Assembly (NCBI RefSeq): GCF_003730015.1
Contig: NZ_RJTU01000071.1
Coordinates: 1 to 64,000 of the forward strand
Direction: 5' to 3'
DNA: 64,000 nucleotides
From: Epilithonimonas hominis
GTDB lineage: Bacteria > Bacteroidota > Bacteroidia > Flavobacteriales > Weeksellaceae
The notes beneath the pieces are model-generated. The model did no database searches, had not been told where the DNA came from, and saw only the letters and a list, made by a program, of their open reading frames with translations. This document shows positions 1 to 64,000 of the stretch, in pieces. How positions within the stretch are numbered: position 1 is the stretch's first letter; each line of letters begins with the position of its first letter. The position numbers and the translations under genes were made by a program.

Positions 1-815
1 CAAGGTTTGAGATTGATCCCTGTTTGTCCATTTCCACCAGGCATTGGTTTACTCATAGCTTCTTGAGTTAAATAGGGGCGCATTTCTGCAAGGGGGTCTT
101 TTTTATAGGCATTATAAGATTTCTCAAATTTATCTTTTGATGTTATTGTTGGCGTATAATTAACGCCGTATTTTTCATTGATTTTATCAGATTCAGTTTT
201 TTCGCTGTAATTATCTATTTTTTTATTTCCCGATAATAACCAAGAGTAGTTTTTGCCCTCGTCTTCGATTTTTACAATTAATCCTGGTAATCCGTAGAAT
301 TTATACGGCCCATCTTGGAAAGGTATATCGGGCGAGAACCACGCAGTCCATTTTCTTCCACCAAATTCAGTAGTTGCTTTCTGAGTATTATAAGTTCCAA
401 CCTTTTCTTTATTAGTTGTAATTTTCCAATCGAATTTTAATTCTTCTTCAAATCCAAAGAATTTTCTACTTATCATATCAGTATATAATTCCTTCATATC
501 TGGATAAGTCTTGTAAACTTTATAACTGAATTTAGGCATTTTTATGGTTTTCATAATATCAACAAAAGTGCCTGATTTTTCCATATCCTCAACTGTTTTC
601 TTGATGATAGAATCTTGTGCTGGAATAGTAAAATCTTGATAAATCGATTTTTTTGCGTTAATATCTAACACCGTCATCACTTTATCAATTTTCGCTGAAT
701 CTTTTTTAGGTTTGAAACTTAATTCATAAAAGAAACGGTTGGCTGTTTCTTGTGCAGAAACCATTAATCCTAATAATAACAAAGGAAGAATGACTAATTT
801 TTTGAGAGATTTCAT
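1..815 (-). CDS. GLPGLI family protein, partial (3' end off the window)
   Basis: The reading frame starts at an ATG on the minus strand (813-815) and stays open to the window edge, so about 271 residues are visible and the C-terminus is missing. Residues 1-20 form a signal peptide ending VSAQE. The family signature GLPGLI sits at about residues 175-180 within the context KFYGLPGLIVKI, which identifies the Bacteroidota GLPGLI family of secreted or periplasmic proteins. The molecular function of the family is not established. It is divergently placed from nothing visible; the next gene is on the same strand, about 60 bases upstream, and is probably transcribed separately. Confidence 0.88.
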   Translation of the reverse strand, partial: MKSLKKLVILPLLLLGLMVSAQETANRFFYELSFKPKKDSAKIDKVMTVLDINAKKSIYQDFTIPAQDSIIKKTVEDMEKSGTFVDIMKTIKMPKFSYKVYKTYPDMKELYTDMISRKFFGFEEELKFDWKITTNKEKVGTYNTQKATTEFGGRKWTAWFSPDIPFQDGPYKFYGLPGLIVKIEDEGKNYSWLLSGNKKIDNYSEKTESDKINEKYGVNYTPTITSKDKFEKSYNAYKKDPLAEMRPYLTQEAMSKPMPGGNGQTGINLKP

Positions 816-872
816 ACTTTTATTTTTTTGTTTATGACTAATTAGTGCAAGATTCTGAAAAATGTTACAGAA

Positions 873-1622
873 TTATTGATGCATTTTTTTTATTGATTCA
901 TTCATCAATTGATATATTTTCAAATGTTCTTCATCAGTAATCAAGTCTTCGTGGAGTTTCAGAACTCTTTCATCTCCTCTTACGGCCGGTCCTGTTTGTG
1001 CCAATTTTGGTTCCAGATGATGAATTTTCTCCACAGTTTCATCAATTAATGGAATGAAATAATTGAAATCTAAATCCTGTGAATCCGCGATTTCCTTAGC
1101 TCTTGCAAAAAGATGATTCACAAAGTTGCAGGCAAAAACAGCAGTCAAGTGGATGTATTTTCTCTTTTCATAATCCGAAGTCTCAACGTGGTCGGAAATA
1201 AGGGACGCCAATTCAAATAATGATTTTTCATCAATCTGATTCTCAGCTTCAATAAAAAAAGGAATTTTGGAATATTCCAGGTTTTTGGTTTTAGAAAAAG
1301 TCTGCAAAGGATAAAAGCTCGCTTTTCTGTAATTGCCTTTCAGGATTTCTAGTGGAAGAGAACCGGAAGTATGAGCAACTAAAGCTTTTTCAGTTTTGAT
1401 TAAATCTGAAACTTGTTCAACCGCCGAATCTGAAACAGAAATCAAATAAAGATCGGCATCAGCTAATTCTTTTGTAGAGTAAGGAATATTTAGTTCTTCC
1501 GAGATTTTATTCAATTCAACTTCATTTCGTCCAAAGATTTGACTGACTTCGATATTATTTTGGGTAAAAGCTTTTGCAAGATGAAAGGCGACATTTCCCG
1601 AGCCGATGATAACTATTTTCAT
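873..1622 (-). CDS. Rossmann-fold and DUF2520 domain-containing protein
   Basis: 249 residues. The N-terminus MKIVIIGSGNVAFHLA is a dinucleotide-binding Rossmann motif (GxGNxA) as in F420/NADP-dependent oxidoreductases, and the C-terminal half matches the helical DUF2520 domain (residues about 125-245, with HLTAVFACNFVNHL). The family is related to ketopantoate reductase/ProC-like dehydrogenases, but the substrate is unknown. The ATG start is supported by a TATCTTTG box (1627-1634, minus strand) only four bases before it, which would make the transcript leaderless. It is divergent from the sigma-factor gene that follows. Confidence 0.85.
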   Translation of the reverse strand: MKIVIIGSGNVAFHLAKAFTQNNIEVSQIFGRNEVELNKISEELNIPYSTKELADADLYLISVSDSAVEQVSDLIKTEKALVAHTSGSLPLEILKGNYRKASFYPLQTFSKTKNLEYSKIPFFIEAENQIDEKSLFELASLISDHVETSDYEKRKYIHLTAVFACNFVNHLFARAKEIADSQDLDFNYFIPLIDETVEKIHHLEPKLAQTGPAVRGDERVLKLHEDLITDEEHLKIYQLMNESIKKMHQ

Positions 1623-1626
1623 CCAA

Positions 1627-1634
1627 CAAAGATA
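1627..1634 (-). promoter_or_regulatory. -7 promoter box of the DUF2520 gene
   Basis: Reads TATCTTTG on the minus strand, a perfect match to the Bacteroidota -7 element TAnnTTTG. It ends four bases before the ATG, so transcription would begin at or next to the start codon. A weak -33 element (TTTA) lies 17 bases further upstream. Confidence 0.5.
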
Positions 1635-1742
1635 AAGTTTTGACTAATGTGTAAACCGTTACGTTTAATATAAATTCAAGGAAAATTCAAAAAAAAATTT
1701 AACTTTGGTCTTATTTTTTAATCAAAACAACGAAACATCTGA

Positions 1743-2300
1743 ATGAAGCTCAACGATGAGGAAATTGTAAAGCTTTTAACTGCACCTCAAACTGTAGAGA
1801 AAGGTTTGCGCGCGATGATGGATATCTATCAGAGTCGCCTTTATTGGCATATCAGACGTTTGATTGTGGATCACGACCAAGCTCAGGATGTTTTACAGGA
1901 TACTTTTATCAAAGCGTATCAGAACATTCATCAGTTCAAGAGTGATAGCAAATTGTACACTTGGCTCTACAGGATTGCAACCAACGAGGCTTTGCAACAA
2001 CTCAACAAAATGAACCGGATTAAGAAAACAGATGAAGATGCAGAATATTATATGCAGAATCTAGTTGCTGATAATGCTGGCAAAGATGGAGAAGAAATCC
2101 AGGTTTTGTTGCAACAAGCGATACAAACTTTGCCAGAAAAACAGAAATTGGTTTTCAATATGAGATATTATGATGATTTGCCTTACGAGGAGATTTCTAA
2201 GATACTGGATATGTCCGTCGGAACTTTGAAGACCAATTATCATTACGCAAAAGATAAAGTTGAACAATATATAATAGACAACTACTCGGAAGAGTTTTAA
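1743..2300 (+). CDS. ECF-type RNA polymerase sigma factor
   Basis: 185 residues, the usual ECF size. Sigma region 2 is visible at about residues 25-95 (DHDQAQDVLQDTFIKAY and the TWLYRIATNEA segment) and region 4 at about 120-175 (LPEKQKLVFNMRYYDDLPYEEISKILD, a helix-turn-helix). It directs RNA polymerase to a small regulon, typically for envelope or stress responses. The two following genes encode a single-pass membrane protein and a periplasmic protein, so the three look like one sensing module. A TAACTTTG box at 1700-1707 is a likely promoter element. Regulon and signal are unknown. Confidence 0.93.
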   Translation: MKLNDEEIVKLLTAPQTVEKGLRAMMDIYQSRLYWHIRRLIVDHDQAQDVLQDTFIKAYQNIHQFKSDSKLYTWLYRIATNEALQQLNKMNRIKKTDEDAEYYMQNLVADNAGKDGEEIQVLLQQAIQTLPEKQKLVFNMRYYDDLPYEEISKILDMSVGTLKTNYHYAKDKVEQYIIDNYSEEF

Positions 2301-2372
2301 AAGAATAATAGAATAATGTTATGAAACGTCTTTGACGTAGCATTTGACAAATGAAAAATTAAATAAGAGCAA

Positions 2373-2948
2373 ATGAAAATTGATATAGAAAAACTGAGCA
2401 GAAATACGCCGTATCCGGAACCTTCAGATGAGTTTTTCAAAATGCTTCAAGATCACGTGATTTCGAAAACAATTGGAGAGAAAGTTCCCGTTGTTCAGAA
2501 AGAAGCAAAAGTTTTCTCTCTGAATTTCAAATGGATGGCTGCTGCAGCAGTAGTTTTGATTGCTGGACTTACAGCGTTTTTAGGAGTTGATAATTCTTCC
2601 GAAACACAAAGTTTTGCTAGTCAAAAACCAATTGTAGATTCTGTTTATAATATTAATGAGCCTAAAAGCAATACATCAGAACAATTAGCAAATATTACTG
2701 CGACTGAAGAACATCATACAGATGTTATCAAAAAACAAAATGTTAAAAATCATCACATCGCTTCTGCAAAAATGACTGTTTCTAATGCAAAATATTATAA
2801 TAATACCGACCGACAAGATTACGCTGTAGAAACTATAAGAAAATCGGAGTCAGAAGTGGAGAAGGTTTTAGTGGCTTTTACGCCAGACCAGTTGAAAGAC
2901 TTAGATAGAAATAGTGAGCAAGATGTTTATCTTGATCTTTATAATTAA
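2373..2948 (+). CDS. single-pass membrane protein, probable anti-sigma factor of the upstream ECF sigma
   Basis: 191 residues. It has a soluble N-terminus of about 50 residues (MKIDIEKLSRNTPYPEPSDEFF), one hydrophobic segment at about 52-70 (WMAAAAVVLIAGLTAFLGV) and a polar C-terminal region that would lie in the periplasm. This topology and its place 72 bases after an ECF sigma gene suggest an anti-sigma factor, but no recognised ZAS or RskA motif (such as HxxxCxxC) is seen. The assignment is inference from context. Confidence 0.6.
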   Translation: MKIDIEKLSRNTPYPEPSDEFFKMLQDHVISKTIGEKVPVVQKEAKVFSLNFKWMAAAAVVLIAGLTAFLGVDNSSETQSFASQKPIVDSVYNINEPKSNTSEQLANITATEEHHTDVIKKQNVKNHHIASAKMTVSNAKYYNNTDRQDYAVETIRKSESEVEKVLVAFTPDQLKDLDRNSEQDVYLDLYN

Positions 2949-2965
2949 TAACAAAATAGAGAGAA

Positions 2966-3568
2966 ATGAAAAAATTGTTATTGACTATTTTAATTGCCGG
3001 ATTCTTTTCTGCTCACACAGTTAGTGGACAAGACAGAAGATCCGGGACAACAAATTTAAGGTCTCAATCGGGTTCGAATTCTAGTTTACCTGGCAGTTCT
3101 GCATCGGCATTATCACCGGTTGGAACTTTACAAAGACAGACCAATATTCCCAGAACTTCTGAGTGGAGAACTATGAATACACAAGAGAAAAGAGATGTCG
3201 TAAATAATATGTCTACAAAGGAACGTTCTATGTTTCTACAGAAGATGAAGGAGAATATCGTTATCGATGATATTGACATTTCAGCAGATAAGCAAGACGA
3301 ATTCAAAGCGCTTTATGCTGAATATCAAACTAATCAAAAACAGATTAAAGAAAAATTTCTTGTAGAAAATAATATAGCAAATCTTTCTGATGAAGAAGCG
3401 ACAAGAAGACTTAATCAAAGTTTTGATGTTGGTCAGCAACTTCTCAACAACAGAAGAACTTATGCTGACAAATTTTTAAAAATTCTTACACCGCAACAAG
3501 TCTTAAAGTTATTCCAAACAGAAGGAAAAATGCGAGAAAAAGTACTTGATAAAAAGAACAGCAATTGA
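2966..3568 (+). CDS. periplasmic protein resembling Spy/CpxP sensors, in the sigma-factor operon
   Basis: 200 residues with a signal peptide (MKKLLLTILIAGFFSAHTVSGQ), a Ser/Gly-rich linker, then a helical region with LTPQQVLKLFQTEGKMREK near the C-terminus. Repeated LTxxQ-like helices are typical of Spy/CpxP/ZraP periplasmic chaperone-sensors, which often accompany ECF sigma and anti-sigma pairs. It starts 17 bases after the membrane protein and is followed directly by a terminator, so it closes the operon. The family call is tentative. Confidence 0.6.
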   Translation: MKKLLLTILIAGFFSAHTVSGQDRRSGTTNLRSQSGSNSSLPGSSASALSPVGTLQRQTNIPRTSEWRTMNTQEKRDVVNNMSTKERSMFLQKMKENIVIDDIDISADKQDEFKALYAEYQTNQKQIKEKFLVENNIANLSDEEATRRLNQSFDVGQQLLNNRRTYADKFLKILTPQQVLKLFQTEGKMREKVLDKKNSN

Positions 3569-3571
3569 TTC

Positions 3572-3597
3572 AAAACCTCTAGATTTTAGAGGTTTTT
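3572..3597 (+). terminator. intrinsic terminator of the sigma-factor operon
   Basis: Stem AAAACCTCT / AGAGGTTTT with a seven-base loop, ending in a run of T, directly after the stop codon of the Spy-like gene. Confidence 0.85.
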
Positions 3598-3660
3598 CTG
3601 TTTTATGTCGCACATTCACAAATGTTTCGAAATAATTTTTCCTATTCTGTTAAAAATATG

Positions 3661-3668
3661 TATTTTCG
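3661..3668 (+). promoter_or_regulatory. -7 box upstream of the peptidyl-prolyl isomerase gene
   Basis: TATTTTCG differs from TAnnTTTG at one position, and TTTC lies 19 bases upstream in the -33 place. It is 29 bases before the ATG at 3698. Confidence 0.4.
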
Positions 3669-3697
3669 CAGACTGATTATAAACATTTAATATAAAG

Positions 3698-5842
3698 ATG
3701 GCAATTTTAGGCGAAATTAGAAAAAGATCGTGGCTGTTAGTTGGCGTTATTGCATTAGCACTTTTGGCTTTCTTGGTAAATCCGGATACTATTGACAAGG
3801 TTTTTGGTAAAAACCCGAATATTCTTGGAAAGGTTAATGGAGAAGAAATCACAAGAGATGAGCTTAATGACCAGCTTTTCATTATGCAGCAACAGGCTCA
3901 GCAACAAGGTCAACCAACCAAAGGTCTTGAAGAGCAGGCTTGGCAGATTCTTGTTCAGTCCAAATTAATCAAGCAGCAGTTCGAAAAAATGGGGCTTAAG
4001 CTTACAGATGAGATTTTCTGGAGCCAGCTTCAATATGATCCTATTTTTGCTCAGAATCAGCAATATTTTGATGAAAAAGGTAACTTCAAATTGCAAGAAA
4101 TAAAAAGCGAAATTGAAAAAGCACAGGCTACAAACCCCGAGAATTATAATTTCTGGCTGAAGAACAAAAAAGCAATCGAGTACCGAATGATGGCAAGAAT
4201 GCTTTTCGGAAATGTAACAGCTGGTATCACAGTAAGCAAAAAAGAAGCGGAGCTGATGATGAAATTTCGTGATGAAATGGTTAATATCGATTTTGTAAAA
4301 GTGGATTACTTGGAGTTTTCCAAAAAAAACAATGTGAAAGTTACCACTCAGGATCTTGCAGACTATATCAAACTACATCCAACAAGGTTTAAAGCGACTG
4401 CTAGCAGAAATTTAGCTTATGCTTATTTCCCTGCAACGCCAAGTGCTCAGGATGATGCTGCCACTTTGAACGAGATCAACAAATTGTACCTAAAGGGAAC
4501 AGATGCTTCTAATGGAGCAGAAAATTTCCAGAATACAAAGAACGATTCTATGTTCGTAGAGTTAAATTCCGATGTTCCTTTCATTCCTCAGTATGTTGGG
4601 TTAAATCAGGTTCCACAGGGTATTAAAGATAAAATTGCTACTGCTACAATCGGTCAGACATTTGGCCCATATAAAGAGCAGAATCTTTATGTAGTATCTA
4701 AATTGTTAGACAAAAAAGCATCAGATTCTACACAATCAAAACATATCTTAATCGCTTATAAAGGTGCTGAGCGTTCTACCGCTACCAGAACAAAAGAAGC
4801 GGCTAAAAAGATTGCAGATAGCTTGCTAGCAGTAATCAAAGCAGATCCTGCAAAATTTGCAGATGGTCTGAAATTATCTGATGAGCCTAATGCTGTTGAA
4901 AGAAACGGTAGTGTGGGATGGACGACTCTAACTTCGCCATTTGCGCCCGGATATCTTAAATTTTTGGCTGATAATCCAAAAGGAACAACAGGTCTTGCAG
5001 AGACATCTTTCGGATATCATATCATAAATGTCGAGGATAAGAAATCTGGTTCAATGACGTACAAAATCGCTCACCTTGCGAAAAATGTAAAAGCTTCTGA
5101 TAAAACTGAGAATCAGGTATTGACACAGGCTACAAGATTCATTCAGCAAACTGAAGGAAAAAGCTTCAATCAATTTAAAAATCTTGCTGAGAAAAATAAA
5201 TATCGATTTGACAATCCAAAAACTGTGGGTAGATTCCAAGGTACACTTCCAGGACTTGGTACAGATAAAGATAGTGATATTATTTCTTGGGCGTTTGACA
5301 AGAAAAGAAATATAGGTGATACGGATATTTTTACGGTAGAAGGTACAGGTGACAGAATTGTAGCTTATGTTGTTGGGAAGCAAGATGAAGGCCTTGCGGA
5401 TCCTGAGACTGTAAGAAATCAGATTGAGCCGATTGTAAAAAATAAACTTCTTGCTAAATCTATTATCGAAAAAATTAACTCTGGAAAATACAGTAGTCTG
5501 GATCAGGCTGCAAAAGCTTTCGGAACTACAAAAGCAAATGCTGTTGTAAACTTGTTTAACCCATCTGTAAATGGTTCGATGGAGCCTAGAGTGGCAGGAG
5601 CTGCATTCGGATTGACAAACAATAAATTATCTCAGCCGATTGAGGGAATGACGGGTGTTTATCTTGTTGTTAAAAAATCTGTTACTACGAACAAATTGCC
5701 AGGAGATGTTAAACAAATTATACAGTCAATGGCGCAGCAAAACGCTCAGCAATTTACAGGATCTTTCTTAAAGAGTCTGCAGGATAACGCTGATATAAAA
5801 GATTATAGAATAGACGTTTGGGATAAAACTGCTCAACAGTAA
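3698..5842 (+). CDS. membrane-anchored peptidyl-prolyl cis-trans isomerase (PpiD/SurA type)
   Basis: 714 residues. One N-terminal transmembrane helix (about 12-30, LLVGVIALALLAFLV) is followed by a SurA-N-like helical region and a parvulin (PpiC) domain at about 345-450, starting SKHILIAYKG and ending SFGYHIINVEDK. A second, weaker parvulin-like segment follows towards the C-terminus. This is the PpiD layout: an inner-membrane foldase assisting proteins as they leave the Sec channel. Terminators lie on both sides, so it is probably monocistronic. Confidence 0.92.
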   Translation: MAILGEIRKRSWLLVGVIALALLAFLVNPDTIDKVFGKNPNILGKVNGEEITRDELNDQLFIMQQQAQQQGQPTKGLEEQAWQILVQSKLIKQQFEKMGLKLTDEIFWSQLQYDPIFAQNQQYFDEKGNFKLQEIKSEIEKAQATNPENYNFWLKNKKAIEYRMMARMLFGNVTAGITVSKKEAELMMKFRDEMVNIDFVKVDYLEFSKKNNVKVTTQDLADYIKLHPTRFKATASRNLAYAYFPATPSAQDDAATLNEINKLYLKGTDASNGAENFQNTKNDSMFVELNSDVPFIPQYVGLNQVPQGIKDKIATATIGQTFGPYKEQNLYVVSKLLDKKASDSTQSKHILIAYKGAERSTATRTKEAAKKIADSLLAVIKADPAKFADGLKLSDEPNAVERNGSVGWTTLTSPFAPGYLKFLADNPKGTTGLAETSFGYHIINVEDKKSGSMTYKIAHLAKNVKASDKTENQVLTQATRFIQQTEGKSFNQFKNLAEKNKYRFDNPKTVGRFQGTLPGLGTDKDSDIISWAFDKKRNIGDTDIFTVEGTGDRIVAYVVGKQDEGLADPETVRNQIEPIVKNKLLAKSIIEKINSGKYSSLDQAAKAFGTTKANAVVNLFNPSVNGSMEPRVAGAAFGLTNNKLSQPIEGMTGVYLVVKKSVTTNKLPGDVKQIIQSMAQQNAQQFTGSFLKSLQDNADIKDYRIDVWDKTAQQ

Positions 5843-5865
5843 TTCCAAGATTTTCCAAAATATTC

Positions 5866-5889
5866 AAAAGCGGCATAATTGTCGCTTTT
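5866..5889 (+). terminator. intrinsic terminator after the peptidyl-prolyl isomerase gene
   Basis: Stem AAAAGCG / CGCTTTT followed by a T-rich stretch (TTGTTTTTTA), 24 bases after the stop codon. Confidence 0.75.
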
Positions 5890-5928
5890 GTTGTTTTTTA
5901 TTTTTTCTATTAATAAAACCAATATTCA

Positions 5929-5936
5929 TATATTTG
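5929..5936 (+). promoter_or_regulatory. -7 box of the MlaD/Fe-S operon
   Basis: TATATTTG matches TAnnTTTG exactly and lies 29 bases before the GTG start at 5966. No clear -33 element is seen. Confidence 0.45.
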
Positions 5937-5965
5937 CTAATTACTAATTACTAAAAACAACAAAC

Positions 5966-6913
5966 GTGAAGTTAAGTAAAGAATTAAAAGCAGGATTGAT
6001 CGCAATTTTTGCTATAATAAGTTTCGTGATACTTTATCAGTTTATGAAAGGGAAAAATCTCTTCACTACAGATAATGTTTTCTATGCTAAATATGACAAT
6101 GTAGAAGGTCTTCAGGTTTCCAATCCGGTATCAATCAACGGCCTTAAAGTAGGTCAGGTAGATGAAATAAAACCAATTACGAAAGGAGGTAAATTGCATT
6201 TTGTAGTAAAGCTAACTATAGATGATACTTTTGAGTTTTCTAAAAATTCTACAGTGGAAATTTTTGAACCTGGTCTGATGTCTGGAAAAGAAATGAAAAT
6301 CAATCTTTTTTATGGTGGTGCAACAGCCAAAGACGGTGATACACTGAAGGGGAATTATCAGCTTTCCATGCTTAATTCTCTATCTTCCCAGGTAAAACCT
6401 GTAAAAGACCAGCTTTCGGGAGTTCTTCTCAAATTGGATTCTACATTAGCCAGTACAAACAAAATAGTAGATGAGCAAAACAGAAGAGAAATTAAATTGC
6501 TACTTGCTAATTTAAATCAGACAGTTGCTGCATTTAAGGGAACAGCAGATCAAACCAACCGAATTTTAGCTTCTAATGAAAATGGATTGCACGAAGCTAT
6601 TGGCAATGCCAATAAAATGCTTCTTACAACCAATGCAACCGTAGAAAAATATGGTAAAGTTGCAGAGAAAGTAGATGTGGATAAACTCAATCTAACAATT
6701 GACGAGTTTAGTAAAACGGCTACTAAGATTAATAACGTTATTTCCGGCATACAAAACGGGGACGGTTCACTTGGTAAATTGACCAAAGATGATGAACTTT
6801 ACAATAATCTGACAAGAACAGCAGACAACCTTAATAAATTGGTAGAAGATCTTAAGGCAAACCCTAAACGTTACGTTAATTTCTCTGTTTTTGGTAAGAA
6901 TAATAAAGACTAA
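5966..6913 (+). CDS. MlaD family (MCE domain) lipid transport protein
   Basis: 315 residues from a GTG start. A transmembrane anchor at about 9-28 is followed by one MCE domain at about 37-115 (VEGLQVSNPVSINGLKVGQV) and a long helical C-terminus. MCE proteins form hexameric periplasmic rings that carry phospholipids between membranes. The usual MlaE permease and MlaF ATPase partners are not in this window. The stop codon is followed three bases later by the start of a membrane Fe-S protein, so the two are co-transcribed, an unexplained pairing. Confidence 0.9.
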   Translation: MKLSKELKAGLIAIFAIISFVILYQFMKGKNLFTTDNVFYAKYDNVEGLQVSNPVSINGLKVGQVDEIKPITKGGKLHFVVKLTIDDTFEFSKNSTVEIFEPGLMSGKEMKINLFYGGATAKDGDTLKGNYQLSMLNSLSSQVKPVKDQLSGVLLKLDSTLASTNKIVDEQNRREIKLLLANLNQTVAAFKGTADQTNRILASNENGLHEAIGNANKMLLTTNATVEKYGKVAEKVDVDKLNLTIDEFSKTATKINNVISGIQNGDGSLGKLTKDDELYNNLTRTADNLNKLVEDLKANPKRYVNFSVFGKNNKD

Positions 6914-6916
6914 TAT

Positions 6917-8230
6917 ATGCAATATATTGACAATGTAATCTTTCTGATTCTCCTGATTGCTGGCTTTGGATTATTTGCAAAAAGCCTAAAGGAACTTTAC
7001 CGTAATATAAAGCTGGGTAAAGAAATTAACCGTACAGACAGACCAGCAGAGCGATGGGCAACAATGGCTCGTGTCGCTCTTGGGCAGAGCAAAATGGTAA
7101 AAAGACCCATTGCAGGGATTTTACACATCTTTGTTTACGTTGGATTCGTCATAATCAATATTGAACTTCTTGAAATTATTATCGACGGAATTTTCGGTAC
7201 ACACCGTTTCCTTCAAGGTGTTTTAGGAGAAGCATTCTATTCTTTTTTTACAGTCACATTGGAAATATTAGCCTTGTTGGTAGTAGTGGCTGTTGTGATA
7301 TTTTTCATCAGAAGAAATTTCTATGGGGTGAAGAGATTGACTATGAAAGAATTGTCCGGGTGGCCAAAACAAGATGCCAACTGGATTTTGATTATAGAAT
7401 TCGCTTTGATGGTAGCTTTTTTTACCATGAACGGCGCGGATTATTTTGCTGATTCTGATCGTTTTGCAGGTAATTTTCCAATATCCTCACACCTGTTTCC
7501 ATTTTTCCAGAATATGAATGTGGAAACGCTTCATATTATCGAGAAGTTTGCATGGTGGTTTCATTTCGTTGGGATCTTATTCTTTATGAATTATCTTTAT
7601 TATTCAAAACATCTTCATATCATTTTTGCATTCCCAAATACTTGGTTTGCGAATCTTGAAAAGAAAGGAAAATTTAATAATCTAGATTCTGTTACTAAAG
7701 AAATCAAATTGATGATGGATCCAAACGCAGATCCATATGCAGTTCCAGCGGAAGGGGCAGAAGAAGCACCGTCTAAATTCGGAGCCGAAGATATTTTTGA
7801 TCTTAACCAACATCAGCTTTTAAGTGCTTATTCTTGCACAGAGTGCGGAAGATGTACTTCAGTTTGCCCGGCTAATATCACAGGAAAGAAACTGTCTCCT
7901 AGGGCGATAATGATGAAAACAAGAGACAGACTGGAAGAAGTAGGCAAAAATATCAACAAGAATGGAAAGTTTGTGGATGATGGCAGAAAACTTCTCAATG
8001 ACTACATTACTAAAGAAGAACTCTGGGCTTGTACTACCTGCAACGCTTGTGTAGAAGCTTGTCCTGTTCTGATTGATCCATTGTCCATTATTTTCGAGAT
8101 GAGGAGATTCCTTGTGATGGAGCAGTCTGCAGCGCCTCAGGAGCTGAACTTGATGATGACCAATGTGGAGAATAATGCTGCCCCTTGGCAGTATAATCAG
8201 GCGGATCGTTTGAATTGGGCGAAAGATTAA
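6917..8230 (+). CDS. membrane-bound (Fe-S)-binding oxidoreductase subunit (HdrC/GlpC-like with two 4Fe-4S clusters)
   Basis: 437 residues. About five transmembrane segments fill the first 240 residues and resemble the cytochrome-b-like domain of nitrate reductase gamma/HdrE. Two 4Fe-4S motifs follow: CTECGRCTSVCP at about 307-318 and CTTCNACVEACP at about 372-383. It probably passes electrons between a quinone pool and the Fe-S protein encoded next (52-base gap). The electron donor and acceptor cannot be told from the sequence. Confidence 0.85.
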   Translation: MQYIDNVIFLILLIAGFGLFAKSLKELYRNIKLGKEINRTDRPAERWATMARVALGQSKMVKRPIAGILHIFVYVGFVIINIELLEIIIDGIFGTHRFLQGVLGEAFYSFFTVTLEILALLVVVAVVIFFIRRNFYGVKRLTMKELSGWPKQDANWILIIEFALMVAFFTMNGADYFADSDRFAGNFPISSHLFPFFQNMNVETLHIIEKFAWWFHFVGILFFMNYLYYSKHLHIIFAFPNTWFANLEKKGKFNNLDSVTKEIKLMMDPNADPYAVPAEGAEEAPSKFGAEDIFDLNQHQLLSAYSCTECGRCTSVCPANITGKKLSPRAIMMKTRDRLEEVGKNINKNGKFVDDGRKLLNDYITKEELWACTTCNACVEACPVLIDPLSIIFEMRRFLVMEQSAAPQELNLMMTNVENNAAPWQYNQADRLNWAKD

Positions 8231-8281
8231 TCTTTAAGTAAGATTTCATTTTAAATCAATACAAAATACATTTTACAACAA

Positions 8282-9067
8282 ATGGATTTCACTATAAAAA
8301 CAATGGCGGATTACGCTGCGGAAGGCAAATCTCCGGAAGTTCTTTTCTGGGTAGGCTGCGCCGGAAGTTTTGATGATCGTGCAAAAAAAATAACCAAAGC
8401 ATTCTGCAAAATTTTAAATAAAATCGGAGTAGAATTTGCGGTACTTGGTCAGGAAGAATCCTGCACAGGTGATCCTGCAAAACGTGCTGGAAATGAGTTT
8501 GTGTTCCAGATGATGGCTTTGACGAACATCGAAATTCTGAACGCTTATGATGTCAAAAAAATCGTAACGGCCTGTCCTCACTGCTTCAATACTCTTAAGA
8601 ATGAATATCCAAGTCTGGGTGGGAATTATGAGGTTTTGCATCATACACAATTCCTCAAAGACTTGATGAATGAAGGAAGATTGAAAATAGAAGGCGGAAG
8701 TTTCAAAGGGAAAAAAATTACCTTCCACGATCCTTGTTATCTGGGCAGAGCTAATGATGAATATGAAGCACCAAGGATGCTTCTGGAAAAACTAGATGCA
8801 GAACTCGTAGAAATGAAACGTTGCAAAACGAATGGTTTATGCTGCGGAGCCGGTGGTGCACAGATGTTCAAAGAGCCCGAAAAAGGGAACAAGGATATTA
8901 ATATTGAGAGAACTGAAGAGGCGCTATCTTTTGAGCCAAAAGTAATAGCAACGGGATGTCCGTTTTGTAATACAATGATGACGGACGGTGTAAAGCATTT
9001 TAATAAAAATGCCGAAGTCGAAGTAAAAGATATTGTGGAGCTTTTAGCGGAAGCAGAAGATCTTTAG
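8282..9067 (+). CDS. (Fe-S)-binding protein with two CCG domains (heterodisulfide reductase B-like)
   Basis: 261 residues with two cysteine-rich CCG modules: the first has VGCAGS, ESCTGDP and ACPHCF, the second DPCYLGR, CCGAGG and TGCPFCN. These ligate non-cubane or 4Fe-4S clusters in HdrB, GlpC and LutA-type proteins. Together with the preceding membrane subunit it forms a likely two-part electron-transfer complex. A terminator follows 21 bases after the stop, so it ends the mlaD operon. Confidence 0.88.
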   Translation: MDFTIKTMADYAAEGKSPEVLFWVGCAGSFDDRAKKITKAFCKILNKIGVEFAVLGQEESCTGDPAKRAGNEFVFQMMALTNIEILNAYDVKKIVTACPHCFNTLKNEYPSLGGNYEVLHHTQFLKDLMNEGRLKIEGGSFKGKKITFHDPCYLGRANDEYEAPRMLLEKLDAELVEMKRCKTNGLCCGAGGAQMFKEPEKGNKDINIERTEEALSFEPKVIATGCPFCNTMMTDGVKHFNKNAEVEVKDIVELLAEAEDL

Positions 9068-9087
9068 ATTGTCATCATTAAAAAAGT

Positions 9088-9112
9088 AAAACCTCAGAAA
9101 ATCTGAGGTTTT
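9088..9112 (+). terminator. intrinsic terminator of the MlaD/Fe-S operon
   Basis: Perfect stem AAAACCTCAGA / TCTGAGGTTTT with a three-base loop and trailing T run. Confidence 0.9.
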
Positions 9113-9213
9113 TTGCTTTTACCACTAATTGAATTAAAATCCGTAATTTTATACTTTGATTGACGAAAATGAAATTGCAGAATGTGATTCTATTTTTTAA
9201 ATAAAAAGATATT

Positions 9214-9702
9214 ATGAAAATTGAAGAATCTAATATTGTTGAAACAAACGATTACCGAGTAATTATTTATCCTGCTTCCAGACCTTTTACAGCTAAGGAG
9301 AGCAAAATAATAGCCGAAAAGTTATATGATTTTCTTTCAGGCTGGGCAGCACACGGTAAACCTTTGTCATCCTCTTTCAAGATTGAAAAAAACCAGTTTA
9401 TAGTCATTTGTGTAGATGAAGAAAAAGAAGCGGCTTCCGGCTGCAGTATCGACGCGCTGGGCAAAATTATGAGAGACTTGGACACTGAGTTCAATCTTGG
9501 ATTATTTGACAGAATGAAGGCGAGCTATGTTGAAAATGGCGAAGTTAAAACCCTGAAGTTAGCTGATTTTAAAAGCAAAATCAGAAATGGCGAATTGTCT
9601 AAAGATATAGAGGTTTTTGATTTTTCAAAAAATACCTATCTCGATTTTCTGAGCCATTTTCTTCAGCCTTTTGCAAGAAGCTGGGCGGCATCTATTTCTT
9701 AA
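9214..9702 (+). CDS. conserved hypothetical protein
   Basis: 162 residues, soluble, no signal peptide. The segment FLSGWAAHGKPLSSSF followed by FIVICVDEE and the central SGCSIDALGKIM are features I associate with a conserved small protein of Flavobacteriia. Homologues are sometimes labelled ABC transporter ATPase, but no Walker A, Walker B or signature motif is present here, so I do not accept that name. It is 23 bases upstream of a glycosyltransferase gene. Function unknown. Confidence 0.8.
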   Translation: MKIEESNIVETNDYRVIIYPASRPFTAKESKIIAEKLYDFLSGWAAHGKPLSSSFKIEKNQFIVICVDEEKEAASGCSIDALGKIMRDLDTEFNLGLFDRMKASYVENGEVKTLKLADFKSKIRNGELSKDIEVFDFSKNTYLDFLSHFLQPFARSWAASIS

Positions 9703-9725
9703 TTATGATCTAAATTAATTAAGGG

Positions 9726-10859
9726 TTGAAAATACTTTTTATTTCTTCTTGGTTTCCCAATAAGCTGGAACCTACCAATGGGAATTTCGTACAGCGCCAC
9801 GCCGAAGCAGTAGCCTTGAAACATGAGGTCGAAATCCTTCATACGATTGGCGATTTTAAACAGACAGAAACTTTCGTTTTTGATGATAAAATCATTAATG
9901 GAATCAGAACGTTAGTTGTCTATTACAAAAACTCCAAAAATCCGCTTCAGAATTTCCTTCGACGAATGAAAGCATATAAAATGGGTTTTTCTAAAATGCA
10001 AAAGCCCGAATTGGTACATGGTAACGTTCTTCATAACAATATGCTGTTTGCGGTCTATCTCAAGAAAAAATATAAAATTCCGTTTGTAATTTCCGAACAC
10101 TGGACGGCGCTTCAGGAAGAGAATCTTTATAAGACCTCTGCCAACATAAAGCGAATCGCAAAATTCATTGCGAAGCACGCAGATTACATTTTCCCCGTCA
10201 GCGAAAATCTGAAAAAGAGTTTGAAAATGCTCGGAATCAAAACACCGATGAAAGTCATTTCTAATGTTGTTAATACAGATGTTTTTCAGATCAGACAAAC
10301 TAATGGAAATAAATCAACAAGATTTCTTCATGTTTCCAGCCTTATTCCACGAAAAAGACCTGATAAAATCATTGAAACCGTTCATCAGTTAAAAGTTAAT
10401 GGTTACGATGTATCATTGGAAATCGGTGGAGATGGTGATACAGCAACACTAAGAAGATTGGTACAAAAACTAAATGCTGAGGAATATATCTCGATTTTTG
10501 ATGAAATCAGCTATGCAGAAGTTGCGGAAAAAATGCAGGCTTCAGATTGTTTCATTTTATTTAGTGATAATGAAACTCAGGGTTGTGTGATATTGGAGTC
10601 TTATGCTTGCGGAAAACCGGTTATTGCGACTTCAGTGGGTGGTGTTCCAGAGTTTATAAAACCGGGATTAGGTGTTTTGATTGAAAAAGCTAATGAGCAG
10701 GAATTGTATCAATCAATGCAAAATTTTATAGAAAATAAAATCACTTTCAATAAGCCGGAAGTCTTAAGGGATTTTGTTATTGATAATTTTTCTAAGGATA
10801 TTATAAGTAATCAATTTACCGAAGTTTATATTAAGATTGGTAAGCCAGCTATAGCATAA
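9726..10859 (+). CDS. glycosyltransferase family 4 protein
   Basis: 377 residues from a TTG start, chosen because the sequence MKILFISSWFPNKLEPTNG is the normal GT4 N-terminus. The GT-B fold shows an N-terminal acceptor domain (HGNVLHNNML, ISEHWTAL) and a C-terminal nucleotide-sugar domain with RFLHVSSLIPRKRP at about 198 and the E-x7-E region ESYACGKPVIATSVGG at about 290. It transfers a sugar from a nucleotide donor onto a glycan or lipid. The next gene, two bases on, is a flippase, so it belongs to surface polysaccharide assembly. Confidence 0.9.
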   Translation: MKILFISSWFPNKLEPTNGNFVQRHAEAVALKHEVEILHTIGDFKQTETFVFDDKIINGIRTLVVYYKNSKNPLQNFLRRMKAYKMGFSKMQKPELVHGNVLHNNMLFAVYLKKKYKIPFVISEHWTALQEENLYKTSANIKRIAKFIAKHADYIFPVSENLKKSLKMLGIKTPMKVISNVVNTDVFQIRQTNGNKSTRFLHVSSLIPRKRPDKIIETVHQLKVNGYDVSLEIGGDGDTATLRRLVQKLNAEEYISIFDEISYAEVAEKMQASDCFILFSDNETQGCVILESYACGKPVIATSVGGVPEFIKPGLGVLIEKANEQELYQSMQNFIENKITFNKPEVLRDFVIDNFSKDIISNQFTEVYIKIGKPAIA

Positions 10860-10861
10860 TT

Positions 10862-12106
10862 ATGGGCGGTTTGAAAGAATTTTTAAGCAGATTTTTTAGC
10901 AACAAAGGGCATCACGTCTTTTTTTCTTTTTTGATAGCTAAAATCTGTGGATTTCTTGGCTCTCTTGTTATTATAAGATTACTACCAGAAAACGAATATG
11001 GTATTCTTAGTATTGTTATGTCTGTCTGTGCTATTTTTTTACCCTTTTCAGGTTTTGGCAGTAACCAGATACTTTTGAGATATGGCTCGATTTCAGAAAA
11101 GGAGAACAAGCAAAATCTGTCATCATATCTTTTTTTCAAAGGGATTTTTAATGAGATTATCCTAATAGTTATATTTGTGGGAATTTCTCTATTTTATGCC
11201 CTAAAATATGAAAATATCATCATTATCTTTCTGTTTTTTGGCATTAGGTTAATGGGTTTTTACCTGTCAAATCATATCCAGACTTATTACCGGATCAATG
11301 GAAAAAATGACGTATTTGCAAAAGTTAGCAATGCAATTAATATTGGAGGTTTTGTTTTGCTGTTAGTACTTACATACTTATTTAAATTTTATGGTTACCT
11401 TCTGGCAATAGCATTAGTCCCTTATCTCTCTTTATTTTGGCTAAAAAAAGAGATGTTTTCTGCAAAAAGTATTGTTTACGAGAATAAAAAAGAAATGTGG
11501 CGATTTGGGATTTTTACAGCAGCAACATCTGTCATTTCAGAAACCTTATTCTCATTAGATGTAATGCTTCTTGGATTTATAATGAACGAAAGTGCAGTTG
11601 CCAATTATAAGGTGGCAATTTTATTGCCATCTAACATTACTGTTTTGGCTATAAGTTTTATGCAGAGTGATTATCCGCTATTATCAAAAAATTATCAAAA
11701 TAAAAATTTCCTTATTTCTTATATCAGGAATTACTACAAAATATTTATCCCAATTTGTATATTAATATTAGGTTTTTTTTACACTTTTAAAGATCTTCTA
11801 CTGAAACTCTTCTTTGGAACCAATTATTCAGATAACAGTAATCTGATGATGATTTTGCTATTCGGCTTTACTTTTGCGATGCTTTCCAGAAATCTGTTTG
11901 GAAACCTTTTGCCAGCAGTAGGAAAAATTGAAGTTAATACTTGGGTTTCTCTTATATCATTAATGATTCTTTGTGTTACAGCCTATTTTTTAGTTAATAC
12001 TTTTGGAATAATAGGAATGGGCTTTTCTCTATCTCTGGTTTTAATATGGGAAGGCTCAGCATACTTAATTTTCTTCAGGAATTATCTGAAGAAACTTACA
12101 CAATAA
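10862..12106 (+). CDS. polysaccharide flippase (Wzx/MOP superfamily)
   Basis: 414 residues with about 12 hydrophobic segments across the length, beginning with FLIAKICGFLGSLVIIRLLP, the typical first helix of MOP-family oligosaccharide flippases. It would move undecaprenyl-linked repeat units across the inner membrane. It starts two bases after the glycosyltransferase. The main exopolysaccharide locus of the window lies about 30 kb away and has no flippase of its own, so this gene may serve it. Confidence 0.85.
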   Translation: MGGLKEFLSRFFSNKGHHVFFSFLIAKICGFLGSLVIIRLLPENEYGILSIVMSVCAIFLPFSGFGSNQILLRYGSISEKENKQNLSSYLFFKGIFNEIILIVIFVGISLFYALKYENIIIIFLFFGIRLMGFYLSNHIQTYYRINGKNDVFAKVSNAINIGGFVLLLVLTYLFKFYGYLLAIALVPYLSLFWLKKEMFSAKSIVYENKKEMWRFGIFTAATSVISETLFSLDVMLLGFIMNESAVANYKVAILLPSNITVLAISFMQSDYPLLSKNYQNKNFLISYIRNYYKIFIPICILILGFFYTFKDLLLKLFFGTNYSDNSNLMMILLFGFTFAMLSRNLFGNLLPAVGKIEVNTWVSLISLMILCVTAYFLVNTFGIIGMGFSLSLVLIWEGSAYLIFFRNYLKKLTQ

Positions 12107-12119
12107 ATAATTTTAGAAT

Positions 12120-12127
12120 TATCTTTG
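12120..12127 (+). promoter_or_regulatory. -7 box just before the lipoprotein gene
   Basis: TATCTTTG, an exact TAnnTTTG box, ends five bases before the ATG at 12133, giving a predicted leaderless transcript. Confidence 0.45.
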
Positions 12128-12132
12128 CAAAG

Positions 12133-12636
12133 ATGAAACTAAGAACATCCATAATTCTCCTAGCCATAATTTTGTTGTTTTCATGCCGTGGGGATGATAA
12201 TGATTATCAGGTCATAGACCAAGTGCTGAATCTTTACGTCAAAAGTCAGGATGGTAACGATCTTCTAGATTCCGAGCTGGAAGGATCTTATTCTTCCGTC
12301 ACCTTACTGGATCTTCTCAGTGAGACAGCACTCACCACTGTATCTGGATCAAGCTTGTTAAAGGATGTGACAGATACCACTTATCTGGATTATGCTGGTG
12401 GCGCTACCAGATTGTTGAAAGACTCTATTAGTCCGGAGCAGAAAACTTATTATTCAAAATTTATTATCCGATATTCAAAAACAGTTAATACGCAGGCAGT
12501 GAATGATGACGATACCATTGAAATCCACTATAAATGGACTCCCTCGCTTTTCGAATTATCAAAAGTCTGGTACAATGATGAACTGAAGTTCACAAAAGTA
12601 CCTGGACAGCCGAACATTATCACAATCGTGAAATAA
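12133..12636 (+). CDS. small lipoprotein of unknown function
   Basis: 167 residues from the ATG at 12133. An open frame extends further upstream, but it overlaps the flippase gene and lacks a signal sequence. From 12133 the protein begins MKLRTSIILLAIILLFSC, a lipoprotein signal with Cys18 as the lipidation site, followed by the acidic stretch RGDDND. The rest is soluble with no motif I recognise. It is probably anchored in a membrane facing the periplasm or outside. Confidence 0.75.
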   Translation: MKLRTSIILLAIILLFSCRGDDNDYQVIDQVLNLYVKSQDGNDLLDSELEGSYSSVTLLDLLSETALTTVSGSSLLKDVTDTTYLDYAGGATRLLKDSISPEQKTYYSKFIIRYSKTVNTQAVNDDDTIEIHYKWTPSLFELSKVWYNDELKFTKVPGQPNIITIVK

Positions 12637-12642
12637 AATCAT

Positions 12643-12650
12643 TAAATTTG
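12643..12650 (+). promoter_or_regulatory. -7 box upstream of serS
   Basis: TAAATTTG matches TAnnTTTG and lies 84 bases before the serS start. No convincing -33 element is seen. Confidence 0.35.
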
Positions 12651-12733
12651 TACAACTAATGTTGGATGATGGAAGCGCTATGATTAAAATTACGCTAATA
12701 CATCCAATACCAAACACCTAACACCCAACAAAA

Positions 12734-14005
12734 ATGTTACAGGTTAATTTTTTGCGCGAGAACAAAGAGCGCGTTTTGGAAGGCTTGAAGAAAAGAAACT
12801 TCAAGGAACTAGATTTGGTCGATGCTGCAATTGCTGCTGACGACGAAAGAAAAAAGCTGCAATTCGAGCTGGATTCACAACTTTCCGAGATGAACAAAAT
12901 TTCGAAAGAAATCGGAATGATGATGAAAGACGGTAAAAAACAGGAAGCCGAAGCTGCAAAATCCAAAACATCGCAATACAAAGAATCAAGCAAAGAATTA
13001 GAGTCCCAGTTGAAAGATATTGAGAAAAATCTTCTCAATATATTGTATCAGCTTCCCAATATTCCGAACGAAAAAGTAGTTGCCGGTGTTTCTGCTGATG
13101 ACAACGAGATTGTTTATGAATCTACTACGGTAGAAGGTCTTGGCGAAGGTGCAATTCCACATTGGGAATTGGCAAAAAAATATAATCTTATCGATTTTGA
13201 ATTGGGAGTTAAAATCGCTGGCGCTGGTTTTCCTGTTTATCTGGGAAAAGGTGCACGTTTACAGAGAGCTTTGGTTCACTATTTTCTTGACAAGAACACA
13301 GATGCCGGTTATCTGGAAGTGAATCCGCCTCACGTGGTGAATGAAGCTTCTTGTTACGGAACAGGGCAATTGCCTGATAAAGAGGGACAGATGTATTATG
13401 TAGGAGCAGATGATTTGTATCTGATTCCAACAGCCGAGGTGTCTGTTACCAATATCTACCGTGATGTTTTGTTGGACGAAAAAGATTTGCCAATCAAGAA
13501 TACGGCTTTTTCACAGTGTTACAGAAGAGAAGCAGGAAGCTACGGGGCGCATGTGAGAGGGCTTAACAGGCTTCACCAATTCGAAAAGGTGGAAATTGTG
13601 AGAATCGAGAAACCAGAGAATTCCTACGCTGTTTTGGAAGAAATGGTAGATCATATTAAATCCATTTTGGAAGATCTAGAATTGCCTTACAGAATTCTTA
13701 GACTTTGCGGTGGTGACACTGGTTTTGCTTCTGCAATGACCTATGATTTCGAGGTTTGGAGTGCTGCTCAGGAAAAATGGTTGGAAGTTAGTTCTGTTTC
13801 CAATTTCGAAACTTTCCAGGCCAATCGTCTGAAATGCCGTTATAAAGGAAACGAAGGTAAGTCTCAGCTGGTTCACACCTTGAATGGTTCTGCAATGGCT
13901 TTACCAAGAATTATGGCCGCTTTGCTGGAAAATAACCAAACGCCGGAAGGCATCAGATTACCGAAGAAAATCGCAAAATATGCAAGATTTGAACTAATCA
14001 ATTAA
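12734..14005 (+). CDS. serS: serine--tRNA ligase
   Basis: 423 residues, the normal length. An N-terminal coiled-coil arm (about residues 25-105, binding the tRNA-Ser extra arm) is followed by the class II catalytic core with motif 2 (FSQCYRREAGSYG) and motif 3 (LNGSAMALPRIMAALLEN). It charges tRNA-Ser (and tRNA-Sec where present) in the cytoplasm. It stands alone between a promoter-like box and a terminator. Confidence 0.98.
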   Translation: MLQVNFLRENKERVLEGLKKRNFKELDLVDAAIAADDERKKLQFELDSQLSEMNKISKEIGMMMKDGKKQEAEAAKSKTSQYKESSKELESQLKDIEKNLLNILYQLPNIPNEKVVAGVSADDNEIVYESTTVEGLGEGAIPHWELAKKYNLIDFELGVKIAGAGFPVYLGKGARLQRALVHYFLDKNTDAGYLEVNPPHVVNEASCYGTGQLPDKEGQMYYVGADDLYLIPTAEVSVTNIYRDVLLDEKDLPIKNTAFSQCYRREAGSYGAHVRGLNRLHQFEKVEIVRIEKPENSYAVLEEMVDHIKSILEDLELPYRILRLCGGDTGFASAMTYDFEVWSAAQEKWLEVSSVSNFETFQANRLKCRYKGNEGKSQLVHTLNGSAMALPRIMAALLENNQTPEGIRLPKKIAKYARFELIN

Positions 14006-14027
14006 TTCAAATTGAATCAATAAAATG

Positions 14028-14053
14028 AAAGTCGCAAATTCACATTGCGACTT
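14028..14053 (+). terminator. intrinsic terminator of serS
   Basis: Stem AAAGTCGCAA / TTGCGACTTT with a T run after it, 22 bases past the stop codon. Confidence 0.85.
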
Positions 14054-14166
14054 TTTTTGTATTAAATTTTACCCCATTTTTTAATAGAAGGAGAGTGTCG
14101 GCTACTTACTTCTGGTGGAAGAAATAATTATTTTTTCCCATATGAAAAAAGGACATTCATTATTTC

Positions 14167-15165
14167 TTAAAGTAAAACAGCATTCTGATTTATAAATTCT
14201 TCATTCTTCTCAAAATGAGAAAGGCTGGATAATGTAGAATTAGCAATCTGTTCGAGAGCTTCCTGGGTAAAGAATGCCTGATGCGCCGTAACCAGAACAT
14301 TAGGAAAACTCATCAAACGCTGAATTGTATCATCCTCGATAATAGTGTGAGAAAGGTCTCGGAAAAATAATTTCTCTTCCTGCTCATAGACATCAATGCC
14401 TAGATAACCAATGTGTTTGGATTTCAGTCCGTGGATTACGGCTTTTGTATCAATTAATCCGCCTCGGCTTGTGTTGATAATCATTACATTTTGCTTCATT
14501 TTTTGGATAGAATCTTCATTAATCAAATGATGTGTAGATTCCATCAGCGGACAATGTAATGAAACAATATCGGATTCTGAAAATAATTGTTCCTGAGAAA
14601 CATATTCGATTCCAAGTTGTTTAAGTTCTTGATTCTCTGTAATATCAAAAGCTAAAACTTTCGCTCCAAAACCTTTCGCAATTTTTGCAAAAGAAGCGCC
14701 AATATTTCCAGTTCCAATCACGCCAATTGTTTTCTGATAAAGATTAAAACCCATTAATCCATTCAAAGCAAAATTCTGTTCACGAACGCGGTTGTAAGCT
14801 TTGTGTGTTTTTCTGTTAAGCGTGAGAATCATTGCCATTGCGTGTTCAGCTACAGCTTCCGGAGAGTAGGCAGGAACTCTGGAGACTCTCAGTCCGAGAC
14901 GTTTTGCAGAATCCAGATCCACATTGTTGAAACCGGCACATCTCAAGGCGATATATTTCACGCCTTTTTTTGCCAAAGATTCCAAGACTTCTGCATCCAA
15001 TTTGTCATTGACAAATGCACAAACAGCATCGGTATTTTCTATAAGATTGAGCACGTGAGGACCAAGATGGGTTTCGAAATAATCCAGCTCAAAATTAAAT
15101 TTTCGATTCGCTTTGTCAAAAAATTCCTTGTCGTATGGTTTTGAAGAAAAGAATGTAATTTTCAT
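14167..15165 (-). CDS. D-2-hydroxyacid dehydrogenase (D-lactate dehydrogenase type)
   Basis: 332 residues. The NAD-binding motif GVIGTGNIGASFAK is at about 149, the conserved Arg region at INTSRGGLID, and the catalytic His region at VTAHQAFFT, all in the order of the D-isomer 2-hydroxyacid dehydrogenase family. Length and the FNLYQKTIGVIGTG segment resemble LdhA-type D-lactate dehydrogenases, which reduce pyruvate to D-lactate with NADH. Substrate choice between lactate and related hydroxyacids is not certain. Confidence 0.88.
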   Translation of the reverse strand: MKITFFSSKPYDKEFFDKANRKFNFELDYFETHLGPHVLNLIENTDAVCAFVNDKLDAEVLESLAKKGVKYIALRCAGFNNVDLDSAKRLGLRVSRVPAYSPEAVAEHAMAMILTLNRKTHKAYNRVREQNFALNGLMGFNLYQKTIGVIGTGNIGASFAKIAKGFGAKVLAFDITENQELKQLGIEYVSQEQLFSESDIVSLHCPLMESTHHLINEDSIQKMKQNVMIINTSRGGLIDTKAVIHGLKSKHIGYLGIDVYEQEEKLFFRDLSHTIIEDDTIQRLMSFPNVLVTAHQAFFTQEALEQIANSTLSSLSHFEKNEEFINQNAVLL

Positions 15166-15220
15166 AGCATAAAGTTACGAAATCCTTTTTCACATTAAGA
15201 TTGTATTTAAATGAAATAAA

Positions 15221-15562
15221 TCAATCTACACGATTTTTTTTGGCTAATTTTTTATCTACCCAAATTGTGGCAAAAGGAAAAAAAGCAGAGCATAATGCGA
15301 AAATAAAATCTTCATCGTCCCAATTAAAAATTTTCCTGCAGGGTAAAAGTAATATGAGGTACAAGCTAAAAAAAAGACCGTGTATATTTCCGATGATGAT
15401 GATGTAAATCGTAGGTAAAAGCCCGTCTTTATCTTCACGGATCCAGATCATTGCTGTAAAAAGAAGAAACCAGGAAACGGCTTCGGCAAGACAAACCTGC
15501 TTAAACCATTTGATGAGTTTTTCTTCTGGATATTTTGAGGAATATTTTTCTATGATGTTCAT
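15221..15562 (-). CDS. DUF3817 family membrane protein
   Basis: 113 residues with three hydrophobic helices and the segment CLAEAVSWFLLF near the start and GNIHGLFF in the middle, which mark the DUF3817 family of small inner-membrane proteins. Function unknown. A TATCTTTG box (15568-15575, minus strand) lies five bases before the ATG, so it probably has its own promoter and a leaderless mRNA. Confidence 0.82.
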   Translation of the reverse strand: MNIIEKYSSKYPEEKLIKWFKQVCLAEAVSWFLLFTAMIWIREDKDGLLPTIYIIIIGNIHGLFFSLYLILLLPCRKIFNWDDEDFIFALCSAFFPFATIWVDKKLAKKNRVD

Positions 15563-15567
15563 TATTG

Positions 15568-15575
15568 CAAAGATA
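15568..15575 (-). promoter_or_regulatory. -7 box of the DUF3817 gene
   Basis: TATCTTTG on the minus strand, ending five bases before the ATG at 15562. Confidence 0.5.
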
Positions 15576-15620
15576 GAGGATTAGAGAACAAAGAAAAAAA
15601 GACTTGTTGATGATATTTGT

Positions 15621-16217
15621 CTATTTATAAAATGAAGAACCATCCAAATATTCAAAAACCTCAGGTGGGAGCATTGGTCGTGTATTTTTTCCTTCTTTAA
15701 TCATATTTCTGATTTCTGTTGCAGACAATTCTATGATTGGCGCATCAATCTGATGGATGTTTTCGTGATTTTTCAATTCTGTCACATTGAGCGGAGTCGA
15801 AATGTCTTCACCTAAGATTCTCGGATAAACAATAATCTGATGATTTTTAAGAAGAAGCTCATAGTTTTTCCATTTGTGAAGACTTTTCAAATTGTCTTCT
15901 CCCATTATTAATGAAAAGGAATAATCCGGATGTTTTTCCTGAAGGTAAGTCAAAGTATCAATCGTATAACTTGGCGTTGGCAAAGAAAACTCAACATTGG
16001 AAGCACGCATCTTTGGATAATTTTTTATCGCCAGCTGAACCATATCCAAACGATTGTGGTCTTTCAAAAGAGATTTTTTGTCTTTGAAAGGATTCTGAGG
16101 ACTCACCACAAACCACAATTCTTGCATGTCAGAATGTTCCAAAATATAATTAGCCAAAATCAAATGACCAATATGAATAGGATTGAATGATCCGAAAAAT
16201 AATCCGATTTTTTTCAC
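15621..16217 (-). CDS. nadD: nicotinate-nucleotide adenylyltransferase
   Basis: 198 residues. The nucleotidyltransferase motif GSFNPIHIGHLILAN is at the N-terminus and the second ATP-binding signature SATEIRNMIKEGK near the C-terminus. It adenylates nicotinate mononucleotide to deamido-NAD in NAD synthesis. It begins six bases downstream of the recJ stop codon, so both are read from the recJ promoter. Confidence 0.95.
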   Translation of the reverse strand: MKKIGLFFGSFNPIHIGHLILANYILEHSDMQELWFVVSPQNPFKDKKSLLKDHNRLDMVQLAIKNYPKMRASNVEFSLPTPSYTIDTLTYLQEKHPDYSFSLIMGEDNLKSLHKWKNYELLLKNHQIIVYPRILGEDISTPLNVTELKNHENIHQIDAPIIELSATEIRNMIKEGKNTRPMLPPEVFEYLDGSSFYK

Positions 16218-16223
16218 AATAGA

Positions 16224-17936
16224 TTAGTTATGAAATTTGACATCACGGATATTCAGAAAATGCGAGACATTGCCTTTCCAATGGTTTTCTTCTATAGTGA
16301 AGGCGAGGTCAAAAGTTTTAACCTTGAAATCTTCCGCAAACTGACCAAAGCGGAAACCAACACATTCAATATTTCTTCCCGTGGTGGGTTGCAGAATGTT
16401 GAATTTGAGATGTGTGTTTTCTTTTCCCATCAGTCTTACATAACCATTCACTTTCACATTTTTAAGAACAAGAACAGGTTTCATATTTTGAGGCCCAAAA
16501 GGGGCTAGTTTTCTGTGAAAATTGAAAAACTCACGGTTCAGATCTTCCGGTTTCACCACACTGTCTATGTAGATTGATGGTTCTTTCTGATGCTCCTGAA
16601 TATTCATTTTTACATATTCTTCAAAACGAATCTTGAATTCCTCAAAATGTTCTTTCTCCATGGAAAGTCCTGCTGCAGCCTGATGTCCACCAAATTTCAT
16701 AAACAAATCTGAGCAAAATTCCAGCGCTTTGTGAATATCAAAATCTGCAACCGATCTTGCAGAAGCCACCATTTCTCCGTTATTTCCTTCGGTAAAAACC
16801 AGTGTTGGCTTGTAATAATTTTCAATTAATCTAGAAGCAACGATGCCAATTACACCTTTATTCCAGCTAGGATCATAAACGATAGTTGAGTAACGTTCTA
16901 CTTTTTCCAACTCCAAAACTTGATTGAGCGCAGACTGAGTGATGTTGATATCCATCTCGCGACGTTCATCATTCAGGTTTACAATTTCATTTACGATTTG
17001 ATGAGCCTGTTTCAGGTTGTCGGAAATCATCAGTTCCACAGAAGCTTTGGCGTGAGAAATTCTTCCTGCAGCATTGATTTTGGGTGCAATGTCAAAAACA
17101 ATATTTGAGATTTCGAAATGCGCCAATTTTTCTTCTGGAATCAAAAGCCTTAATCCAAATTTTCTTGTTTTTCGCAGGAATTTAAGACCTTGCTTTGCTA
17201 GCACGCGATTTTCACCGGTCATTGCTACAATATCAGACGCAATACTGATTGCTAAAAGATCGGTCAATTCAAAAAGTTCACTTTCCGGGATTTTATAGAT
17301 TGTATTCAGACCTTGGCAAAGTTTGAACCCAACGCCACAGCCACTCAATTCTTTGTAAGGATAACGGCAGTCTTTCCGCTTCGGATCCAGAACGGCTACT
17401 GCTTTGGGAAGTTTGTCTCCGGGCAAATGGTGATCACAGATGATAAAATCTACACCCACAGAATTGGCAAGGTCTATTTTATCAACCGATTTGATCCCAC
17501 AGTCTAAAGCTATGATCAGAGAAAATCCATTGTCTTTTGCAAAATGAATTCCCTCATCTGAGATCCCATACCCTTCCACGTTTCTGTCTGGGATGTAAAA
17601 ATCAAGATATTTTTTATCAACGATTTTGCTTAGGTAAAGGTACATTAGAGCCACAGCTGTAGTTCCATCCACATCATAATCGCCATACACCAGTATTTTT
17701 TCTCCGTTTTCTATGGCTGTAGCAATGCGTTCTACCGCATTTTGCATATCGGCCATCAGAAAAGGATTATGAATATCAGTTCCGTTTGGTTTGAAGAATT
17801 CGCGGGCCTTCTGATAATTGTCGATCTCGCGTAGCACCAGGATTTTGGATTCTAAAGTTCCAAATCCAATCGAAGAAATCAGTCCGTCAACAATTTCTTC
17901 ATCAGGCTCGGGTTTATAAATCCATTTTTGACTCAT
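16224..17936 (-). CDS. recJ: single-stranded-DNA-specific exonuclease RecJ
   Basis: 570 residues, typical for the family. DHH-superfamily metal motifs are visible: YGDYDVDGTTA at about 83, ALDCGI, CDHHLPGD at about 165, and the DHHA1 motif FGGHQAAAGLS towards the C-terminus, followed by the OB-like domain. It degrades single-stranded DNA 5' to 3' in recombination and mismatch repair. A TACATTTG box lies five bases before the ATG. nadD follows in the same transcript. Confidence 0.97.
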   Translation of the reverse strand: MSQKWIYKPEPDEEIVDGLISSIGFGTLESKILVLREIDNYQKAREFFKPNGTDIHNPFLMADMQNAVERIATAIENGEKILVYGDYDVDGTTAVALMYLYLSKIVDKKYLDFYIPDRNVEGYGISDEGIHFAKDNGFSLIIALDCGIKSVDKIDLANSVGVDFIICDHHLPGDKLPKAVAVLDPKRKDCRYPYKELSGCGVGFKLCQGLNTIYKIPESELFELTDLLAISIASDIVAMTGENRVLAKQGLKFLRKTRKFGLRLLIPEEKLAHFEISNIVFDIAPKINAAGRISHAKASVELMISDNLKQAHQIVNEIVNLNDERREMDINITQSALNQVLELEKVERYSTIVYDPSWNKGVIGIVASRLIENYYKPTLVFTEGNNGEMVASARSVADFDIHKALEFCSDLFMKFGGHQAAAGLSMEKEHFEEFKIRFEEYVKMNIQEHQKEPSIYIDSVVKPEDLNREFFNFHRKLAPFGPQNMKPVLVLKNVKVNGYVRLMGKENTHLKFNILQPTTGRNIECVGFRFGQFAEDFKVKTFDLAFTIEENHWKGNVSHFLNIRDVKFHN

Positions 17937-17941
17937 AGCTA

Positions 17942-17949
17942 CAAATGTA
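17942..17949 (-). promoter_or_regulatory. promoter -7 box of recJ-nadD
   Basis: TACATTTG on the minus strand, five bases before the recJ ATG, with TTTC 20 bases upstream as a possible -33 element. Confidence 0.5.
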
Positions 17950-18029
17950 AATAAAAAAAACGGCTTTCGGAAATTAAAAACGGCAGTCGTATAATTGACT
18001 ACCGCAGGATTTACAGGAAGATTTTTATC

Positions 18030-18923
18030 TTATTTCTTGATGATTTTTTTGGTCTCACTTCCTTTATCTGTTTCGATAGTTACCATATAATTTCCTTTTG
18101 GTAAAGAAGCAATATTGAGTATTGACAGATGATCATTTTCTGTTTTTACCAAATTACCTGTTGCGCTATAAATTCTAACCGATTTGATCTTATCATCAGT
18201 TCTGATATTGAGGAATTCCGAAGCTGGATTAGGATAAATGCTTATCTGTGATCTGGAAACATCGGAAACTGCCATCTGATCCATATCTCGAATGATGATA
18301 TTATCTACAATGAAACCGCTTCCGTCATTATCAAATTCAAAATTAAGATCATTGGCTCTCATAACTTTAGATCCAAGCGGTGAGGTGTGAACCAATTGAT
18401 TATTGAGGTAATATTTAACATTTTTATCGTCCAAATGATCGATCTCGATTCTCAGATTGTACCATTGTCCGGGACTCCAACTTCCCAAATCTTTGAAATT
18501 GACATCACTATCAGCATATAATTTACCACTGAACATGAAGTTAAATCCACCGGCCCAGGAATAATTACCATTGTTGTTATAATATAACGAAAGTAGATAA
18601 TAATCTGAGCTGTCCAGCTTTTCCAATTTTACATCTGCTGAAACAGAAAGACGATTATATTCCGGGATTTTTTTGAAAAGAAATGTGAAGTTTTCAGTGT
18701 ATTGATTGGTGCTGGTTACCTCTACGGAATTGTTCCCATCACTTGCTTTGCCTGTAACTACTTTAAAATTGCTGTTTGGAACATTGTCTGTTTTTACCGC
18801 CCATTCTTTTTGTCCAACTACCGATCCGAGATTATACCCTTCCGAACTTTCAAAAGATATTTTTTGCTGCCCAAATATCAGAGTGGATAATACCGCCGAT
18901 ATAGAGAATAAAATTTTAGTCAT
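18030..18923 (-). CDS. secreted protein with type IX secretion C-terminal sorting domain
   Basis: 297 residues: a signal peptide (ILFSISAVLSTLIFGQQ), a beta-rich region at about 20-200 resembling concanavalin-like or LamG carbohydrate-binding folds (WYNLRIEIDHLD, FEFDNDGSGFIVDNI), and a T9SS type A sorting domain at about 222-297 (SIYPNPASEFLNI to SETKKIIKK). The sorting domain directs export by the Por/Gld system and cell-surface attachment. No catalytic residues could be assigned. Confidence 0.88.
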   Translation of the reverse strand: MTKILFSISAVLSTLIFGQQKISFESSEGYNLGSVVGQKEWAVKTDNVPNSNFKVVTGKASDGNNSVEVTSTNQYTENFTFLFKKIPEYNRLSVSADVKLEKLDSSDYYLLSLYYNNNGNYSWAGGFNFMFSGKLYADSDVNFKDLGSWSPGQWYNLRIEIDHLDDKNVKYYLNNQLVHTSPLGSKVMRANDLNFEFDNDGSGFIVDNIIIRDMDQMAVSDVSRSQISIYPNPASEFLNIRTDDKIKSVRIYSATGNLVKTENDHLSILNIASLPKGNYMVTIETDKGSETKKIIKK

Positions 18924-19358
18924 AAAATAAATTAAAGGGAAGCGAATTTAAAGATAAATAGACAAATCTTATCATTTTCCTAAATAATATCTAGAATGAT
19001 TAATAAACATTGAGTAAATGCCAAAACAGTATTGATTATCGTTTGCTTCTTAACTGTTGGCATTTATGATGGAATCCAAAAAGGGCATAACATTGTTCAA
19101 AAGTTTGATTACTTGTTAATAGTTAAGTGCGATTATTTTGTTATTCATCTAGCCCTTTTAATTTTATTTTATTTAGAAGTTGGTTGGCTTGGCTTTTTAG
19201 GAAATGTAAAATAATTGTAACCAATTCTATTGCTAGATTCTAAAGAAGTTGTCTTTGATGAGTAAACTAGAAGATTATAATTGTTCTAAATGTACTAGGA
19301 TTTTTTTATCATAAAAATTATGTGCAGTATTTACATAAATATTAATATTTAGAAAACA
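18924..19358. other. non-coding stretch upstream of the T9SS gene
   Basis: No credible gene is present: the only open frames are short and have no recognisable product. The minus-strand part next to 18923 carries a TATCTTTA box about 25 bases before the T9SS gene. A strong isolated hairpin lies at 19015-19066 and is listed separately. The remainder is AT-rich with nothing recognised. Confidence 0.6.
19015..19066. repeat. orphan inverted repeat
   Basis: Arms TAAATGCCA and TGGCATTTA (9 bp) continue inward, after a two-base bulge, into ACAGT / ACTGT (5 bp), with a 22-base loop. There is no T run on either side and no gene within 90 bases, so it is not an ordinary terminator. Confidence 0.7.
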
Positions 19359-19394
19359 AAAAGCCTTGAAAATCAAACGATTATCAAGGCTTTT
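19359..19394 (-). terminator. terminator after tRNA-Leu(TAA)
   Basis: 11-bp stem AAAAGCCTTGA / TCAAGGCTTTT downstream of the last tRNA of the minus-strand cluster, ending in a T run. Confidence 0.85.
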
Positions 19395-19397
19395 AAG

Positions 19398-19481
19398 TAC
19401 CCCAGACGGGACTTGAACCCGTACATCCTTGCGGATACAGGATTTTAAGTCCTGCGTGTCTACCAATTCCACCACCAGGGC
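19398..19481 (-). tRNA. tRNA-Leu (anticodon TAA)
   Basis: 84 bases on the minus strand, with the long variable arm of tRNA-Leu. The anticodon stem-loop reads CAGGACTTAAAATCCTG with TAA as anticodon, and the T loop GGTTCAAGTCC is canonical. The 7-bp acceptor stem GCCCTGG pairs with CTGGGGT using three G-U pairs. The terminal CCA is not encoded. Confidence 0.95.
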
Positions 19482-19488
19482 GGGTAAA

Positions 19489-19520
19489 AAAAATAGAAGC
19501 TTAAGTAAACCTCTATTTTT
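19489..19520 (-). terminator. hairpin between tRNA-Gly and tRNA-Leu(TAA)
   Basis: 9-bp stem AAAAATAGA / TCTATTTTT located two bases after the 3' end of tRNA-Gly in the transcribed direction. The T run reaches almost to the next tRNA. It could be a weak terminator or a processing signal. Confidence 0.55.
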
Positions 19521-19521
19521 G

Positions 19522-19594
19522 AGCGAAAAACGGGACTCGAACCCGCGACCCCAACCTTGGCAAGGTTGTGCTCTACCAGCTGAGCTATTTTCGC
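19522..19594 (-). tRNA. tRNA-Gly (anticodon GCC)
   Basis: 73 bases on the minus strand. Acceptor stem GCGAAAA / TTTTCGC, D arm AGCTCAGCTGGTAGAGC, anticodon loop CTTGCCAAG with GCC, T arm GCGGGTTCGAGTCCCGT. All four stems pair. Confidence 0.97.
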
Positions 19595-19597
19595 AAA

Positions 19598-19627
19598 AAA
19601 GATTTCTAAATAGTTTTAGAAATCTTT
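19598..19627 (-). terminator. perfect hairpin between tRNA-Leu(TAG) and tRNA-Gly
   Basis: 13-bp perfect stem AAAGATTTCTAAA / TTTAGAAATCTTT with a four-base loop and a T6 run that abuts the 5' end of tRNA-Gly. It is terminator-like although a tRNA follows immediately. Confidence 0.6.
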
Positions 19628-19634
19628 GTTATAG

Positions 19635-19716
19635 TGCGGATGAAGGGACTCGAACCCCCACGCCTCACAGCACCAGATCCTAAGTCTGGCGTGGCTACCA
19701 ATTACACCACATCCGC
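19635..19716 (-). tRNA. tRNA-Leu (anticodon TAG)
   Basis: 82 bases on the minus strand, first of the three-tRNA cluster. Acceptor stem GCGGATG / CATCCGC, anticodon stem-loop CCAGACTTAGGATCTGG with TAG, long variable arm, and T arm GGGGGTTCGAGTCCC. Confidence 0.96.
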
Positions 19717-19881
19717 ATTTTTGAAGAACTTCTTTTCTTTCGTTTTGGTGAGTGCAAATATAGAGACTTTTCCATTCTCTCCAAAATAATTTTGATGTTT
19801 TTTTTATTTTTTTTGCTTTCTCAAGTTTTAATATCATCAATTGTTTTTGTTACCTTTACACACTTAAAATTTTTCGAGATT

Positions 19882-20262
19882 ATGGAATTAACAGGAACGA
19901 TAAAGAAAATTTCTGATTTACAAACTTTTACAAGCGGATTTCAAAAAAAAGAGATGGTTCTTTTGACTGAAGAGCAATATCCTCAACCTATCAATATAGA
20001 ATTTTTATCAGAAAAGGTGGACTTGCTTAATCAGTATAAAGTGGGCGACAAAGTCAAAGTTCATATCAATATCAGAGGAAGAGAATGGACCAGTCCGCAG
20101 GGAGAAGTGAAATATTTCAATTCTATCACGGCTTGGAGAATGGAAAAAGACGGAGGAAGTGATTTCAATGGGCCTACTGAAGCATCACCATCACAAAATG
20201 CACCGGCTACAGAAAATAAAAATGTTTTCGCTGAGGATGAAGATGATGATTTACCTTTCTAA
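19882..20262 (+). CDS. DUF3127 domain-containing protein
   Basis: 126 residues. The start is taken at the ATG 19882 because the protein then begins MELTGTIKKISDLQTF, the conserved N-terminus, while the upstream open extension is hydrophobic and overlaps the promoter area. The domain covers residues 1-95 (RGREWTSPQGEVKYFNSITAWR) and is predicted to be an OB-like small beta fold, possibly nucleic-acid binding. The C-terminal tail is disordered and acidic (EDEDDDLPF), reminiscent of the acidic tip of SSB proteins. Function unproven. Confidence 0.85.
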   Translation: MELTGTIKKISDLQTFTSGFQKKEMVLLTEEQYPQPINIEFLSEKVDLLNQYKVGDKVKVHINIRGREWTSPQGEVKYFNSITAWRMEKDGGSDFNGPTEASPSQNAPATENKNVFAEDEDDDLPF

Positions 20263-20287
20263 TTAATTTGATCAATAAATCATATAC

Positions 20288-20325
20288 AACAACTTCCCTG
20301 TATTTTTATAAGTGCAGGGATTGTT
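20288..20325 (+). terminator. terminator after the DUF3127 gene
   Basis: Imperfect stem with ACAAC and CCCTG arms pairing with CAGGG and TTGTT, followed by a T6 run. Confidence 0.6.
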
Positions 20326-20348
20326 TTTTATAAACTCAACATCATGTA

Positions 20349-20996
20349 ATGCTTAGACTTGATCCTAATGATATTTCTTTTCCAGATCCGGAACATTATG
20401 ATTCGGAGGATGGATTAATGGCTTTTGGCGGAGATTTGAGACCAGAAAGACTTTGGTTTGCTTATCAAATTGGATTATTTCCTTGGTATAATGAAGGCGA
20501 AGAAATCCTTTGGTGGTGTCCGGATCCGAGATTTGTTTTATTTCCAAATGAAATTAAAATTTCAAAATCGATGAGAAAAATTCTGCGAGATGAGGTTTTT
20601 GAATTTACAGAAAATAGATGTTTTGAAGAAGTGATGAGAAATTGTAAAACATTAGAAAGAAAAGGACAAGATGGAACCTGGATTAATGAAGAACTCATTG
20701 CATCTTTTGTAAAACTTCACCATTATGGAAAAGCTAAAAGTTTTGAAGTCTGGCAAAACGGCAATTTGGTTGGTGGATTTTATGGAATTTTAGTCGGAAA
20801 TGTTTTCTGTGGCGAAAGTATGTTTTCCAAAGTTTCCAATGCTTCGAAAGCTGGCTTTATCTATTTCACTACCAAATATCAAAACCAATGGGAACTTATC
20901 GATTGTCAAATCCACTCTGAACATCTTGAAAGTCTAGGTGCTAAAATGATTCCGAAAATTGATTATTTAAATATCTTAAAACAACAAAAACCTTGA
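20349..20996 (+). CDS. aat: leucyl/phenylalanyl-tRNA--protein transferase
   Basis: 215 residues, the standard size. Family features include FPDPEHYDSEDGLMAFGGDL at the N-terminus, IGLFPWYNEGEEILWWCPDPRFVLFP, and the core GGFYGILVGNVFCGESMFS. The enzyme adds Leu or Phe from aminoacyl-tRNA to proteins with N-terminal Lys or Arg, marking them for ClpAP/ClpS degradation. The stop codon overlaps the TTG start of the next gene by four bases (TTGA). Confidence 0.96.
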   Translation: MLRLDPNDISFPDPEHYDSEDGLMAFGGDLRPERLWFAYQIGLFPWYNEGEEILWWCPDPRFVLFPNEIKISKSMRKILRDEVFEFTENRCFEEVMRNCKTLERKGQDGTWINEELIASFVKLHHYGKAKSFEVWQNGNLVGGFYGILVGNVFCGESMFSKVSNASKAGFIYFTTKYQNQWELIDCQIHSEHLESLGAKMIPKIDYLNILKQQKP

Positions 20997-21867
20997 ATAC
21001 TGAAAAACTGAAGTGGATTCTCCTGATAGGCTTGTCCGTAATCTGGGGATCATCATTTATACTGATTAAAAAATCTCTTGAACATTTCAATCCATACGAA
21101 GTTGGGGCCTTAAGAGTATTGATTTCCGGACTTGTGCTGATGCCTTACGCTGTTTCCAAAATAAAACAATTTCCGAGAAAACATCTGAAGTGGCTCATTA
21201 TAGCGGCTGTTTCGGGAAATTTTATTCCGATGTTCTTGTTTCCAATTGCTGAGACTCAAATCACGAGTAGTATTGCTGGAATCATTAATTCGATGATGCC
21301 AATATTTGTAATTATTGTGGGTTCTTTGGTTTGGAAGTTCTCTACTACCAAAAGGCAATTGATTGGCGTTTTAATTAGTTTTATCGGTGCTTGTATTCTT
21401 GCCTTGGGCGGCGGTGACAGTGGTGAGTTAAAAATTATTCCCATTTTATTATTGCTTTTGGCAACATTAATGTACGCCATCAGTACCACGACAGTGAAAT
21501 CCAGGCTTCATGAAGTTCCTGCGACCATTATGTCGGCTTTCGTATTTTCATTTGTCCTGCTATTGCCATCGTTGGTTGTGCTCGTTCCGGATTCTTCCGA
21601 GATTTTGAGATGAATCAGGGAGCTTTGCAGGGACTTGGTTTTGTGGCAATGCTTTCTGTTTTCGGGACTGGTTTGGCAATGATGATGAATTATAAATTGC
21701 TGAGCATCTCTACACCACTTTTTGCTTCTACAGTAACTTTGCTGATGCCTATTGTGGCAATTATTTGGGGAATTTTGGATGGAGAAAAACTAACGGCAGT
21801 ACAAACGATTGGTGCAATAATTATTCTTGCCGGGTTGATTTTTCTTAGAAGCAAGGCGAAGTCTTAG
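20993..21867 (+). pseudogene. EamA (DMT) family transporter, split by a frameshift
   Basis: Two frames together encode one 10-helix DMT transporter. The first (20993-21613, 206 residues, TTG start) holds the first EamA domain (LSVIWGSSFILIKKSL) and the beginning of the second. The second frame (21610-21867, 85 residues) holds the last helices (YKLLSISTPLFASTVTLLMPIVAIIWG). They overlap by ATGA at 21610-21613, and the sum of 291 residues equals a normal single protein. A one-base change near 21600 would rejoin them. It may be a pseudogene, a sequencing error or translational coupling. Substrate unknown. Confidence 0.75.
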
Positions 21868-21902
21868 ATTTTGTACAAGATTTATTTCAGATATGTTAAA
21901 CC

Positions 21903-21994
21903 ATAGCCCTGATGGGAACGGCATCCTTTTTTTTGGTTTGGAAAAGCTCAGGCAAAAAAGATATAGTGGACAGCAGGTTCCCGGCTCCTAAAAA
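21903..21994. repeat. dispersed intergenic repeat, copy A
   Basis: About 90 bases starting with ATAGCCCTGATG and ending GGCTCCTAA. The ends pair: AGCC, a five-base bulge and GGGAAC against GTTCCCGGCT, with an inner T8 / A6 segment. A second copy is at 62888-63025. It lies between the convergent EamA and katA genes. Confidence 0.7.
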
Positions 21995-21997
21995 GAA

Positions 21998-22023
21998 ACG
22001 CTGCTTCAATAAGTGAGGCAGCG
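21998..22023 (-). terminator. terminator of katA
   Basis: Stem CGCTGC / GCAGCG extended by less regular pairs, downstream of katA on the minus strand and followed by a T-rich tract (TTTCTTTTT). Confidence 0.8.
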
Positions 22024-22045
22024 TTCCGGAATATTAAGGTCTTTG

Positions 22046-23536
22046 TTACTTGGTGTGATTCATTGTATTGGCATCGATATTAACGCCCAATCCCTGCGCA
22101 ACTCTCATTCCTAATTCGATATTTGCACGGAAAAAATGACAAAGCTGGCGGTTGATGATTTCGTCACGTTTCGGTCCGTCAATACCGCTCATGTGACCAA
22201 CAATGTTGTTGACCAAAGCTGTTCTCGCTTCCTGATTTAGTGCTTTTGTATAAAATAATCCCGGCTGTGTATAGTGGTCGTCATCATTTTGATTTCTGTC
22301 ATAATGGGCAACGTGACTATTGTCCAAATCATACTCAAAAGCTTTGTAGGAGCTATCTGGTTCTATGTCGCTGAAGCTGTTTGGATAATAATTTGGTTTG
22401 TCGCCATAATTGGAATCATCTGCCATAGCGCCTCCTCTTTGAAAATTGTTTACGGCAAACGGACATCTGTTGACTTCCAACTGATGAAAATTGACACCCA
22501 CTCTGTATCGGTGCGCATCGGCATAAGAAAATAATCTGCCTTGTAACATTTTGTCCGGGGAAAAACTGATACCGTCCACTAAATGACTTGGTGCAAAAGC
22601 AGCCTGTTCTACGTGAACAAAGTAATTTCTAGGAATTTCATTGAGTTCCATAACACCGACTTCCTGCAATGGGAATTCGTCCTGAAACCAGACTTTTGTT
22701 ACATCAAAAGGATTCCAACGCCATTCTTTGGCTTGTTGTTCGGTCATTGTCTGGATATACAGTTTCCATTTTGGGAAATTTCCGGCTTCTATTTCATTGA
22801 CTAAATCTTCCTGAGCAAAATCCGGATTTTCGCCCTTCATTTTAGTTGCATCTGCATCCGTAAAATTCTTGATGCCTTGCTGAGTTTTGAAATGAAACTT
22901 AACCCAAGTTCTCTCATTTTTATCATTAATCATAGAAAAAGTATGAGATCCGAATCCGTGCATATGTCTGTAGCCGTGAGGCGTTCCTCTGTCCGACATG
23001 AGGATTAGAACCTGATGCAGCGATTCCGGATTGAGTGACCAGAAATCCCACATCATTGTTTTGCTTTTCAAGTTGGTTTTCGGGACACGTTTCTGAGTGT
23101 GAATAAAATCTGGAAATTTTTTGGCATCTTTAATAAAGAAAACAGGTGTGTTATTTCCCACCAGATCCCAGTTTCCGTCTTCGGTGTAGAATTTTAAGGC
23201 AAAACCTCTAGGATCTCTCTCGGTGTCTGCACTTCCCATTTCTCCACCTACAGTTGAGAATCTTGCAAACATTTTACAAGCATTACCAACTTTGGAAAAC
23301 AATTTTGCTCTCGTGTATTGACTTATGTCGTGGGTCACGGTAAAAGTACCGTATGCGCCGGAACCTTTTGCGTGGACTATTCTCTCAGGAATTCTTTCTC
23401 TTACAAAATGAGCAAGGTTTTCCTGTAGAATAAAATCCTGTAGCAAAACGGGGCCTCTCGGTCCTACAGTTTGAGAATCCTGATGCTCGTAATAAGGTGA
23501 GCCAACGGCGTTTGTGAGTTTTTTTCTGTTTTCCAT
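22046..23536 (-). CDS. katA: catalase (clade 3, small subunit, heme-containing)
   Basis: 496 residues. The distal heme segment is RIPERIVHAKGSGAYGTF with the catalytic His, the Asn region is DLVGNNTPVFFI, and the proximal heme Tyr motif is RLFSYADAHRYRVG. Length places it among small-subunit monofunctional catalases that convert hydrogen peroxide to water and oxygen in the cytoplasm. It is divergent from an oxyR-type gene across a 114-base region, the usual arrangement for peroxide control. Confidence 0.97.
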   Translation of the reverse strand: MENRKKLTNAVGSPYYEHQDSQTVGPRGPVLLQDFILQENLAHFVRERIPERIVHAKGSGAYGTFTVTHDISQYTRAKLFSKVGNACKMFARFSTVGGEMGSADTERDPRGFALKFYTEDGNWDLVGNNTPVFFIKDAKKFPDFIHTQKRVPKTNLKSKTMMWDFWSLNPESLHQVLILMSDRGTPHGYRHMHGFGSHTFSMINDKNERTWVKFHFKTQQGIKNFTDADATKMKGENPDFAQEDLVNEIEAGNFPKWKLYIQTMTEQQAKEWRWNPFDVTKVWFQDEFPLQEVGVMELNEIPRNYFVHVEQAAFAPSHLVDGISFSPDKMLQGRLFSYADAHRYRVGVNFHQLEVNRCPFAVNNFQRGGAMADDSNYGDKPNYYPNSFSDIEPDSSYKAFEYDLDNSHVAHYDRNQNDDDHYTQPGLFYTKALNQEARTALVNNIVGHMSGIDGPKRDEIINRQLCHFFRANIELGMRVAQGLGVNIDANTMNHTK

Positions 23537-23616
23537 ATGTTAGATTTTATGATTTACTTCATTGTTGATTTTGCGAAATTCGATAAAAAAAGCTATTTAT
23601 GAAACAAATTAATAAT

Positions 23617-23624
23617 TATATTTG
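23617..23624 (+). promoter_or_regulatory. -7 box of oxyR within the katA/oxyR divergent region
   Basis: TATATTTG, an exact TAnnTTTG match, 26 bases before the GTG start of oxyR. The surrounding AT-rich 114 bases presumably also hold the OxyR operator, which I could not delimit. Confidence 0.45.
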
Positions 23625-23650
23625 TAATAGATAAAATTAATTACTAAGTC

Positions 23651-24604
23651 GTGAATATACAACAGCTAGAATATCTGATTGCAGTAGATAAATATAAACA
23701 TTTTGGAAAAGCTGCACAAGCCTGTTTTATTACCCAGCCAACGCTCAGCGCAATGATTCAAAAGTTTGAAGATGAGCTGGATGTCAAGATTTTTGACAGA
23801 ACCACGCATCCCATAAGAACTACCGATGCGGGTGCAGAAATCATAAAGGAAGCTCAGAAAGTGATCGATTCCGTCATGGAATTAAAGAACAAAGCCAATT
23901 TTCTGAACAATATTCTTGCAGGAAAACTAAATCTTGGGATCATACCGACCGTTTCAAGTTATGTGTTGCCCAATGAAATTTTTTCTTTCCTTAAGAAAAA
24001 TCCTCAGATTGAATTGAATATCAAGGAAATGACGACGGAAAGCATTATAAAAGCTCTAAAATCCGGGGAATTGGATGCGGGAATCATTTCTACACCTTAC
24101 GCTGCGGCAGATGAGTTCTATCAGGATTTTCTTTTCAATGAGGAATTGATGTTATATTCTGCTAATCAGGAAGCTGGAGCTAGGAAAGATTGTTTCGTAG
24201 TTCCTGAGGATATTGATGTGGATAAGGTGTGGCTTTTGGAGGAAGGTAATTGTCTGAGAACACAATTCGAGAACATCTGTCAGCTGAAAGAAAATTCTCT
24301 GAAACCAAGTAATCTCGAATTTTTGGCTTCTAATATCAACACGTTGATTCAAATGGTAGATAAAGTAGGCGGAATTACGATTCTACCAGAAATGGGAGTG
24401 GAGCAACTGTCTGCAGAGCAAAAACAAAAAGTTTCACGATTCATAAAGCCTTTTCCTTACAGGGAAATAAGCTTGATTTACTACAAACCTACTTACAAAC
24501 AGAAAATTATAGATGAGTTGATTTCGGAGATCCGCGTTTCTATGGAAAAACGACTTAACTACTATAAAGATTCTGAAAATTACGTCAGTATCAAACCTGA
24601 GTAA
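23651..24604 (+). CDS. oxyR: hydrogen peroxide-sensing LysR-type regulator OxyR
   Basis: 317 residues from a GTG start. The N-terminal winged helix reads QLEYLIAVDKYKHFGKAA, followed by the LysR substrate domain. Two cysteines at about 201 and 210 (CLRTQFENIC) have the nine-residue spacing of Cys199 and Cys208 in E. coli OxyR, the pair that forms the peroxide-sensing disulfide. Together with the adjacent divergent catalase this makes OxyR the best name rather than a generic LysR regulator. Confidence 0.9.
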   Translation: MNIQQLEYLIAVDKYKHFGKAAQACFITQPTLSAMIQKFEDELDVKIFDRTTHPIRTTDAGAEIIKEAQKVIDSVMELKNKANFLNNILAGKLNLGIIPTVSSYVLPNEIFSFLKKNPQIELNIKEMTTESIIKALKSGELDAGIISTPYAAADEFYQDFLFNEELMLYSANQEAGARKDCFVVPEDIDVDKVWLLEEGNCLRTQFENICQLKENSLKPSNLEFLASNINTLIQMVDKVGGITILPEMGVEQLSAEQKQKVSRFIKPFPYREISLIYYKPTYKQKIIDELISEIRVSMEKRLNYYKDSENYVSIKPE

Positions 24605-24631
24605 ATTCATATTCATTTAGTAGGAATTGAT

Positions 24632-24662
24632 TTTGAAATCTAAATTATTGTGTGTATTTTTG
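24632..24662 (+). promoter_or_regulatory. metK promoter
   Basis: TTTG at 24632-24635, a spacer of exactly 19 bases, and TATTTTTG at 24655-24662: the textbook Bacteroidota TTTG-N19-TAnnTTTG promoter. Transcription should start near 24667, giving a leader of about 135 bases. Confidence 0.8.
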
Positions 24663-24681
24663 CGGTCGAATTTTGAACAAC

Positions 24682-24762
24682 GGAGGAGAACTTTGACTGA
24701 TTGCAACCTCAATAAAAAATGCTAAAACAGATTTTTCTCTTTTAGTTCCTTTTGCAATCCGT
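24682..24762 (+). promoter_or_regulatory. candidate SAM-II-type riboswitch in the metK leader
   Basis: P1 would be GAGG (24683-24686) with CCTC (24707-24710). Its 3' side is preceded by the conserved TTGCAACC, and after an A-rich loop comes TGCTAAAAC (24720-24728). These resemble the SAM-II core, in which UUGCA-CC closes P1 and GCUAAA forms the pseudoknot strand. Downstream TTTTAG (24740-24745) complements CTAAAA, and TTGCAATC (24752-24759) complements GATTGCAA (24699-24706), so a nested alternative hairpin could exclude the aptamer. The gene downstream makes SAM. Class assignment is by eye. Confidence 0.55.
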
Positions 24763-24802
24763 ATTTTTCAGCCTCAAAAATTAAAAATATAAAAGGAATA
24801 AT

Positions 24803-26083
24803 ATGTCTTATTTATTTACGTCCGAATCAGTTTCAGAAGGACACCCGGATAAAATTGCCGATCAGATTTCCGATGCGCTTATCGATCATTTTTTGGCTTA
24901 TGACAAAAATTCAAAGGTGGCTTGCGAAACTTTAGTTACCACAGGTCAGGTTGTTCTGGCTGGTGAAGTAAAATCAGAAGCTTATCTAGATGTACAGCAT
25001 ATAGCGAGAGATGTCATCAACAAAATTGGATACACGAAAAGTGAATATATGTTTAATGGTGATTCTTGTGGTGTGATTTCAGCAATCCATGAGCAGTCTC
25101 CGGACATCAATCAAGGTGTAGACAGAACCTTGGATGAAACGGACTTCGAAGCCAGAGCCAATGCTCAAGGCGCAGGAGATCAAGGGATGATGTTTGGTTA
25201 CGCCACCAATGAAACTGAAAATTATATGCCTTTGGCTTTGGATCTTGCGCATCAAATTCTAAAAGAATTGGCAGATCTTCGACGAGAAGGAAATGCAATT
25301 CCCTACCTACGCCCAGATGCGAAATCTCAAGTAACAATCGAGTATTCTGATGATCATAAACCAGTAAGAATTGACAGTATTGTTGTTTCTACGCAACACG
25401 ATGATTTTGGTAGCGAAGAAGCAATGTTAGCTAAAATTAAAAAAGATATTATCGAGATTTTAATTCCTAAAGTTAAGGCTAAACAGAAGCCGGAAATTCA
25501 GGAATTGTTCAACGGTGATATCAAATATCATATCAACCCAACTGGAAAATTCGTAATCGGTGGCCCTCACGGAGATACAGGTCTTACAGGTAGAAAAATC
25601 ATTGTAGATACTTACGGTGGAAAAGGTGCTCACGGAGGTGGTGCTTTCTCTGGAAAAGATCCTTCCAAAGTTGACAGAAGTGCAGCATACGCAACAAGAC
25701 ATATCGCTAAAAATCTGGTTGCAGCTGGTGTTGCAGATGAGGTTTTGGTTCAGGTTTCTTATGCGATTGGTGTGGCAGAGCCTTGTGGTCTTTACATCAA
25801 CACTTATGGAACATCCAAACTGGACATCAACGATGGGGAATTGGCAAAAAGAGTTCAGAAATTATTTGACCTAAGACCTTACGCCGTAGAAAAAAATCTT
25901 AAACTCAGAAATCCTATCTATTTAGAAACAGCCGCTTATGGTCATATGGGTAAGGATTATTACGTAGCAGATAAAACCTTCAACAAAGGACATAAAAATG
26001 AGTTGACATTGAAAGATCTTGAGTTCTTCACTTGGGAGAAGCTGGATCGTGTAGACGATGTCAAAAAAGAATTCGGATTGTAA
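24803..26083 (+). CDS. metK: S-adenosylmethionine synthase
   Basis: 426 residues. Signature motifs are [17 protein letters not shown] at the N-terminus, [12 protein letters not shown] in the centre and [16 protein letters not shown] towards the C-terminus. It makes SAM from methionine and ATP. Its leader carries a strong promoter and a candidate SAM-binding element, suggesting feedback control by its own product. A terminator follows 25 bases after the stop. Confidence 0.98.
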
Positions 26084-26107
26084 AAAATCCAAACTTTAGA
26101 AATCTTG

Positions 26108-26139
26108 AAACTGCTTTATTTTTTTGAATAAAGCAGTTT
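26108..26139 (+). terminator. terminator of metK
   Basis: 13-bp stem AAACTGCTTTATT / AATAAAGCAGTTT and a T7 run. Confidence 0.9.
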
Positions 26140-26202
26140 TTTTATTTTCTCGTCCATTCGAGCATCACTTTTGCTATTTTTGTGAACAATTAAAATTAAT
26201 CA

Positions 26203-26688
26203 ATGAAATCATTTATATATTCTGCCCTTCTTTTTTTTAGCTTTTGTGCCGTTGCAAAGTCACAAGTTACAATGCACAAGTTAGTTACTGCCGGCTACAC
26301 CTACCAAAATTCCAGTTTTGGAGAAGTGGGTGGTAAATTGCTTTTTCTCAGTAATGATGATGTGGTCTTCCGGACAGGATTATCTGCCTTGATGGGCTCT
26401 GTGAATCACAAGTTCGCTATAATGCCTAAAATTCAGGCTGATTTTCTTTTCAACTTTGAAAGAAATGTGGATTTGTATCATTCCTACTATTTCGTAGCTG
26501 GCGCAGAAGCGACCAATAAATATATTGCGCCAAAGGTAGGTTTCAGTCTTTTCGGAATTGTAGATCTGATGGGAGGTTATGGTTTTTCTCTGGACAAAAG
26601 CGGAATCAATGGAAAAGAACTGAAAGGGTTTAATATCAATTTCACAATAAATATCCCGATTGTCGCTATTAATGATTTAACTAAATAG
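26203..26688 (+). CDS. secreted or outer-membrane protein of unknown function
   Basis: 161 residues with a signal peptide (MKSFIYSALLFFSFCAVAKSQ). The rest alternates hydrophobic and polar residues and is rich in Gly and aromatics (VTAGYTYQNSSFGEVGGKL, DLMGGYGFSLD), consistent with a small outer-membrane beta-barrel. I recognise no specific family. A TATTTTTG box at 26175-26182 lies 20 bases before the ATG. It is monocistronic. Confidence 0.75.
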   Translation: MKSFIYSALLFFSFCAVAKSQVTMHKLVTAGYTYQNSSFGEVGGKLLFLSNDDVVFRTGLSALMGSVNHKFAIMPKIQADFLFNFERNVDLYHSYYFVAGAEATNKYIAPKVGFSLFGIVDLMGGYGFSLDKSGINGKELKGFNINFTINIPIVAINDLTK

Positions 26689-26886
26689 TTTTTTCTGAAT
26701 CAAATTAAACAAAAACGAAAGTTTAACAATTCATTAACGTTTTGTTTGGACTTTTTTATTATTTTTACAAACCTAAATTTTGCGTATAGAAAAAATCTAC
26801 TCTTAAAAAATAATAACTGAGCCCTGTCAAACCAGTCACAAAAGTATCTGAGTTGATAGTTGGGTTCAAAAAGTAAGAGTAAAGTT

Positions 26887-27477
26887 ATGAAAACGCAAAC
26901 GGACAGCAACCTGATTTTCCAATATCAGAATGGCGATGAGAAGGCCCTTTCTACATTAATAAACCGACACAAAAAAGACCTGTTCACATTCATTTACTAC
27001 AAATTGATGGATGAAGATCTGGCAAATGACATCTTCCAGGATACATTTATAAAAGTTATCGTTACGCTAAAAGAAGGCAGATATAAAGAAGAGAATAAAT
27101 TTATTCTCTGGGCAAAGAGGATTGCTCATAATTTGATTATAGATCACTTCCGTCTTCAGTCTAAGAATAAAAAAATTTCTGAAACCTCTTTTGAAAATGA
27201 AGAATTTTCTATTTTTGATATTATCAAGGAACCAGATGGTAATATAGAAGACTTGCTGATAGAGAATCAAATTAATAACGATCTGCTAAAAATGCTAGTT
27301 TTGCTGCCGGAAAACCAGCAAGAAGTAATTAAACTAAGATATTTTGATGGGTTAAGTTTCAAAGAAATAGCGGATCACACGGAGACGAGCATCAACACAA
27401 CACTTGGCCGAGTGAGATATGCGCTTATCAACCTTAGAAAAATCATGGAGGAGCATAAAATAATTTTAACAAAATAA
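26887..27477 (+). CDS. ECF-type RNA polymerase sigma factor (orphan)
   Basis: 196 residues from the ATG at 26887; an upstream TTG in frame would add only a polar tail. Region 2 (DLANDIFQDTFIKVIVTL, FILWAKRIAHNLIIDHFR) and region 4 (LPENQQEVIKLRYFDGLSFKEIADHTE) are clear. The linker between them is acidic (EDLLIENQ). No membrane anti-sigma gene is adjacent, but a 45-residue basic protein follows 47 bases later. Confidence 0.93.
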   Translation: MKTQTDSNLIFQYQNGDEKALSTLINRHKKDLFTFIYYKLMDEDLANDIFQDTFIKVIVTLKEGRYKEENKFILWAKRIAHNLIIDHFRLQSKNKKISETSFENEEFSIFDIIKEPDGNIEDLLIENQINNDLLKMLVLLPENQQEVIKLRYFDGLSFKEIADHTETSINTTLGRVRYALINLRKIMEEHKIILTK

Positions 27478-27524
27478 TATAATAAAGATTTTTTTTTGGC
27501 GTTATTGTTGTAAAGTTTTTGCCT

Positions 27525-27662
27525 ATGAAAAAAAACGACACTTTAGCAAAAAAAGCTTTGACACCAAAAAAAGAAACAATTGATTTTCTGCTGTCGTATT
27601 CCAAAAATCTTCAGCCAATAAAAACTAAATTAAAGAAAACGATTTTAGTTTCTAAAAACTAG
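27525..27662 (+). CDS. 45-residue basic protein downstream of the orphan sigma factor
   Basis: ATG at 27525 to TAG at 27660-27662. The predicted protein starts MKKNDTLAKKALTPKKET, continues with a short hydrophobic-aromatic segment (IDFLLSYSKNLQ) and ends in a lysine-rich tail. Codon use resembles that of the neighbouring genes. It is too short for confident family assignment. Its position immediately after a lone ECF sigma gene invites the guess that it modulates that sigma factor. Confidence 0.6.
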   Translation: MKKNDTLAKKALTPKKETIDFLLSYSKNLQPIKTKLKKTILVSKN

Positions 27663-27728
27663 AATTTATTTTTAGATTAAATAATTGATTTTATGACGGA
27701 GCTTTCCTACGTGGATAAAAAATTTAAT

Positions 27729-27736
27729 TAGATTTG
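27729..27736 (+). promoter_or_regulatory. -7 box of the YjjG-type phosphatase gene
   Basis: TAGATTTG matches TAnnTTTG and ends six bases before the ATG at 27743, another predicted leaderless start. Confidence 0.4.
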
Positions 27737-27742
27737 TGCCTT

Positions 27743-28441
27743 ATGAAAAATATAAGGCACATTTTTTTTGACCTGGACAATACATTGTGGGATCACCGCA
27801 AGAATGCATACCTCACCATCAGAGATTTATTTTCAAAACAGCAAATAGCAGAACAATATCAGATCGATTTTGAGGAGTTTCATTCCACATATCATATCAT
27901 TAACGAAAGACTTTGGGAGCAGATCCGAGACGGAGATATTGATAAAAATTATCTTAGGAAACACCGTTTCTATGATACATTCTTAAAGTTTGGAGTAGAT
28001 GATGCAACGCTTGCTGATTATTTTGAACACCATTTCCTAGACGAAATTCTGAAATATAATGAACTGGTAGATGGCGCTTTAGAGGTTCTTAATTATCTAA
28101 AAGGTAAACACTACAAAATGCACATTATTTCCAATGGCTTCCAGGAAGTAACGGAAAGGAAATGCATCTTGTCCGGAATTGGCGATTTTTTTGAAACGAT
28201 TACCAGTGCAGATTCTGTCAATATCAGAAAACCAAGACCGGAAATTTTCGAGTATTCTTTGACTCTTGCAAAAGCAGATAAATCTGAAAGTATCTTGATA
28301 GGCGATGATTGGATAGCCGATGTGAAAGGTGCTCAGAACTTTGGAATCGAGGTGATTTTTTTTGATGTTTTAGATGAAAATCCACAGGAAGAAGGATTAA
28401 AATTTATCAAAAACCTGTCTGAACTGAAAGAGTATCTATAA
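27743..28441 (+). CDS. YjjG family noncanonical pyrimidine nucleotidase (HAD superfamily)
   Basis: 232 residues from the ATG 27743; three further in-frame codons upstream lie inside the promoter box. HAD motif I is FFDLDNTLWDH, motif II ISNGFQ, motif III the Lys in RKPRPEIF and motif IV GDDWIADVKGA. The WDH variant after motif I and the overall length fit YjjG-type 5'-nucleotidases, which hydrolyse pyrimidine monophosphates including damaged ones. A bidirectional terminator separates it from trpS. Confidence 0.85.
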   Translation: MKNIRHIFFDLDNTLWDHRKNAYLTIRDLFSKQQIAEQYQIDFEEFHSTYHIINERLWEQIRDGDIDKNYLRKHRFYDTFLKFGVDDATLADYFEHHFLDEILKYNELVDGALEVLNYLKGKHYKMHIISNGFQEVTERKCILSGIGDFFETITSADSVNIRKPRPEIFEYSLTLAKADKSESILIGDDWIADVKGAQNFGIEVIFFDVLDENPQEEGLKFIKNLSELKEYL

Positions 28442-28442
28442 A

Positions 28443-28476
28443 AAAATTCCTCTTCAATTTTTTGAAGAGGAATTTT
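28443..28476. terminator. bidirectional terminator between the HAD gene and trpS
   Basis: 15-bp perfect stem AAAATTCCTCTTCAA / TTGAAGAGGAATTTT with A and T tracts on both sides, serving convergent genes. Confidence 0.9.
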
Positions 28477-28495
28477 AATTTTCTAAGGTGAGATT

Positions 28496-29464
28496 TTAAA
28501 TTCCCAAGCTTTCTCTCACTCTTTTAATGGTCTGATTTGCGATGACTCTTGTTTTTTCTGCACCCTCTTGGAGTTTTGCTTCCAGTTCGTCCAGATTATT
28601 CATATAATAGGTGAATGTTTCTCTTTCTTTTGCAAACTTGATAAGAATCAGCTCCAATAATTCTTTTTTGGCATGGCCGTAGCCATAATTTCCGGCAAGA
28701 TATTTCGCTCTTAGTTCTTCAGTCTGTTCCGGCGTTGCGATGAGTTGATAGATCGCAAATATTTTATCAGTATCCGGATTTTTTGGCTCTTCAAGCGGTG
28801 TAGAATCCGTTTCAATAGACATTACCTGTTTTTTTAGATCTTTCTCCGGAAGAAAAATATTGATAATGTTGCCTCTGGACTTTGACATTTTCTGGCCGTC
28901 TATTCCGGGAACGTATTTGGTGTTTTCTTCCAGTTCAGCTTTTGGCAAAACAAAAACTTCGCCCATTTGGTTATTGAATCTTGAAGCCACATCTCTTGCA
29001 ATTTCCAGATGTTGAAGCTGGTCTTTGCCCACCGGAACAATCTCCGCATCATAAAGTAAAATGTCGGCAGCCATCAGAATCGGATATGTAAACAATCCGG
29101 CGTTCACATCCTGCAGACGGTCTGCTTTATCTTTGAACGAATGCGCTAAAGTCAACCTTTGGTAAGGAAAAAAGCAGGAAAGATGCCAAGATAACTCGCA
29201 GGTTTCCGGGATGTCGCTCTGCCTGTAGAAAAAGGTTTTTTCCGTGTCCAGTCCGCACGCAAGCCATGCTGCAGCAATCTCGTAGGTATTTTGTTTCAAC
29301 TCCTTTGCATCTTTAATCTGAGTTAATGAATGCAGATTGGCAATGAATAAAAAAGATTCGTTTTCTGCTTTTTTTGATAATTCGATTGCGGGTATAATCG
29401 CTCCCAAAAGGTTTCCGAGATGCGGTGTTCCGGTGGCTTGTATTCCGGTCAGGATTCTAGACAT
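28496..29464 (-). CDS. trpS: tryptophan--tRNA ligase
   Basis: 322 residues, class I. The HIGH-equivalent is TGIQATGTPHLGNLLG at the N-terminus and the KMSKS loop is GQKMSKSRGN. It charges tRNA-Trp. Immediately upstream of the ATG are five tandem copies of a heptamer (29467-29501). Confidence 0.97.
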   Translation of the reverse strand: MSRILTGIQATGTPHLGNLLGAIIPAIELSKKAENESFLFIANLHSLTQIKDAKELKQNTYEIAAAWLACGLDTEKTFFYRQSDIPETCELSWHLSCFFPYQRLTLAHSFKDKADRLQDVNAGLFTYPILMAADILLYDAEIVPVGKDQLQHLEIARDVASRFNNQMGEVFVLPKAELEENTKYVPGIDGQKMSKSRGNIINIFLPEKDLKKQVMSIETDSTPLEEPKNPDTDKIFAIYQLIATPEQTEELRAKYLAGNYGYGHAKKELLELILIKFAKERETFTYYMNNLDELEAKLQEGAEKTRVIANQTIKRVRESLGI

Positions 29465-29725
29465 TTAGATTTTAGATTTTAGATTTTAGATTTTAGATTT
29501 TCTAAAATTCAGTACACAAAAATAGGAAAGATATAATGTTTAACAAAGTATTGGCTTGTCTGATTTCAGTCTTCATTTAGACCACTGAGATTTTGCTTTG
29601 GCAAGATGTTCCCGAAAATTTATTAATTCCCGAAACAAAAGTGGTTTTTACTTTCGAAGCGTAGAGGCAGAATATGAAATGAGTGTATCATTTGCCGTTA
29701 CAATGGAATAATTGGCAAAAAACAT
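29465..29725. other. non-coding stretch between trpS and the lspA terminator
   Basis: Apart from the heptamer repeat at its left edge and the hairpin beyond its right edge, no gene, box or conserved motif is recognised in this region. The open frames here are short and lack plausible starts. Confidence 0.5.
29467..29501. repeat. heptanucleotide tandem repeat upstream of trpS
   Basis: Five perfect copies of AGATTTT directly before the trpS start codon (three bases from the ATG on the minus strand). Copy number in such arrays can change by slippage, altering the leader length. Confidence 0.9.
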
Positions 29726-29729
29726 AAAA

Positions 29730-29762
29730 AGAAATCCTGCCACTATAAGTAACAGGAATATT
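29730..29762 (-). terminator. probable terminator of the lspA operon
   Basis: Imperfect stem ATTCCTG / CAGGATT with a 13-base loop, followed on the minus strand by a T-rich tract. Confidence 0.55.
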
Positions 29763-29810
29763 TGATTAAATTTTAAATAATTTCATCTATATCTTTCATT
29801 TCAAATAGTT

Positions 29811-30455
29811 TTAAAAATCCAAGCCGTTCGGAAAGGCTTTTTTACGGAAAATATATAAAAACAATGCGCCAAGCGTTATAGAACTATCTGCAACGTTGAA
29901 AATATATTTGAAAAACTCAATTCTGTTGCCGCCCAAAATAGGAATCCAATCTGGCCAGGTTGTATCAACCAAAGGGAAATGTAACATATCTACAACACAG
30001 CCTTTCATCAAATCCGAATAGCCGTGCCCGAAAGCTGTGAGTTTTGAAATGCCATCGTAGCCTATCCAATTACCAGATTCTGCATCGTAGGAAGTTCCGC
30101 TATCGAAAATAACACCGTAGAAAATTCCGTCAAAAACATTGCCTATCGCTCCTGCGAAAATCATTGCCATTGGAATCAGAAGATAATTTGAAGCTCCTTC
30201 TTTTATCCATTTTTTGAATAATACAATCATTCCAATTGCCAAAGCTACTCTCAAAATAATTAAAGCATATTTTCCCCAAAGTCCACCGAAATGAAGTCCG
30301 TATGCCATTCCTGGATTTTCTACAAAGGTTAGCTTAAACCAGTTCAGTCCAAATACATTGATGCTCTCACCAAGAAAAAAATGTGTCTTGACGTAGATTT
30401 TGGAAAACTGATCTATTAATAGGATAATAAAAGTGATAAGGATAATTTTTTTCAT
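29811..30455 (-). CDS. lspA: lipoprotein signal peptidase
   Basis: 214 residues, four transmembrane helices. Catalytic aspartates are Asp109 in GNVFDG and Asp190 in FNVADSS, with the supporting VVDMLHFP segment between them. An insertion of about 40 residues between the active-site helices makes it longer than the E. coli enzyme (164 residues), as is common in Bacteroidota. It cleaves prolipoproteins after lipidation in the inner membrane. It begins at the stop codon of the upstream small gene. Confidence 0.96.
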   Translation of the reverse strand: MKKIILITFIILLIDQFSKIYVKTHFFLGESINVFGLNWFKLTFVENPGMAYGLHFGGLWGKYALIILRVALAIGMIVLFKKWIKEGASNYLLIPMAMIFAGAIGNVFDGIFYGVIFDSGTSYDAESGNWIGYDGISKLTAFGHGYSDLMKGCVVDMLHFPLVDTTWPDWIPILGGNRIEFFKYIFNVADSSITLGALFLYIFRKKAFPNGLDF

Positions 30456-30646
30456 TACAATCCTTTAGGTTTATTAGGTTTTGGGGATTTTTTCTCGTTT
30501 CTGTCGTTGATTTTTTTAACAGTTTTCTGGTTATGAAAGTGATTTCTGGTGTGAAATTTTTCAAACTCGATGCCCATTTCCTTCAGTACACTTTTCAGTG
30601 CTGTTAGTTCCATAGAGTTATTCGGATGTACAATGATAGATTCCAT
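30455..30646 (-). CDS. DUF2683-like small protein
   Basis: 63 residues, starting MESIIVHPNNSMELTALKSVLKEMGIEFE, which resembles the DUF2683 family of short proteins in Bacteroidota (often near toxin-antitoxin-like genes). The second half is basic (KSPKPNKPKG). It ends directly at the lspA start (one-base overlap), so the two are translationally coupled. No partner toxin is visible. Confidence 0.65.
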   Translation of the reverse strand: MESIIVHPNNSMELTALKSVLKEMGIEFEKFHTRNHFHNQKTVKKINDRNEKKSPKPNKPKGL

Positions 30647-30696
30647 TTTGTCTTATTAATTATTTTTCTGAGCGAAAAAATTTTTGCAAATGTAAC

Positions 30697-30942
30697 TCAT
30701 TTCTTAGATAACTTATTCAGTCTTTGTCGTTCTTTTTCTGTGAGGTCAGCAAGTCCGTTTTCGCCTATTTTACTAAGTAAATGATCAATTTCGTCTTGCC
30801 GTTCTTTTCTCTTGGCATTAAACGCATCATCAATGGTGTAATATTTTTCTTCCTTTTGGAATATGTTTTTTACAGATTGATTTCTGCTGACAAAATAAAT
30901 GATAACAACAGTTACAGGCAAAATAATAACTAAAAACATCAT
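30697..30942 (-). CDS. small single-pass membrane protein of unknown function
   Basis: 81 residues from the ATG at 30942. A TTG ten codons upstream is in frame but sits inside the dksA terminator, so it is not used here. The N-terminus is one hydrophobic helix (MMFLVIILPVTVVIIYFV), followed by a charged cytoplasmic tail with two helical stretches (DDAFNAKRKERQDEIDHLL, TEKERQRLNKLSKK). No family is recognised. It lies upstream of the DUF2683-like gene and lspA. Confidence 0.7.
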   Translation of the reverse strand: MMFLVIILPVTVVIIYFVSRNQSVKNIFQKEEKYYTIDDAFNAKRKERQDEIDHLLSKIGENGLADLTEKERQRLNKLSKK

Positions 30943-30956
30943 TTGTAATAATAAAA

Positions 30957-30997
30957 AAGTCCCAATTTCCAATCTTTAGAATCAGAAATTCGGACTT
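30957..30997. terminator. terminator after the DksA-like gene
   Basis: Stem AAGTCC-AATTTC / GAAATT-GGACTT with T-rich tracts on both strands, just downstream of the DksA-like gene on the minus strand. Confidence 0.8.
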
Positions 30998-31018
30998 TAT
31001 TTTTTAATAGTGAGTAAT

Positions 31019-31405
31019 TTATCTCTGCATATTTTTTGCTTCAATGCTTAGTGTAGCGTGTGGAACGGCTTGCAATCGTTCTTTAGGGATTAATTTTCCC
31101 GTAACTCTGCAAACACCGTAAGTTTTATTTTCAATACGGATCAGTGCATGTTTTAGATCGCGCAAAAACTTTTCTTGTCTAGACGCCAGTATGGCATTTT
31201 GCTCCTTGCTCAGCGTTTCCGCACCCTCCTCAAAAGCTTTGAACGTAGGGGATGTGTCATCAGTTCCGTTATTCTGATTATTGATAAAATTCTCTTTAAT
31301 CAGGCCGAGATCATTCTCTGCTTTTGCAATTTTATCCTGAATTAATTTTTTAAATTCCTGAAGTTCAGCGTCACTATATCTTAGTTTTTCGTCTGCCATT
31401 TCCAT
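31019..31405 (-). CDS. TraR/DksA family protein without zinc-finger cysteines
   Basis: 128 residues. An N-terminal coiled coil (about 10-95) leads into the family C-terminal segment YGVCRVTGKLIPKERL followed by AVPHATLSI. Only Cys99 remains of the four cysteines that bind zinc in canonical DksA; the others are replaced. The acidic tip of the coiled coil (NGTDDTSP, about 47-53) is kept, so binding in the RNA polymerase secondary channel is still plausible. It lies between ileS (upstream) and the lspA group. Confidence 0.85.
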   Translation of the reverse strand: MEMADEKLRYSDAELQEFKKLIQDKIAKAENDLGLIKENFINNQNNGTDDTSPTFKAFEEGAETLSKEQNAILASRQEKFLRDLKHALIRIENKTYGVCRVTGKLIPKERLQAVPHATLSIEAKNMQR

Positions 31406-31547
31406 CTAGTTATTAATTGTTCAAATTTTAATTTAATTTGCGATGCGCCATCGCAAGATTTTCAGTCGACAAGAATAAAGATAAAATTCGAAAAATAATC
31501 CGCTTGATACTTCAATTCATAAATCCTTAATAAAAAAGTAATATGAA

Positions 31548-34500
31548 CTATATTTTTTCAATTTCAATACGGAATTTTACTTCATCAATCTCTATTTCTT
31601 CAAATTTTGAAAGTGAATTTACAAATTCTATTTTATCCGACAATACTTCTGACGAAATATATATTTGATTGTTAATAAATTCTTTTTTGAAAGGGCAAGA
31701 TTCTTCTAATCGGATAGAAATTCTGTCTGTTAGTTCGAAATTTTTATCTTTTCTCAGATTCTGAATTCTGTTTATCAATTCTCTTGCGATCCCTTCAGCT
31801 TTCAACTCTTCCGTCAGTGTCAAATCTAATGCCACAGTCGTTTTGCCTTCGCTAGCCACAGTCCATCCTGGGATATCTTTGGTGGATATCTCTACATCTT
31901 CAACCGTGATTTCGTAACCGGAAACGTCTGCTTTTCCTGTTTTTTCAAGATCTGCAATTTGTTCTGTAGTGAAACTAGAAATTGCTCCGGCAACAGTTTT
32001 CATATCCTTTCCTAATCTCGCACCTAAGGTTTTGAAATTCGGTTTAATTTGTTTAATAATTAAATGAGAAGCTTCTTCCGCATTGATTAGCTGCAATTCT
32101 TTAACATTCACTTCTTGTTTTATTAATTCTGCAACTGCCAAAATCTGCTCTTCAGTTTTCTTATCTAAGACAGGAATCAACACTTTTTGAAGCGGCTGAC
32201 GAACCTTCACATTTTCCTTCTTTCTAAGAGAGAAAACCATACTTGTGATGGTTTGAGCCAAATGCGTTTTTTCTACCAAATCTGTATCAATCAGACTTTC
32301 ATCTGCCACAGGGAAATCTGTTAAGTGAATAGAATTTACAGAATCTTTTCCGGTCACTTTATTCAAATCCTGGAACAGCTGATCCATAAAGAAAGGTGCA
32401 ATGGGTGCAGAAAGTTTCGCAACCGTTTCCAGACATGTGTATAAAGTTTGGTAGGCAGAGATTTTATCATCGCTGTAATCGCCTTTCCAGAAACGTCTTC
32501 TGCACAGTCTTACGTACCAGTTGGATAGATTGTCATTCACAAAAGTGCTGATTTCTCTCGCCACTCTCGTGGGTTCATAATCTTCGTATAATGCTTTGAC
32601 GTCTTTGATTAAAAGATTCAGTTCAGATAAAATCCAACGGTCAATTTCCGGTCTGTCTTCAACTTCTTTTTCAGCATAATTAAATCCGTCAACATTGGCA
32701 TATAAAGCGAAAAAAGAGTAGGTGTTATAAAGTGTTCCGAAGAATTTTCTGCGCACTTCATCAATACCCTCAATGTCAAATTTCAGGTTTTCCCAAGGAT
32801 TCGCATTGGAAATCATATACCAGCGTGTCGCATCTGGTCCGTAAGTGGAAATGGTTTCAAAAGGATCAATCGTATTGCCTTTGGATTTTGACATTTTAAC
32901 GCCATTTTTATCCAAAACAAGTCCGTTGCTCATTACATTTTTATAAGCTACAGAATCAAAAACTGTTGTTGCAATGGCGTGAAGCGTATAAAACCAGCCA
33001 CGCGTCTGATCTACGCCTTCTGCGATGAAATCTGCTGGGAAAGCTTTATTGTTGTCAATTAGCTCTTTGTTTTCAAACGGATAATGCAATTGCGCATAAG
33101 GCATCGCTCCGGAATCAAACCAAACATCTATCAGATCGCTTTCACGCTTCATTGGTTTTCCTGATTCGGAAATCAGCGTAATCTGATCGACAATATTTTT
33201 GTGAAGATCTACTTTTGCGTAGTTTTCTTCGGACATATTTCCAATTTCGAAATCTTTGAACGGATTTTCTTTCTGGAAACCGGCTTCAATGGATTTTTCT
33301 ATTGCGTTGTATAATTCCTCTATAGAACCAATGATTACTTCCTCTTTCTTATCTTCCGTTCTCCAGATTGGCAACGGAATTCCCCAATATCTTGAGCGGG
33401 AAAGATTCCAGTCGTTGGCGTTTTTCAGCCAATTCCCGAAACGGCCTTCACCTGTGGATTTTGGTTTCCAGTTGATGGTTTCGTTCAAGTCGAACATTCT
33501 GTCTTTTACGTCAGTTACTTTGATGAACCAAGAATCTAATGGGTAATATAACAAGGGCTCATCGGTTCTCCAGCTATGTGGATAGCTGTGAACATATTTT
33601 TCAACTTTGAAGGCTTTGTTTTCTTTTCTTAGTTTAAGAGCTATTCTCTCATCTACAGAAAGATAGACTTTTAAATCTGCGATAATTGATTTTAAATTTT
33701 CTTTCTGAATATTGAATTCTGTTGCTTTTTCTTCATCATTGAGATATTCAGACTTCACGTATTCGTTCGCAAAACCATAGATTTCATCATTAACAACAGA
33801 TAAGAATCGACCTTGCAAATCTACCAAAGGAACTGGATTTCCGTTCTCGTCCAAAACCAGCATTGGCGGAACTTCCGGGGAAGCTTCTTTTGCCACTTTC
33901 GCATCATCTGCACCAAAAGTTGGCGCGGTGTGCACGATTCCTGTTCCGTCTTCCGTTGTTACGAAATCTCCAGAAATTACTCTAAACGCATTTTCCGGAT
34001 TTTGGTAAGGTTTTGCGTAATCTAAAAGTTGCTCATATTTAATCCCAACCAAATCAGCACCTTTGAATTCTGCTAAAATCTGATAAGGAATAGTTTTTTT
34101 CTCGGAAGTATAATTGGCGAAATCTTCATCGCTTCCTTCTACATATTTCTTTCCGAACTGCTTTCCTGTCAAAGCTTTTGCCAAAACAATATTAATCGGT
34201 TCAAATGTATATTGATTGAAAGTCTTGACTAAAACATAATCGATTTTTGGCCCAACAGTCAAAGCCGTGTTTGATGGCAAAGTCCAAGGCGTCGTAGTCC
34301 AAGCCAGGAAATGAACATCGCCAAAACCTTGTAAAAATGACGGCAAAGTTTCCGGCAAGGTTTTGAATTGCGCGACAACAGTCGTGTCGGTGACATCACG
34401 GTAGGCGCCAGGCTGATTCACTTCGTGTGAAGATAATCCCGTTCCCGCTTTCGGAGAATATGGCTGGATAGTGTAGCCTTTGTAAATCAGACCTTTATTA

Positions 34501-35003
34501 TAAATCTGTTTCAATAGCCACCAAACCGACTCCATATATTTTGGTTTGTAGGTGATGTACGGATTTTCCATATCTACCCAATAGCCAATTTTCTCGGTCA
34601 TATCGTTCCAGACATCGGTGTAGCGCATCACGGCGTTTCGACAAGCTTCGTTGTATTCTTCGATGCTGATTTTTTTGCCGATGTCTTCTTTGGTAATTCC
34701 CAATTCTTTCTCAACGCCCAATTCCACAGGAAGTCCGTGTGTATCCCAACCTGCTTTTCTGAAAACCTGTTTTCCGTTTTGGGTCTGGTATCTGCAGAAA
34801 ATATCCTTAATCGCTCTTGCCATAACGTGGTGAATTCCCGGCATTCCGTTGGCGGAAGGCGGTCCTTCGTAAAAAACAAACTCCGGTTGTCCTTGGCGGA
34901 TTTCCACGGATTTTTTGAAAGTGTCATTGTTTTTCCAGAATTCTGCAATGGTTTTAGCAGTTTCGGTAAGATTCAGGTTTTTGTATTCTGCGAACTTATT
35001 CAT
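31548..35003 (-). CDS. ileS: isoleucine--tRNA ligase
   Basis: 1151 residues from the ATG at 35003; a TTG two codons upstream is possible. The HIGH-type motif is GPPSANGMPGIHHVMAR and the KMSKS motif KMSKSKGNTIDPF at about 695. The length of over 1100 residues and the absence of a C-terminal zinc-binding cysteine cluster indicate the eukaryote-like (type 2) form, which is less sensitive to mupirocin than the short form. The editing CP1 domain is present (AWTTTPWTLPSNTAL). Confidence 0.97.
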   Translation of the reverse strand: MNKFAEYKNLNLTETAKTIAEFWKNNDTFKKSVEIRQGQPEFVFYEGPPSANGMPGIHHVMARAIKDIFCRYQTQNGKQVFRKAGWDTHGLPVELGVEKELGITKEDIGKKISIEEYNEACRNAVMRYTDVWNDMTEKIGYWVDMENPYITYKPKYMESVWWLLKQIYNKGLIYKGYTIQPYSPKAGTGLSSHEVNQPGAYRDVTDTTVVAQFKTLPETLPSFLQGFGDVHFLAWTTTPWTLPSNTALTVGPKIDYVLVKTFNQYTFEPINIVLAKALTGKQFGKKYVEGSDEDFANYTSEKKTIPYQILAEFKGADLVGIKYEQLLDYAKPYQNPENAFRVISGDFVTTEDGTGIVHTAPTFGADDAKVAKEASPEVPPMLVLDENGNPVPLVDLQGRFLSVVNDEIYGFANEYVKSEYLNDEEKATEFNIQKENLKSIIADLKVYLSVDERIALKLRKENKAFKVEKYVHSYPHSWRTDEPLLYYPLDSWFIKVTDVKDRMFDLNETINWKPKSTGEGRFGNWLKNANDWNLSRSRYWGIPLPIWRTEDKKEEVIIGSIEELYNAIEKSIEAGFQKENPFKDFEIGNMSEENYAKVDLHKNIVDQITLISESGKPMKRESDLIDVWFDSGAMPYAQLHYPFENKELIDNNKAFPADFIAEGVDQTRGWFYTLHAIATTVFDSVAYKNVMSNGLVLDKNGVKMSKSKGNTIDPFETISTYGPDATRWYMISNANPWENLKFDIEGIDEVRRKFFGTLYNTYSFFALYANVDGFNYAEKEVEDRPEIDRWILSELNLLIKDVKALYEDYEPTRVAREISTFVNDNLSNWYVRLCRRRFWKGDYSDDKISAYQTLYTCLETVAKLSAPIAPFFMDQLFQDLNKVTGKDSVNSIHLTDFPVADESLIDTDLVEKTHLAQTITSMVFSLRKKENVKVRQPLQKVLIPVLDKKTEEQILAVAELIKQEVNVKELQLINAEEASHLIIKQIKPNFKTLGARLGKDMKTVAGAISSFTTEQIADLEKTGKADVSGYEITVEDVEISTKDIPGWTVASEGKTTVALDLTLTEELKAEGIARELINRIQNLRKDKNFELTDRISIRLEESCPFKKEFINNQIYISSEVLSDKIEFVNSLSKFEEIEIDEVKFRIEIEKI

Positions 35004-35171
35004 TATCAACGTCTAAAAATCGTGTTCTTTATTTATTAAGTCTGCGAATTTAGTGAAAAAAGTAGATATTTATAGTCATCACTCTTGTAATTTTATAGTA
35101 AAACTCAACAATATATATAAGGTATAGACAGTAGAAATGAGTTTTGCAGAAATTGATAATAAAAAAACTCC

Positions 35172-35179
35172 TACTTTTG
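35172..35179 (+). promoter_or_regulatory. -7 box of topA
   Basis: TACTTTTG, an exact TAnnTTTG match, 16 bases before the topA ATG. No -33 element at the usual spacing. Confidence 0.4.
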
Positions 35180-35195
35180 CAAAAATTTTTCTAGG

Positions 35196-37754
35196 ATGTC
35201 AAAAAATTTAGTCATCGTCGAGTCTCCGGCAAAAGCAAAAACGATTCAGAAGTATTTAGGTAAGGATTATGAGGTCAAATCCAGCTTTGGACATATCCGT
35301 GATCTGCCTAAAAAAGGGATGGGAATCGACTTGTCGAATTTCACACCCGACTATGAAGTGTCTGCCGATAAAAAGAAACTCGTGACCGAGCTGAAGGCCG
35401 CAGTAAAAAAATCAGAAATGGTTTGGCTGGCGTCCGATGAAGACCGCGAAGGTGAAGCGATTGCGTGGCATCTTGCTGAAGAATTAAAATTGAAGCCTGA
35501 AAACCGAAAAAGAATTGTTTTCCACGAAATTACAAAAAATGCCATTCTAAAAGCGATTGAAAATCCGAGAGATATTGATCAGAATTTGGTAAACGCTCAG
35601 CAGGCGAGGAGAGTTCTGGACAGGATCGTTGGTTTCGAGATGTCGCCCGTGCTGTGGAAAAAAGTGAAGACAGGATTGTCTGCGGGAAGAGTGCAGTCTG
35701 TGGCAGTAAGATTGATTGTAGAGAGAGAGAAAGAAATCCGTGAATTTGTACCGAAACCAAGCTTCAAAGTAGAAGGGGTTTTTCTGAATGATGGAAAGCA
35801 GGAAATTGCGGCCAAACTTAAAAAAGATTTTGAGAAGGAATCAGATGCAGAGACTTTTCTGCAGCAAGCTCAAACCACAGAATTCAAAGTTCTGAATGTA
35901 GAAACCAGACCGGGAACCAGAACCGCTTCGGCTCCATTTACAACATCTACATTGCAACAGGAAGCATCTTCCAGACTAGGATATAATGTTACCACTACTA
36001 TGCGACTGGCGCAGCGACTTTACGAGGAAGGATTCATTACCTATATGAGAACGGATTCCGTGAATCTTTCTCAGGAAGCGATTAATGGTGCGAAAGCTCA
36101 GATTCTTTCAGAATACGGCGAAAATTATTCTAAGCCAAGAAATTATACAACAAAATCATCGTCTGCACAGGAAGCACACGAGGCCATTCGCCCGACAGAT
36201 TTTTCGGTGAAAACCGTAGGCGATGCGCAGCTAAACAAGCTGTATCAATTGATCTATAGAAGAACGCTTGCTTCCCAGATGGAGAATGCGAAAATAGAGA
36301 AAACGGTGATAGAAATCGGGAATCCAAAAATACCTCAGCATTTTGAAGCGCAGGGAGAGGTGATTATTTTCGATGGTTTCCTGAAAGCTTATGGCATCGT
36401 AAAAACAGAAGATGATGATGATGAAAGCAACGAAAAGCTATTACCAAAAGTAAAAGTGGGAGAAATCCTAGATTATAAAACCATCACTGCAACAGAAAAA
36501 TTCACAAAACCCGCTGCAAGATTTACCGAAGCAGGATTGGTGAAGAAATTGGAAGAACTGGGAATCGGACGTCCATCTACGTATGCACCCACAATCCAGA
36601 CGATCCAAAACCGTGAGTATGTAGATAAGAGAGAAATAGAGCCGCAGACAAGAGAGATCGTTAAGATGACATTGGGCAAATCTGGTGTGAAGAAAGAAGT
36701 TCTCGAAGAGAAGTTTGGCGGAGATAAGAATAAATTTGTTCCAACGGACATTGGCGAAGTAGTAAATGACTTCTTAACCGATAATTTTGCTGAGATTCTG
36801 GACTACGGCTTCACTGCAAGAGTGGAAGAAGGCTTTGACGAGATTGCCAATGGCGACCAGAAGTGGAAGGAAATGATTACGGATTTCTACTCCAAGTTCC
36901 ACCCGAGAATTGAAGATGTGGAAGAAAATGCTGATAGGGCAACCGGCGAAAGAATCCTGGGTGTAGATCCGAAAAGCGGTAAGAATGTCCACGCTAGAAT
37001 TGGAAGATTCGGGCCGATGATCCAGATTGGGGAGCAGGATGACGATGAAAAACCGACATTCGCTTCATTGATGGCCAACCAAAATATAGCAACCATTACT
37101 TTGGAAGAAGCTTTGGAGCTATTCAAGCTGCCATTTGATCTTCAGGAGGTGGACGGTCAACCGGTTTCTGTGGGCGTGGGAAGATTTGGTCCTTATGTGA
37201 AATGGGGCGAAACGTATATCAGCATTCCTAAAGGCGAAGATCCGCTATCCGTGAATCAGGAAAGAGCGGAGGAACTCATCAACGAAAAGAAAAGAGCCGA
37301 TGCGCCAATTGCCACTTATAAAGGCGAGCCTGTAACGAAAGGAACAGGAAGATTCGGACCGTTTATCAAATACAAGAGTATCTTTGTCAATGTGCCAAAG
37401 CGATATGACTTCGATAATCTTTCCCAGAGCGACATCAATGAACTGATTGATGCGAAGCTGGATAAAGAGGCTAACCGTTACATTCAGCAGTGGGAAAAAG
37501 AAAAAATCGCCATAGAGAATGGTCGTTGGGGTCCATTTATCAAATTTGGAAAGGCGAATTTTAAGATCCCGAAAAAGGCAGACGATACTAAATATGAAGC
37601 CGAAGAGCTGAAAGAGATCTCTCTAGATGAAGTGAAGAAATGGATCACCGAACAGGATCCGAAAGCTTTTGCCGAGAAAAAAAAACCTGCCGCTAAGAAA
37701 GCAACTACCGCGAAAAAGCCTGCTGCGAAAAAAGCGCCAGCGAAAAAGAAGTAA
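35196..37754 (+). CDS. topA: type I DNA topoisomerase
   Basis: 852 residues. The Toprim domain begins MSKNLVIVESPAKAKTIQKY and contains SDEDREGEAIAWH; the active-site Tyr is at about 282 in FITYMRTDSVNL. The C-terminal third has several short repeats around GRFGP (about residues 595, 660, 710 and 770) instead of cysteine zinc fingers. The last 25 residues are a Lys/Ala-rich histone-like tail. It relaxes negative supercoils in the nucleoid. A terminator follows. Confidence 0.97.
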   Translation: MSKNLVIVESPAKAKTIQKYLGKDYEVKSSFGHIRDLPKKGMGIDLSNFTPDYEVSADKKKLVTELKAAVKKSEMVWLASDEDREGEAIAWHLAEELKLKPENRKRIVFHEITKNAILKAIENPRDIDQNLVNAQQARRVLDRIVGFEMSPVLWKKVKTGLSAGRVQSVAVRLIVEREKEIREFVPKPSFKVEGVFLNDGKQEIAAKLKKDFEKESDAETFLQQAQTTEFKVLNVETRPGTRTASAPFTTSTLQQEASSRLGYNVTTTMRLAQRLYEEGFITYMRTDSVNLSQEAINGAKAQILSEYGENYSKPRNYTTKSSSAQEAHEAIRPTDFSVKTVGDAQLNKLYQLIYRRTLASQMENAKIEKTVIEIGNPKIPQHFEAQGEVIIFDGFLKAYGIVKTEDDDDESNEKLLPKVKVGEILDYKTITATEKFTKPAARFTEAGLVKKLEELGIGRPSTYAPTIQTIQNREYVDKREIEPQTREIVKMTLGKSGVKKEVLEEKFGGDKNKFVPTDIGEVVNDFLTDNFAEILDYGFTARVEEGFDEIANGDQKWKEMITDFYSKFHPRIEDVEENADRATGERILGVDPKSGKNVHARIGRFGPMIQIGEQDDDEKPTFASLMANQNIATITLEEALELFKLPFDLQEVDGQPVSVGVGRFGPYVKWGETYISIPKGEDPLSVNQERAEELINEKKRADAPIATYKGEPVTKGTGRFGPFIKYKSIFVNVPKRYDFDNLSQSDINELIDAKLDKEANRYIQQWEKEKIAIENGRWGPFIKFGKANFKIPKKADDTKYEAEELKEISLDEVKKWITEQDPKAFAEKKKPAAKKATTAKKPAAKKAPAKKK

Positions 37755-37776
37755 AATTTTACGGATAAAAAAAGTT

Positions 37777-37810
37777 AACCCTTTTAGCGTTTTCAACTCT
37801 GAAAGGGTTT
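37777..37810 (+). terminator. terminator of topA
   Basis: Stem AACCCTTT / AAAGGGTT followed by a T7 run. Confidence 0.85.
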
Positions 37811-38152
37811 TTTATTTTGTGATCAGCAGTTTTGTAAATATTTGCTCAAAGTCGGGAGACTTTGCGCAGCTTCCGTTTTAGTCTGCCTTTTGGATTTCAA
37901 GCAGTTCTCTGTCATAATCGAAAGTTCCAACAGATTTATCTACGATATTACCTCCAAAAGCATTTTTCCGGCATAAAGAATTGTTTAAAATTATCCGTTC
38001 ACAAATCCATAACGAATAAAAAAACTCCCACAGCTTCCGTTCAACAGGAGTTTATCTCAGCATTTTTATTTTTTATTTTATTTCGATGATTTTTCAATTC
38101 ATTGTTGGCTCTTCGAGCCCAACGAAACTCTGGTTATAAGCTGAAATATTTT
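37811..38152. other. intergenic region with a possible gene remnant and two hairpins
   Basis: On the minus strand a short frame ends at TTA 37878-37880 and reads sensibly for about 27 residues (AFGGNIVDKSVGTFDYD then RELLEIQKAD) but has no credible start, so it may be the end of a lost gene. A hairpin AAACTCC / GGAGTTT lies at 38020-38052 and another, GTTGGCTC TTC GAGCC-AAC, near 38103-38122. Nothing else is recognised. Confidence 0.35.
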
Positions 38153-39142
38153 TTAGATTTCTTCAAAATATTCTTTCAAATTCAAATTAGACCTTCCGTA
38201 GCTAACAATCTTAATATTTAAAGGTACATTTTTAAATTTTTCAATTGCTTTTTGCAAGGATTCTAAAATCCAATATTCTTCGTTCCCAAAAACTCCACCT
38301 CCAACTAAAGTTAAATAAACCAAATCTGAGTTGTTCTTTTCCATGTTTAACATCCCGGCGTACAGAGTTGCCTCGTATAATGCTTCAAGAATAATCCTGG
38401 CAAAATATTCCCAATAAAATGATTCTATCTGACTATATCCAACCGGTAAAGCAGAACAATATATTTGAGATACTTTTTGTTTTACTTCGGATAATGTAAC
38501 TTCAGTTTGCCACTGTATTCCAACTTTAAGTTTTCCTTTTAATCTTTCTCTTTCATTATTATTGAGTTGAGCAATTTTTTTATTAATGGTTAAAAGTCCA
38601 TTTTGAGAAAGCAGAGCATATCCATTTTTCATTTTCCACAAATTTAGATTTTCATTATCTAATTCTTTTCCAATGAGTTCTAAACAATCAATTTGGTGCT
38701 CTTCAGTTTGTCCATTTTGTCCATTTATTTCCACAAAATAATTTCTGTAAATTGTTCCTGCTCCACAAGACATTGCACAGATTGGACCTTGAGTTCTATC
38801 AAATTCATATCTGTCAATTCCCATTTCTGGAGTTATATTTGGATTTATCATTTCAAGTAAATTAAATTGAGAAGCAACTTGAAATAATGCATTTTCATTT
38901 TCAGGTTGATTATGTAGATTTTTTACATCTGCTACAATCTCACTTACACGAATTTTACCATTGTAGTTATTAATTTGAGGGTTTTGATTTCTTAATTCTT
39001 CCAAGCTCGGAATTTCTAACTTCCCAAAAGTGAATTTTTTAGAATTCGCCAATGAAATAAAATAATCATTTTCAACAATTAATTTACTTTTTACATTTTC
39101 TGGAGACTCCTCTTGAAATCCTGTTAAATCTTTGAACCACAT
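38153..39142 (-). CDS. protein of unknown function, possibly a divergent macro-domain protein
   Basis: 329 residues, no signal peptide or membrane segment. Conserved-looking blocks are QGPICAMSCGAGTIYRNYF (about 133-151), QIYCSALPVGYSQ (about 227-239) and VYLTLVGGGVFGNEEYWI (about 277-294), then IKIVSYGRSN. The last two blocks recall the C-terminal strand and GxFG loop of macro domains, including the TIGR02452/PARG-like group that binds ADP-ribose. This is a structural guess. The gene is isolated, looks AT-richer than its neighbours and has a large palindrome upstream. Confidence 0.6.
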   Translation of the reverse strand: MWFKDLTGFQEESPENVKSKLIVENDYFISLANSKKFTFGKLEIPSLEELRNQNPQINNYNGKIRVSEIVADVKNLHNQPENENALFQVASQFNLLEMINPNITPEMGIDRYEFDRTQGPICAMSCGAGTIYRNYFVEINGQNGQTEEHQIDCLELIGKELDNENLNLWKMKNGYALLSQNGLLTINKKIAQLNNNERERLKGKLKVGIQWQTEVTLSEVKQKVSQIYCSALPVGYSQIESFYWEYFARIILEALYEATLYAGMLNMEKNNSDLVYLTLVGGGVFGNEEYWILESLQKAIEKFKNVPLNIKIVSYGRSNLNLKEYFEEI

Positions 39143-39154
39143 TTTTTTTAATTT

Positions 39155-39212
39155 TTAAGTCTACGCTTCGACGCTAAGTGCAGTTGCGTCTGAAGAATGC
39201 GAAGTTACTTAA
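39155..39212. repeat. imperfect palindrome between two divergent genes
   Basis: Outer arms TTAAGT / ACTTAA, middle CTTC / GAAG, inner GACGC / GCGTC around an 11-base loop, about 58 bases overall. It lies 13 bases upstream of the unknown gene ending at 38153 and about 200 bases upstream of the GreA/GreB gene. It could be an operator, a terminator for antisense transcripts or a mobile-element trace. Confidence 0.6.
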
Positions 39213-39417
39213 AAAATGTATATTTACATTGCAGACAATGAAGCAATTGCGTCTTAGCTGCTGTTGGTTTCAGTGCTGGCTTTATAGTTAAATGCTTTTC
39301 GAAATAGGTTTGCAAACTTTATAACCTTATAGCTCTTAAGTTTTTTTGGTAAATTTTTTGAACTCAAAACATATCAGTAATTTTAAGTTTAACAGAATAA
39401 ATGTAACACTGGAATAT

Positions 39418-39918
39418 ATGAGTAGAGGATTTGTGAAAGAAGGTGATCAGGAGGAACTCCCGATGATTCCGCCCCGTGCCGATTTGCCACCAGGTACGGT
39501 AAACTTCGTTACGGAGTTCGGATACGCTCAGTTACTCGCAGAACGTGATGAAATGATTCACGAGCGCGAAAACACCTTGATTTCGGACGAGAATGAAAAT
39601 CGAATTGCCGTCAATTTAATCAATGCGAAATTGCAATTGTTACTCGATCGAATTGCGTCTGCGAAAATTGTTAATCTTGCCAAACAACCAAAAAATATTG
39701 TGAGGTTCGGTGCTGAAGTATTTTTTAAAGTTGACTCTGATCCCACAATCCAGCACTATCAAATCGTGGGCGTAGATGAGGCCAATGTTGCGGAAGGAAA
39801 AATAGCGTTTACCTCTCCGATTGCGAAAATCTTTATGGACAGAAAGGTAGGCGATCGAGTGACATTGAAATTGGGAAAAGCGGAAAAGCAATTTGAAATT
39901 GTGTCGATAAAATACTGA
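39418..39918 (+). CDS. GreA/GreB family transcription elongation factor
   Basis: 166 residues from the ATG 39418, giving MSRGFVKEGDQEELP, the usual start; an upstream in-frame TTG adds unconserved residues. An N-terminal coiled coil (PGTVNFVTEFGYAQLLAERDE onwards to about 95) is followed by the Gre C-terminal domain (YQIVGVDEANVAEGKIAFTSP, PIAKIFMDRKVGDRVTL). Gre factors enter the RNA polymerase channel and stimulate cleavage of backtracked RNA. The acidic tip (ISDENENR) that carries the catalytic acids is present. Confidence 0.92.
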   Translation: MSRGFVKEGDQEELPMIPPRADLPPGTVNFVTEFGYAQLLAERDEMIHERENTLISDENENRIAVNLINAKLQLLLDRIASAKIVNLAKQPKNIVRFGAEVFFKVDSDPTIQHYQIVGVDEANVAEGKIAFTSPIAKIFMDRKVGDRVTLKLGKAEKQFEIVSIKY

Positions 39919-40169
39919 TCGGATTATAAAGTGTCTGACTGTTGATTTGAACTTGGTCGATGATCGCATTGTTGCTAACGGAAAAAGTATTGCTGAAGTG
40001 TGGGGTAAATTTAACTGAAAGTTCAATTTCGAACAACCGGAGCAGATGCTTTTTCGGATTGTCTAAATTAATAATACAACGATATGAAAAGCAGCGGCGG
40101 CTAAAGGAAACGAATGGTGGTTTATATATTCAACCTCGCCTTTTGCAAATAAATTATTAGGCGTAGTTT
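39919..40169. other. non-coding stretch between convergent genes
   Basis: 251 bases between the Gre-factor gene and the LPO_1073-like gene. No clear terminator hairpin or gene is recognised. Confidence 0.4.
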
Positions 40170-40745
40170 TTATTTGAAGAGCTCTTTTATTTCAATTTGT
40201 GAAAATTGAGCAAGATTCATCCATCCTATAAGTCTCCCAATTGGTGTCAATCTATAGTGTCCAACATACTTTGTCTCAGCTAATTCAATAAGTTCTATAA
40301 TATTCGTCAAATTATTTTTTCTACAGTAATCTTTAATAGTTTCATAGTTCTTCCCTTTTATTTCTTCATACTCATTAATAAGGGCTGGAATAATTTCCAC
40401 ATAAACAAATCCCATTGGTTCTAGAACGCGTTTTAAGGAAAGATATTGAATTTCACTTATGGTTATTTCTTTAACTGCTGTAATTGAATTTAGTGTAGGT
40501 TTTATATTAATATTTATGTAGTCTAATGGATTGTTTGGCATTTTCGCCTCATGAATCAAAATTTTTAAACTTAAATAATCAATATGAATTTTATTAAGAG
40601 AGGGTATAACTGAAAGCGCTTCTGAAGAAATTAATTCAATTATTTCTGGACAATCCTTTGATATTGAAGTACAAAGAATTTCAGATAGTAATTTATAATT
40701 ACTTTTAGCACCTCTCTTTGCAGCATTTACAGTCATTGCTTGCAT
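40170..40745 (-). CDS. LPO_1073/Vpar_1526-like protein, probably 5'-truncated
   Basis: 191 residues. The C-terminus (KYVGHYRLTPIGRLIGWMNL) matches the family pattern H-x-LTPxGxxI, and the N-terminal part (EALSVIPSLNKIHIDYLSLKIL) fits the middle of LPO_1073/Vpar_1526-type proteins, which are normally longer. Reading upstream of the ATG, the same frame continues with PSLQFEMQAM, sensible for the family, but is closed by a TAG ten residues before. Sequence further upstream has family-like words in another frame. The gene may be a remnant. Function of the family is unknown. Confidence 0.55.
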   Translation of the reverse strand: MQAMTVNAAKRGAKSNYKLLSEILCTSISKDCPEIIELISSEALSVIPSLNKIHIDYLSLKILIHEAKMPNNPLDYININIKPTLNSITAVKEITISEIQYLSLKRVLEPMGFVYVEIIPALINEYEEIKGKNYETIKDYCRKNNLTNIIELIELAETKYVGHYRLTPIGRLIGWMNLAQFSQIEIKELFK

Positions 40746-40959
40746 TTCAAATTGTAAAGAAGGCTAATACAAATTATATCTATTGCGCTTATCCTGAAAT
40801 ATAGAAAGATAAACGCAGTTTTAATAAAAAAGTTTTTGTCAGGAGAACTTGTGGCTCTTGCATATACATTTACGAAAACATCTGCAACCAAAAAAATTAA
40901 CGGGCAATCTAAAGTTTTATTAATATTTTTGATGCCTAAACCAAGAAAACACATTCTGC

Positions 40960-42309
40960 ATGGAACATAATCGACTTTGGATAGATTTAAAAGGCTTTCC
41001 ATGGCTGCCGTTTTTTGTGTCGATAGCCATTTGGATTTTGCTGGCAAGCGCTAATTTTTACTATCAGAGCCAGGGTGGTTATACTGGGACAGGCATCCTT
41101 TTCCCGATTTCCGTGATCTATCCCAACCAGTTTCTCTGGAGCGGTTTCGTGTGTGCGTTTTTGTTTCTGGCTTTGGGTGTGCTGGGTTTCCTATATGCAC
41201 AGAAAATTAATGTTTTTTTTCTTTTTCTGGTAGCTATTGGATTGGTGTTGTTAGGAAATCTGAGTCAGGGTAATTTTGATATTTCTTTTCTGCAACCGTT
41301 TTATCTAAAAGGACGGCAATATTATACCGATGCACTAAACATTACGGATAGCAGTGTTTGGCTAAGGGATTTTGCCGACAATCTGGATCAGTTCCAGATG
41401 CATACCAAGACCCACCCGCCATTTGTTACGCTTTTGCATTTTTGGATTCTGAATCTCTCGAATATCGAAACGTTGGCAATTGTTTTTTTTGCTATTGGAT
41501 GTTTGTCTTTTCCGTTGTTTTATAAGATTTTAGTTTATCTCGATTTTGAAGAGACCAGAAGGAAGTGGATGTTGCTTTTGTTTGCCGTGATTCCTTCCGT
41601 TAATATCTATCTTTTGGTGTCTATAGATGCATTAGTCCTTACCTCAACGTTATTATTCCTGTTAGGAATGGCGCGGATATATCAACAGCATAAGATAGAT
41701 TCGGCTTCTTTCTTCCTCATCACGATCGGTTTGATCCTGACTAATCTTTTGACATTCTCAGGTCTTTTTCTGTTTGCGTTGCTGGGCTTTGTCAGTTTAT
41801 ACTTTTTAGTGAAGGGACAATGGAGTTTCGTTTGGCTTAGCCTTATGAGTGCCATCATTTTCGTGATGACATTTGTGTTGATTTATGCCACGACAGGTTA
41901 TAACCAGCTGGAGACCTTTTTACTGGCATCACACTCAGAAAACCCGGATGGATTCCGGTTATTCCATCAGCCATTGGTTTATCTGATGACCAGGCTGGAA
42001 GATATCTGCGAAATATTCCTGTTTCTGTCCTTCGGTTTTTTGGCGGTTTTCTTCTCTAAAAAAGAAGGAACGGAAGTCTTTGAAGATAATTATATCAATA
42101 TTCTGTTTTTTTCTGCCGTTGCCTCACTGTCTGCAATGCTTTTGACTGGTGCTTACGGAACCGGCGAAACCGCCAGGGCTTGTCTTTTTATGGTGCCGTA
42201 TTTTCTGATATTGCTCAAAAATATAGATTCCGGACAATTTAGATGCCTGTTTTTTCTGTGCCTGCTGCAGACGTTCGGGATGCAGATGATTGGGAATTAT
42301 TACTGGTAA
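40960..42309 (+). CDS. multispanning membrane glycosyltransferase (GT-C fold, GT39-like)
   Basis: 449 residues with about 11 hydrophobic helices. The first periplasmic loop contains acidic residues and THPPF (DNLDQFQMHTKTHPPFVTLL), typical of GT39/ArnT-like enzymes that use polyprenyl-phosphate sugars. It would add a sugar on the periplasmic side. It is the first gene of the exopolysaccharide locus, and the next gene begins 11 bases after its stop. Confidence 0.75.
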   Translation: MEHNRLWIDLKGFPWLPFFVSIAIWILLASANFYYQSQGGYTGTGILFPISVIYPNQFLWSGFVCAFLFLALGVLGFLYAQKINVFFLFLVAIGLVLLGNLSQGNFDISFLQPFYLKGRQYYTDALNITDSSVWLRDFADNLDQFQMHTKTHPPFVTLLHFWILNLSNIETLAIVFFAIGCLSFPLFYKILVYLDFEETRRKWMLLLFAVIPSVNIYLLVSIDALVLTSTLLFLLGMARIYQQHKIDSASFFLITIGLILTNLLTFSGLFLFALLGFVSLYFLVKGQWSFVWLSLMSAIIFVMTFVLIYATTGYNQLETFLLASHSENPDGFRLFHQPLVYLMTRLEDICEIFLFLSFGFLAVFFSKKEGTEVFEDNYINILFFSAVASLSAMLLTGAYGTGETARACLFMVPYFLILLKNIDSGQFRCLFFLCLLQTFGMQMIGNYYW

Positions 42310-42320
42310 AATCAAAAGCT

Positions 42321-43370
42321 ATGCTGAATAATTTAACAGGGCTGAGGTTTTATACAGCCATTTGGGTGTTTCTTTATCATTTTTGTGTCTACACTGGTGG
42401 ATTGGATAATTTTTTTGTGAGAAAAGGCTATCTCGGTGTTGATATATTTTTTGTGTTAAGTGGATTTATTCTCACTTATGCTTATTATAAAAGTTTTTTT
42501 GTGGAAAAGGTTAGCTGGAAAAAATACCATAATTTTATCCTGAAACGTTTTGCCAAAATCTATCCGCTTCAGATCCTTACATTTTTCATTGTCGGAATAC
42601 TTCTGCTGACGGGGAAATATATATTTCATCAGAAGGATTTAATTATCCGCCCGGATCACATTATCTCAAACCTGTTGATGATCCACGCCTGGAATATTAA
42701 TGATGCCCTGAGCTGGAATACTCATTCCTGGAGCTTGTCGGATGAGTGGTTTGCTTATCTCTTCTTGTTTATTACAGCCGTTTTTGTCATCAAAGTCAAT
42801 AAATTATGGGGCAGAATTGCATTGGGCGCTGTTGTTTTGTTTTTTATTGTAAAGTGGTTCCGTATTGAAAATTTTGATCTTAATGAGTATACTTATAATG
42901 GCCTGGAAAGAATAGTCCCGGAGTTTTTTCTGGGAATTTCTGTGGGATTGCTCAGGTACGATTTTCAGCTTTCTAAAAGAGCTGCAAGCTCAGTTTTCGT
43001 TGTTGGTTGTCTGATGTTTCTTATTCTTGCTTTTTTAGATTACAAAGTAGATGCGTTTTGTATGATCGCATTCGCAACAATTATTTATGCTCTGTCATTC
43101 AAAACATATTTTGACAGCATGTTTGACACTAAAACTATGGTTTATCTGGGTAATATCTCCTTTGCATTTTATATGTTCCAACTTACGGCGTTTTATCTTT
43201 TCAAACCTTTCCAGGCATATATAGCGGGACAGAACCTGTCTGGATATATTGTGGTGCCATTAGAATTGCTGTTGCTGGTTATGATTAATCTAGCTCTGGC
43301 ATCTCTGTCTTTTCGATATTTTGAAGAGCCTGCAAGAATATATCTGGTGGAGCGCTTTAAAAAAGAATAA
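42321..43370 (+). CDS. acyltransferase family 3 membrane protein
   Basis: 349 residues from the ATG 42321; a longer in-frame start overlaps the previous gene by 67 bases and is less likely. The acyltransferase-3 signatures are LTGLRFYTAIWVFLYHF with catalytic His20 and GYLGVDIFFVLSGFILTY, and there are about ten membrane helices. Such proteins O-acetylate or otherwise acylate polysaccharides (OatA/WecH type). Context suggests modification of the exopolysaccharide made here. Confidence 0.9.
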   Translation: MLNNLTGLRFYTAIWVFLYHFCVYTGGLDNFFVRKGYLGVDIFFVLSGFILTYAYYKSFFVEKVSWKKYHNFILKRFAKIYPLQILTFFIVGILLLTGKYIFHQKDLIIRPDHIISNLLMIHAWNINDALSWNTHSWSLSDEWFAYLFLFITAVFVIKVNKLWGRIALGAVVLFFIVKWFRIENFDLNEYTYNGLERIVPEFFLGISVGLLRYDFQLSKRAASSVFVVGCLMFLILAFLDYKVDAFCMIAFATIIYALSFKTYFDSMFDTKTMVYLGNISFAFYMFQLTAFYLFKPFQAYIAGQNLSGYIVVPLELLLLVMINLALASLSFRYFEEPARIYLVERFKKE

Positions 43371-43441
43371 AGTTTTCTTTGAAATAAGAATTATATTTGA
43401 ACTGTTTAATAAAATATTAAAACGATATACCTGGCGTATTA

Positions 43442-44572
43442 ATGACATTTTTACATCCTGTTTTTACCATAGTTTTTGTATTTCTTATCTTCTACAGCTT
43501 GGTGGAGGTTAATAGAGGAGACAATAACAAAACGCCTAAGTTTATCTTCTGGACTATTGGCGCATATATGATTGTAGCAGTGGGTTACAGAAAATATGTT
43601 GGTGCAGATTATCCAGTCTATGAGGGGATGTATAACCAATATTTCCCAACGGTAGATTTTGGAATATTGTTCGATAAAATGTTGTTTCGTGAGTCCAAAG
43701 TAGATGTAGAATGGATGTATGGGATGCTTAATAAGTTGGTTTTTCTTACGGGTGTCCCTTTCAAAGACTTTACGCTCATTAGCGCGATTATTACTATCTC
43801 AGGTAAACTGTATGTATATTACAAAAACAGTCAATATCCTGTTTTTTCTGTATTGCTGTTCCTTATTCCAGCATATTTTATAGCAGATAGTGGTCACATG
43901 CGACAAGCATTGGGAATGACATTTTGTATGCTGTCGTTTCAATTTATCAAGGAACGAAAAATTTGGTGGTATCTACTGTGTGTTTATATCGCATTCGGAT
44001 TTCATAAATCTACGATTGTCTTTCTGCCAGCATATTGGCTAGCTATTATACCAATGAATTCCAGCCGGATATTCTATGCCATTCTGGCTTGTATTATTTT
44101 ATCCCCGTTTCAGATTTACAATGCATTTTCTAGTTTTCTAGATACGCTCAATGTTCAGGATGTCTCTAATGGATATAATGGATATATCAATTATGAATCT
44201 TCCGGATCTAGCTTTATGGACGGACTGATGTTGGTTTTCAGCTTTTTGCTGGTTACTTTTGATAAGGCAACCTGCCAAAAAATTTACTATTATGAATATA
44301 TGCGGAATATTCTAGTAACGGGAATCTGCCTCTATTTCATCATGCGCAGTAATCCTGTTTTTTCCACCAGACTCGTTGGTTCATATCTGGGATTTGCACC
44401 ACTTGTCGTTCCGAATATCGTTGCTGCAATGGATAATAAAAACACCAAAAAAATGACCCATCTTTTTTTTGTAGCATTTATGATTTTCTACTATTTCGTA
44501 TTTGCTAAATATCAGGGTAACGCAGGTAGATTCACACCGGACAAATACCAGAATTTCTTGTGGAGCAATTAA
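43442..44572 (+). CDS. EpsG family protein, probable polysaccharide polymerase (Wzy-like)
   Basis: 376 residues, about ten transmembrane helices. The N-terminal loop GADYPVYEGMYNQYFP and the later FGFHKSTIVFLPAYWLA are hallmarks of EpsG/Wzy-type proteins that join repeat units on the periplasmic side of the inner membrane. Located between the acyltransferase and a GT-C enzyme. It is the only polymerase candidate in the window. Confidence 0.85.
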   Translation: MTFLHPVFTIVFVFLIFYSLVEVNRGDNNKTPKFIFWTIGAYMIVAVGYRKYVGADYPVYEGMYNQYFPTVDFGILFDKMLFRESKVDVEWMYGMLNKLVFLTGVPFKDFTLISAIITISGKLYVYYKNSQYPVFSVLLFLIPAYFIADSGHMRQALGMTFCMLSFQFIKERKIWWYLLCVYIAFGFHKSTIVFLPAYWLAIIPMNSSRIFYAILACIILSPFQIYNAFSSFLDTLNVQDVSNGYNGYINYESSGSSFMDGLMLVFSFLLVTFDKATCQKIYYYEYMRNILVTGICLYFIMRSNPVFSTRLVGSYLGFAPLVVPNIVAAMDNKNTKKMTHLFFVAFMIFYYFVFAKYQGNAGRFTPDKYQNFLWSN

Positions 44573-44585
44573 TGTTTTGAAAATA

Positions 44586-46151
44586 ATGAAAAAATATACA
44601 CAACTTTTTCTCGTAATTGTTGTTCTTGCAGCGTTGGTTTTTTACAATATTCAGACTGTGTGTGCTTTTGCAGGGCGATATATTTATCCTTTGGATGATG
44701 CTTATATCCATCTTTCAATGGCTCGCAATTTTGCAGAATTTCAAACTTGGGGAATCACACAGTATGAATTTTCTTCTACTACATCATCTCCACTTTTTAC
44801 ATTTCTTCTGGCTCTACTAATCAAAATATTTGGTAACTGGGAATATATCCCTTTGGTTACAAACAGTATTGCAGGCGTTGCGCTCATCTTGGTATTCAAT
44901 AAATATCTGAAACCGTTCTCGGTAATCACAAGATTTGTTTTCTTAGTGGCACTAATTGTCCTGATGCCTTTGCATCTGATGATAATGACCGGAATGGAGC
45001 ATGTTTTTCACTCGCTCGCCATGGTTTTAGTTCTTTTAGCTTTTCGGAAATATCTGGAGGATAAAAGCCCGAGACATTTTTCCAATCTGGCTTTGTTTTC
45101 TATTATTGCAACAGGATTCCGTTACGAAAGCCTTTTTTTTATTTTCTTTATCTGCGTGTATCTTTTTTTTGTTAGAAAAGATTATGTTATTAGTATAGTT
45201 TTAGGTTTATTTGCGCTTTTGCCGGTTTTCGTATATGGCTATATCTCACTAGATCACGGATCATTTTTCCTCCCGAATTCTCTGATTCTTAAAGGTAACA
45301 CGAACGACGGAATCGCAGGTTTTATAACAAGAGTTGCAGGCAACGCGTACCGCGGAATTTCTGTTTTGATACTGGTGCTGATTCTGATAACACAGATTTT
45401 CAGAAACTTTCAAACGCTCAAACATTCCGGCTATCAATCTGTAAGAGTAGCTAAAAATGCTGTTCCTTTTGTAGTTATAGCGGGTTTTTTGGCTCACCTT
45501 TTATTTGCTAATTTTGGATGGCTGATTCGCTATGAAGCGTATTTGGTTGTTCTTGTTTTATTTGCAATTGCTCCTTTTGCAGATGGTGTTTTTCGGGAAA
45601 AAGCAGGAAATTCTGTTTTTAGATACTTAATGATCGGCTTGCTATTGATGACATTTTATATGCGGTTTATAACGATGATAAAATATCAGCCAATAGCCTC
45701 CAAAAACATTTTTGACCAGCAGATTCAGCTTGCGGATTTTGTCCATCAGTATTACCCCGAGTCCAGAATTATTGCAAACGATATCGGAGCTATTACTTAT
45801 TATAACAATATTCAGCTTCTTGATACGTACGGATTAGGAAGTATTGAGGTGGCGAGGTTAAGAAAGAACGATCACGGCAAGTTTGTGGACAATAAAAATC
45901 TTCAGACTTATATTGCCAAAACAGCAGAAAACAGAAATTTTGATATTGCTTTGGTTTTCGATGAATGGGTAAAAATGCCGGATTATTTTGTGAAAGTCGG
46001 AACGCTTAGCATTAATAATAATTATATCTGTGGAGGAACTACAGTTTCTTTCTATGCCGTGAAAAAAGAAAATGCAGATAAACTCAGGAAGCAATTATCA
46101 GATTTTTCTAAACAAACTCCAAAAGACGTTACAATAAAAATAGCATACTAA
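44586..46151 (+). CDS. multispanning membrane glycosyltransferase (GT-C fold)
   Basis: 521 residues from the ATG 44586; an upstream in-frame ATG overlaps the EpsG gene. The DD motif in the first periplasmic loop (PLDDAYIHLSMARNFAE) followed by STTSSPLFTFLLA is typical of GT-C enzymes of the mannosyltransferase/ArnT type. About 10-11 helices fill residues 1-370, and a soluble C-terminal domain of about 150 residues follows (IIANDIGAITYYNN, LLDTYGLGS), as in many such transferases. The stop is two bases from the next ATG. Confidence 0.8.
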   Translation: MKKYTQLFLVIVVLAALVFYNIQTVCAFAGRYIYPLDDAYIHLSMARNFAEFQTWGITQYEFSSTTSSPLFTFLLALLIKIFGNWEYIPLVTNSIAGVALILVFNKYLKPFSVITRFVFLVALIVLMPLHLMIMTGMEHVFHSLAMVLVLLAFRKYLEDKSPRHFSNLALFSIIATGFRYESLFFIFFICVYLFFVRKDYVISIVLGLFALLPVFVYGYISLDHGSFFLPNSLILKGNTNDGIAGFITRVAGNAYRGISVLILVLILITQIFRNFQTLKHSGYQSVRVAKNAVPFVVIAGFLAHLLFANFGWLIRYEAYLVVLVLFAIAPFADGVFREKAGNSVFRYLMIGLLLMTFYMRFITMIKYQPIASKNIFDQQIQLADFVHQYYPESRIIANDIGAITYYNNIQLLDTYGLGSIEVARLRKNDHGKFVDNKNLQTYIAKTAENRNFDIALVFDEWVKMPDYFVKVGTLSINNNYICGGTTVSFYAVKKENADKLRKQLSDFSKQTPKDVTIKIAY

Positions 46152-46153
46152 TT

Positions 46154-47224
46154 ATGAACTTTGAAGACTTTATCATTCCGCCAAAAAAAATCAGGGCCGA
46201 AAAATGGCAGATTGGGGACAAGATTATTAATGATATCAAGGAAGACGGTATTGTTCTGCTGTTTGTATCAGATTACAGAGGTGCAGATGGCGATGCCGAA
46301 AGTCAGGATTTTACAGGTGTAAGAAGAGAGTTTTACAAATTGTCACAATTGGATTTTGATATTCCGGTTATAGATCTTGGCGATTTGGTTTCTGGAAGAA
46401 CAATTCATGATTCGCATTATATTTTGCAGGAAGTTCTGTCTGCTTGTCACTATAAAAATGCAATTCCAGTGATCGTAGGCGGTAGCAATGATCTGGCGTT
46501 TTCACTTTTCTCTGCGCTTAATTTTCATCAGAATAATATCAATTACACGCAGGTCAGTAATGTTGTTTCGCTGAAACAGGATGAGGAAATTCACGAGTCT
46601 AATTTCCTCAGCAAGATACTGGGTTCCAAAAATTTTTCTATAAAAAATTACCATCACCTCGGCTATCAGAAACATCTGAATGAAATGGATTCTGTGAGGC
46701 TTATCAGAGAAGTTCAGTTTGATATTATCCGCCTGGCAGAAATGATGAATTCTACAGAAAAAACCGAGCCTTATTTCCGGAAAGCAGATTTGGTTACCAT
46801 TAATTGTGATGCTATCGAAAGTTTTGGAGAGCCATTTTCTATGAATCCGCAGGTTAATGGGCTGAACAGAAGAGAAATCTGTGCTTATATGAAGGAAATC
46901 GGGCTGAGTGAAAAACTGAAATCCGTTGGGATTTTCAATTATAATATTTATTCTGACTCCCAGCTCAATCATCAGTTGCTGGCTCAGATGATCTGGTATC
47001 TTATAGAAGGCATCAACATCCAGCGTTCTCACCCGAAGGAAAAATCCTACGAAACTTTTTATGTGCTGATTAATGACGAGAAGTATGCTTTTAAAAGAGA
47101 GGTTTTCAGTAATCTGTGGTATTTTGGTGAGGATGATAATATTGATAATTGCATCCCTTGCTCACGTTCGGATTTTGATGAAGCCAAAAAGGGTTTTTTG
47201 AATTCGAGGTTCACCAGAAGTTAA
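46154..47224 (+). CDS. arginase/formimidoylglutamase-fold protein with degenerate metal site
   Basis: 356 residues. The overall pattern is that of ureohydrolases: a glycine motif PVIVGGSND at about 105-113, a second at VVSLKQDEE (137-145) and a third at LVTINCDAIES (213-223). In active enzymes these read GGxH, DxHxD and SxDxDxxDP; here the His is Asn112 and most of the Asp/His ligands are replaced, leaving Asp219. Hydrolysis with two manganese ions therefore looks impossible. It sits between two glycosyltransferases with gaps of two and three bases. Role unknown. Confidence 0.8.
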   Translation: MNFEDFIIPPKKIRAEKWQIGDKIINDIKEDGIVLLFVSDYRGADGDAESQDFTGVRREFYKLSQLDFDIPVIDLGDLVSGRTIHDSHYILQEVLSACHYKNAIPVIVGGSNDLAFSLFSALNFHQNNINYTQVSNVVSLKQDEEIHESNFLSKILGSKNFSIKNYHHLGYQKHLNEMDSVRLIREVQFDIIRLAEMMNSTEKTEPYFRKADLVTINCDAIESFGEPFSMNPQVNGLNRREICAYMKEIGLSEKLKSVGIFNYNIYSDSQLNHQLLAQMIWYLIEGINIQRSHPKEKSYETFYVLINDEKYAFKREVFSNLWYFGEDDNIDNCIPCSRSDFDEAKKGFLNSRFTRS

Positions 47225-47227
47225 CTC

Positions 47228-48238
47228 ATGCAGCATCCAAGAACCAAAGTTTCTGTTATTGTTCCCGTTTATAACGTCGAGTTATACTTGGAGAAATGTC
47301 TATTGTCATTGGTTAATCAGACTTTGCAGGACATTGAAATAATCGTGGTGAATGATGGAAGCAGAGATCATTCTCAACAAATTATAGAAAAATTCCAGCA
47401 GGAGCATCCGCAAAAAATCTTTGCGTACACAAAAGAAAATGGCGGATTAAGTGATGCGCGAAATTTTGGTCTAGACCGTGCGAAGGGCAAGTATATCGGT
47501 TTTGTGGACAGTGATGATTATGTTTCCGAGACGATGTTTGAAGAGATGCTGAACATTGCCGAGAAACATCAGGCAGAAATAACACTATGTAATCTTCAGA
47601 AAGTAGATGAAAACGGGAATGTTACCCAACAGCTAACGCAGCTACCTGGTTTTCCGGAAAAAATCCTGCTGGAAAATAATATGTCCGTCTTTTCTGATAT
47701 CTCTTATTTTGCCTGCAATAAGCTTTTCAGAAGAGAATTATTTAAGAACAGAAGATTCAGAAAAGGAATTCACTTTGAAGATATAGAGCTGATACCGCAG
47801 TTGGTTATGGATTCTAAAGTCATCGGCTTTACTCCGGCTTATCATTATCAATATCTAGAGAGATCACAATCTATCAGCAAAACACATACCTTGAAAGGAT
47901 TAGATATTCTAAATGCTGTGAAAACAGTGAGCTTGAAATTTGATGAAAGCCGCTACCACAGTCATAAAAATGCTTTGAAAGGATTTCAGATTCTGGAAGG
48001 TGTGTACACATTTCTGGCGTATTTGGCATTTGTAAAAAATAAGGCAGATTTTTACAAAATGTCACGCATATTGGATGAGTTTATGAAAGACAATGATATA
48101 AATACGAAAGATATCTTGCAGTATAAGCGGTTTGGAAGGAATTATCTATTATCTTTGCCGTTAGGAAAAAAAGTTTATTACGTCCTTAGTATATTCAGGC
48201 TGAGGCGTATTGTCAGAATATTGACAATCAAAAAGTAA
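47228..48238 (+). CDS. glycosyltransferase family 2 protein
   Basis: 336 residues. The GT-A domain begins VSVIVPVYNVELYLEKCL; nucleotide-sugar binding residues are at IVVNDGSRDHS and the DxD-type metal motif at FVDSDDYVSE. A further conserved HFEDIELIP is the likely base region. The C-terminal 100 residues are helical. It would add a sugar to the lipid-linked repeat unit in the cytoplasm. It starts three bases after the arginase-like gene. Confidence 0.93.
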   Translation: MQHPRTKVSVIVPVYNVELYLEKCLLSLVNQTLQDIEIIVVNDGSRDHSQQIIEKFQQEHPQKIFAYTKENGGLSDARNFGLDRAKGKYIGFVDSDDYVSETMFEEMLNIAEKHQAEITLCNLQKVDENGNVTQQLTQLPGFPEKILLENNMSVFSDISYFACNKLFRRELFKNRRFRKGIHFEDIELIPQLVMDSKVIGFTPAYHYQYLERSQSISKTHTLKGLDILNAVKTVSLKFDESRYHSHKNALKGFQILEGVYTFLAYLAFVKNKADFYKMSRILDEFMKDNDINTKDILQYKRFGRNYLLSLPLGKKVYYVLSIFRLRRIVRILTIKK

Positions 48239-48257
48239 CCTAGGCCAAGAACACAAA

Positions 48258-49361
48258 ATGAATAACTTCGAAACTTTTTTGGAAAGCACGGGAATATCCT
48301 TCTTTTACTTCAAGCTGGTTTTGGGCTTTGTGTTTTCTTTTTTAATCACTTTTATTTCCATTCCTACAATTATTAAGATTTCCAGAAGAAAGAATCTGAT
48401 GGATGAGCCTGGAGTCAGAAGTTCGCACTTGAGAAAAATCCCTAATCTCGGCGGCATAGCGATATTTTTTTCCCTGGGTGTTTGCGCTCCTATTTTTGCT
48501 TACGAATTGTTTGATCGCTATAAGTTTTTATTCGCATCATTTATCATTTTATTTTTTGTAGGAGTAATGGATGATATTATGGTTCTGAGGGCTTACAAAA
48601 AGCTACTTGCTCAGATACTTGTGTCGGCTTTGGTGGTAATAGGCTCAGATGTGCGCATCAGGAGTATTTTTGGACTGTTTGGAGTCTATGAGATTAATTA
48701 TTATATAAGCATAGCTTTCAGTATTTTAACTTTCATTATTCTCATCAATGCTTTTAACCTGATAGATGGGATAGACGGACTGGCTGGTAGTTATACCATT
48801 GCAACCAGCATCCTTTTTGGCATCAGTTTCTTCAGGTTGGGGCCGGCTAATGATCCTTTGGTTATCCTTTGTGCAATACTTATTGCAGCATCATTGGGTT
48901 TCCTGATCTATAATCTGTCCAATAAAAGAAGTGCAAAAATTTTTATGGGCGATACGGGTTCTATGATTCTTGGATTTCTTCTTGCCTTCACAGGTATTTC
49001 ATTTATAGAAATCTTTATTGCGAAAAGAGATGAGGTGTTCTATCACCTTCAGTCTGCGCCAGTTATAGCTGTAGCCATTCTTATATTACCGATTATTGAT
49101 ACGCTCACGGTTATTATTACCAGGATTTATCACGGTAAGTCTGTACTGTCTCCGGATAAAAATCACATTCATCACAAGTTACTGAATCTAGGTCTCACAC
49201 ATCGCAGATCTACAGCGTATATCATAGGTTATTATTTAATTATCATTGCTGTAGCTTATTCGCTTAGGCATATAAATGTCAATTATTTACTCATTATTAT
49301 TTTGGTTATTGGTTTTTTAGGAGCCTATCTTCCTATTTTCTTACTGAGATTCAAAAACTAA
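48258..49361 (+). CDS. MraY/WecA family undecaprenyl-phosphate sugar-1-phosphate transferase
   Basis: 367 residues, about ten helices. Diagnostic motifs are GVMDDIMVLRAYKKLLAQ, NAFNLIDGIDGLAG, AKIFMGDTGSMILGF and the His-rich PDKNHIHHKLLNLGLTHRRS, as in WecA. It transfers GlcNAc-1-phosphate (or similar) to undecaprenyl phosphate and so starts the repeat unit. It immediately precedes the export genes. Confidence 0.93.
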   Translation: MNNFETFLESTGISFFYFKLVLGFVFSFLITFISIPTIIKISRRKNLMDEPGVRSSHLRKIPNLGGIAIFFSLGVCAPIFAYELFDRYKFLFASFIILFFVGVMDDIMVLRAYKKLLAQILVSALVVIGSDVRIRSIFGLFGVYEINYYISIAFSILTFIILINAFNLIDGIDGLAGSYTIATSILFGISFFRLGPANDPLVILCAILIAASLGFLIYNLSNKRSAKIFMGDTGSMILGFLLAFTGISFIEIFIAKRDEVFYHLQSAPVIAVAILILPIIDTLTVIITRIYHGKSVLSPDKNHIHHKLLNLGLTHRRSTAYIIGYYLIIIAVAYSLRHINVNYLLIIILVIGFLGAYLPIFLLRFKN

Positions 49362-49390
49362 AATATTATATTTTTGCAAAAAACTATTTG

Positions 49391-50272
49391 ATGACAAAAC
49401 AACATCTTTTTAATATCTTTCTATTGGTCTTCATCATTGGTATCTGTACTTCATGCATCAGCAGAAAGGACATCCAGTATCTCCAGCCTAGTGAGAGCTT
49501 AACTATCAATGAAGAGGGATTGGTTCCTTATAATGTTCCGGAATATAGAGTTACTAAAGGTGATATACTAAGCCTTAACGTCGTAACCACGCCAAAGGGT
49601 GATGCGGCTCAGTTTTACTCTTCTCTAAATGCATCTAGCAGTGGTGCTAATAATGGTGTAATGCAAAGCGGTGGAGCATCTGGCGGACAGTCCAGTGGCG
49701 GTTCTGGTGGACAGTCTGGTGGCAATGCAACATTTTATTTTAATGGACTAAAAGTAGATTCCAAAGGAGATGTCAATATCTTCGGAATTGGATACATCAA
49801 AGCCGAAGGTAGAACGCTGGAGGACATGACAAAAGAAATTCAGGAAAAGGTAAACGAAAATTTTCTCCAAGGAAAATCTGAGGTAAGGCTTAATCTGGAC
49901 GGAATCCGTTATTATATCTTAGGCGATATGGAAACTGTGAATGTTACCGGTGAAAAAACAGCATACATGACGCAGCTTAATATTATGCAGGCAATCGCCA
50001 TGAATGGAGGTCTGAACCGAACTGTCGATCGGAAAAATATAATGATACACAGGAAGTTTCCCGAAGGTATTAAAACGGCAAGACTTGATCTTACAAGAGA
50101 AGATGTGATGAACTCACCTTATTACTGGCTTCAAAATGGGGATATTATATATCTCAATACCAATGGTAAAAGTATCAATGGATTTGGAAAAGAACCGCTT
50201 CAGACACTCACAACAGGAGTTTCACTACTTACAACTGTGATGTCAGTTTATCTAATCCTAACGCGTCTCTAA
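49391..50272 (+). CDS. polysaccharide export lipoprotein (Wza-like)
   Basis: 293 residues from the ATG 49391; the preceding TTG is less likely. Residues 1-22 are a lipoprotein signal ending TSC with Cys22. The polysaccharide export domain starts YRVTKGDILSLNVVT, and a SLBB region follows (YYILGDMETVNVTGEK). A Gly/Ser-rich low-complexity insertion at about 78-114 interrupts the export domain. C-terminal helix LTTGVSLLTTVMSVYLIL would cross the outer membrane. It works with the Wzc-like kinase two bases downstream. Confidence 0.92.
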   Translation: MTKQHLFNIFLLVFIIGICTSCISRKDIQYLQPSESLTINEEGLVPYNVPEYRVTKGDILSLNVVTTPKGDAAQFYSSLNASSSGANNGVMQSGGASGGQSSGGSGGQSGGNATFYFNGLKVDSKGDVNIFGIGYIKAEGRTLEDMTKEIQEKVNENFLQGKSEVRLNLDGIRYYILGDMETVNVTGEKTAYMTQLNIMQAIAMNGGLNRTVDRKNIMIHRKFPEGIKTARLDLTREDVMNSPYYWLQNGDIIYLNTNGKSINGFGKEPLQTLTTGVSLLTTVMSVYLILTRL

Positions 50273-50274
50273 TC

Positions 50275-52776
50275 ATGATACCTGATAAGAACAATAATAC
50301 AACGGCGAGCACTCCACAGTCAGAAAAAATAGGTTCCTTTAACTTGTTTGATGTTGAGCATTTTGTAAGAAGAGTAATCCGTAACTGGTATTGGTTTGTG
50401 ATATTAGGTTTCATTGGTTACTGTATTTCGTATGGTTACAGTAAGTATTATGCTCAGAGAGTTTACTCTTCCAATCTATCTTTAAGTATTTCCAATAACA
50501 CGGCTAGTTATTTTACGCCCAATCAATCAATTAACTTTATCTGGGGACAAGGTGGGAATCAGGATGGTGTTTACCTGAAAAAAATATTATTATCACGAAG
50601 TCATAATGAATATTTGGTAAAGAAACTGAATCTCATTACCAATTATACCACCAAAGGTCTTATAAAAACAACTTATCTGGACAGAGAAGACAGTCCTGTT
50701 TTTTTGGAGATTGACAAAAACCACCTGCAACAGGTTAATTATCCTATAACGATTATTCCAAGAAAAGGAAATCAGTATGAAGTCACGCTTCCAGAAGAAG
50801 GAGAATCACCGAAACTTTACAATTACATTACAGAAAGTGTGGAGACAGTTGCTCCCTATTCAAGACCAGCTAATAAGATCCTTAAGCTGAATGAATGGTA
50901 TGAGACTCCCAACCTAAAATTTAAGCTTATTCAAAATCCTACTCCAAGTAATCTCGGGTTGAATAACATAATCATCACCTTAGTCCCTGTAAACCAAGCT
51001 GTAAATAGTATTACTAGTAGTCTTTTTGTCGAGTTCGATAAAGAATTGTCATCCATAATGGTAATTTCCAAAACAGGTTATAACCTTAATAATACTGTCA
51101 GTTTTCTAAACAGCTCTGTAGATGAACTTATCAAAAAAAGATTAACGGACCAGAATACTGTAGATCAGAATACAGTAAAATATTTGAATGAGAATCTGTT
51201 GCTTATAAGGAAAAAATTAGATTCCAGTGCTACTGTTCTGAATAGGCTAAAAATCAATAATAGGCTTTTCGATATGGAGAATATAGACTCCAAGACGTTA
51301 GAAAAACTCACAACGCTGGAAAGCCAAAAGGCAGAACTTACCGCAAAAATTAACTCTTTAAATGACATCCGAAATTCTGTTAATACCAACAATCTTGAAA
51401 AGATTATAAGCCTAAATGTTGCGGGGATAGAAGATGGCAGCTTCAACGCATCCGTATCTGAGTTAAAGCAACTTTACGCAAAAAGAAGAGAACTTGCCCA
51501 GATTTACACCCCCAATTCTGAGCCGATGCGAGAAATTAACAGACTTATAAACGAGGCAAAATACACATCACAGGGTGGGCTTAAAAAATATTTCCAAGGT
51601 TACTATGACAGACTTTCTCAGCTGGATTCTCAGATTGGTAAAATAGATCAAGAGTTAGTTTCGCTTCCCGAAAAGCAGAGGATTTTCCTAGATGCGCAAA
51701 GAGGATATAATATAATAGAAAATACCTACAATACCCTCCTTACAGAACAGGCAAAATCCCAAATGCGTGTTGCAACCAATCAGAGTAATCTCACAGTTAT
51801 TGACAAAGCAAAAAATCTTGGACAAGGCCCTATTGCTCCTAATATCGCTGCTACACAAACCCAAATTATCGGCGGACTTCTACTGATACCGCTTATATTT
51901 CTGCTTTTAGGAGAATTGTTAGATAATAAGATCAGAAATCTTAAAGAGTTATTGGGTGTAACAAAAATTCCGTTGCTGGGAGTCATTGGCCATAATGGTT
52001 ACGATAACAATCTTACAGTTTTGGAAGAACCTAAATCATCAATATCAGAAGCTTTCCGTTCCATACGGGCAAATCTCCGTTTTCTTTTCGATGAAGAACA
52101 GAAAAGTAAAGTAATATTGGTAACGTCTTCCATCAGTGGAGAAGGAAAAACCTATGTTTCTATTAATATTGCTTCAGTGCTAGGTCTCAGCGGGAAAAAA
52201 GCCGTTTTATTGGGAATGGATCTAAGGAAGCCAAAAATCTTCGGTGATTTTAAAATCAATAACAAAAACGGCATCTCCAATTATCTTACAGGGCAGGTAG
52301 AACTTGAAGATATTATCAATCACACTAGTATTCCGGGATTGGATGTTATCACTTCAGGTCCCATTCCGCCTAATCCATCAGAACTTTTGATGAGTGATAA
52401 AAATATGAATTTCATAGATAAGCTGAAAGATTTGTACGAATATATAATTATTGATTCTCCTCCCGTAGGTCTTGTGGCAGATTCTTTTGAGTTAATTAAA
52501 AAGGCAGATACAACAATATATGTGGTTCGCCACGAGTATACCGAAAAGCATATGGTGAGAATGATTACCGAAAAATACTTTAAAAAAGAAGTATCCAATC
52601 TGGGATTAGTGTACAATGATTTCGTAATAAAACAAGGCTACGGTTATGGATATGGCTACGGCTACGGTTACGGTTATGGCTATGGTTACGGTTACTTTAA
52701 TGAAGATGAAAATTATGTGGAACCCACAATTATAAAAATCAGGAATAAGCTTAAAAAGTTTTTAAACACAAAATAA
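50275..52776 (+). CDS. polysaccharide co-polymerase and tyrosine autokinase (Wzc-like)
   Basis: 833 residues. Layout: a Wzz domain with a transmembrane helix at about 40-60, a coiled-coil periplasmic region to about 530, a second helix at about 537-555, and a BY-kinase domain. Walker A is SSISGEGKTYVSINIA (about 622), Walker A' LLGMDLRKPK, and Walker B YIIIDSPPVGLVAD. The C-terminal tyrosine cluster is an array of ten Gly-Tyr dipeptides (residues 788-807), offering ten tyrosines for autophosphorylation. It controls polymer length and export. Confidence 0.95.
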   Translation: MIPDKNNNTTASTPQSEKIGSFNLFDVEHFVRRVIRNWYWFVILGFIGYCISYGYSKYYAQRVYSSNLSLSISNNTASYFTPNQSINFIWGQGGNQDGVYLKKILLSRSHNEYLVKKLNLITNYTTKGLIKTTYLDREDSPVFLEIDKNHLQQVNYPITIIPRKGNQYEVTLPEEGESPKLYNYITESVETVAPYSRPANKILKLNEWYETPNLKFKLIQNPTPSNLGLNNIIITLVPVNQAVNSITSSLFVEFDKELSSIMVISKTGYNLNNTVSFLNSSVDELIKKRLTDQNTVDQNTVKYLNENLLLIRKKLDSSATVLNRLKINNRLFDMENIDSKTLEKLTTLESQKAELTAKINSLNDIRNSVNTNNLEKIISLNVAGIEDGSFNASVSELKQLYAKRRELAQIYTPNSEPMREINRLINEAKYTSQGGLKKYFQGYYDRLSQLDSQIGKIDQELVSLPEKQRIFLDAQRGYNIIENTYNTLLTEQAKSQMRVATNQSNLTVIDKAKNLGQGPIAPNIAATQTQIIGGLLLIPLIFLLLGELLDNKIRNLKELLGVTKIPLLGVIGHNGYDNNLTVLEEPKSSISEAFRSIRANLRFLFDEEQKSKVILVTSSISGEGKTYVSINIASVLGLSGKKAVLLGMDLRKPKIFGDFKINNKNGISNYLTGQVELEDIINHTSIPGLDVITSGPIPPNPSELLMSDKNMNFIDKLKDLYEYIIIDSPPVGLVADSFELIKKADTTIYVVRHEYTEKHMVRMITEKYFKKEVSNLGLVYNDFVIKQGYGYGYGYGYGYGYGYGYGYFNEDENYVEPTIIKIRNKLKKFLNTK
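52636..52695 (+). repeat. coding repeat: ten Gly-Tyr units at the Wzc C-terminus
   Basis: Sixty bases made of GGN TAY hexamers with mixed synonymous codons (GGC, GGT, GGA; TAC, TAT). The mixture shows it is not a recent pure microsatellite expansion, although larger blocks could still recombine. Confidence 0.95.
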
Positions 52777-52781
52777 AATAG

Positions 52782-52800
52782 AAGCCTTTTTTCAAGGCTT
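52782..52800 (+). terminator. terminator of the exopolysaccharide operon
   Basis: Stem AAGCCTT / AAGGCTT with a T-rich tail, six bases after the stop codon of the kinase gene. Confidence 0.8.
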
Positions 52801-52910
52801 TTATTTTTTATAGACTATTTTATCAATAAGTTCGTTTTTGTAATAAGAAATTATGTTTTTTTGTTTTTATTTAACTAAACTTTAAGAAGTTCCTTAATCT
52901 AAAAATGTTT

Positions 52911-52918
52911 TATATTTG
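52911..52918 (+). promoter_or_regulatory. -7 box of the DUF6089-uppS-bamA cluster
   Basis: TATATTTG, exact TAnnTTTG match, 40 bases before the DUF6089 ATG. The -33 region is not clear. Confidence 0.45.
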
Positions 52919-52958
52919 CACCAAATTTTTGAACAATAGACCTTTGAGCATATTGAGA

Positions 52959-53750
52959 ATGAAGAGAGAATTAACTTATACCTTTATGGCAATTTTTTGT
53001 TTTTTGAGTTTGGTAAAAGCTCAGAGACATGAAGTTGGGATACAGATGGGTATGAGTAATCTTGTAGGTGATATAGGAAGTACAAATTATGTGCTTCAGA
53101 AGCCTATAGGAAATATCTCGGATTACGGACTGCCTTTCTATGGTGGCGTGATGTACAGGATGAATTTTAATCCCTATCAAACGATCAGGCTGAATGTCGG
53201 ATACAATAATATTCAGTTTAATGACAATTACGCAAAAGAAAATTATCGCAGGGCGAGAAAGCTCTCAGGAACCAACTCGGTGGTATCTGCGGATTTGGTT
53301 TTTGAATATAATTTTCTTCCGGTCAATGAAGAACAGGTCAGTATGATTAGTCCTTATATATTCGGTGGTGTCTCCGGTTTTTACATGAATACCGTCAAAG
53401 CTCATCTGAATGTAAATACTTACGGAACCCAGGTTGTTTATTCCAATGATAAAGCGTTTACGCTCGGAATTCCTTTTGGTGTAGGTCTTAAATATAAATT
53501 TAATTATAACTGGGCATTGTCCGGTGAATTTACTTTCAGGCCAACATTCTCAGATCAGGTAGATTACAGTATGCTGAAAGACAGTGATATCACAGTGAAA
53601 AGCTCATTGGGAAAAGAACAGACCGCAGCGGCTGTGCAGGCTTTCAAAGACCAGCGCAATGTCGGTAATCTTAATTCAAAAGACTGGATCAATTCGGCAA
53701 CGCTTATTTTGTCTTATTCATTCGGGAGACCTCCTTGTTATTGCAAATAA
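52959..53750 (+). CDS. DUF6089 family outer-membrane beta-barrel protein
   Basis: 263 residues from the ATG 52959; the open frame upstream runs through the promoter. Signal peptide MKRELTYTFMAIFCFLSLVKAQ, then VGIQMGMSNLVGDIG and multiple amphipathic strands ending in ATLILSYSFG, typical of an eight-strand barrel. Members of this family are commonly found directly before isoprenyl transferase and bamA in Flavobacteriia, as here. Function is unknown but a role in outer-membrane biogenesis is plausible. Confidence 0.8.
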   Translation: MKRELTYTFMAIFCFLSLVKAQRHEVGIQMGMSNLVGDIGSTNYVLQKPIGNISDYGLPFYGGVMYRMNFNPYQTIRLNVGYNNIQFNDNYAKENYRRARKLSGTNSVVSADLVFEYNFLPVNEEQVSMISPYIFGGVSGFYMNTVKAHLNVNTYGTQVVYSNDKAFTLGIPFGVGLKYKFNYNWALSGEFTFRPTFSDQVDYSMLKDSDITVKSSLGKEQTAAAVQAFKDQRNVGNLNSKDWINSATLILSYSFGRPPCYCK

Positions 53751-53756
53751 TGATTT

Positions 53757-54509
53757 ATGCAGGATTTGAAAAAGCTTATAAATAAAGATAAATTGCCAAA
53801 GCACGTTGCCGTTATAATGGACGGAAACGGAAGATGGGCAAAATCTAGAGGAGAAGAAAGAACCTTTGGACATAAGAATGCTATTAATGCGGTGCGTAAT
53901 GTTATCAATGCCTGTAATGAGATTCATATTCCATATCTTACTCTTTACACTTTCTCATCAGAAAACTGGAACAGACCGAAAGAAGAAGTGGATACCTTGA
54001 TGAATCTTTTATCTGAAACTTTGCTTTTGGAGGCCGAAGAGATTTTTTCTAAAGGACTAAGGATGCATGTGATAGGTGATATATCATCATTACCAGAATT
54101 AGTAAAAGACCAACTGATGAATGTGGTTAATCTTACAAAGGATAACAAAGGCGGAAATCTTATTCTTGCTTTGAGCTACGGTTCTCAGAAAGAAATACTA
54201 AAAGCTGTTCAGGAAATCAGTAGAGAGGTAAAGGATGGGAAACTTTCAGTAGATGATATTGATGAAAAAGTTTTTGAAAACCATCTTTATACCAAAGATT
54301 TTCCGCAGGTAGATCTTATGATTAGAACCAGCGGAGAGGTAAGAATCAGTAACTTCCTGCTTTGGCAGATTGCCTACGCAGAACTTCAGTTTTTAGATGT
54401 ATTATGGCCAGATTTCTCCAAGGATACATTTTTTCAGTGTGTTATAGATTATCAAAACAAAGAAAGAAGGTACGGAATGACCAGTGACCAGATTCTTTCA
54501 CAAAAATAA
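53757..54509 (+). CDS. uppS: isoprenyl transferase (undecaprenyl pyrophosphate synthase)
   Basis: 250 residues. The catalytic motif HVAVIMDGNGRWAKSRG contains the essential Asp, and the C-terminal MIRTSGEVRISNFLLWQIAYAE region binds isopentenyl pyrophosphate. It builds the C55 lipid carrier used for peptidoglycan and for the polysaccharide locus just upstream. It starts six bases after the DUF6089 stop and is followed by bamA after 30 bases. Confidence 0.97.
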   Translation: MQDLKKLINKDKLPKHVAVIMDGNGRWAKSRGEERTFGHKNAINAVRNVINACNEIHIPYLTLYTFSSENWNRPKEEVDTLMNLLSETLLLEAEEIFSKGLRMHVIGDISSLPELVKDQLMNVVNLTKDNKGGNLILALSYGSQKEILKAVQEISREVKDGKLSVDDIDEKVFENHLYTKDFPQVDLMIRTSGEVRISNFLLWQIAYAELQFLDVLWPDFSKDTFFQCVIDYQNKERRYGMTSDQILSQK

Positions 54510-54539
54510 ATTACAGAAAAGAGAACAACTTCAATAAGA

Positions 54540-57074
54540 ATGAAATTAAGATTTATACCCATTATATTGCTTACAGCCTCCGTGTACTTTCACGCACAGG
54601 TTGTTCCACAGGGTAACAATGCAGATAACACAGAACTTAGCGGAAATCAGAATCAGGAGTATGTTCTGAAGGATATCGTTGTAGACGGTGTCAAAAGATA
54701 TACCCCAGCACAGATTTTACGTTTTACAGGTCTGGTAAAAGGAGAGAAGTTAGAAATCCCCGGACAGAGAGTCAGCAATGCTGTCAAGAAGCTGTGGGAA
54801 ACACAGTCGTTTTCTAAAGTAGAAGTATATGTCCAGGATGTAGAAGGACAAAATGTTGTTTTGCAATTTCAGCTTCAGGATCTGAAGGAACTTGGCGAAG
54901 TTAAATTTATTGGGAAAGGTATTGGGAAATCTAAAAACGAAAAACTGATTAAGGATAACAATCTGAAACCGGGAACTAAGATTAACAGTAATCTGATTTC
55001 CAGTCTTCAGAATAAAATTCCTCAGGAATACATCTCAAAAGGATTTGCGGATGCAAAGATCAATATTCAGGAAAAAGCAAATGGTACAGATGCTAATCTG
55101 GTAGATTGGACCATCGAAGTTTCCAAAGGTAAAAAAGTGAAAATCGATAAAATCACTTTTGAAGGAAATGAAAATGTTTCCATCAGAAAACTAAGAAAAA
55201 ATGGTTTCAAGGAAACCAAGCAGAAGAGATTTATAAAAGGTATTTTCAAACCATCGAAATTTGTTCAGGACAAGTATGATGAGGACAAAAGAAATCTAAT
55301 CAATTATTATAATTCATTAGGATTCAGAGATGCAACTATTGTGTCTGATTCTGTCTCTAGAAATGAAAAAGGATATAATATCAATGTCAAACTAAACGAA
55401 GGTAAGAAATATTACATTGGAGATATTAACTTCATAGGAAATACAACTTATTCATCAGAATTCTTACAAAAGATATTGGGGTACAAAACAGGAGATATTT
55501 ATGATGCTGTTGGCTTTAATAAAAAAGTTGGCGAAGATGGAGGTAAGGAAGATGATTCTGACCTGAAATCGATTTACATGAATAATGGTTTCCTTTTTTC
55601 TACGGTAACACCTATCGAAAAATCGGTAAAAGGAGATTCCATTAATTTGGAAATCAGAATTAATGAAGGGGAAAAAGCGACCTGGAACCGTGTAACTTGG
55701 TCTGGAAATACTACGACACACGATCACGTAATTCTTAGAGCACTTAGAACTAAGCCGGGAGCTTTGTTCGCAAAATCAGATATCAAGAGAACATATTTCG
55801 AACTGGCGGGGAGGCAGTTTTTTGATCCTCAGCAAATCGGCACCGACGTAAAACCGAATCCGCAGGATAACACAGTTAATATGCACTGGACGCTTGTTGA
55901 AAAAGGTTCTTCCCAGGTGCAGTTGCAAGCTGGTTACGGTGGAGGTTCTTTCATCGGAACATTAGGATTAACGTTCAATAACTTCTCTTTAAGGAACTTT
56001 TTAAAATTCAAAGATTTCAAGCCGGTTCCACAAGGTGACGGACAAACTTTATCGCTTCAGGCACAGGCAGGACGATATTTTACCAACTATGGAATTTCAT
56101 TTACAGAGCCTTGGTTATTCGGAACGAGACCTACAGCGCTAAGTGTTGGATTGAATTATTCCAGAGTAAATTACTCATATTCAACGGGAGATCAGACAAT
56201 GAATATTTTCTCTGCGACAGCAGGATTAACAAGATACTTAAAATGGCCGGATGATTATTTCTCTCTTTACACAGGAATTCAGTACCAGAGCTACAATTTC
56301 AGCAATTATCCATTTTATTTTGGAGATGCGCTGGAATATAACGGAAGTACAAAATCATTCAGTTTCAATATTGGTTTGAGTAGAAATTCAGCGGGGTTGG
56401 ATCCGGTTTTCCCAACTTATGGTTCGAATATAGAAGCGTCGGTGAAATTCACACCGCCATATTCTTGGTTCAGTAATAAAGATTATTCTACCATTAGTAC
56501 TTTGGACAAGTATAAGTGGATGGAATTCTATAAAGTGAAGTTAAAAGCAGATTTCTACAACGAAGTGGTCGGTAAGCTTGTTCTAAGAACTACTGGAGAA
56601 ATGGGCTTTCTAAATGGATACAGTAAAGAATTAGGACCGCCGCCTTTTGAAAGATATTATGTTGGAGGTGTAGGTTTGTTCAATGGTAGATTTGATGGTA
56701 GAGAATTGGTGCCTTTGAGAGGTTATGAAAATGCTTCATCCACTGGTTTCAGTTCATCTTCACCTTATGATATTACACCTTATGGTGGAGCGACGATTTA
56801 TAACAGATTCGCAGCAGAACTAAGATATCCTATTTCTATGAATCAAACGGCCAAGATCTTTGCTTTAACATTTGTAGAAGCTGGAAATGCTTGGAACAGT
56901 TTCGGCACGTATAATCCATTCAGACTAAAAAGATCTGCAGGGGTTGGGATCAGGGTTTCGATGTCAGCATTTGGATTGATTGGTTTTGACTTTGCTTATG
57001 GTTTCGATAAAACTTTAGGAGGTACAGATCCGTCCGGATGGCAAACACACTTCCTGATGAATCAGCCATTATAA
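54540..57074 (+). CDS. bamA: outer membrane protein assembly factor BamA
   Basis: 844 residues. Signal peptide, then five POTRA repeats over about 40-430 (first: YVLKDIVVDGVKRYTPAQIL; third around IDKITFEGNENVSIRKL; fourth YYIGDINFIGNTTYSSEFL), then the C-terminal barrel with the VGGVGLFNGRFDGRELVPLRGY segment, a variant of the VRGF/Y motif. It inserts beta-barrel proteins into the outer membrane. It lies in a conserved cluster with two periplasmic OmpH/Skp chaperone genes. Confidence 0.96.
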   Translation: MKLRFIPIILLTASVYFHAQVVPQGNNADNTELSGNQNQEYVLKDIVVDGVKRYTPAQILRFTGLVKGEKLEIPGQRVSNAVKKLWETQSFSKVEVYVQDVEGQNVVLQFQLQDLKELGEVKFIGKGIGKSKNEKLIKDNNLKPGTKINSNLISSLQNKIPQEYISKGFADAKINIQEKANGTDANLVDWTIEVSKGKKVKIDKITFEGNENVSIRKLRKNGFKETKQKRFIKGIFKPSKFVQDKYDEDKRNLINYYNSLGFRDATIVSDSVSRNEKGYNINVKLNEGKKYYIGDINFIGNTTYSSEFLQKILGYKTGDIYDAVGFNKKVGEDGGKEDDSDLKSIYMNNGFLFSTVTPIEKSVKGDSINLEIRINEGEKATWNRVTWSGNTTTHDHVILRALRTKPGALFAKSDIKRTYFELAGRQFFDPQQIGTDVKPNPQDNTVNMHWTLVEKGSSQVQLQAGYGGGSFIGTLGLTFNNFSLRNFLKFKDFKPVPQGDGQTLSLQAQAGRYFTNYGISFTEPWLFGTRPTALSVGLNYSRVNYSYSTGDQTMNIFSATAGLTRYLKWPDDYFSLYTGIQYQSYNFSNYPFYFGDALEYNGSTKSFSFNIGLSRNSAGLDPVFPTYGSNIEASVKFTPPYSWFSNKDYSTISTLDKYKWMEFYKVKLKADFYNEVVGKLVLRTTGEMGFLNGYSKELGPPPFERYYVGGVGLFNGRFDGRELVPLRGYENASSTGFSSSSPYDITPYGGATIYNRFAAELRYPISMNQTAKIFALTFVEAGNAWNSFGTYNPFRLKRSAGVGIRVSMSAFGLIGFDFAYGFDKTLGGTDPSGWQTHFLMNQPL

Positions 57075-57095
57075 AAAAAACACTATTTTTATAGG

Positions 57096-57746
57096 ATGAA
57101 AAAATTAGCAATATTCGTAACGGTATTTTTTGCCATAGCTCATATCTATGCACAGAAAATAGGCGTGGTAGATACCAACTATATCCTTAGCAAACTTCCT
57201 CAGTACAAAGAAGCTGAGAGTAGACTTAATTCCCAAATCAGCCAATGGCAGTCTGATCTACAGAAACTACAGGCAGATTATGAAAGGAAAAGAGAAGCCT
57301 TTGAGAATGAGAAAGTATTGCTGGTAGGCGAACAGCTGAAGATGCGTGAGAAAGAAGTGGTAGATATGGAAGCGAGCATCAGAAATACAATCGGTGCAAG
57401 ATTCGGGTCTAACGGAGAAGTGAACCAGCTTCGTTCCAATCTCACAAAACCATTTCAGGATCAAATATGGAATGCCATTAAGACCGTGTCTACAAAGAAT
57501 AATTTGGGCATAGTTCTTGATAAAAGCAACAACATCAGTGTAATATTTTTAGATAAGAAATACGACTATACGGATGCGGTTCTCAGCCTATTGGGGAAGA
57601 ATGTTTCTAAGGATGAAAAAGCTAGTTCAGGAAGCGTTTCATCCGGAACATTAAATCGGAAAGAACAAAATGGTAAAACTTCTGCTAAAGGCAAAATTAA
57701 TTCCACGCAGAGAAAAAGCCTTGGTGATTCTGCTGAAATGAAATGA
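57096..57746 (+). CDS. OmpH/Skp family outer membrane chaperone (long form)
   Basis: 216 residues: signal peptide (FVTVFFAIAHIYAQ), then KIGVVDTNYILSKLPQYKEAE, the standard Skp start, a coiled coil at about 45-110, and a beta segment NLGIVLDKSNNISVIFLDKKYDYT. A low-complexity Ser/Lys-rich tail of about 45 residues is extra compared with the next gene. It holds unfolded barrel proteins in the periplasm for BamA. Confidence 0.9.
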   Translation: MKKLAIFVTVFFAIAHIYAQKIGVVDTNYILSKLPQYKEAESRLNSQISQWQSDLQKLQADYERKREAFENEKVLLVGEQLKMREKEVVDMEASIRNTIGARFGSNGEVNQLRSNLTKPFQDQIWNAIKTVSTKNNLGIVLDKSNNISVIFLDKKYDYTDAVLSLLGKNVSKDEKASSGSVSSGTLNRKEQNGKTSAKGKINSTQRKSLGDSAEMK

Positions 57747-57779
57747 AATAATTTAAATATATAAATATAACTTTTTAAA

Positions 57780-58283
57780 ATGAACAAATTAAATGTATTA
57801 TTAGTAGCTGTTGTAATGGTTTTTGCTACAGGTTTTGCAAACGCACAGAAAATTGCATCTGTAGACATCAACTCAATATTCACTGCAATGCCGGAAATGA
57901 AAGCGTTGGATACACAGTTGCAGTCACTTCAGACAGCTAAACAAACCGAATTGGAAAAGCAAGGGAAGTCTCTTCAGGATCTTATGAAAAAATATCAGGA
58001 TGAAGCGCCTAAGCAGACTCAGGCTATCAATGAGCAAAGAAGTCAGGAAGTTCAAAAACTTCAGGATAACTTGCAGCAGATGTATACTGCAGCACAGAAA
58101 GATATCGCAGAAAAAAGAGATGCAGGATTGGATCCTATCGAAAAGAAAATCAATGATGCCATCACAAAAGTGTCTAAAGCTGCAGGTTATGAATTCGTAT
58201 TCGATGCTTCCAGCCCGGCTTTAGTTTACAAAGCAGGAACTGATGCTACACCAGCAGTTAAAAAAGAATTAGGCTTAAAATAA
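57780..58283 (+). CDS. OmpH/Skp family outer membrane chaperone
   Basis: 167 residues: signal peptide (MNKLNVLLVAVVMVFATGFANAQ), KIASVDINSIFTAMPEMKALD, a coiled coil at about 45-120 (KYQDEAPKQTQAINEQRSQ), and the closing beta segment YEFVFDASSPALVYKAG. It is a paralogue of the preceding gene, from which it is 33 bases away, and closes the bamA cluster before a terminator. Confidence 0.93.
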   Translation: MNKLNVLLVAVVMVFATGFANAQKIASVDINSIFTAMPEMKALDTQLQSLQTAKQTELEKQGKSLQDLMKKYQDEAPKQTQAINEQRSQEVQKLQDNLQQMYTAAQKDIAEKRDAGLDPIEKKINDAITKVSKAAGYEFVFDASSPALVYKAGTDATPAVKKELGLK

Positions 58284-58302
58284 CAATGTCTTAATAAATC
58301 AT

Positions 58303-58329
58303 AAAACCGCTCTTATTCGGAGCGGTTTT
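58303..58329 (+). terminator. terminator of the bamA cluster
   Basis: Stem AAAACCGCT / AGCGGTTTT and a T7 run. Confidence 0.9.
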
Positions 58330-58331
58330 TT

Positions 58332-58339
58332 TATTTTTG
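58332..58339 (+). promoter_or_regulatory. -7 box before the thioesterase gene
   Basis: TATTTTTG inside the tail of the preceding terminator, ending four bases before the ATG at 58344. It could be chance because of the T tract. Confidence 0.3.
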
Positions 58340-58343
58340 CATT

Positions 58344-58826
58344 ATGGAAAAAGAATTTTCATCCACAGTAAAGATCCGTTTCGCAGATTGTGACCCCATT
58401 GGTCATCTGAATAATGTAAAATACCTCGAATATATGCTTAACGCTAGGGAGGATCACGTAGAGCAGAACTACGGATTTACTTATGAGCAATATACCAGAG
58501 AAACAGGCTGCACTTGGGTTACCATCCAAAATGAAATTGCTTATCTTAAAGAAGTAAGATATAATTCTAAGGTAACTATTACCAGCAAAACCATATTTGT
58601 TGATGACCTAACAGCGGTGGTAGAATTACTGATGAAGGATGATAAAGGTGTAGTACACGCTGTTTTTTGGCTCACAGTGATTTACTTTAATATGAAGGCT
58701 AGAAGGGCTGAAAAAATGCCGGAAAAGACTTTAAACCAGTTTGACCATTTTCTTGTGAATATAGATCATAAAACGTTTAAAGAAAGGGTTTCGTTTTTCA
58801 GAAGCCAGAATAAAATTAAAAATTAA
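58344..58826 (+). CDS. acyl-CoA thioesterase (4HBT hot-dog fold)
   Basis: 160 residues. The N-terminal motif VKIRFADCDPIGHLNNVKYLEYM contains the catalytic Asp of the YbgC/4-hydroxybenzoyl-CoA thioesterase family. The hot-dog fold continues to about residue 130. It hydrolyses an acyl-CoA, but which is unknown. It is two bases from rmlD and may be co-transcribed with it. Confidence 0.88.
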   Translation: MEKEFSSTVKIRFADCDPIGHLNNVKYLEYMLNAREDHVEQNYGFTYEQYTRETGCTWVTIQNEIAYLKEVRYNSKVTITSKTIFVDDLTAVVELLMKDDKGVVHAVFWLTVIYFNMKARRAEKMPEKTLNQFDHFLVNIDHKTFKERVSFFRSQNKIKN

Positions 58827-58828
58827 TA

Positions 58829-59698
58829 ATGAAAAAAATTCTTGTTATCGGAGGGAACGGCCAGCTTGGTCATTGTCTTCAGAAAATAGCGCCAAAGTAT
58901 CATAATCTGTATGATTTTAATTTTACAGGATCTGCTGTAGTAGATATTACAAATTATGATCAGGTGGATGAGGCTTTTGCTGAGTATCAGCCTGATTTTG
59001 TGATTAATGCTTCGGCTTACACGGCGGTAGATCTTGCTGAAAAAGAATCAGACCGTGCATTTGCGGTAAATGCTGATGCAGTTGGAAATCTGGCTAAGGT
59101 CTGTAAAGATAATAACGCTGTGCTAATACACGTTTCCACAGATTACGTCTTTGACGGCGAGACCAATTTAAATTATTCTGAGGATGATTTTACCAATCCC
59201 ATAGGCGTATATGGTGCATCCAAAAGAAAAGGTGAAGAACTGGCTTTAGACAACAATCCAGAAACGGTTATCTTGAGAACATCTTGGCTCTATTCCGAGT
59301 TTAATAGGAATTTTGTCAAAACGATGCTTCATTTATTTGAGATCAAAGATGAGTTAGGAATAGTGGGAGATCAGCACGGACAGCCTACCAATGCCAATGA
59401 TCTTGCCGAAGCGATTATGGTTATTATAGAATCTCAAAAAAAGACTTTCGGGATCTATCATTTTTCTAATTATCCTGAAACAACTTGGTTTGAATTTGCT
59501 AGTAAAATAAAAGAATTTTCTGGTTCTGAGGTTAATTTAAAATCTATTACCACGGAAGAGTTTCCAACACCTGCAAAACGTCCGAAAAGAAGCACAATGT
59601 CTTTGGAAAAAATTGAAAAGGATTATAATATAGAGCCAAAACATTGGGAAAACAGTCTGAGAGACTGCGTAGAAATTTTAAAATTAACGAATGCGTAA
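58829..59698 (+). CDS. rfbD: dTDP-4-dehydrorhamnose reductase
   Basis: 289 residues, extended SDR fold. NADPH-binding GGNGQLGHCLQ at the N-terminus, NASAYTAVDLAEKE, VSTDYVFDGE, and catalytic YxxxK in VYGASKRKGEE. It makes dTDP-L-rhamnose from its 4-keto precursor. The genes for the earlier steps (rmlA, rmlB, rmlC) are not in this window. The following gene overlaps the stop codon by eight bases. Confidence 0.94.
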   Translation: MKKILVIGGNGQLGHCLQKIAPKYHNLYDFNFTGSAVVDITNYDQVDEAFAEYQPDFVINASAYTAVDLAEKESDRAFAVNADAVGNLAKVCKDNNAVLIHVSTDYVFDGETNLNYSEDDFTNPIGVYGASKRKGEELALDNNPETVILRTSWLYSEFNRNFVKTMLHLFEIKDELGIVGDQHGQPTNANDLAEAIMVIIESQKKTFGIYHFSNYPETTWFEFASKIKEFSGSEVNLKSITTEEFPTPAKRPKRSTMSLEKIEKDYNIEPKHWENSLRDCVEILKLTNA

Positions 59699-60371
59699 AC
59701 TATTATTTATCATTCTTTTATTTTGTTTTCAATTATTTTATCTTCAGGAAGTTACATTGAACAAAGTTGATAAGGTAAACGATAATAAGGAAAAGATTTT
59801 TTATAGTATTTCTGATGTTTCAAAATCCGAATATCTTGGAGAAGTTCTCGTGAATGGATTTTCCAAAGACGATGTAAAAATGTTCGGAGAAATTTATAAA
59901 AAAGCAAAGCAAATTGGTGCGAATACTTTTTCGCTAAAGCCAATTGAAAAGATAGATGGGACTTTTCAGCAATTCGATCCTGCTTATTATATTCTGAATC
60001 TTTACTATACAAAATCCGATGATATTCCGGCGGAAGATAATGTAGCTTTTCTGATATCTTCTTCGGATAACAATCAGAAAATATCGGTAAATAATAAAAT
60101 CCTGGAAATACATCCGAGAAGTTTCGTGAGATTGCAATTAAGAATTGATGAAGTTTTGACAGTCTCAACAAGAAAATTGCTCGGGTCATCGGTAAAATTG
60201 TCAGGCAAAGACGGGCAGCCATCTTTATATTTCTCACTGAGTAATTTTACAATCCGCACTAATGATAGTATCTACGGAGGAATTAATCTAAAATCAGGAG
60301 ATATTATCGGTTTGGAAAAATCGTTTGGTATGTTTTTGACAACAATATATTCCGAACAGAAAAATGATTAA
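59691..60371 (+). CDS. secreted protein of unknown function
   Basis: 226 residues with a signal peptide (MRKLLFIILLFCFQLFYLQE) and a soluble remainder. Features are a helix-rich region (MFGEIYKKAKQIGANTFSL) then beta strands (YFSLSNFTIRTNDSIYGGI). No family recognised. It overlaps rmlD by eight bases, so it is translated from the same mRNA. No terminator is obvious after it. Confidence 0.8.
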   Translation: MRKLLFIILLFCFQLFYLQEVTLNKVDKVNDNKEKIFYSISDVSKSEYLGEVLVNGFSKDDVKMFGEIYKKAKQIGANTFSLKPIEKIDGTFQQFDPAYYILNLYYTKSDDIPAEDNVAFLISSSDNNQKISVNNKILEIHPRSFVRLQLRIDEVLTVSTRKLLGSSVKLSGKDGQPSLYFSLSNFTIRTNDSIYGGINLKSGDIIGLEKSFGMFLTTIYSEQKND

Positions 60372-60533
60372 TGTTAATAAATTGTCAGTCCAAGATGGTT
60401 TATTTTCAAATCAAAATTGATTAACTTTATATAAAGATTTAAGATCCGGCTAATTGTAATTGAAGTTACGAACCTCACACCAAGCAAATATGCAGTCTGA
60501 GCGGAGCTAATTCTCAAATCTAAATCACACATA

Positions 60534-61904
60534 TTGGAAGAATTTTTTGAAAATGAACTTGCGAAAAAGTTCGAAGAAATGATAGAAAATAATGAAGAGT
60601 TCTATTTCGATACAGAAGAATATGTAGACATCATTATTTATTACCTAGAGCTGGGAGATTTTAGCTATGCAGAGTTGGCTGTAAATCATGCGCTCAAAAT
60701 CCACCCGAATTCCCTAGAAATCAAAACAAAACAACTGGAGGTTTTTCTGGAGTTGGAACGTTATACGAAAGCAAAAGATCTGATTGATGAGCTGCATCAT
60801 TCTTCTTTGGAAGATACAGATTTTTTGGTCTGTTGCGCAAAATATTATTCGAATCTCGGAAATCCGAAAAAGTCTATTGAATATTGTCAGAAAGCTTTGG
60901 AATTGGAAGAAGAGGAAAATTTTCTACACAATTTTATTGCCGATGAGTTTATTAATCTAGATGATCCTTTTAATGCACTGAAACATTACAGTGCAGCTTT
61001 GGAACACGATCCTTATGATGATTATTCTCTGGAAAATGTGATGCTTTGTTATAATAAGCTGAATAGACCTCAGGAAGCATTGGATTTTTTGAATCAATAT
61101 CTTGACAGATTTCCTTTTTCGGAAACGGCTTGGCACGAGTACGGACAATATTTCTTCAACAAGAAAAATTACGAAGAGGCGATCAGAGGTTTTGATTACC
61201 TCATCGCGATCAATTCTACAGCTGTCGGCGTTTATGCATTTAAAGCATCTTCTTATGAAGCGCTTAGTAAATGGGATGAAGCCATTGCAGTCTATGAAGA
61301 AATGCTGGAGCTGGAGTACACCAAAGCATTTACGTTTTACAAAATAGGACTTTGTTACAAAGAAGCAGGTAAACCTGTTCAGGCACTTACATCCTTCCAG
61401 AAATCTCTAAAGGAGGATCCGCAGTTTTATCTGGCGATGATGGAGCAATCCTACATTTACGAAGATATGGGTAATACAAAAGAAGCGCTGTATTTTGCTC
61501 AAGAAGCTGTTGCTCTAAATGATAGTAACTTGGAGTATCAGAAAAGATTGGCATTTCTATACATCACTTGTGGCGAATATGAGGAAAGTCTTGCATGTCT
61601 AAAAAAACTTGTTGAGACTGAACCTAACAGATTTTACAATTGGTACGCATTTTCGGAAATGCTGATGTTGATAGGGGAATATGATGATGCTGTTGCTGTT
61701 TTGCAGAAAGCCCTTTTAAGTCATCAGAGAGCTGAGTTATATTATCAGCTGAGCAATTGCTACTTCAATCTTAAAAATGAAACAGAAGGTGTAGTTATGC
61801 TGGAGAAGGCTTTGAAACTTGATCCATCTCTGAGTAAAGATATGCAGCAGAAATATCCTTTCATCAAAGAACAGGTGAAGAAGATTAAGACTAAGAAAAA
61901 ATAA
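60534..61904 (+). CDS. tetratricopeptide repeat protein
   Basis: 456 residues from a TTG start (MEEFFENELAKKFEEMIE); no good ATG lies nearby. At least nine TPR units are visible from about residue 35 to 440, with the usual W/L-G-Y-A-F-A-P spacing (for example GNPKKSIEYCQKALELEEE and GNTKEALYFAQEAVALND). No signal peptide, so probably a cytoplasmic scaffold. Partners cannot be inferred. A strong terminator follows. Confidence 0.9.
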   Translation: MEEFFENELAKKFEEMIENNEEFYFDTEEYVDIIIYYLELGDFSYAELAVNHALKIHPNSLEIKTKQLEVFLELERYTKAKDLIDELHHSSLEDTDFLVCCAKYYSNLGNPKKSIEYCQKALELEEEENFLHNFIADEFINLDDPFNALKHYSAALEHDPYDDYSLENVMLCYNKLNRPQEALDFLNQYLDRFPFSETAWHEYGQYFFNKKNYEEAIRGFDYLIAINSTAVGVYAFKASSYEALSKWDEAIAVYEEMLELEYTKAFTFYKIGLCYKEAGKPVQALTSFQKSLKEDPQFYLAMMEQSYIYEDMGNTKEALYFAQEAVALNDSNLEYQKRLAFLYITCGEYEESLACLKKLVETEPNRFYNWYAFSEMLMLIGEYDDAVAVLQKALLSHQRAELYYQLSNCYFNLKNETEGVVMLEKALKLDPSLSKDMQQKYPFIKEQVKKIKTKKK

Positions 61905-61911
61905 CATACAG

Positions 61912-61946
61912 AAAACAAGCCTCAGATTCGTTCTGAGGCTTGTTTT
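61912..61946. terminator. terminator between the TPR gene and the metallopeptidase gene
   Basis: 15-bp perfect stem AAAACAAGCCTCAGA / TCTGAGGCTTGTTTT, five-base loop, T tail, placed between convergent genes. Confidence 0.9.
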
Positions 61947-61962
61947 TTATATGTTAGAAGAA

Positions 61963-62814
61963 TTATTTCAGTAGTGCGTCGAACGTATCCCCTTGTCTGA
62001 TATCGCCCGTATTATAACCTTTCATAAACCATTCTTTACGTTGCGCAGATGAGCCGTGTGTAAAGCTTTCCTGATTCACATAGCCCTGAGCTCTCTTCTG
62101 TATATTATCATCTCCGACAGCCGCTGCTGCGCTCATCGCTTCCTGAATGTCGCCAGGTTCCAATATCTTTTCCCGACTGTCAGTTTGCTTTGCCCAGACG
62201 CCAGCGTAGAAATCGGCTTGCAGCTCATTTGCGACAGAAACACGGTTCATGTCTGTCTCGGAGTATCTTCCGCTCTGTCTCAGTTGGTCTATTTTGCCTA
62301 ACGTACCGAGAAGATTCTGGATATGATGACCATATTCGTGACCTAAAACATATGCAACAGTAAATTGTCCCACTTTTGCCCCAAATTTCGACTGCAACTC
62401 GTTGAAGAAACTCATATCCATATAGATTGTTTCGTCATTTGGACAGTAGAATGGACCCATTTCCGACCTTGCTGCTCCGCAACCAGACTGTGTTCCACTC
62501 TCGAAAAGAACCACTTTTGCTGGTCTGAATTTGATGTTATTATCATTAAAGGTTTTCGCCCAAGTTTCTTCGTTTAAGGCTTGCAACATATTAACGAATT
62601 CACCGATCTTAAGTTCTTCCTGAGACAGTTGTCTTTGCTCGGTCTGTTGGGATCCAGATGTATTACTATTTAAAATGGCAGAAGGATCTCCACCTAAAAA
62701 AAATACAATAGCTGCAATAATAATTGTTCCGAGACCGCCTCCTACAAGCATACCGCCACCACCGGATCCGCGTCTGTCATCGAAATTTTCGCTTCTGTCG
62801 TCTGTCCATTTCAT
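61963..62814 (-). CDS. neutral zinc metallopeptidase (YpfJ/KPN_02809 family)
   Basis: 283 residues. An N-terminal basic stretch precedes a transmembrane helix with many glycines (about 20-43). The zinc motif is VLGHEYGHHIQNLLG (HExxH) and a third ligand region NELQADFYAGVWA. The segment FYCPNDETIYMDMSFF precedes the active site as in the family. Predicted to be membrane-anchored with the peptidase domain in the periplasm. Natural substrate unknown. Confidence 0.92.
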   Translation of the reverse strand: MKWTDDRSENFDDRRGSGGGGMLVGGGLGTIIIAAIVFFLGGDPSAILNSNTSGSQQTEQRQLSQEELKIGEFVNMLQALNEETWAKTFNDNNIKFRPAKVVLFESGTQSGCGAARSEMGPFYCPNDETIYMDMSFFNELQSKFGAKVGQFTVAYVLGHEYGHHIQNLLGTLGKIDQLRQSGRYSETDMNRVSVANELQADFYAGVWAKQTDSREKILEPGDIQEAMSAAAAVGDDNIQKRAQGYVNQESFTHGSSAQRKEWFMKGYNTGDIRQGDTFDALLK

Positions 62815-62887
62815 AATTTATATTTTGTGTTTTTAAAATTAGGAATTTCTTTTATAGAAACAACGAAAAATTATGCCGTACTTTATC

Positions 62888-63025
62888 AATAGCCCCGATA
62901 GAAGCGGCATCCTTTTTTGTTTTTCTTCACTATTCCTTAAAAAAAAGATAAATGTTCTGAAAAACAAAAAAGATACAGCCCTTCGACAAGCTCAGGATAA
63001 ACTATTAGCGGGATCTGGCTCCTAA
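62888..63025. repeat. dispersed intergenic repeat, copy B
   Basis: Begins ATAGCCCCGATAGAAGCGGCATCC and ends GGATCTGGCTCCTAA, matching the ends of copy A at 21903-21994. The interior is longer and contains CCTTCGACAAGCTCAGG, a word repeated in many bacterial genomes. The end pairing changes together with the partner: AGCC-bulge-AGA against TCT-GGCT. It lies just downstream of ribH. Confidence 0.7.
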
Positions 63026-63029
63026 TTGA

Positions 63030-63518
63030 TTAGAATGAAATCTTATTATTAAAGTCAATCATTTTGAGCGCCGTAACGGCTGCTTCTACACCTTTGTTTC
63101 CAAGGTTTCCACCGCTTCTGGCGATGGATTGTTCTTTCGTATCGTCTGTCAGAACACAGAAAATCGCAGGTGTATCGGTCAGTATATTACAATCCTTGAT
63201 GCCTTGTGTTACGCCTGAACAAACGTAGTCGAAATGTGGCGTCTCTCCACGGATGACATTGCCAATCGCTATGACTGCTGCAAATTTGTCCGAGCGACAA
63301 AGTTTCATCGATGCAAAGCTCAATTCGAAAGCACCCGGAACATAGTAAATATGGATATTTTCTTCCTTAATACCTTCTGCTTTTAGTGTTTCTACAGCCC
63401 CGTTTCTCAGGTTGTAAGTCACAAAATCATTCCACTCAGAAACAACAATGCCGATTGAATATTCATCGGCATTGGATATGTTGAGCGGCTTGTAATCTGA
63501 TAGATTAGTAGTTGCCAT
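63030..63518 (-). CDS. ribH: 6,7-dimethyl-8-ribityllumazine synthase
   Basis: 162 residues. Family blocks are VVSEWNDFVTYNLRNGAVETL, YVPGAFELSFASMKL, GNVIRGETPHFDYVC with the catalytic His, and RSGGNLGNKGVEAAVTALKM. It condenses the ribityl-aminouracil with dihydroxybutanone phosphate in riboflavin synthesis and forms 60-mer or pentamer shells. It starts three bases after the TPR gene, so the two are co-transcribed. Confidence 0.97.
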   Translation of the reverse strand: MATTNLSDYKPLNISNADEYSIGIVVSEWNDFVTYNLRNGAVETLKAEGIKEENIHIYYVPGAFELSFASMKLCRSDKFAAVIAIGNVIRGETPHFDYVCSGVTQGIKDCNILTDTPAIFCVLTDDTKEQSIARSGGNLGNKGVEAAVTALKMIDFNNKISF

Positions 63519-63521
63519 TGT

Positions 63522-64000
63522 TTAATAATATTTTGTCATTTCTATGAAAGCATCGGATTGTCCGTTGTCATAGTCTTGGTATTTTTCGTCTATTGTAGAG
63601 AAATATTTTTTAGCCTCTGCATTTTTCTTAAGTGCCAAGGCTAGCATTCCTGCTTTTTTTGTAAAATAGTAAGTGGTGTAAGCATCGTCTGAAGCCGAAG
63701 CTGCTTTGTCTGCCATAGACAGAGCATCGGCAGCTTTATTTAGATTAGAAAGGCAATCTGCCATTGCACCATATTTTAATGCGACCAAAACTTTATTATT
63801 TGAGCTGAAATTATCTAACAGGTCGTATGCCTTTTGGTAATTTCCTTTTTTGAACTCGATAAGACCAGCATTGTAAGCAGAAAGTTTTCCTGCCTTTGTG
63901 CTTCCGTATTCTTCGTAAGTTCCTAAGAAACCAGGATTTGCGACAGATTTTCCGCCTAAGGCCAAATCTTCTTTTCCGTCTGTCAGGTTTTTCTGAGCAG
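63522..64000 (-). CDS. tetratricopeptide repeat protein, partial (5' end off the window)
   Basis: The frame is open to the window edge, so only the C-terminal about 158 residues are seen; an internal TTG (63965) is not the true start because in-frame coding continues upstream (AQKNLTDGKEDLALGG). TPR-like helices include YNAGLIEFKKGNYQKAYDLL and ALALKKNAEAKKYFSTID. In Flavobacteriia such a gene before ribH usually encodes a membrane-anchored TPR protein of about 220-250 residues, but the anchor would lie outside the window. Confidence 0.85.
   Translation of the reverse strand, partial: AQKNLTDGKEDLALGGKSVANPGFLGTYEEYGSTKAGKLSAYNAGLIEFKKGNYQKAYDLLDNFSSNNKVLVALKYGAMADCLSNLNKAADALSMADKAASASDDAYTTYYFTKKAGMLALALKKNAEAKKYFSTIDEKYQDYDNGQSDAFIEMTKYY

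What the first reader, a model, noticed from the sequence alone, without database searches (positions are those of the whole stretch)
24632..24802. SAM-II-like aptamer with a built-in alternative fold in the metK leader
Seen: an ideal TTTG-N19-TATTTTTG promoter, then a leader with GAGG/CCTC enclosing TTGCAACC and a later TGCTAAAAC. Known: SAM-II riboswitches close their P1 with UUGCA-CC and use GCUAAA as the pseudoknot strand; metK makes SAM. The new point is that both conserved segments have perfect complements downstream (CTAAAA with TTTTAG; GATTGCAA with TTGCAATC, nested), so a competing hairpin ending before GTATTTTT can form only when the aptamer does not. This suggests control by the gene's own product.
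Basis: partly seen in the sequence, partly recalled or inferred. Interest (0 to 1): 0.72.

Follow-up and report, generated by a model that had tools for sequence, protein, structure and literature searches.

The report
SAM-II riboswitch with remote start-site lock
The metK leader carries a known SAM-sensing RNA (SAM-II), and the RNA after it appears to be a co-evolving switch that, when SAM is bound, base-pairs over the start of the gene for the SAM-making enzyme about 70 bases downstream; that is a different way of working from the one described for this riboswitch class.

Summary
Window 24677-24735 matches Rfam SAM-II long loop (RF01726, 60.4 bits, threshold 44), 67 bases before metK, and the same aptamer is in 23/23 genus and 284/296 family genomes. 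The aptamer is therefore already known. The competing fold is real: elements that pair with the aptamer core co-evolve with it across 65 genera of the order (native versus swapped partners, z = -8.5; controls near 0). Taken alone, the perfect 8-base complement in this one sequence is unremarkable (22% of shuffles reach it); the evidence is comparative. The strand GUUCCUUUUG (24745-24754), lying inside the competing hairpin, is complementary to UAAAAGGAAU (24790-24799) just before AUG. This second pairing also co-evolves (z = -8.2), peaks at the start region, and is absent from 45 metK leaders that lack the aptamer. Best model: SAM stabilises the aptamer, which frees this strand to cover the translation start (OFF); without SAM the competing hairpin traps it (ON). 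No terminator is supported. Reported SAM-II platforms are direct occlusion inside the pseudoknot or terminators, so this is a new variant of a known kind. SAM binding and regulation are untested here.

The parts
24632..24662 (+). Bacteroidota-type promoter TTTG-N19-TATTTTTG; predicted transcription start about 24667
   Evidence: Sequence; matches the TAnnTTTG box at -12 to -5 described for flavobacteria (PMC9723704); TAnnTTTG kept in relatives
24677..24735 (+). SAM-II long-loop aptamer (RF01726), full length
   Evidence: cmscan 60.4 bits versus gathering 44, E 4e-9
24683..24710 (+). P1 hairpin GAGG/CCTC enclosing the conserved L1/core TTTGACTGATTGCAACC
   Evidence: cmscan alignment
24720..24731 (+). 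Conserved 3' pseudoknot strand TGCTAAAACAGA (Rfam consensus GCUAAAgCAG)
   Evidence: cmscan alignment
24699..24706 (+). Aptamer core GATTGCAA, 5' arm of the competing (anti-aptamer) stem
   Evidence: Sequence; fold; swap test
24740..24745 (+). Anti-pseudoknot element TTTTAG, pairs with CTAAAA 24722-24727
   Evidence: Sequence; fold; enriched in relatives (Stouffer -4.3 family, -3.5 rest of order)
24745..24754 (+). Sequestor strand GTTCCTTTTG, complementary to the translation start region; overlaps both arms of the competing stems (24745, 24752-24754), so the two pairings exclude each other
   Evidence: Fold of 24736-24830
24752..24759 (+). Anti-aptamer element TTGCAATC, 3' arm of the competing stem
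   Evidence: Sequence; fold; co-evolves with the aptamer core
24790..24799 (+). A-rich start-proximal segment TAAAAGGAAT, target of the sequestor (10 pairs including 2 G-U)
   Evidence: swap-test peak at -15..+8 relative to AUG
24803..26083 (+). metK, S-adenosylmethionine synthetase (426 aa)
   Evidence: ORF; up to 83% identity to MetK homologues

Best explanation
A SAM-II (long-loop) riboswitch that represses translation of metK at a distance through a sequestor/anti-sequestor switch. With SAM low, the aptamer core (GAUUGCAA) pairs with UUGCAAUC and the pseudoknot strand (CUAAAA) with UUUUAG, forming one long hairpin that traps the sequestor strand between its two stems; the start region stays open and MetK is made. 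With SAM high, the bound aptamer removes both partners of that hairpin; the sequestor strand GUUCCUUUUG is free to pair with UAAAAGGAAU at -13 to -4 of the start codon, and initiation is blocked. Shown here: the aptamer match, both complementarities, their mutual exclusion, their co-evolution, and the absence of the start-region pairing from leaders without aptamer. Inferred: SAM binding, the direction (OFF), and translation as the step controlled.
For: Aptamer 60.4 bits, in 23/23 genus, 284/296 family and 101/148 order genomes. Swap tests with one leader per genus: native partners beat partners swapped between genera for the aptamer core (order z = -8.5, none of 20,000 permutations as good) and for the start region (z = -8.2); upstream and coding controls z = 0.9 and 0.0. 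The start-region signal holds separately in the family (z = -4.4) and in the rest of the order (z = -5.8), and peaks at windows -10..+3 and -5..+8 of the AUG (z = -5.8 and -5.4), gone by +5..+18. Explicit two-sided changes: UUCC/GGAA (g1, g32), UUUC/GAAA (g12, g17, g26), UUUCUAUUG/CAAUAGAAA (g30). Two-state folding: start region unpaired 0.56 free versus 0.20 with the aptamer blocked, 0 of 60 shuffles match; 78 genera: switch amplitude 0.092 versus 0.018 in shuffles, Stouffer 9.4. 45 metK leaders without aptamer show nothing (shuffle +0.65, swap +1.5). No terminator. Structure near the start codon tunes translation in Flavobacterium johnsoniae, whose phylum naturally lacks SD sequences (PMC6847099).
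Against: No binding, probing or expression data. The folding model blocks the aptamer by hand and cannot treat the SAM-bound pseudoknot energetically. The apo fold leaves the start region only 56% open. The sequestor is not universal: several family genera (g4, g5, g9, g10, g18, g21, g25, g29, g33) and most Flavobacteriaceae-like representatives tested (f3) show none. Outside the order the start-region swap test is not significant (13 genera, p = 0.12). Within genus g1 the exact GATTGCAA/TTGCAATC pairing slides or weakens in some species (L020 has lost it). Another set of 45 aptamer-bearing loci gives a weaker result (z = -2.85), and that set may overlap the first.
Confidence: 0.74

Rival explanations
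1. Transcription control: the competing hairpin, ending before GTATTTTT, is an intrinsic terminator (or terminator/antiterminator pair).
For: A U-run follows the hairpin by a few bases in this species and some relatives; predicted terminators are common for SAM-II in alpha- and beta-Proteobacteria (PMC2258182).
Against: No terminator-like site found; terminator-like signal is not enriched in 78 leaders (native -0.87 versus shuffled -1.08 kcal/mol, Stouffer +1.5; 1 of 78 at or below -8); the U-run is not directly after the stem and is not conserved; a terminator in the SAM-free state would switch metK on with SAM; it does not explain the co-evolving pairing to the start region.
Confidence: 0.07
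2. Translational OFF switch as in the best model, with the main effect on mRNA through Rho-dependent termination or decay once ribosomes are excluded.
For: Translation block often feeds into Rho or decay (general knowledge); the S. meliloti SAM-II riboswitch alters mRNA stability as well as translation (PMC9373788).
Against: No direct evidence here; it adds to the best model rather than replacing it.
Confidence: 0.1
3. Direct occlusion, as in the metX SAM-II: the ribosome-binding site lies inside the aptamer pseudoknot.
For: It is the textbook SAM-II mechanism (PMC10907184).
Against: The pseudoknot strand ends about 72 bases before the AUG in this leader; the ATG-pseudoknot distance is 67-89 bases in the four leaders printed.
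Confidence: 0.03
4. The downstream complementarities only reflect U-rich/A-rich composition of the leader, and the aptamer acts alone or is inactive.
For: Single-sequence complementarity is not significant (8-base aptamer match in 22% and 8-base start-region match in 13% of shuffles).
Against: Dinucleotide shuffles control for composition and the swap test cancels composition main effects; both are strongly positive, are near null in control segments, and the start-region signal is null in aptamer-less leaders.
Confidence: 0.06

Closest known systems
SAM-II long-loop riboswitch (Rfam RF01726; Weinberg et al. 2010, PMC2864571)
   Same: Aptamer sequence and structure at full model length; Bacteroidota; listed in that paper's table as SAM-II long loops in Bacteroidetes and marine samples
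   Different: The main text read here describes no expression platform for it; its supplement could not be read
metX SAM-II from Sargasso Sea metagenome (direct occlusion; PMC10907184, PMC9373788)
   Same: SAM-II core, repression of translation inferred
   Different: There the SD lies in the pseudoknot strand; here a separate strand after the pseudoknot covers a start region about 60-70 bases further on
S. meliloti metA/metZ SAM-II (PMC9373788)
   Same: SAM-II acting on translation of a start codon well downstream (metA)
   Different: There the SD is inside the riboswitch and is needed for initiation 74 nt away; metZ is predicted to use a terminator. Here an anti-aptamer hairpin and a start-region sequestor are predicted
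Sequestor/antisequestor translational riboswitches in general (PMC2258182)
   Same: OFF logic: ligand breaks an antisequestor pairing so that the sequestor forms
   Different: Not reported for SAM-II in the sources read; the target here is an A-rich start region in bacteria described as lacking SD sequences

Membership tests
SAM-II (RF01726) | Covariance-model score above curated threshold at full length | tested here: met
   60.4 bits versus 44, positions 1-60
SAM-II (RF01726) | Upstream of a SAM or methionine metabolism gene | tested here: met
   metK at 24803
SAM-II (RF01726) | Conserved in relatives at the same locus | tested here: met
   23/23 genus, 284/296 family genomes; 158 loci parsed upstream of metK
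SAM-II (RF01726) | Binds SAM selectively over SAH | not testable with these tools
   Needs binding assay
Direct-occlusion SAM-II | Ribosome-binding site inside the pseudoknot 3' strand | tested here: not met
   Pseudoknot strand ends at 24731, AUG at 24803
Terminator-type SAM-II | Intrinsic terminator downstream of the aptamer | tested here: not met
Sequestor/antisequestor translational platform | Two mutually exclusive pairings, one with the aptamer and one with the start region | tested here: met
   Shared bases 24745 and 24752-24754; two-state folding
Sequestor/antisequestor translational platform | Both pairings conserved by covariation | tested here: met
   Swap tests; not significant for the start region outside the order
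Sequestor/antisequestor translational platform | Ligand-dependent change in start-site accessibility and translation | not testable with these tools
   Needs probing, toeprinting or reporter assay

The most novel reading that the evidence does not exclude
Across Flavobacteriales, metK SAM-II aptamers do not use the direct occlusion reported for the class but repeatedly re-evolve a remote start-region sequestor plus anti-aptamer arm, a general way of building translational riboswitches where no Shine-Dalgarno site exists to be occluded: the sequestor shifts position, length and sequence between lineages and sometimes covers the AUG itself.
Probability: 0.55. Interest if true: 0.62.

Novelty: new variant of a known kind. 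Interest (0 to 1): 0.52.

Why it matters
SAM-II is a textbook direct-occlusion riboswitch. If the model holds, the same aptamer drives a different, indirect mechanism in a large bacterial order, and it shows how a riboswitch can control translation in bacteria that lack Shine-Dalgarno sequences. It predicts specific compensatory mutants.

Tried and rejected
Terminator reading: rejected. Direct occlusion: rejected on distance. Judging the window alone: perfect complements are not rare by chance, so the case rests on comparison. The MAFFT leader alignment (A1) misaligned the P1 and start regions because lengths vary, so column-based pair counts were not used; alignment-free swap and shuffle tests were used instead. 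An anti-P1 element (complement of GAGGAAA) is not enriched in the family overall (Stouffer -0.9; rest of order -3.0). One control segment, 16 nt upstream, reached Stouffer -2.75 against shuffles in the family but was null in the swap test. Anti-SD check of this genome's 16S failed: pattern not found in the assembly. A first two-state run timed out and was repeated with fewer shuffles.

Full report
OBSERVATION. The promoter TTTG-N19-TATTTTTG (24632-24662) fits the TAnnTTTG box at -12 to -5 published for flavobacteria (PMC9723704), placing the transcription start near 24667. Rfam's SAM-II long-loop model RF01726 matches 24677-24735 over its full length with 60.4 bits against a threshold of 44. 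The next gene, 24803-26083, is metK.

THE APTAMER IS KNOWN. RF01726 was described in Bacteroidetes in 2010 (PMC2864571). It is present in 23 of 23 genomes of the genus, 284 of 296 of the family and 101 of 148 of the order, and 158 loci were parsed as lying upstream of metK. Most of the 12 family genomes without it belong to one genus; where the metK leader could be read there (11 loci) I saw no SAM-II leader.

THE COMPETING FOLD. GATTGCAA/TTGCAATC encloses CTAAAA/TTTTAG; the folded segment has MFE -13.5 kcal/mol, z = -3.3, 0 of 200 shuffles. An 8-base match alone would be expected by chance in 22% of shuffles, so I asked whether it is conserved. Using one leader per genus, the downstream region pairs with the aptamer core far better than its own dinucleotide shuffles (Stouffer -10.3 in the family, -13.5 in the rest of the order, -5.8 in the rest of the class). 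Native pairs also beat pairs swapped between genera (z = -4.8, -6.0, -4.3; order together -8.5). The swap keeps every sequence and its composition, so it measures co-evolution. The element slides: family 1 often uses GCAATCA against TGATTGC, whereas family 11 pairs GCCAAATC with GATTTGGC.

THE MISSED THIRD ELEMENT. Between the two arms of the competing hairpin lies GUUCCUUUUG (24745-24754), which pairs with UAAAAGGAAU (24790-24799), immediately before AUG. In relatives the two strands change together: GUUUCUUUUG/CAAAAGAAAU, GUUUCUAUUG/CAAUAGAAAU; in family 8 GCUAUCUU pairs with AAGAUGGC, which covers the AUG itself, and GCUAUUUUC with GAAAAUGGC. Swap tests give z = -4.4 (family), -5.8 (rest of order), -8.2 together; control segments upstream of the aptamer and in the coding region give about 0. 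The signal peaks at -15 to +8 around the AUG and is gone by +5..+18; windows further into the gene (+25 to +58) give small values of -1.5 to -1.9. 45 metK leaders without the aptamer show no such pairing. In the rest of the class it is not significant.

MECHANISM. The sequestor shares bases with both stems of the competing hairpin, so the states exclude each other. Folding with and without the aptamer bases available gives start-region openness of 0.56 (free) and 0.20 (aptamer occupied) in this leader, beyond all 60 shuffles; over 78 genera the switch amplitude is 0.092 versus 0.018 in shuffles (Stouffer 9.4). The sign is the one expected for feedback: SAM present, metK closed. Structure around the start codon tunes translation in F. 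johnsoniae, a member of a phylum described as naturally lacking SD sequences (PMC6847099), so covering the A-rich start region is a plausible way to repress. SAM binding, direction and the translational step remain inferred.

ALTERNATIVES. A terminator is not found here and not enriched in the set. Direct occlusion is excluded by distance. A secondary effect on mRNA level through Rho or decay is possible; the S. meliloti SAM-II riboswitch changes mRNA stability (PMC9373788).

LIMITS. The sequestor is clear in roughly half of the family's genera and in parts of families 2, 7, 8 and 11, weak or absent in most family 3 representatives and in several genera with short leaders. The energy model does not include the pseudoknot. 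The literature search covers open-access full texts only, and supplements were not available. Organism names are not given for the genome set; the nearest named MetK records are Chryseobacterium-like.

NOVELTY. A review classes SAM-II as direct occlusion (PMC10907184) and a survey associates it with terminators (PMC2258182). The generic sequestor/antisequestor logic is known (PMC2258182). No source found describes it for SAM-II or for Bacteroidota metK. I file it as a new variant of a known kind.

Noticed in passing
window 21901-21984 (+): Flavo-1 RNA (RF01705, 57 bits), an Rfam small RNA family, close to the 3' end of the catalase-like gene.
   Followed up: no
window 22046-24604: A catalase-like gene (-) and a LysR/OxyR-like regulator (+) are divergently arranged just upstream of the metK leader (names from reading the translations, not searched).
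   Followed up: no
L035, L039, L040, L063 (genus g21) and L028, L030 (g9): Short SAM-II leaders with no start-region sequestor but with a TTTCCTC-like element complementary to the 5' strand of P1 (GAGGAAA); possibly a different output mechanism.
   Followed up: partly
G201, G210, G214, G221, G230, G231, G253, G258, G276, G287 (genus g20): These genomes carry two RF01726 matches; the gene behind the second copy was not examined.
   Followed up: no
L164-L174: Eleven metK loci of family genomes without an RF01726 match (nine from genus g16): no SAM-II leader seen; in most g16 loci a promoter-like TTAAATTTGCAA lies some 30-50 bases before the AUG, as if aptamer and platform were lost together.
   Followed up: partly
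L094, L098, L103, L107, L109 (family f11): The anti-aptamer element targets a different aptamer segment (GATTTGGC with GCCAAATC), an alternative solution to the same task.
   Followed up: partly
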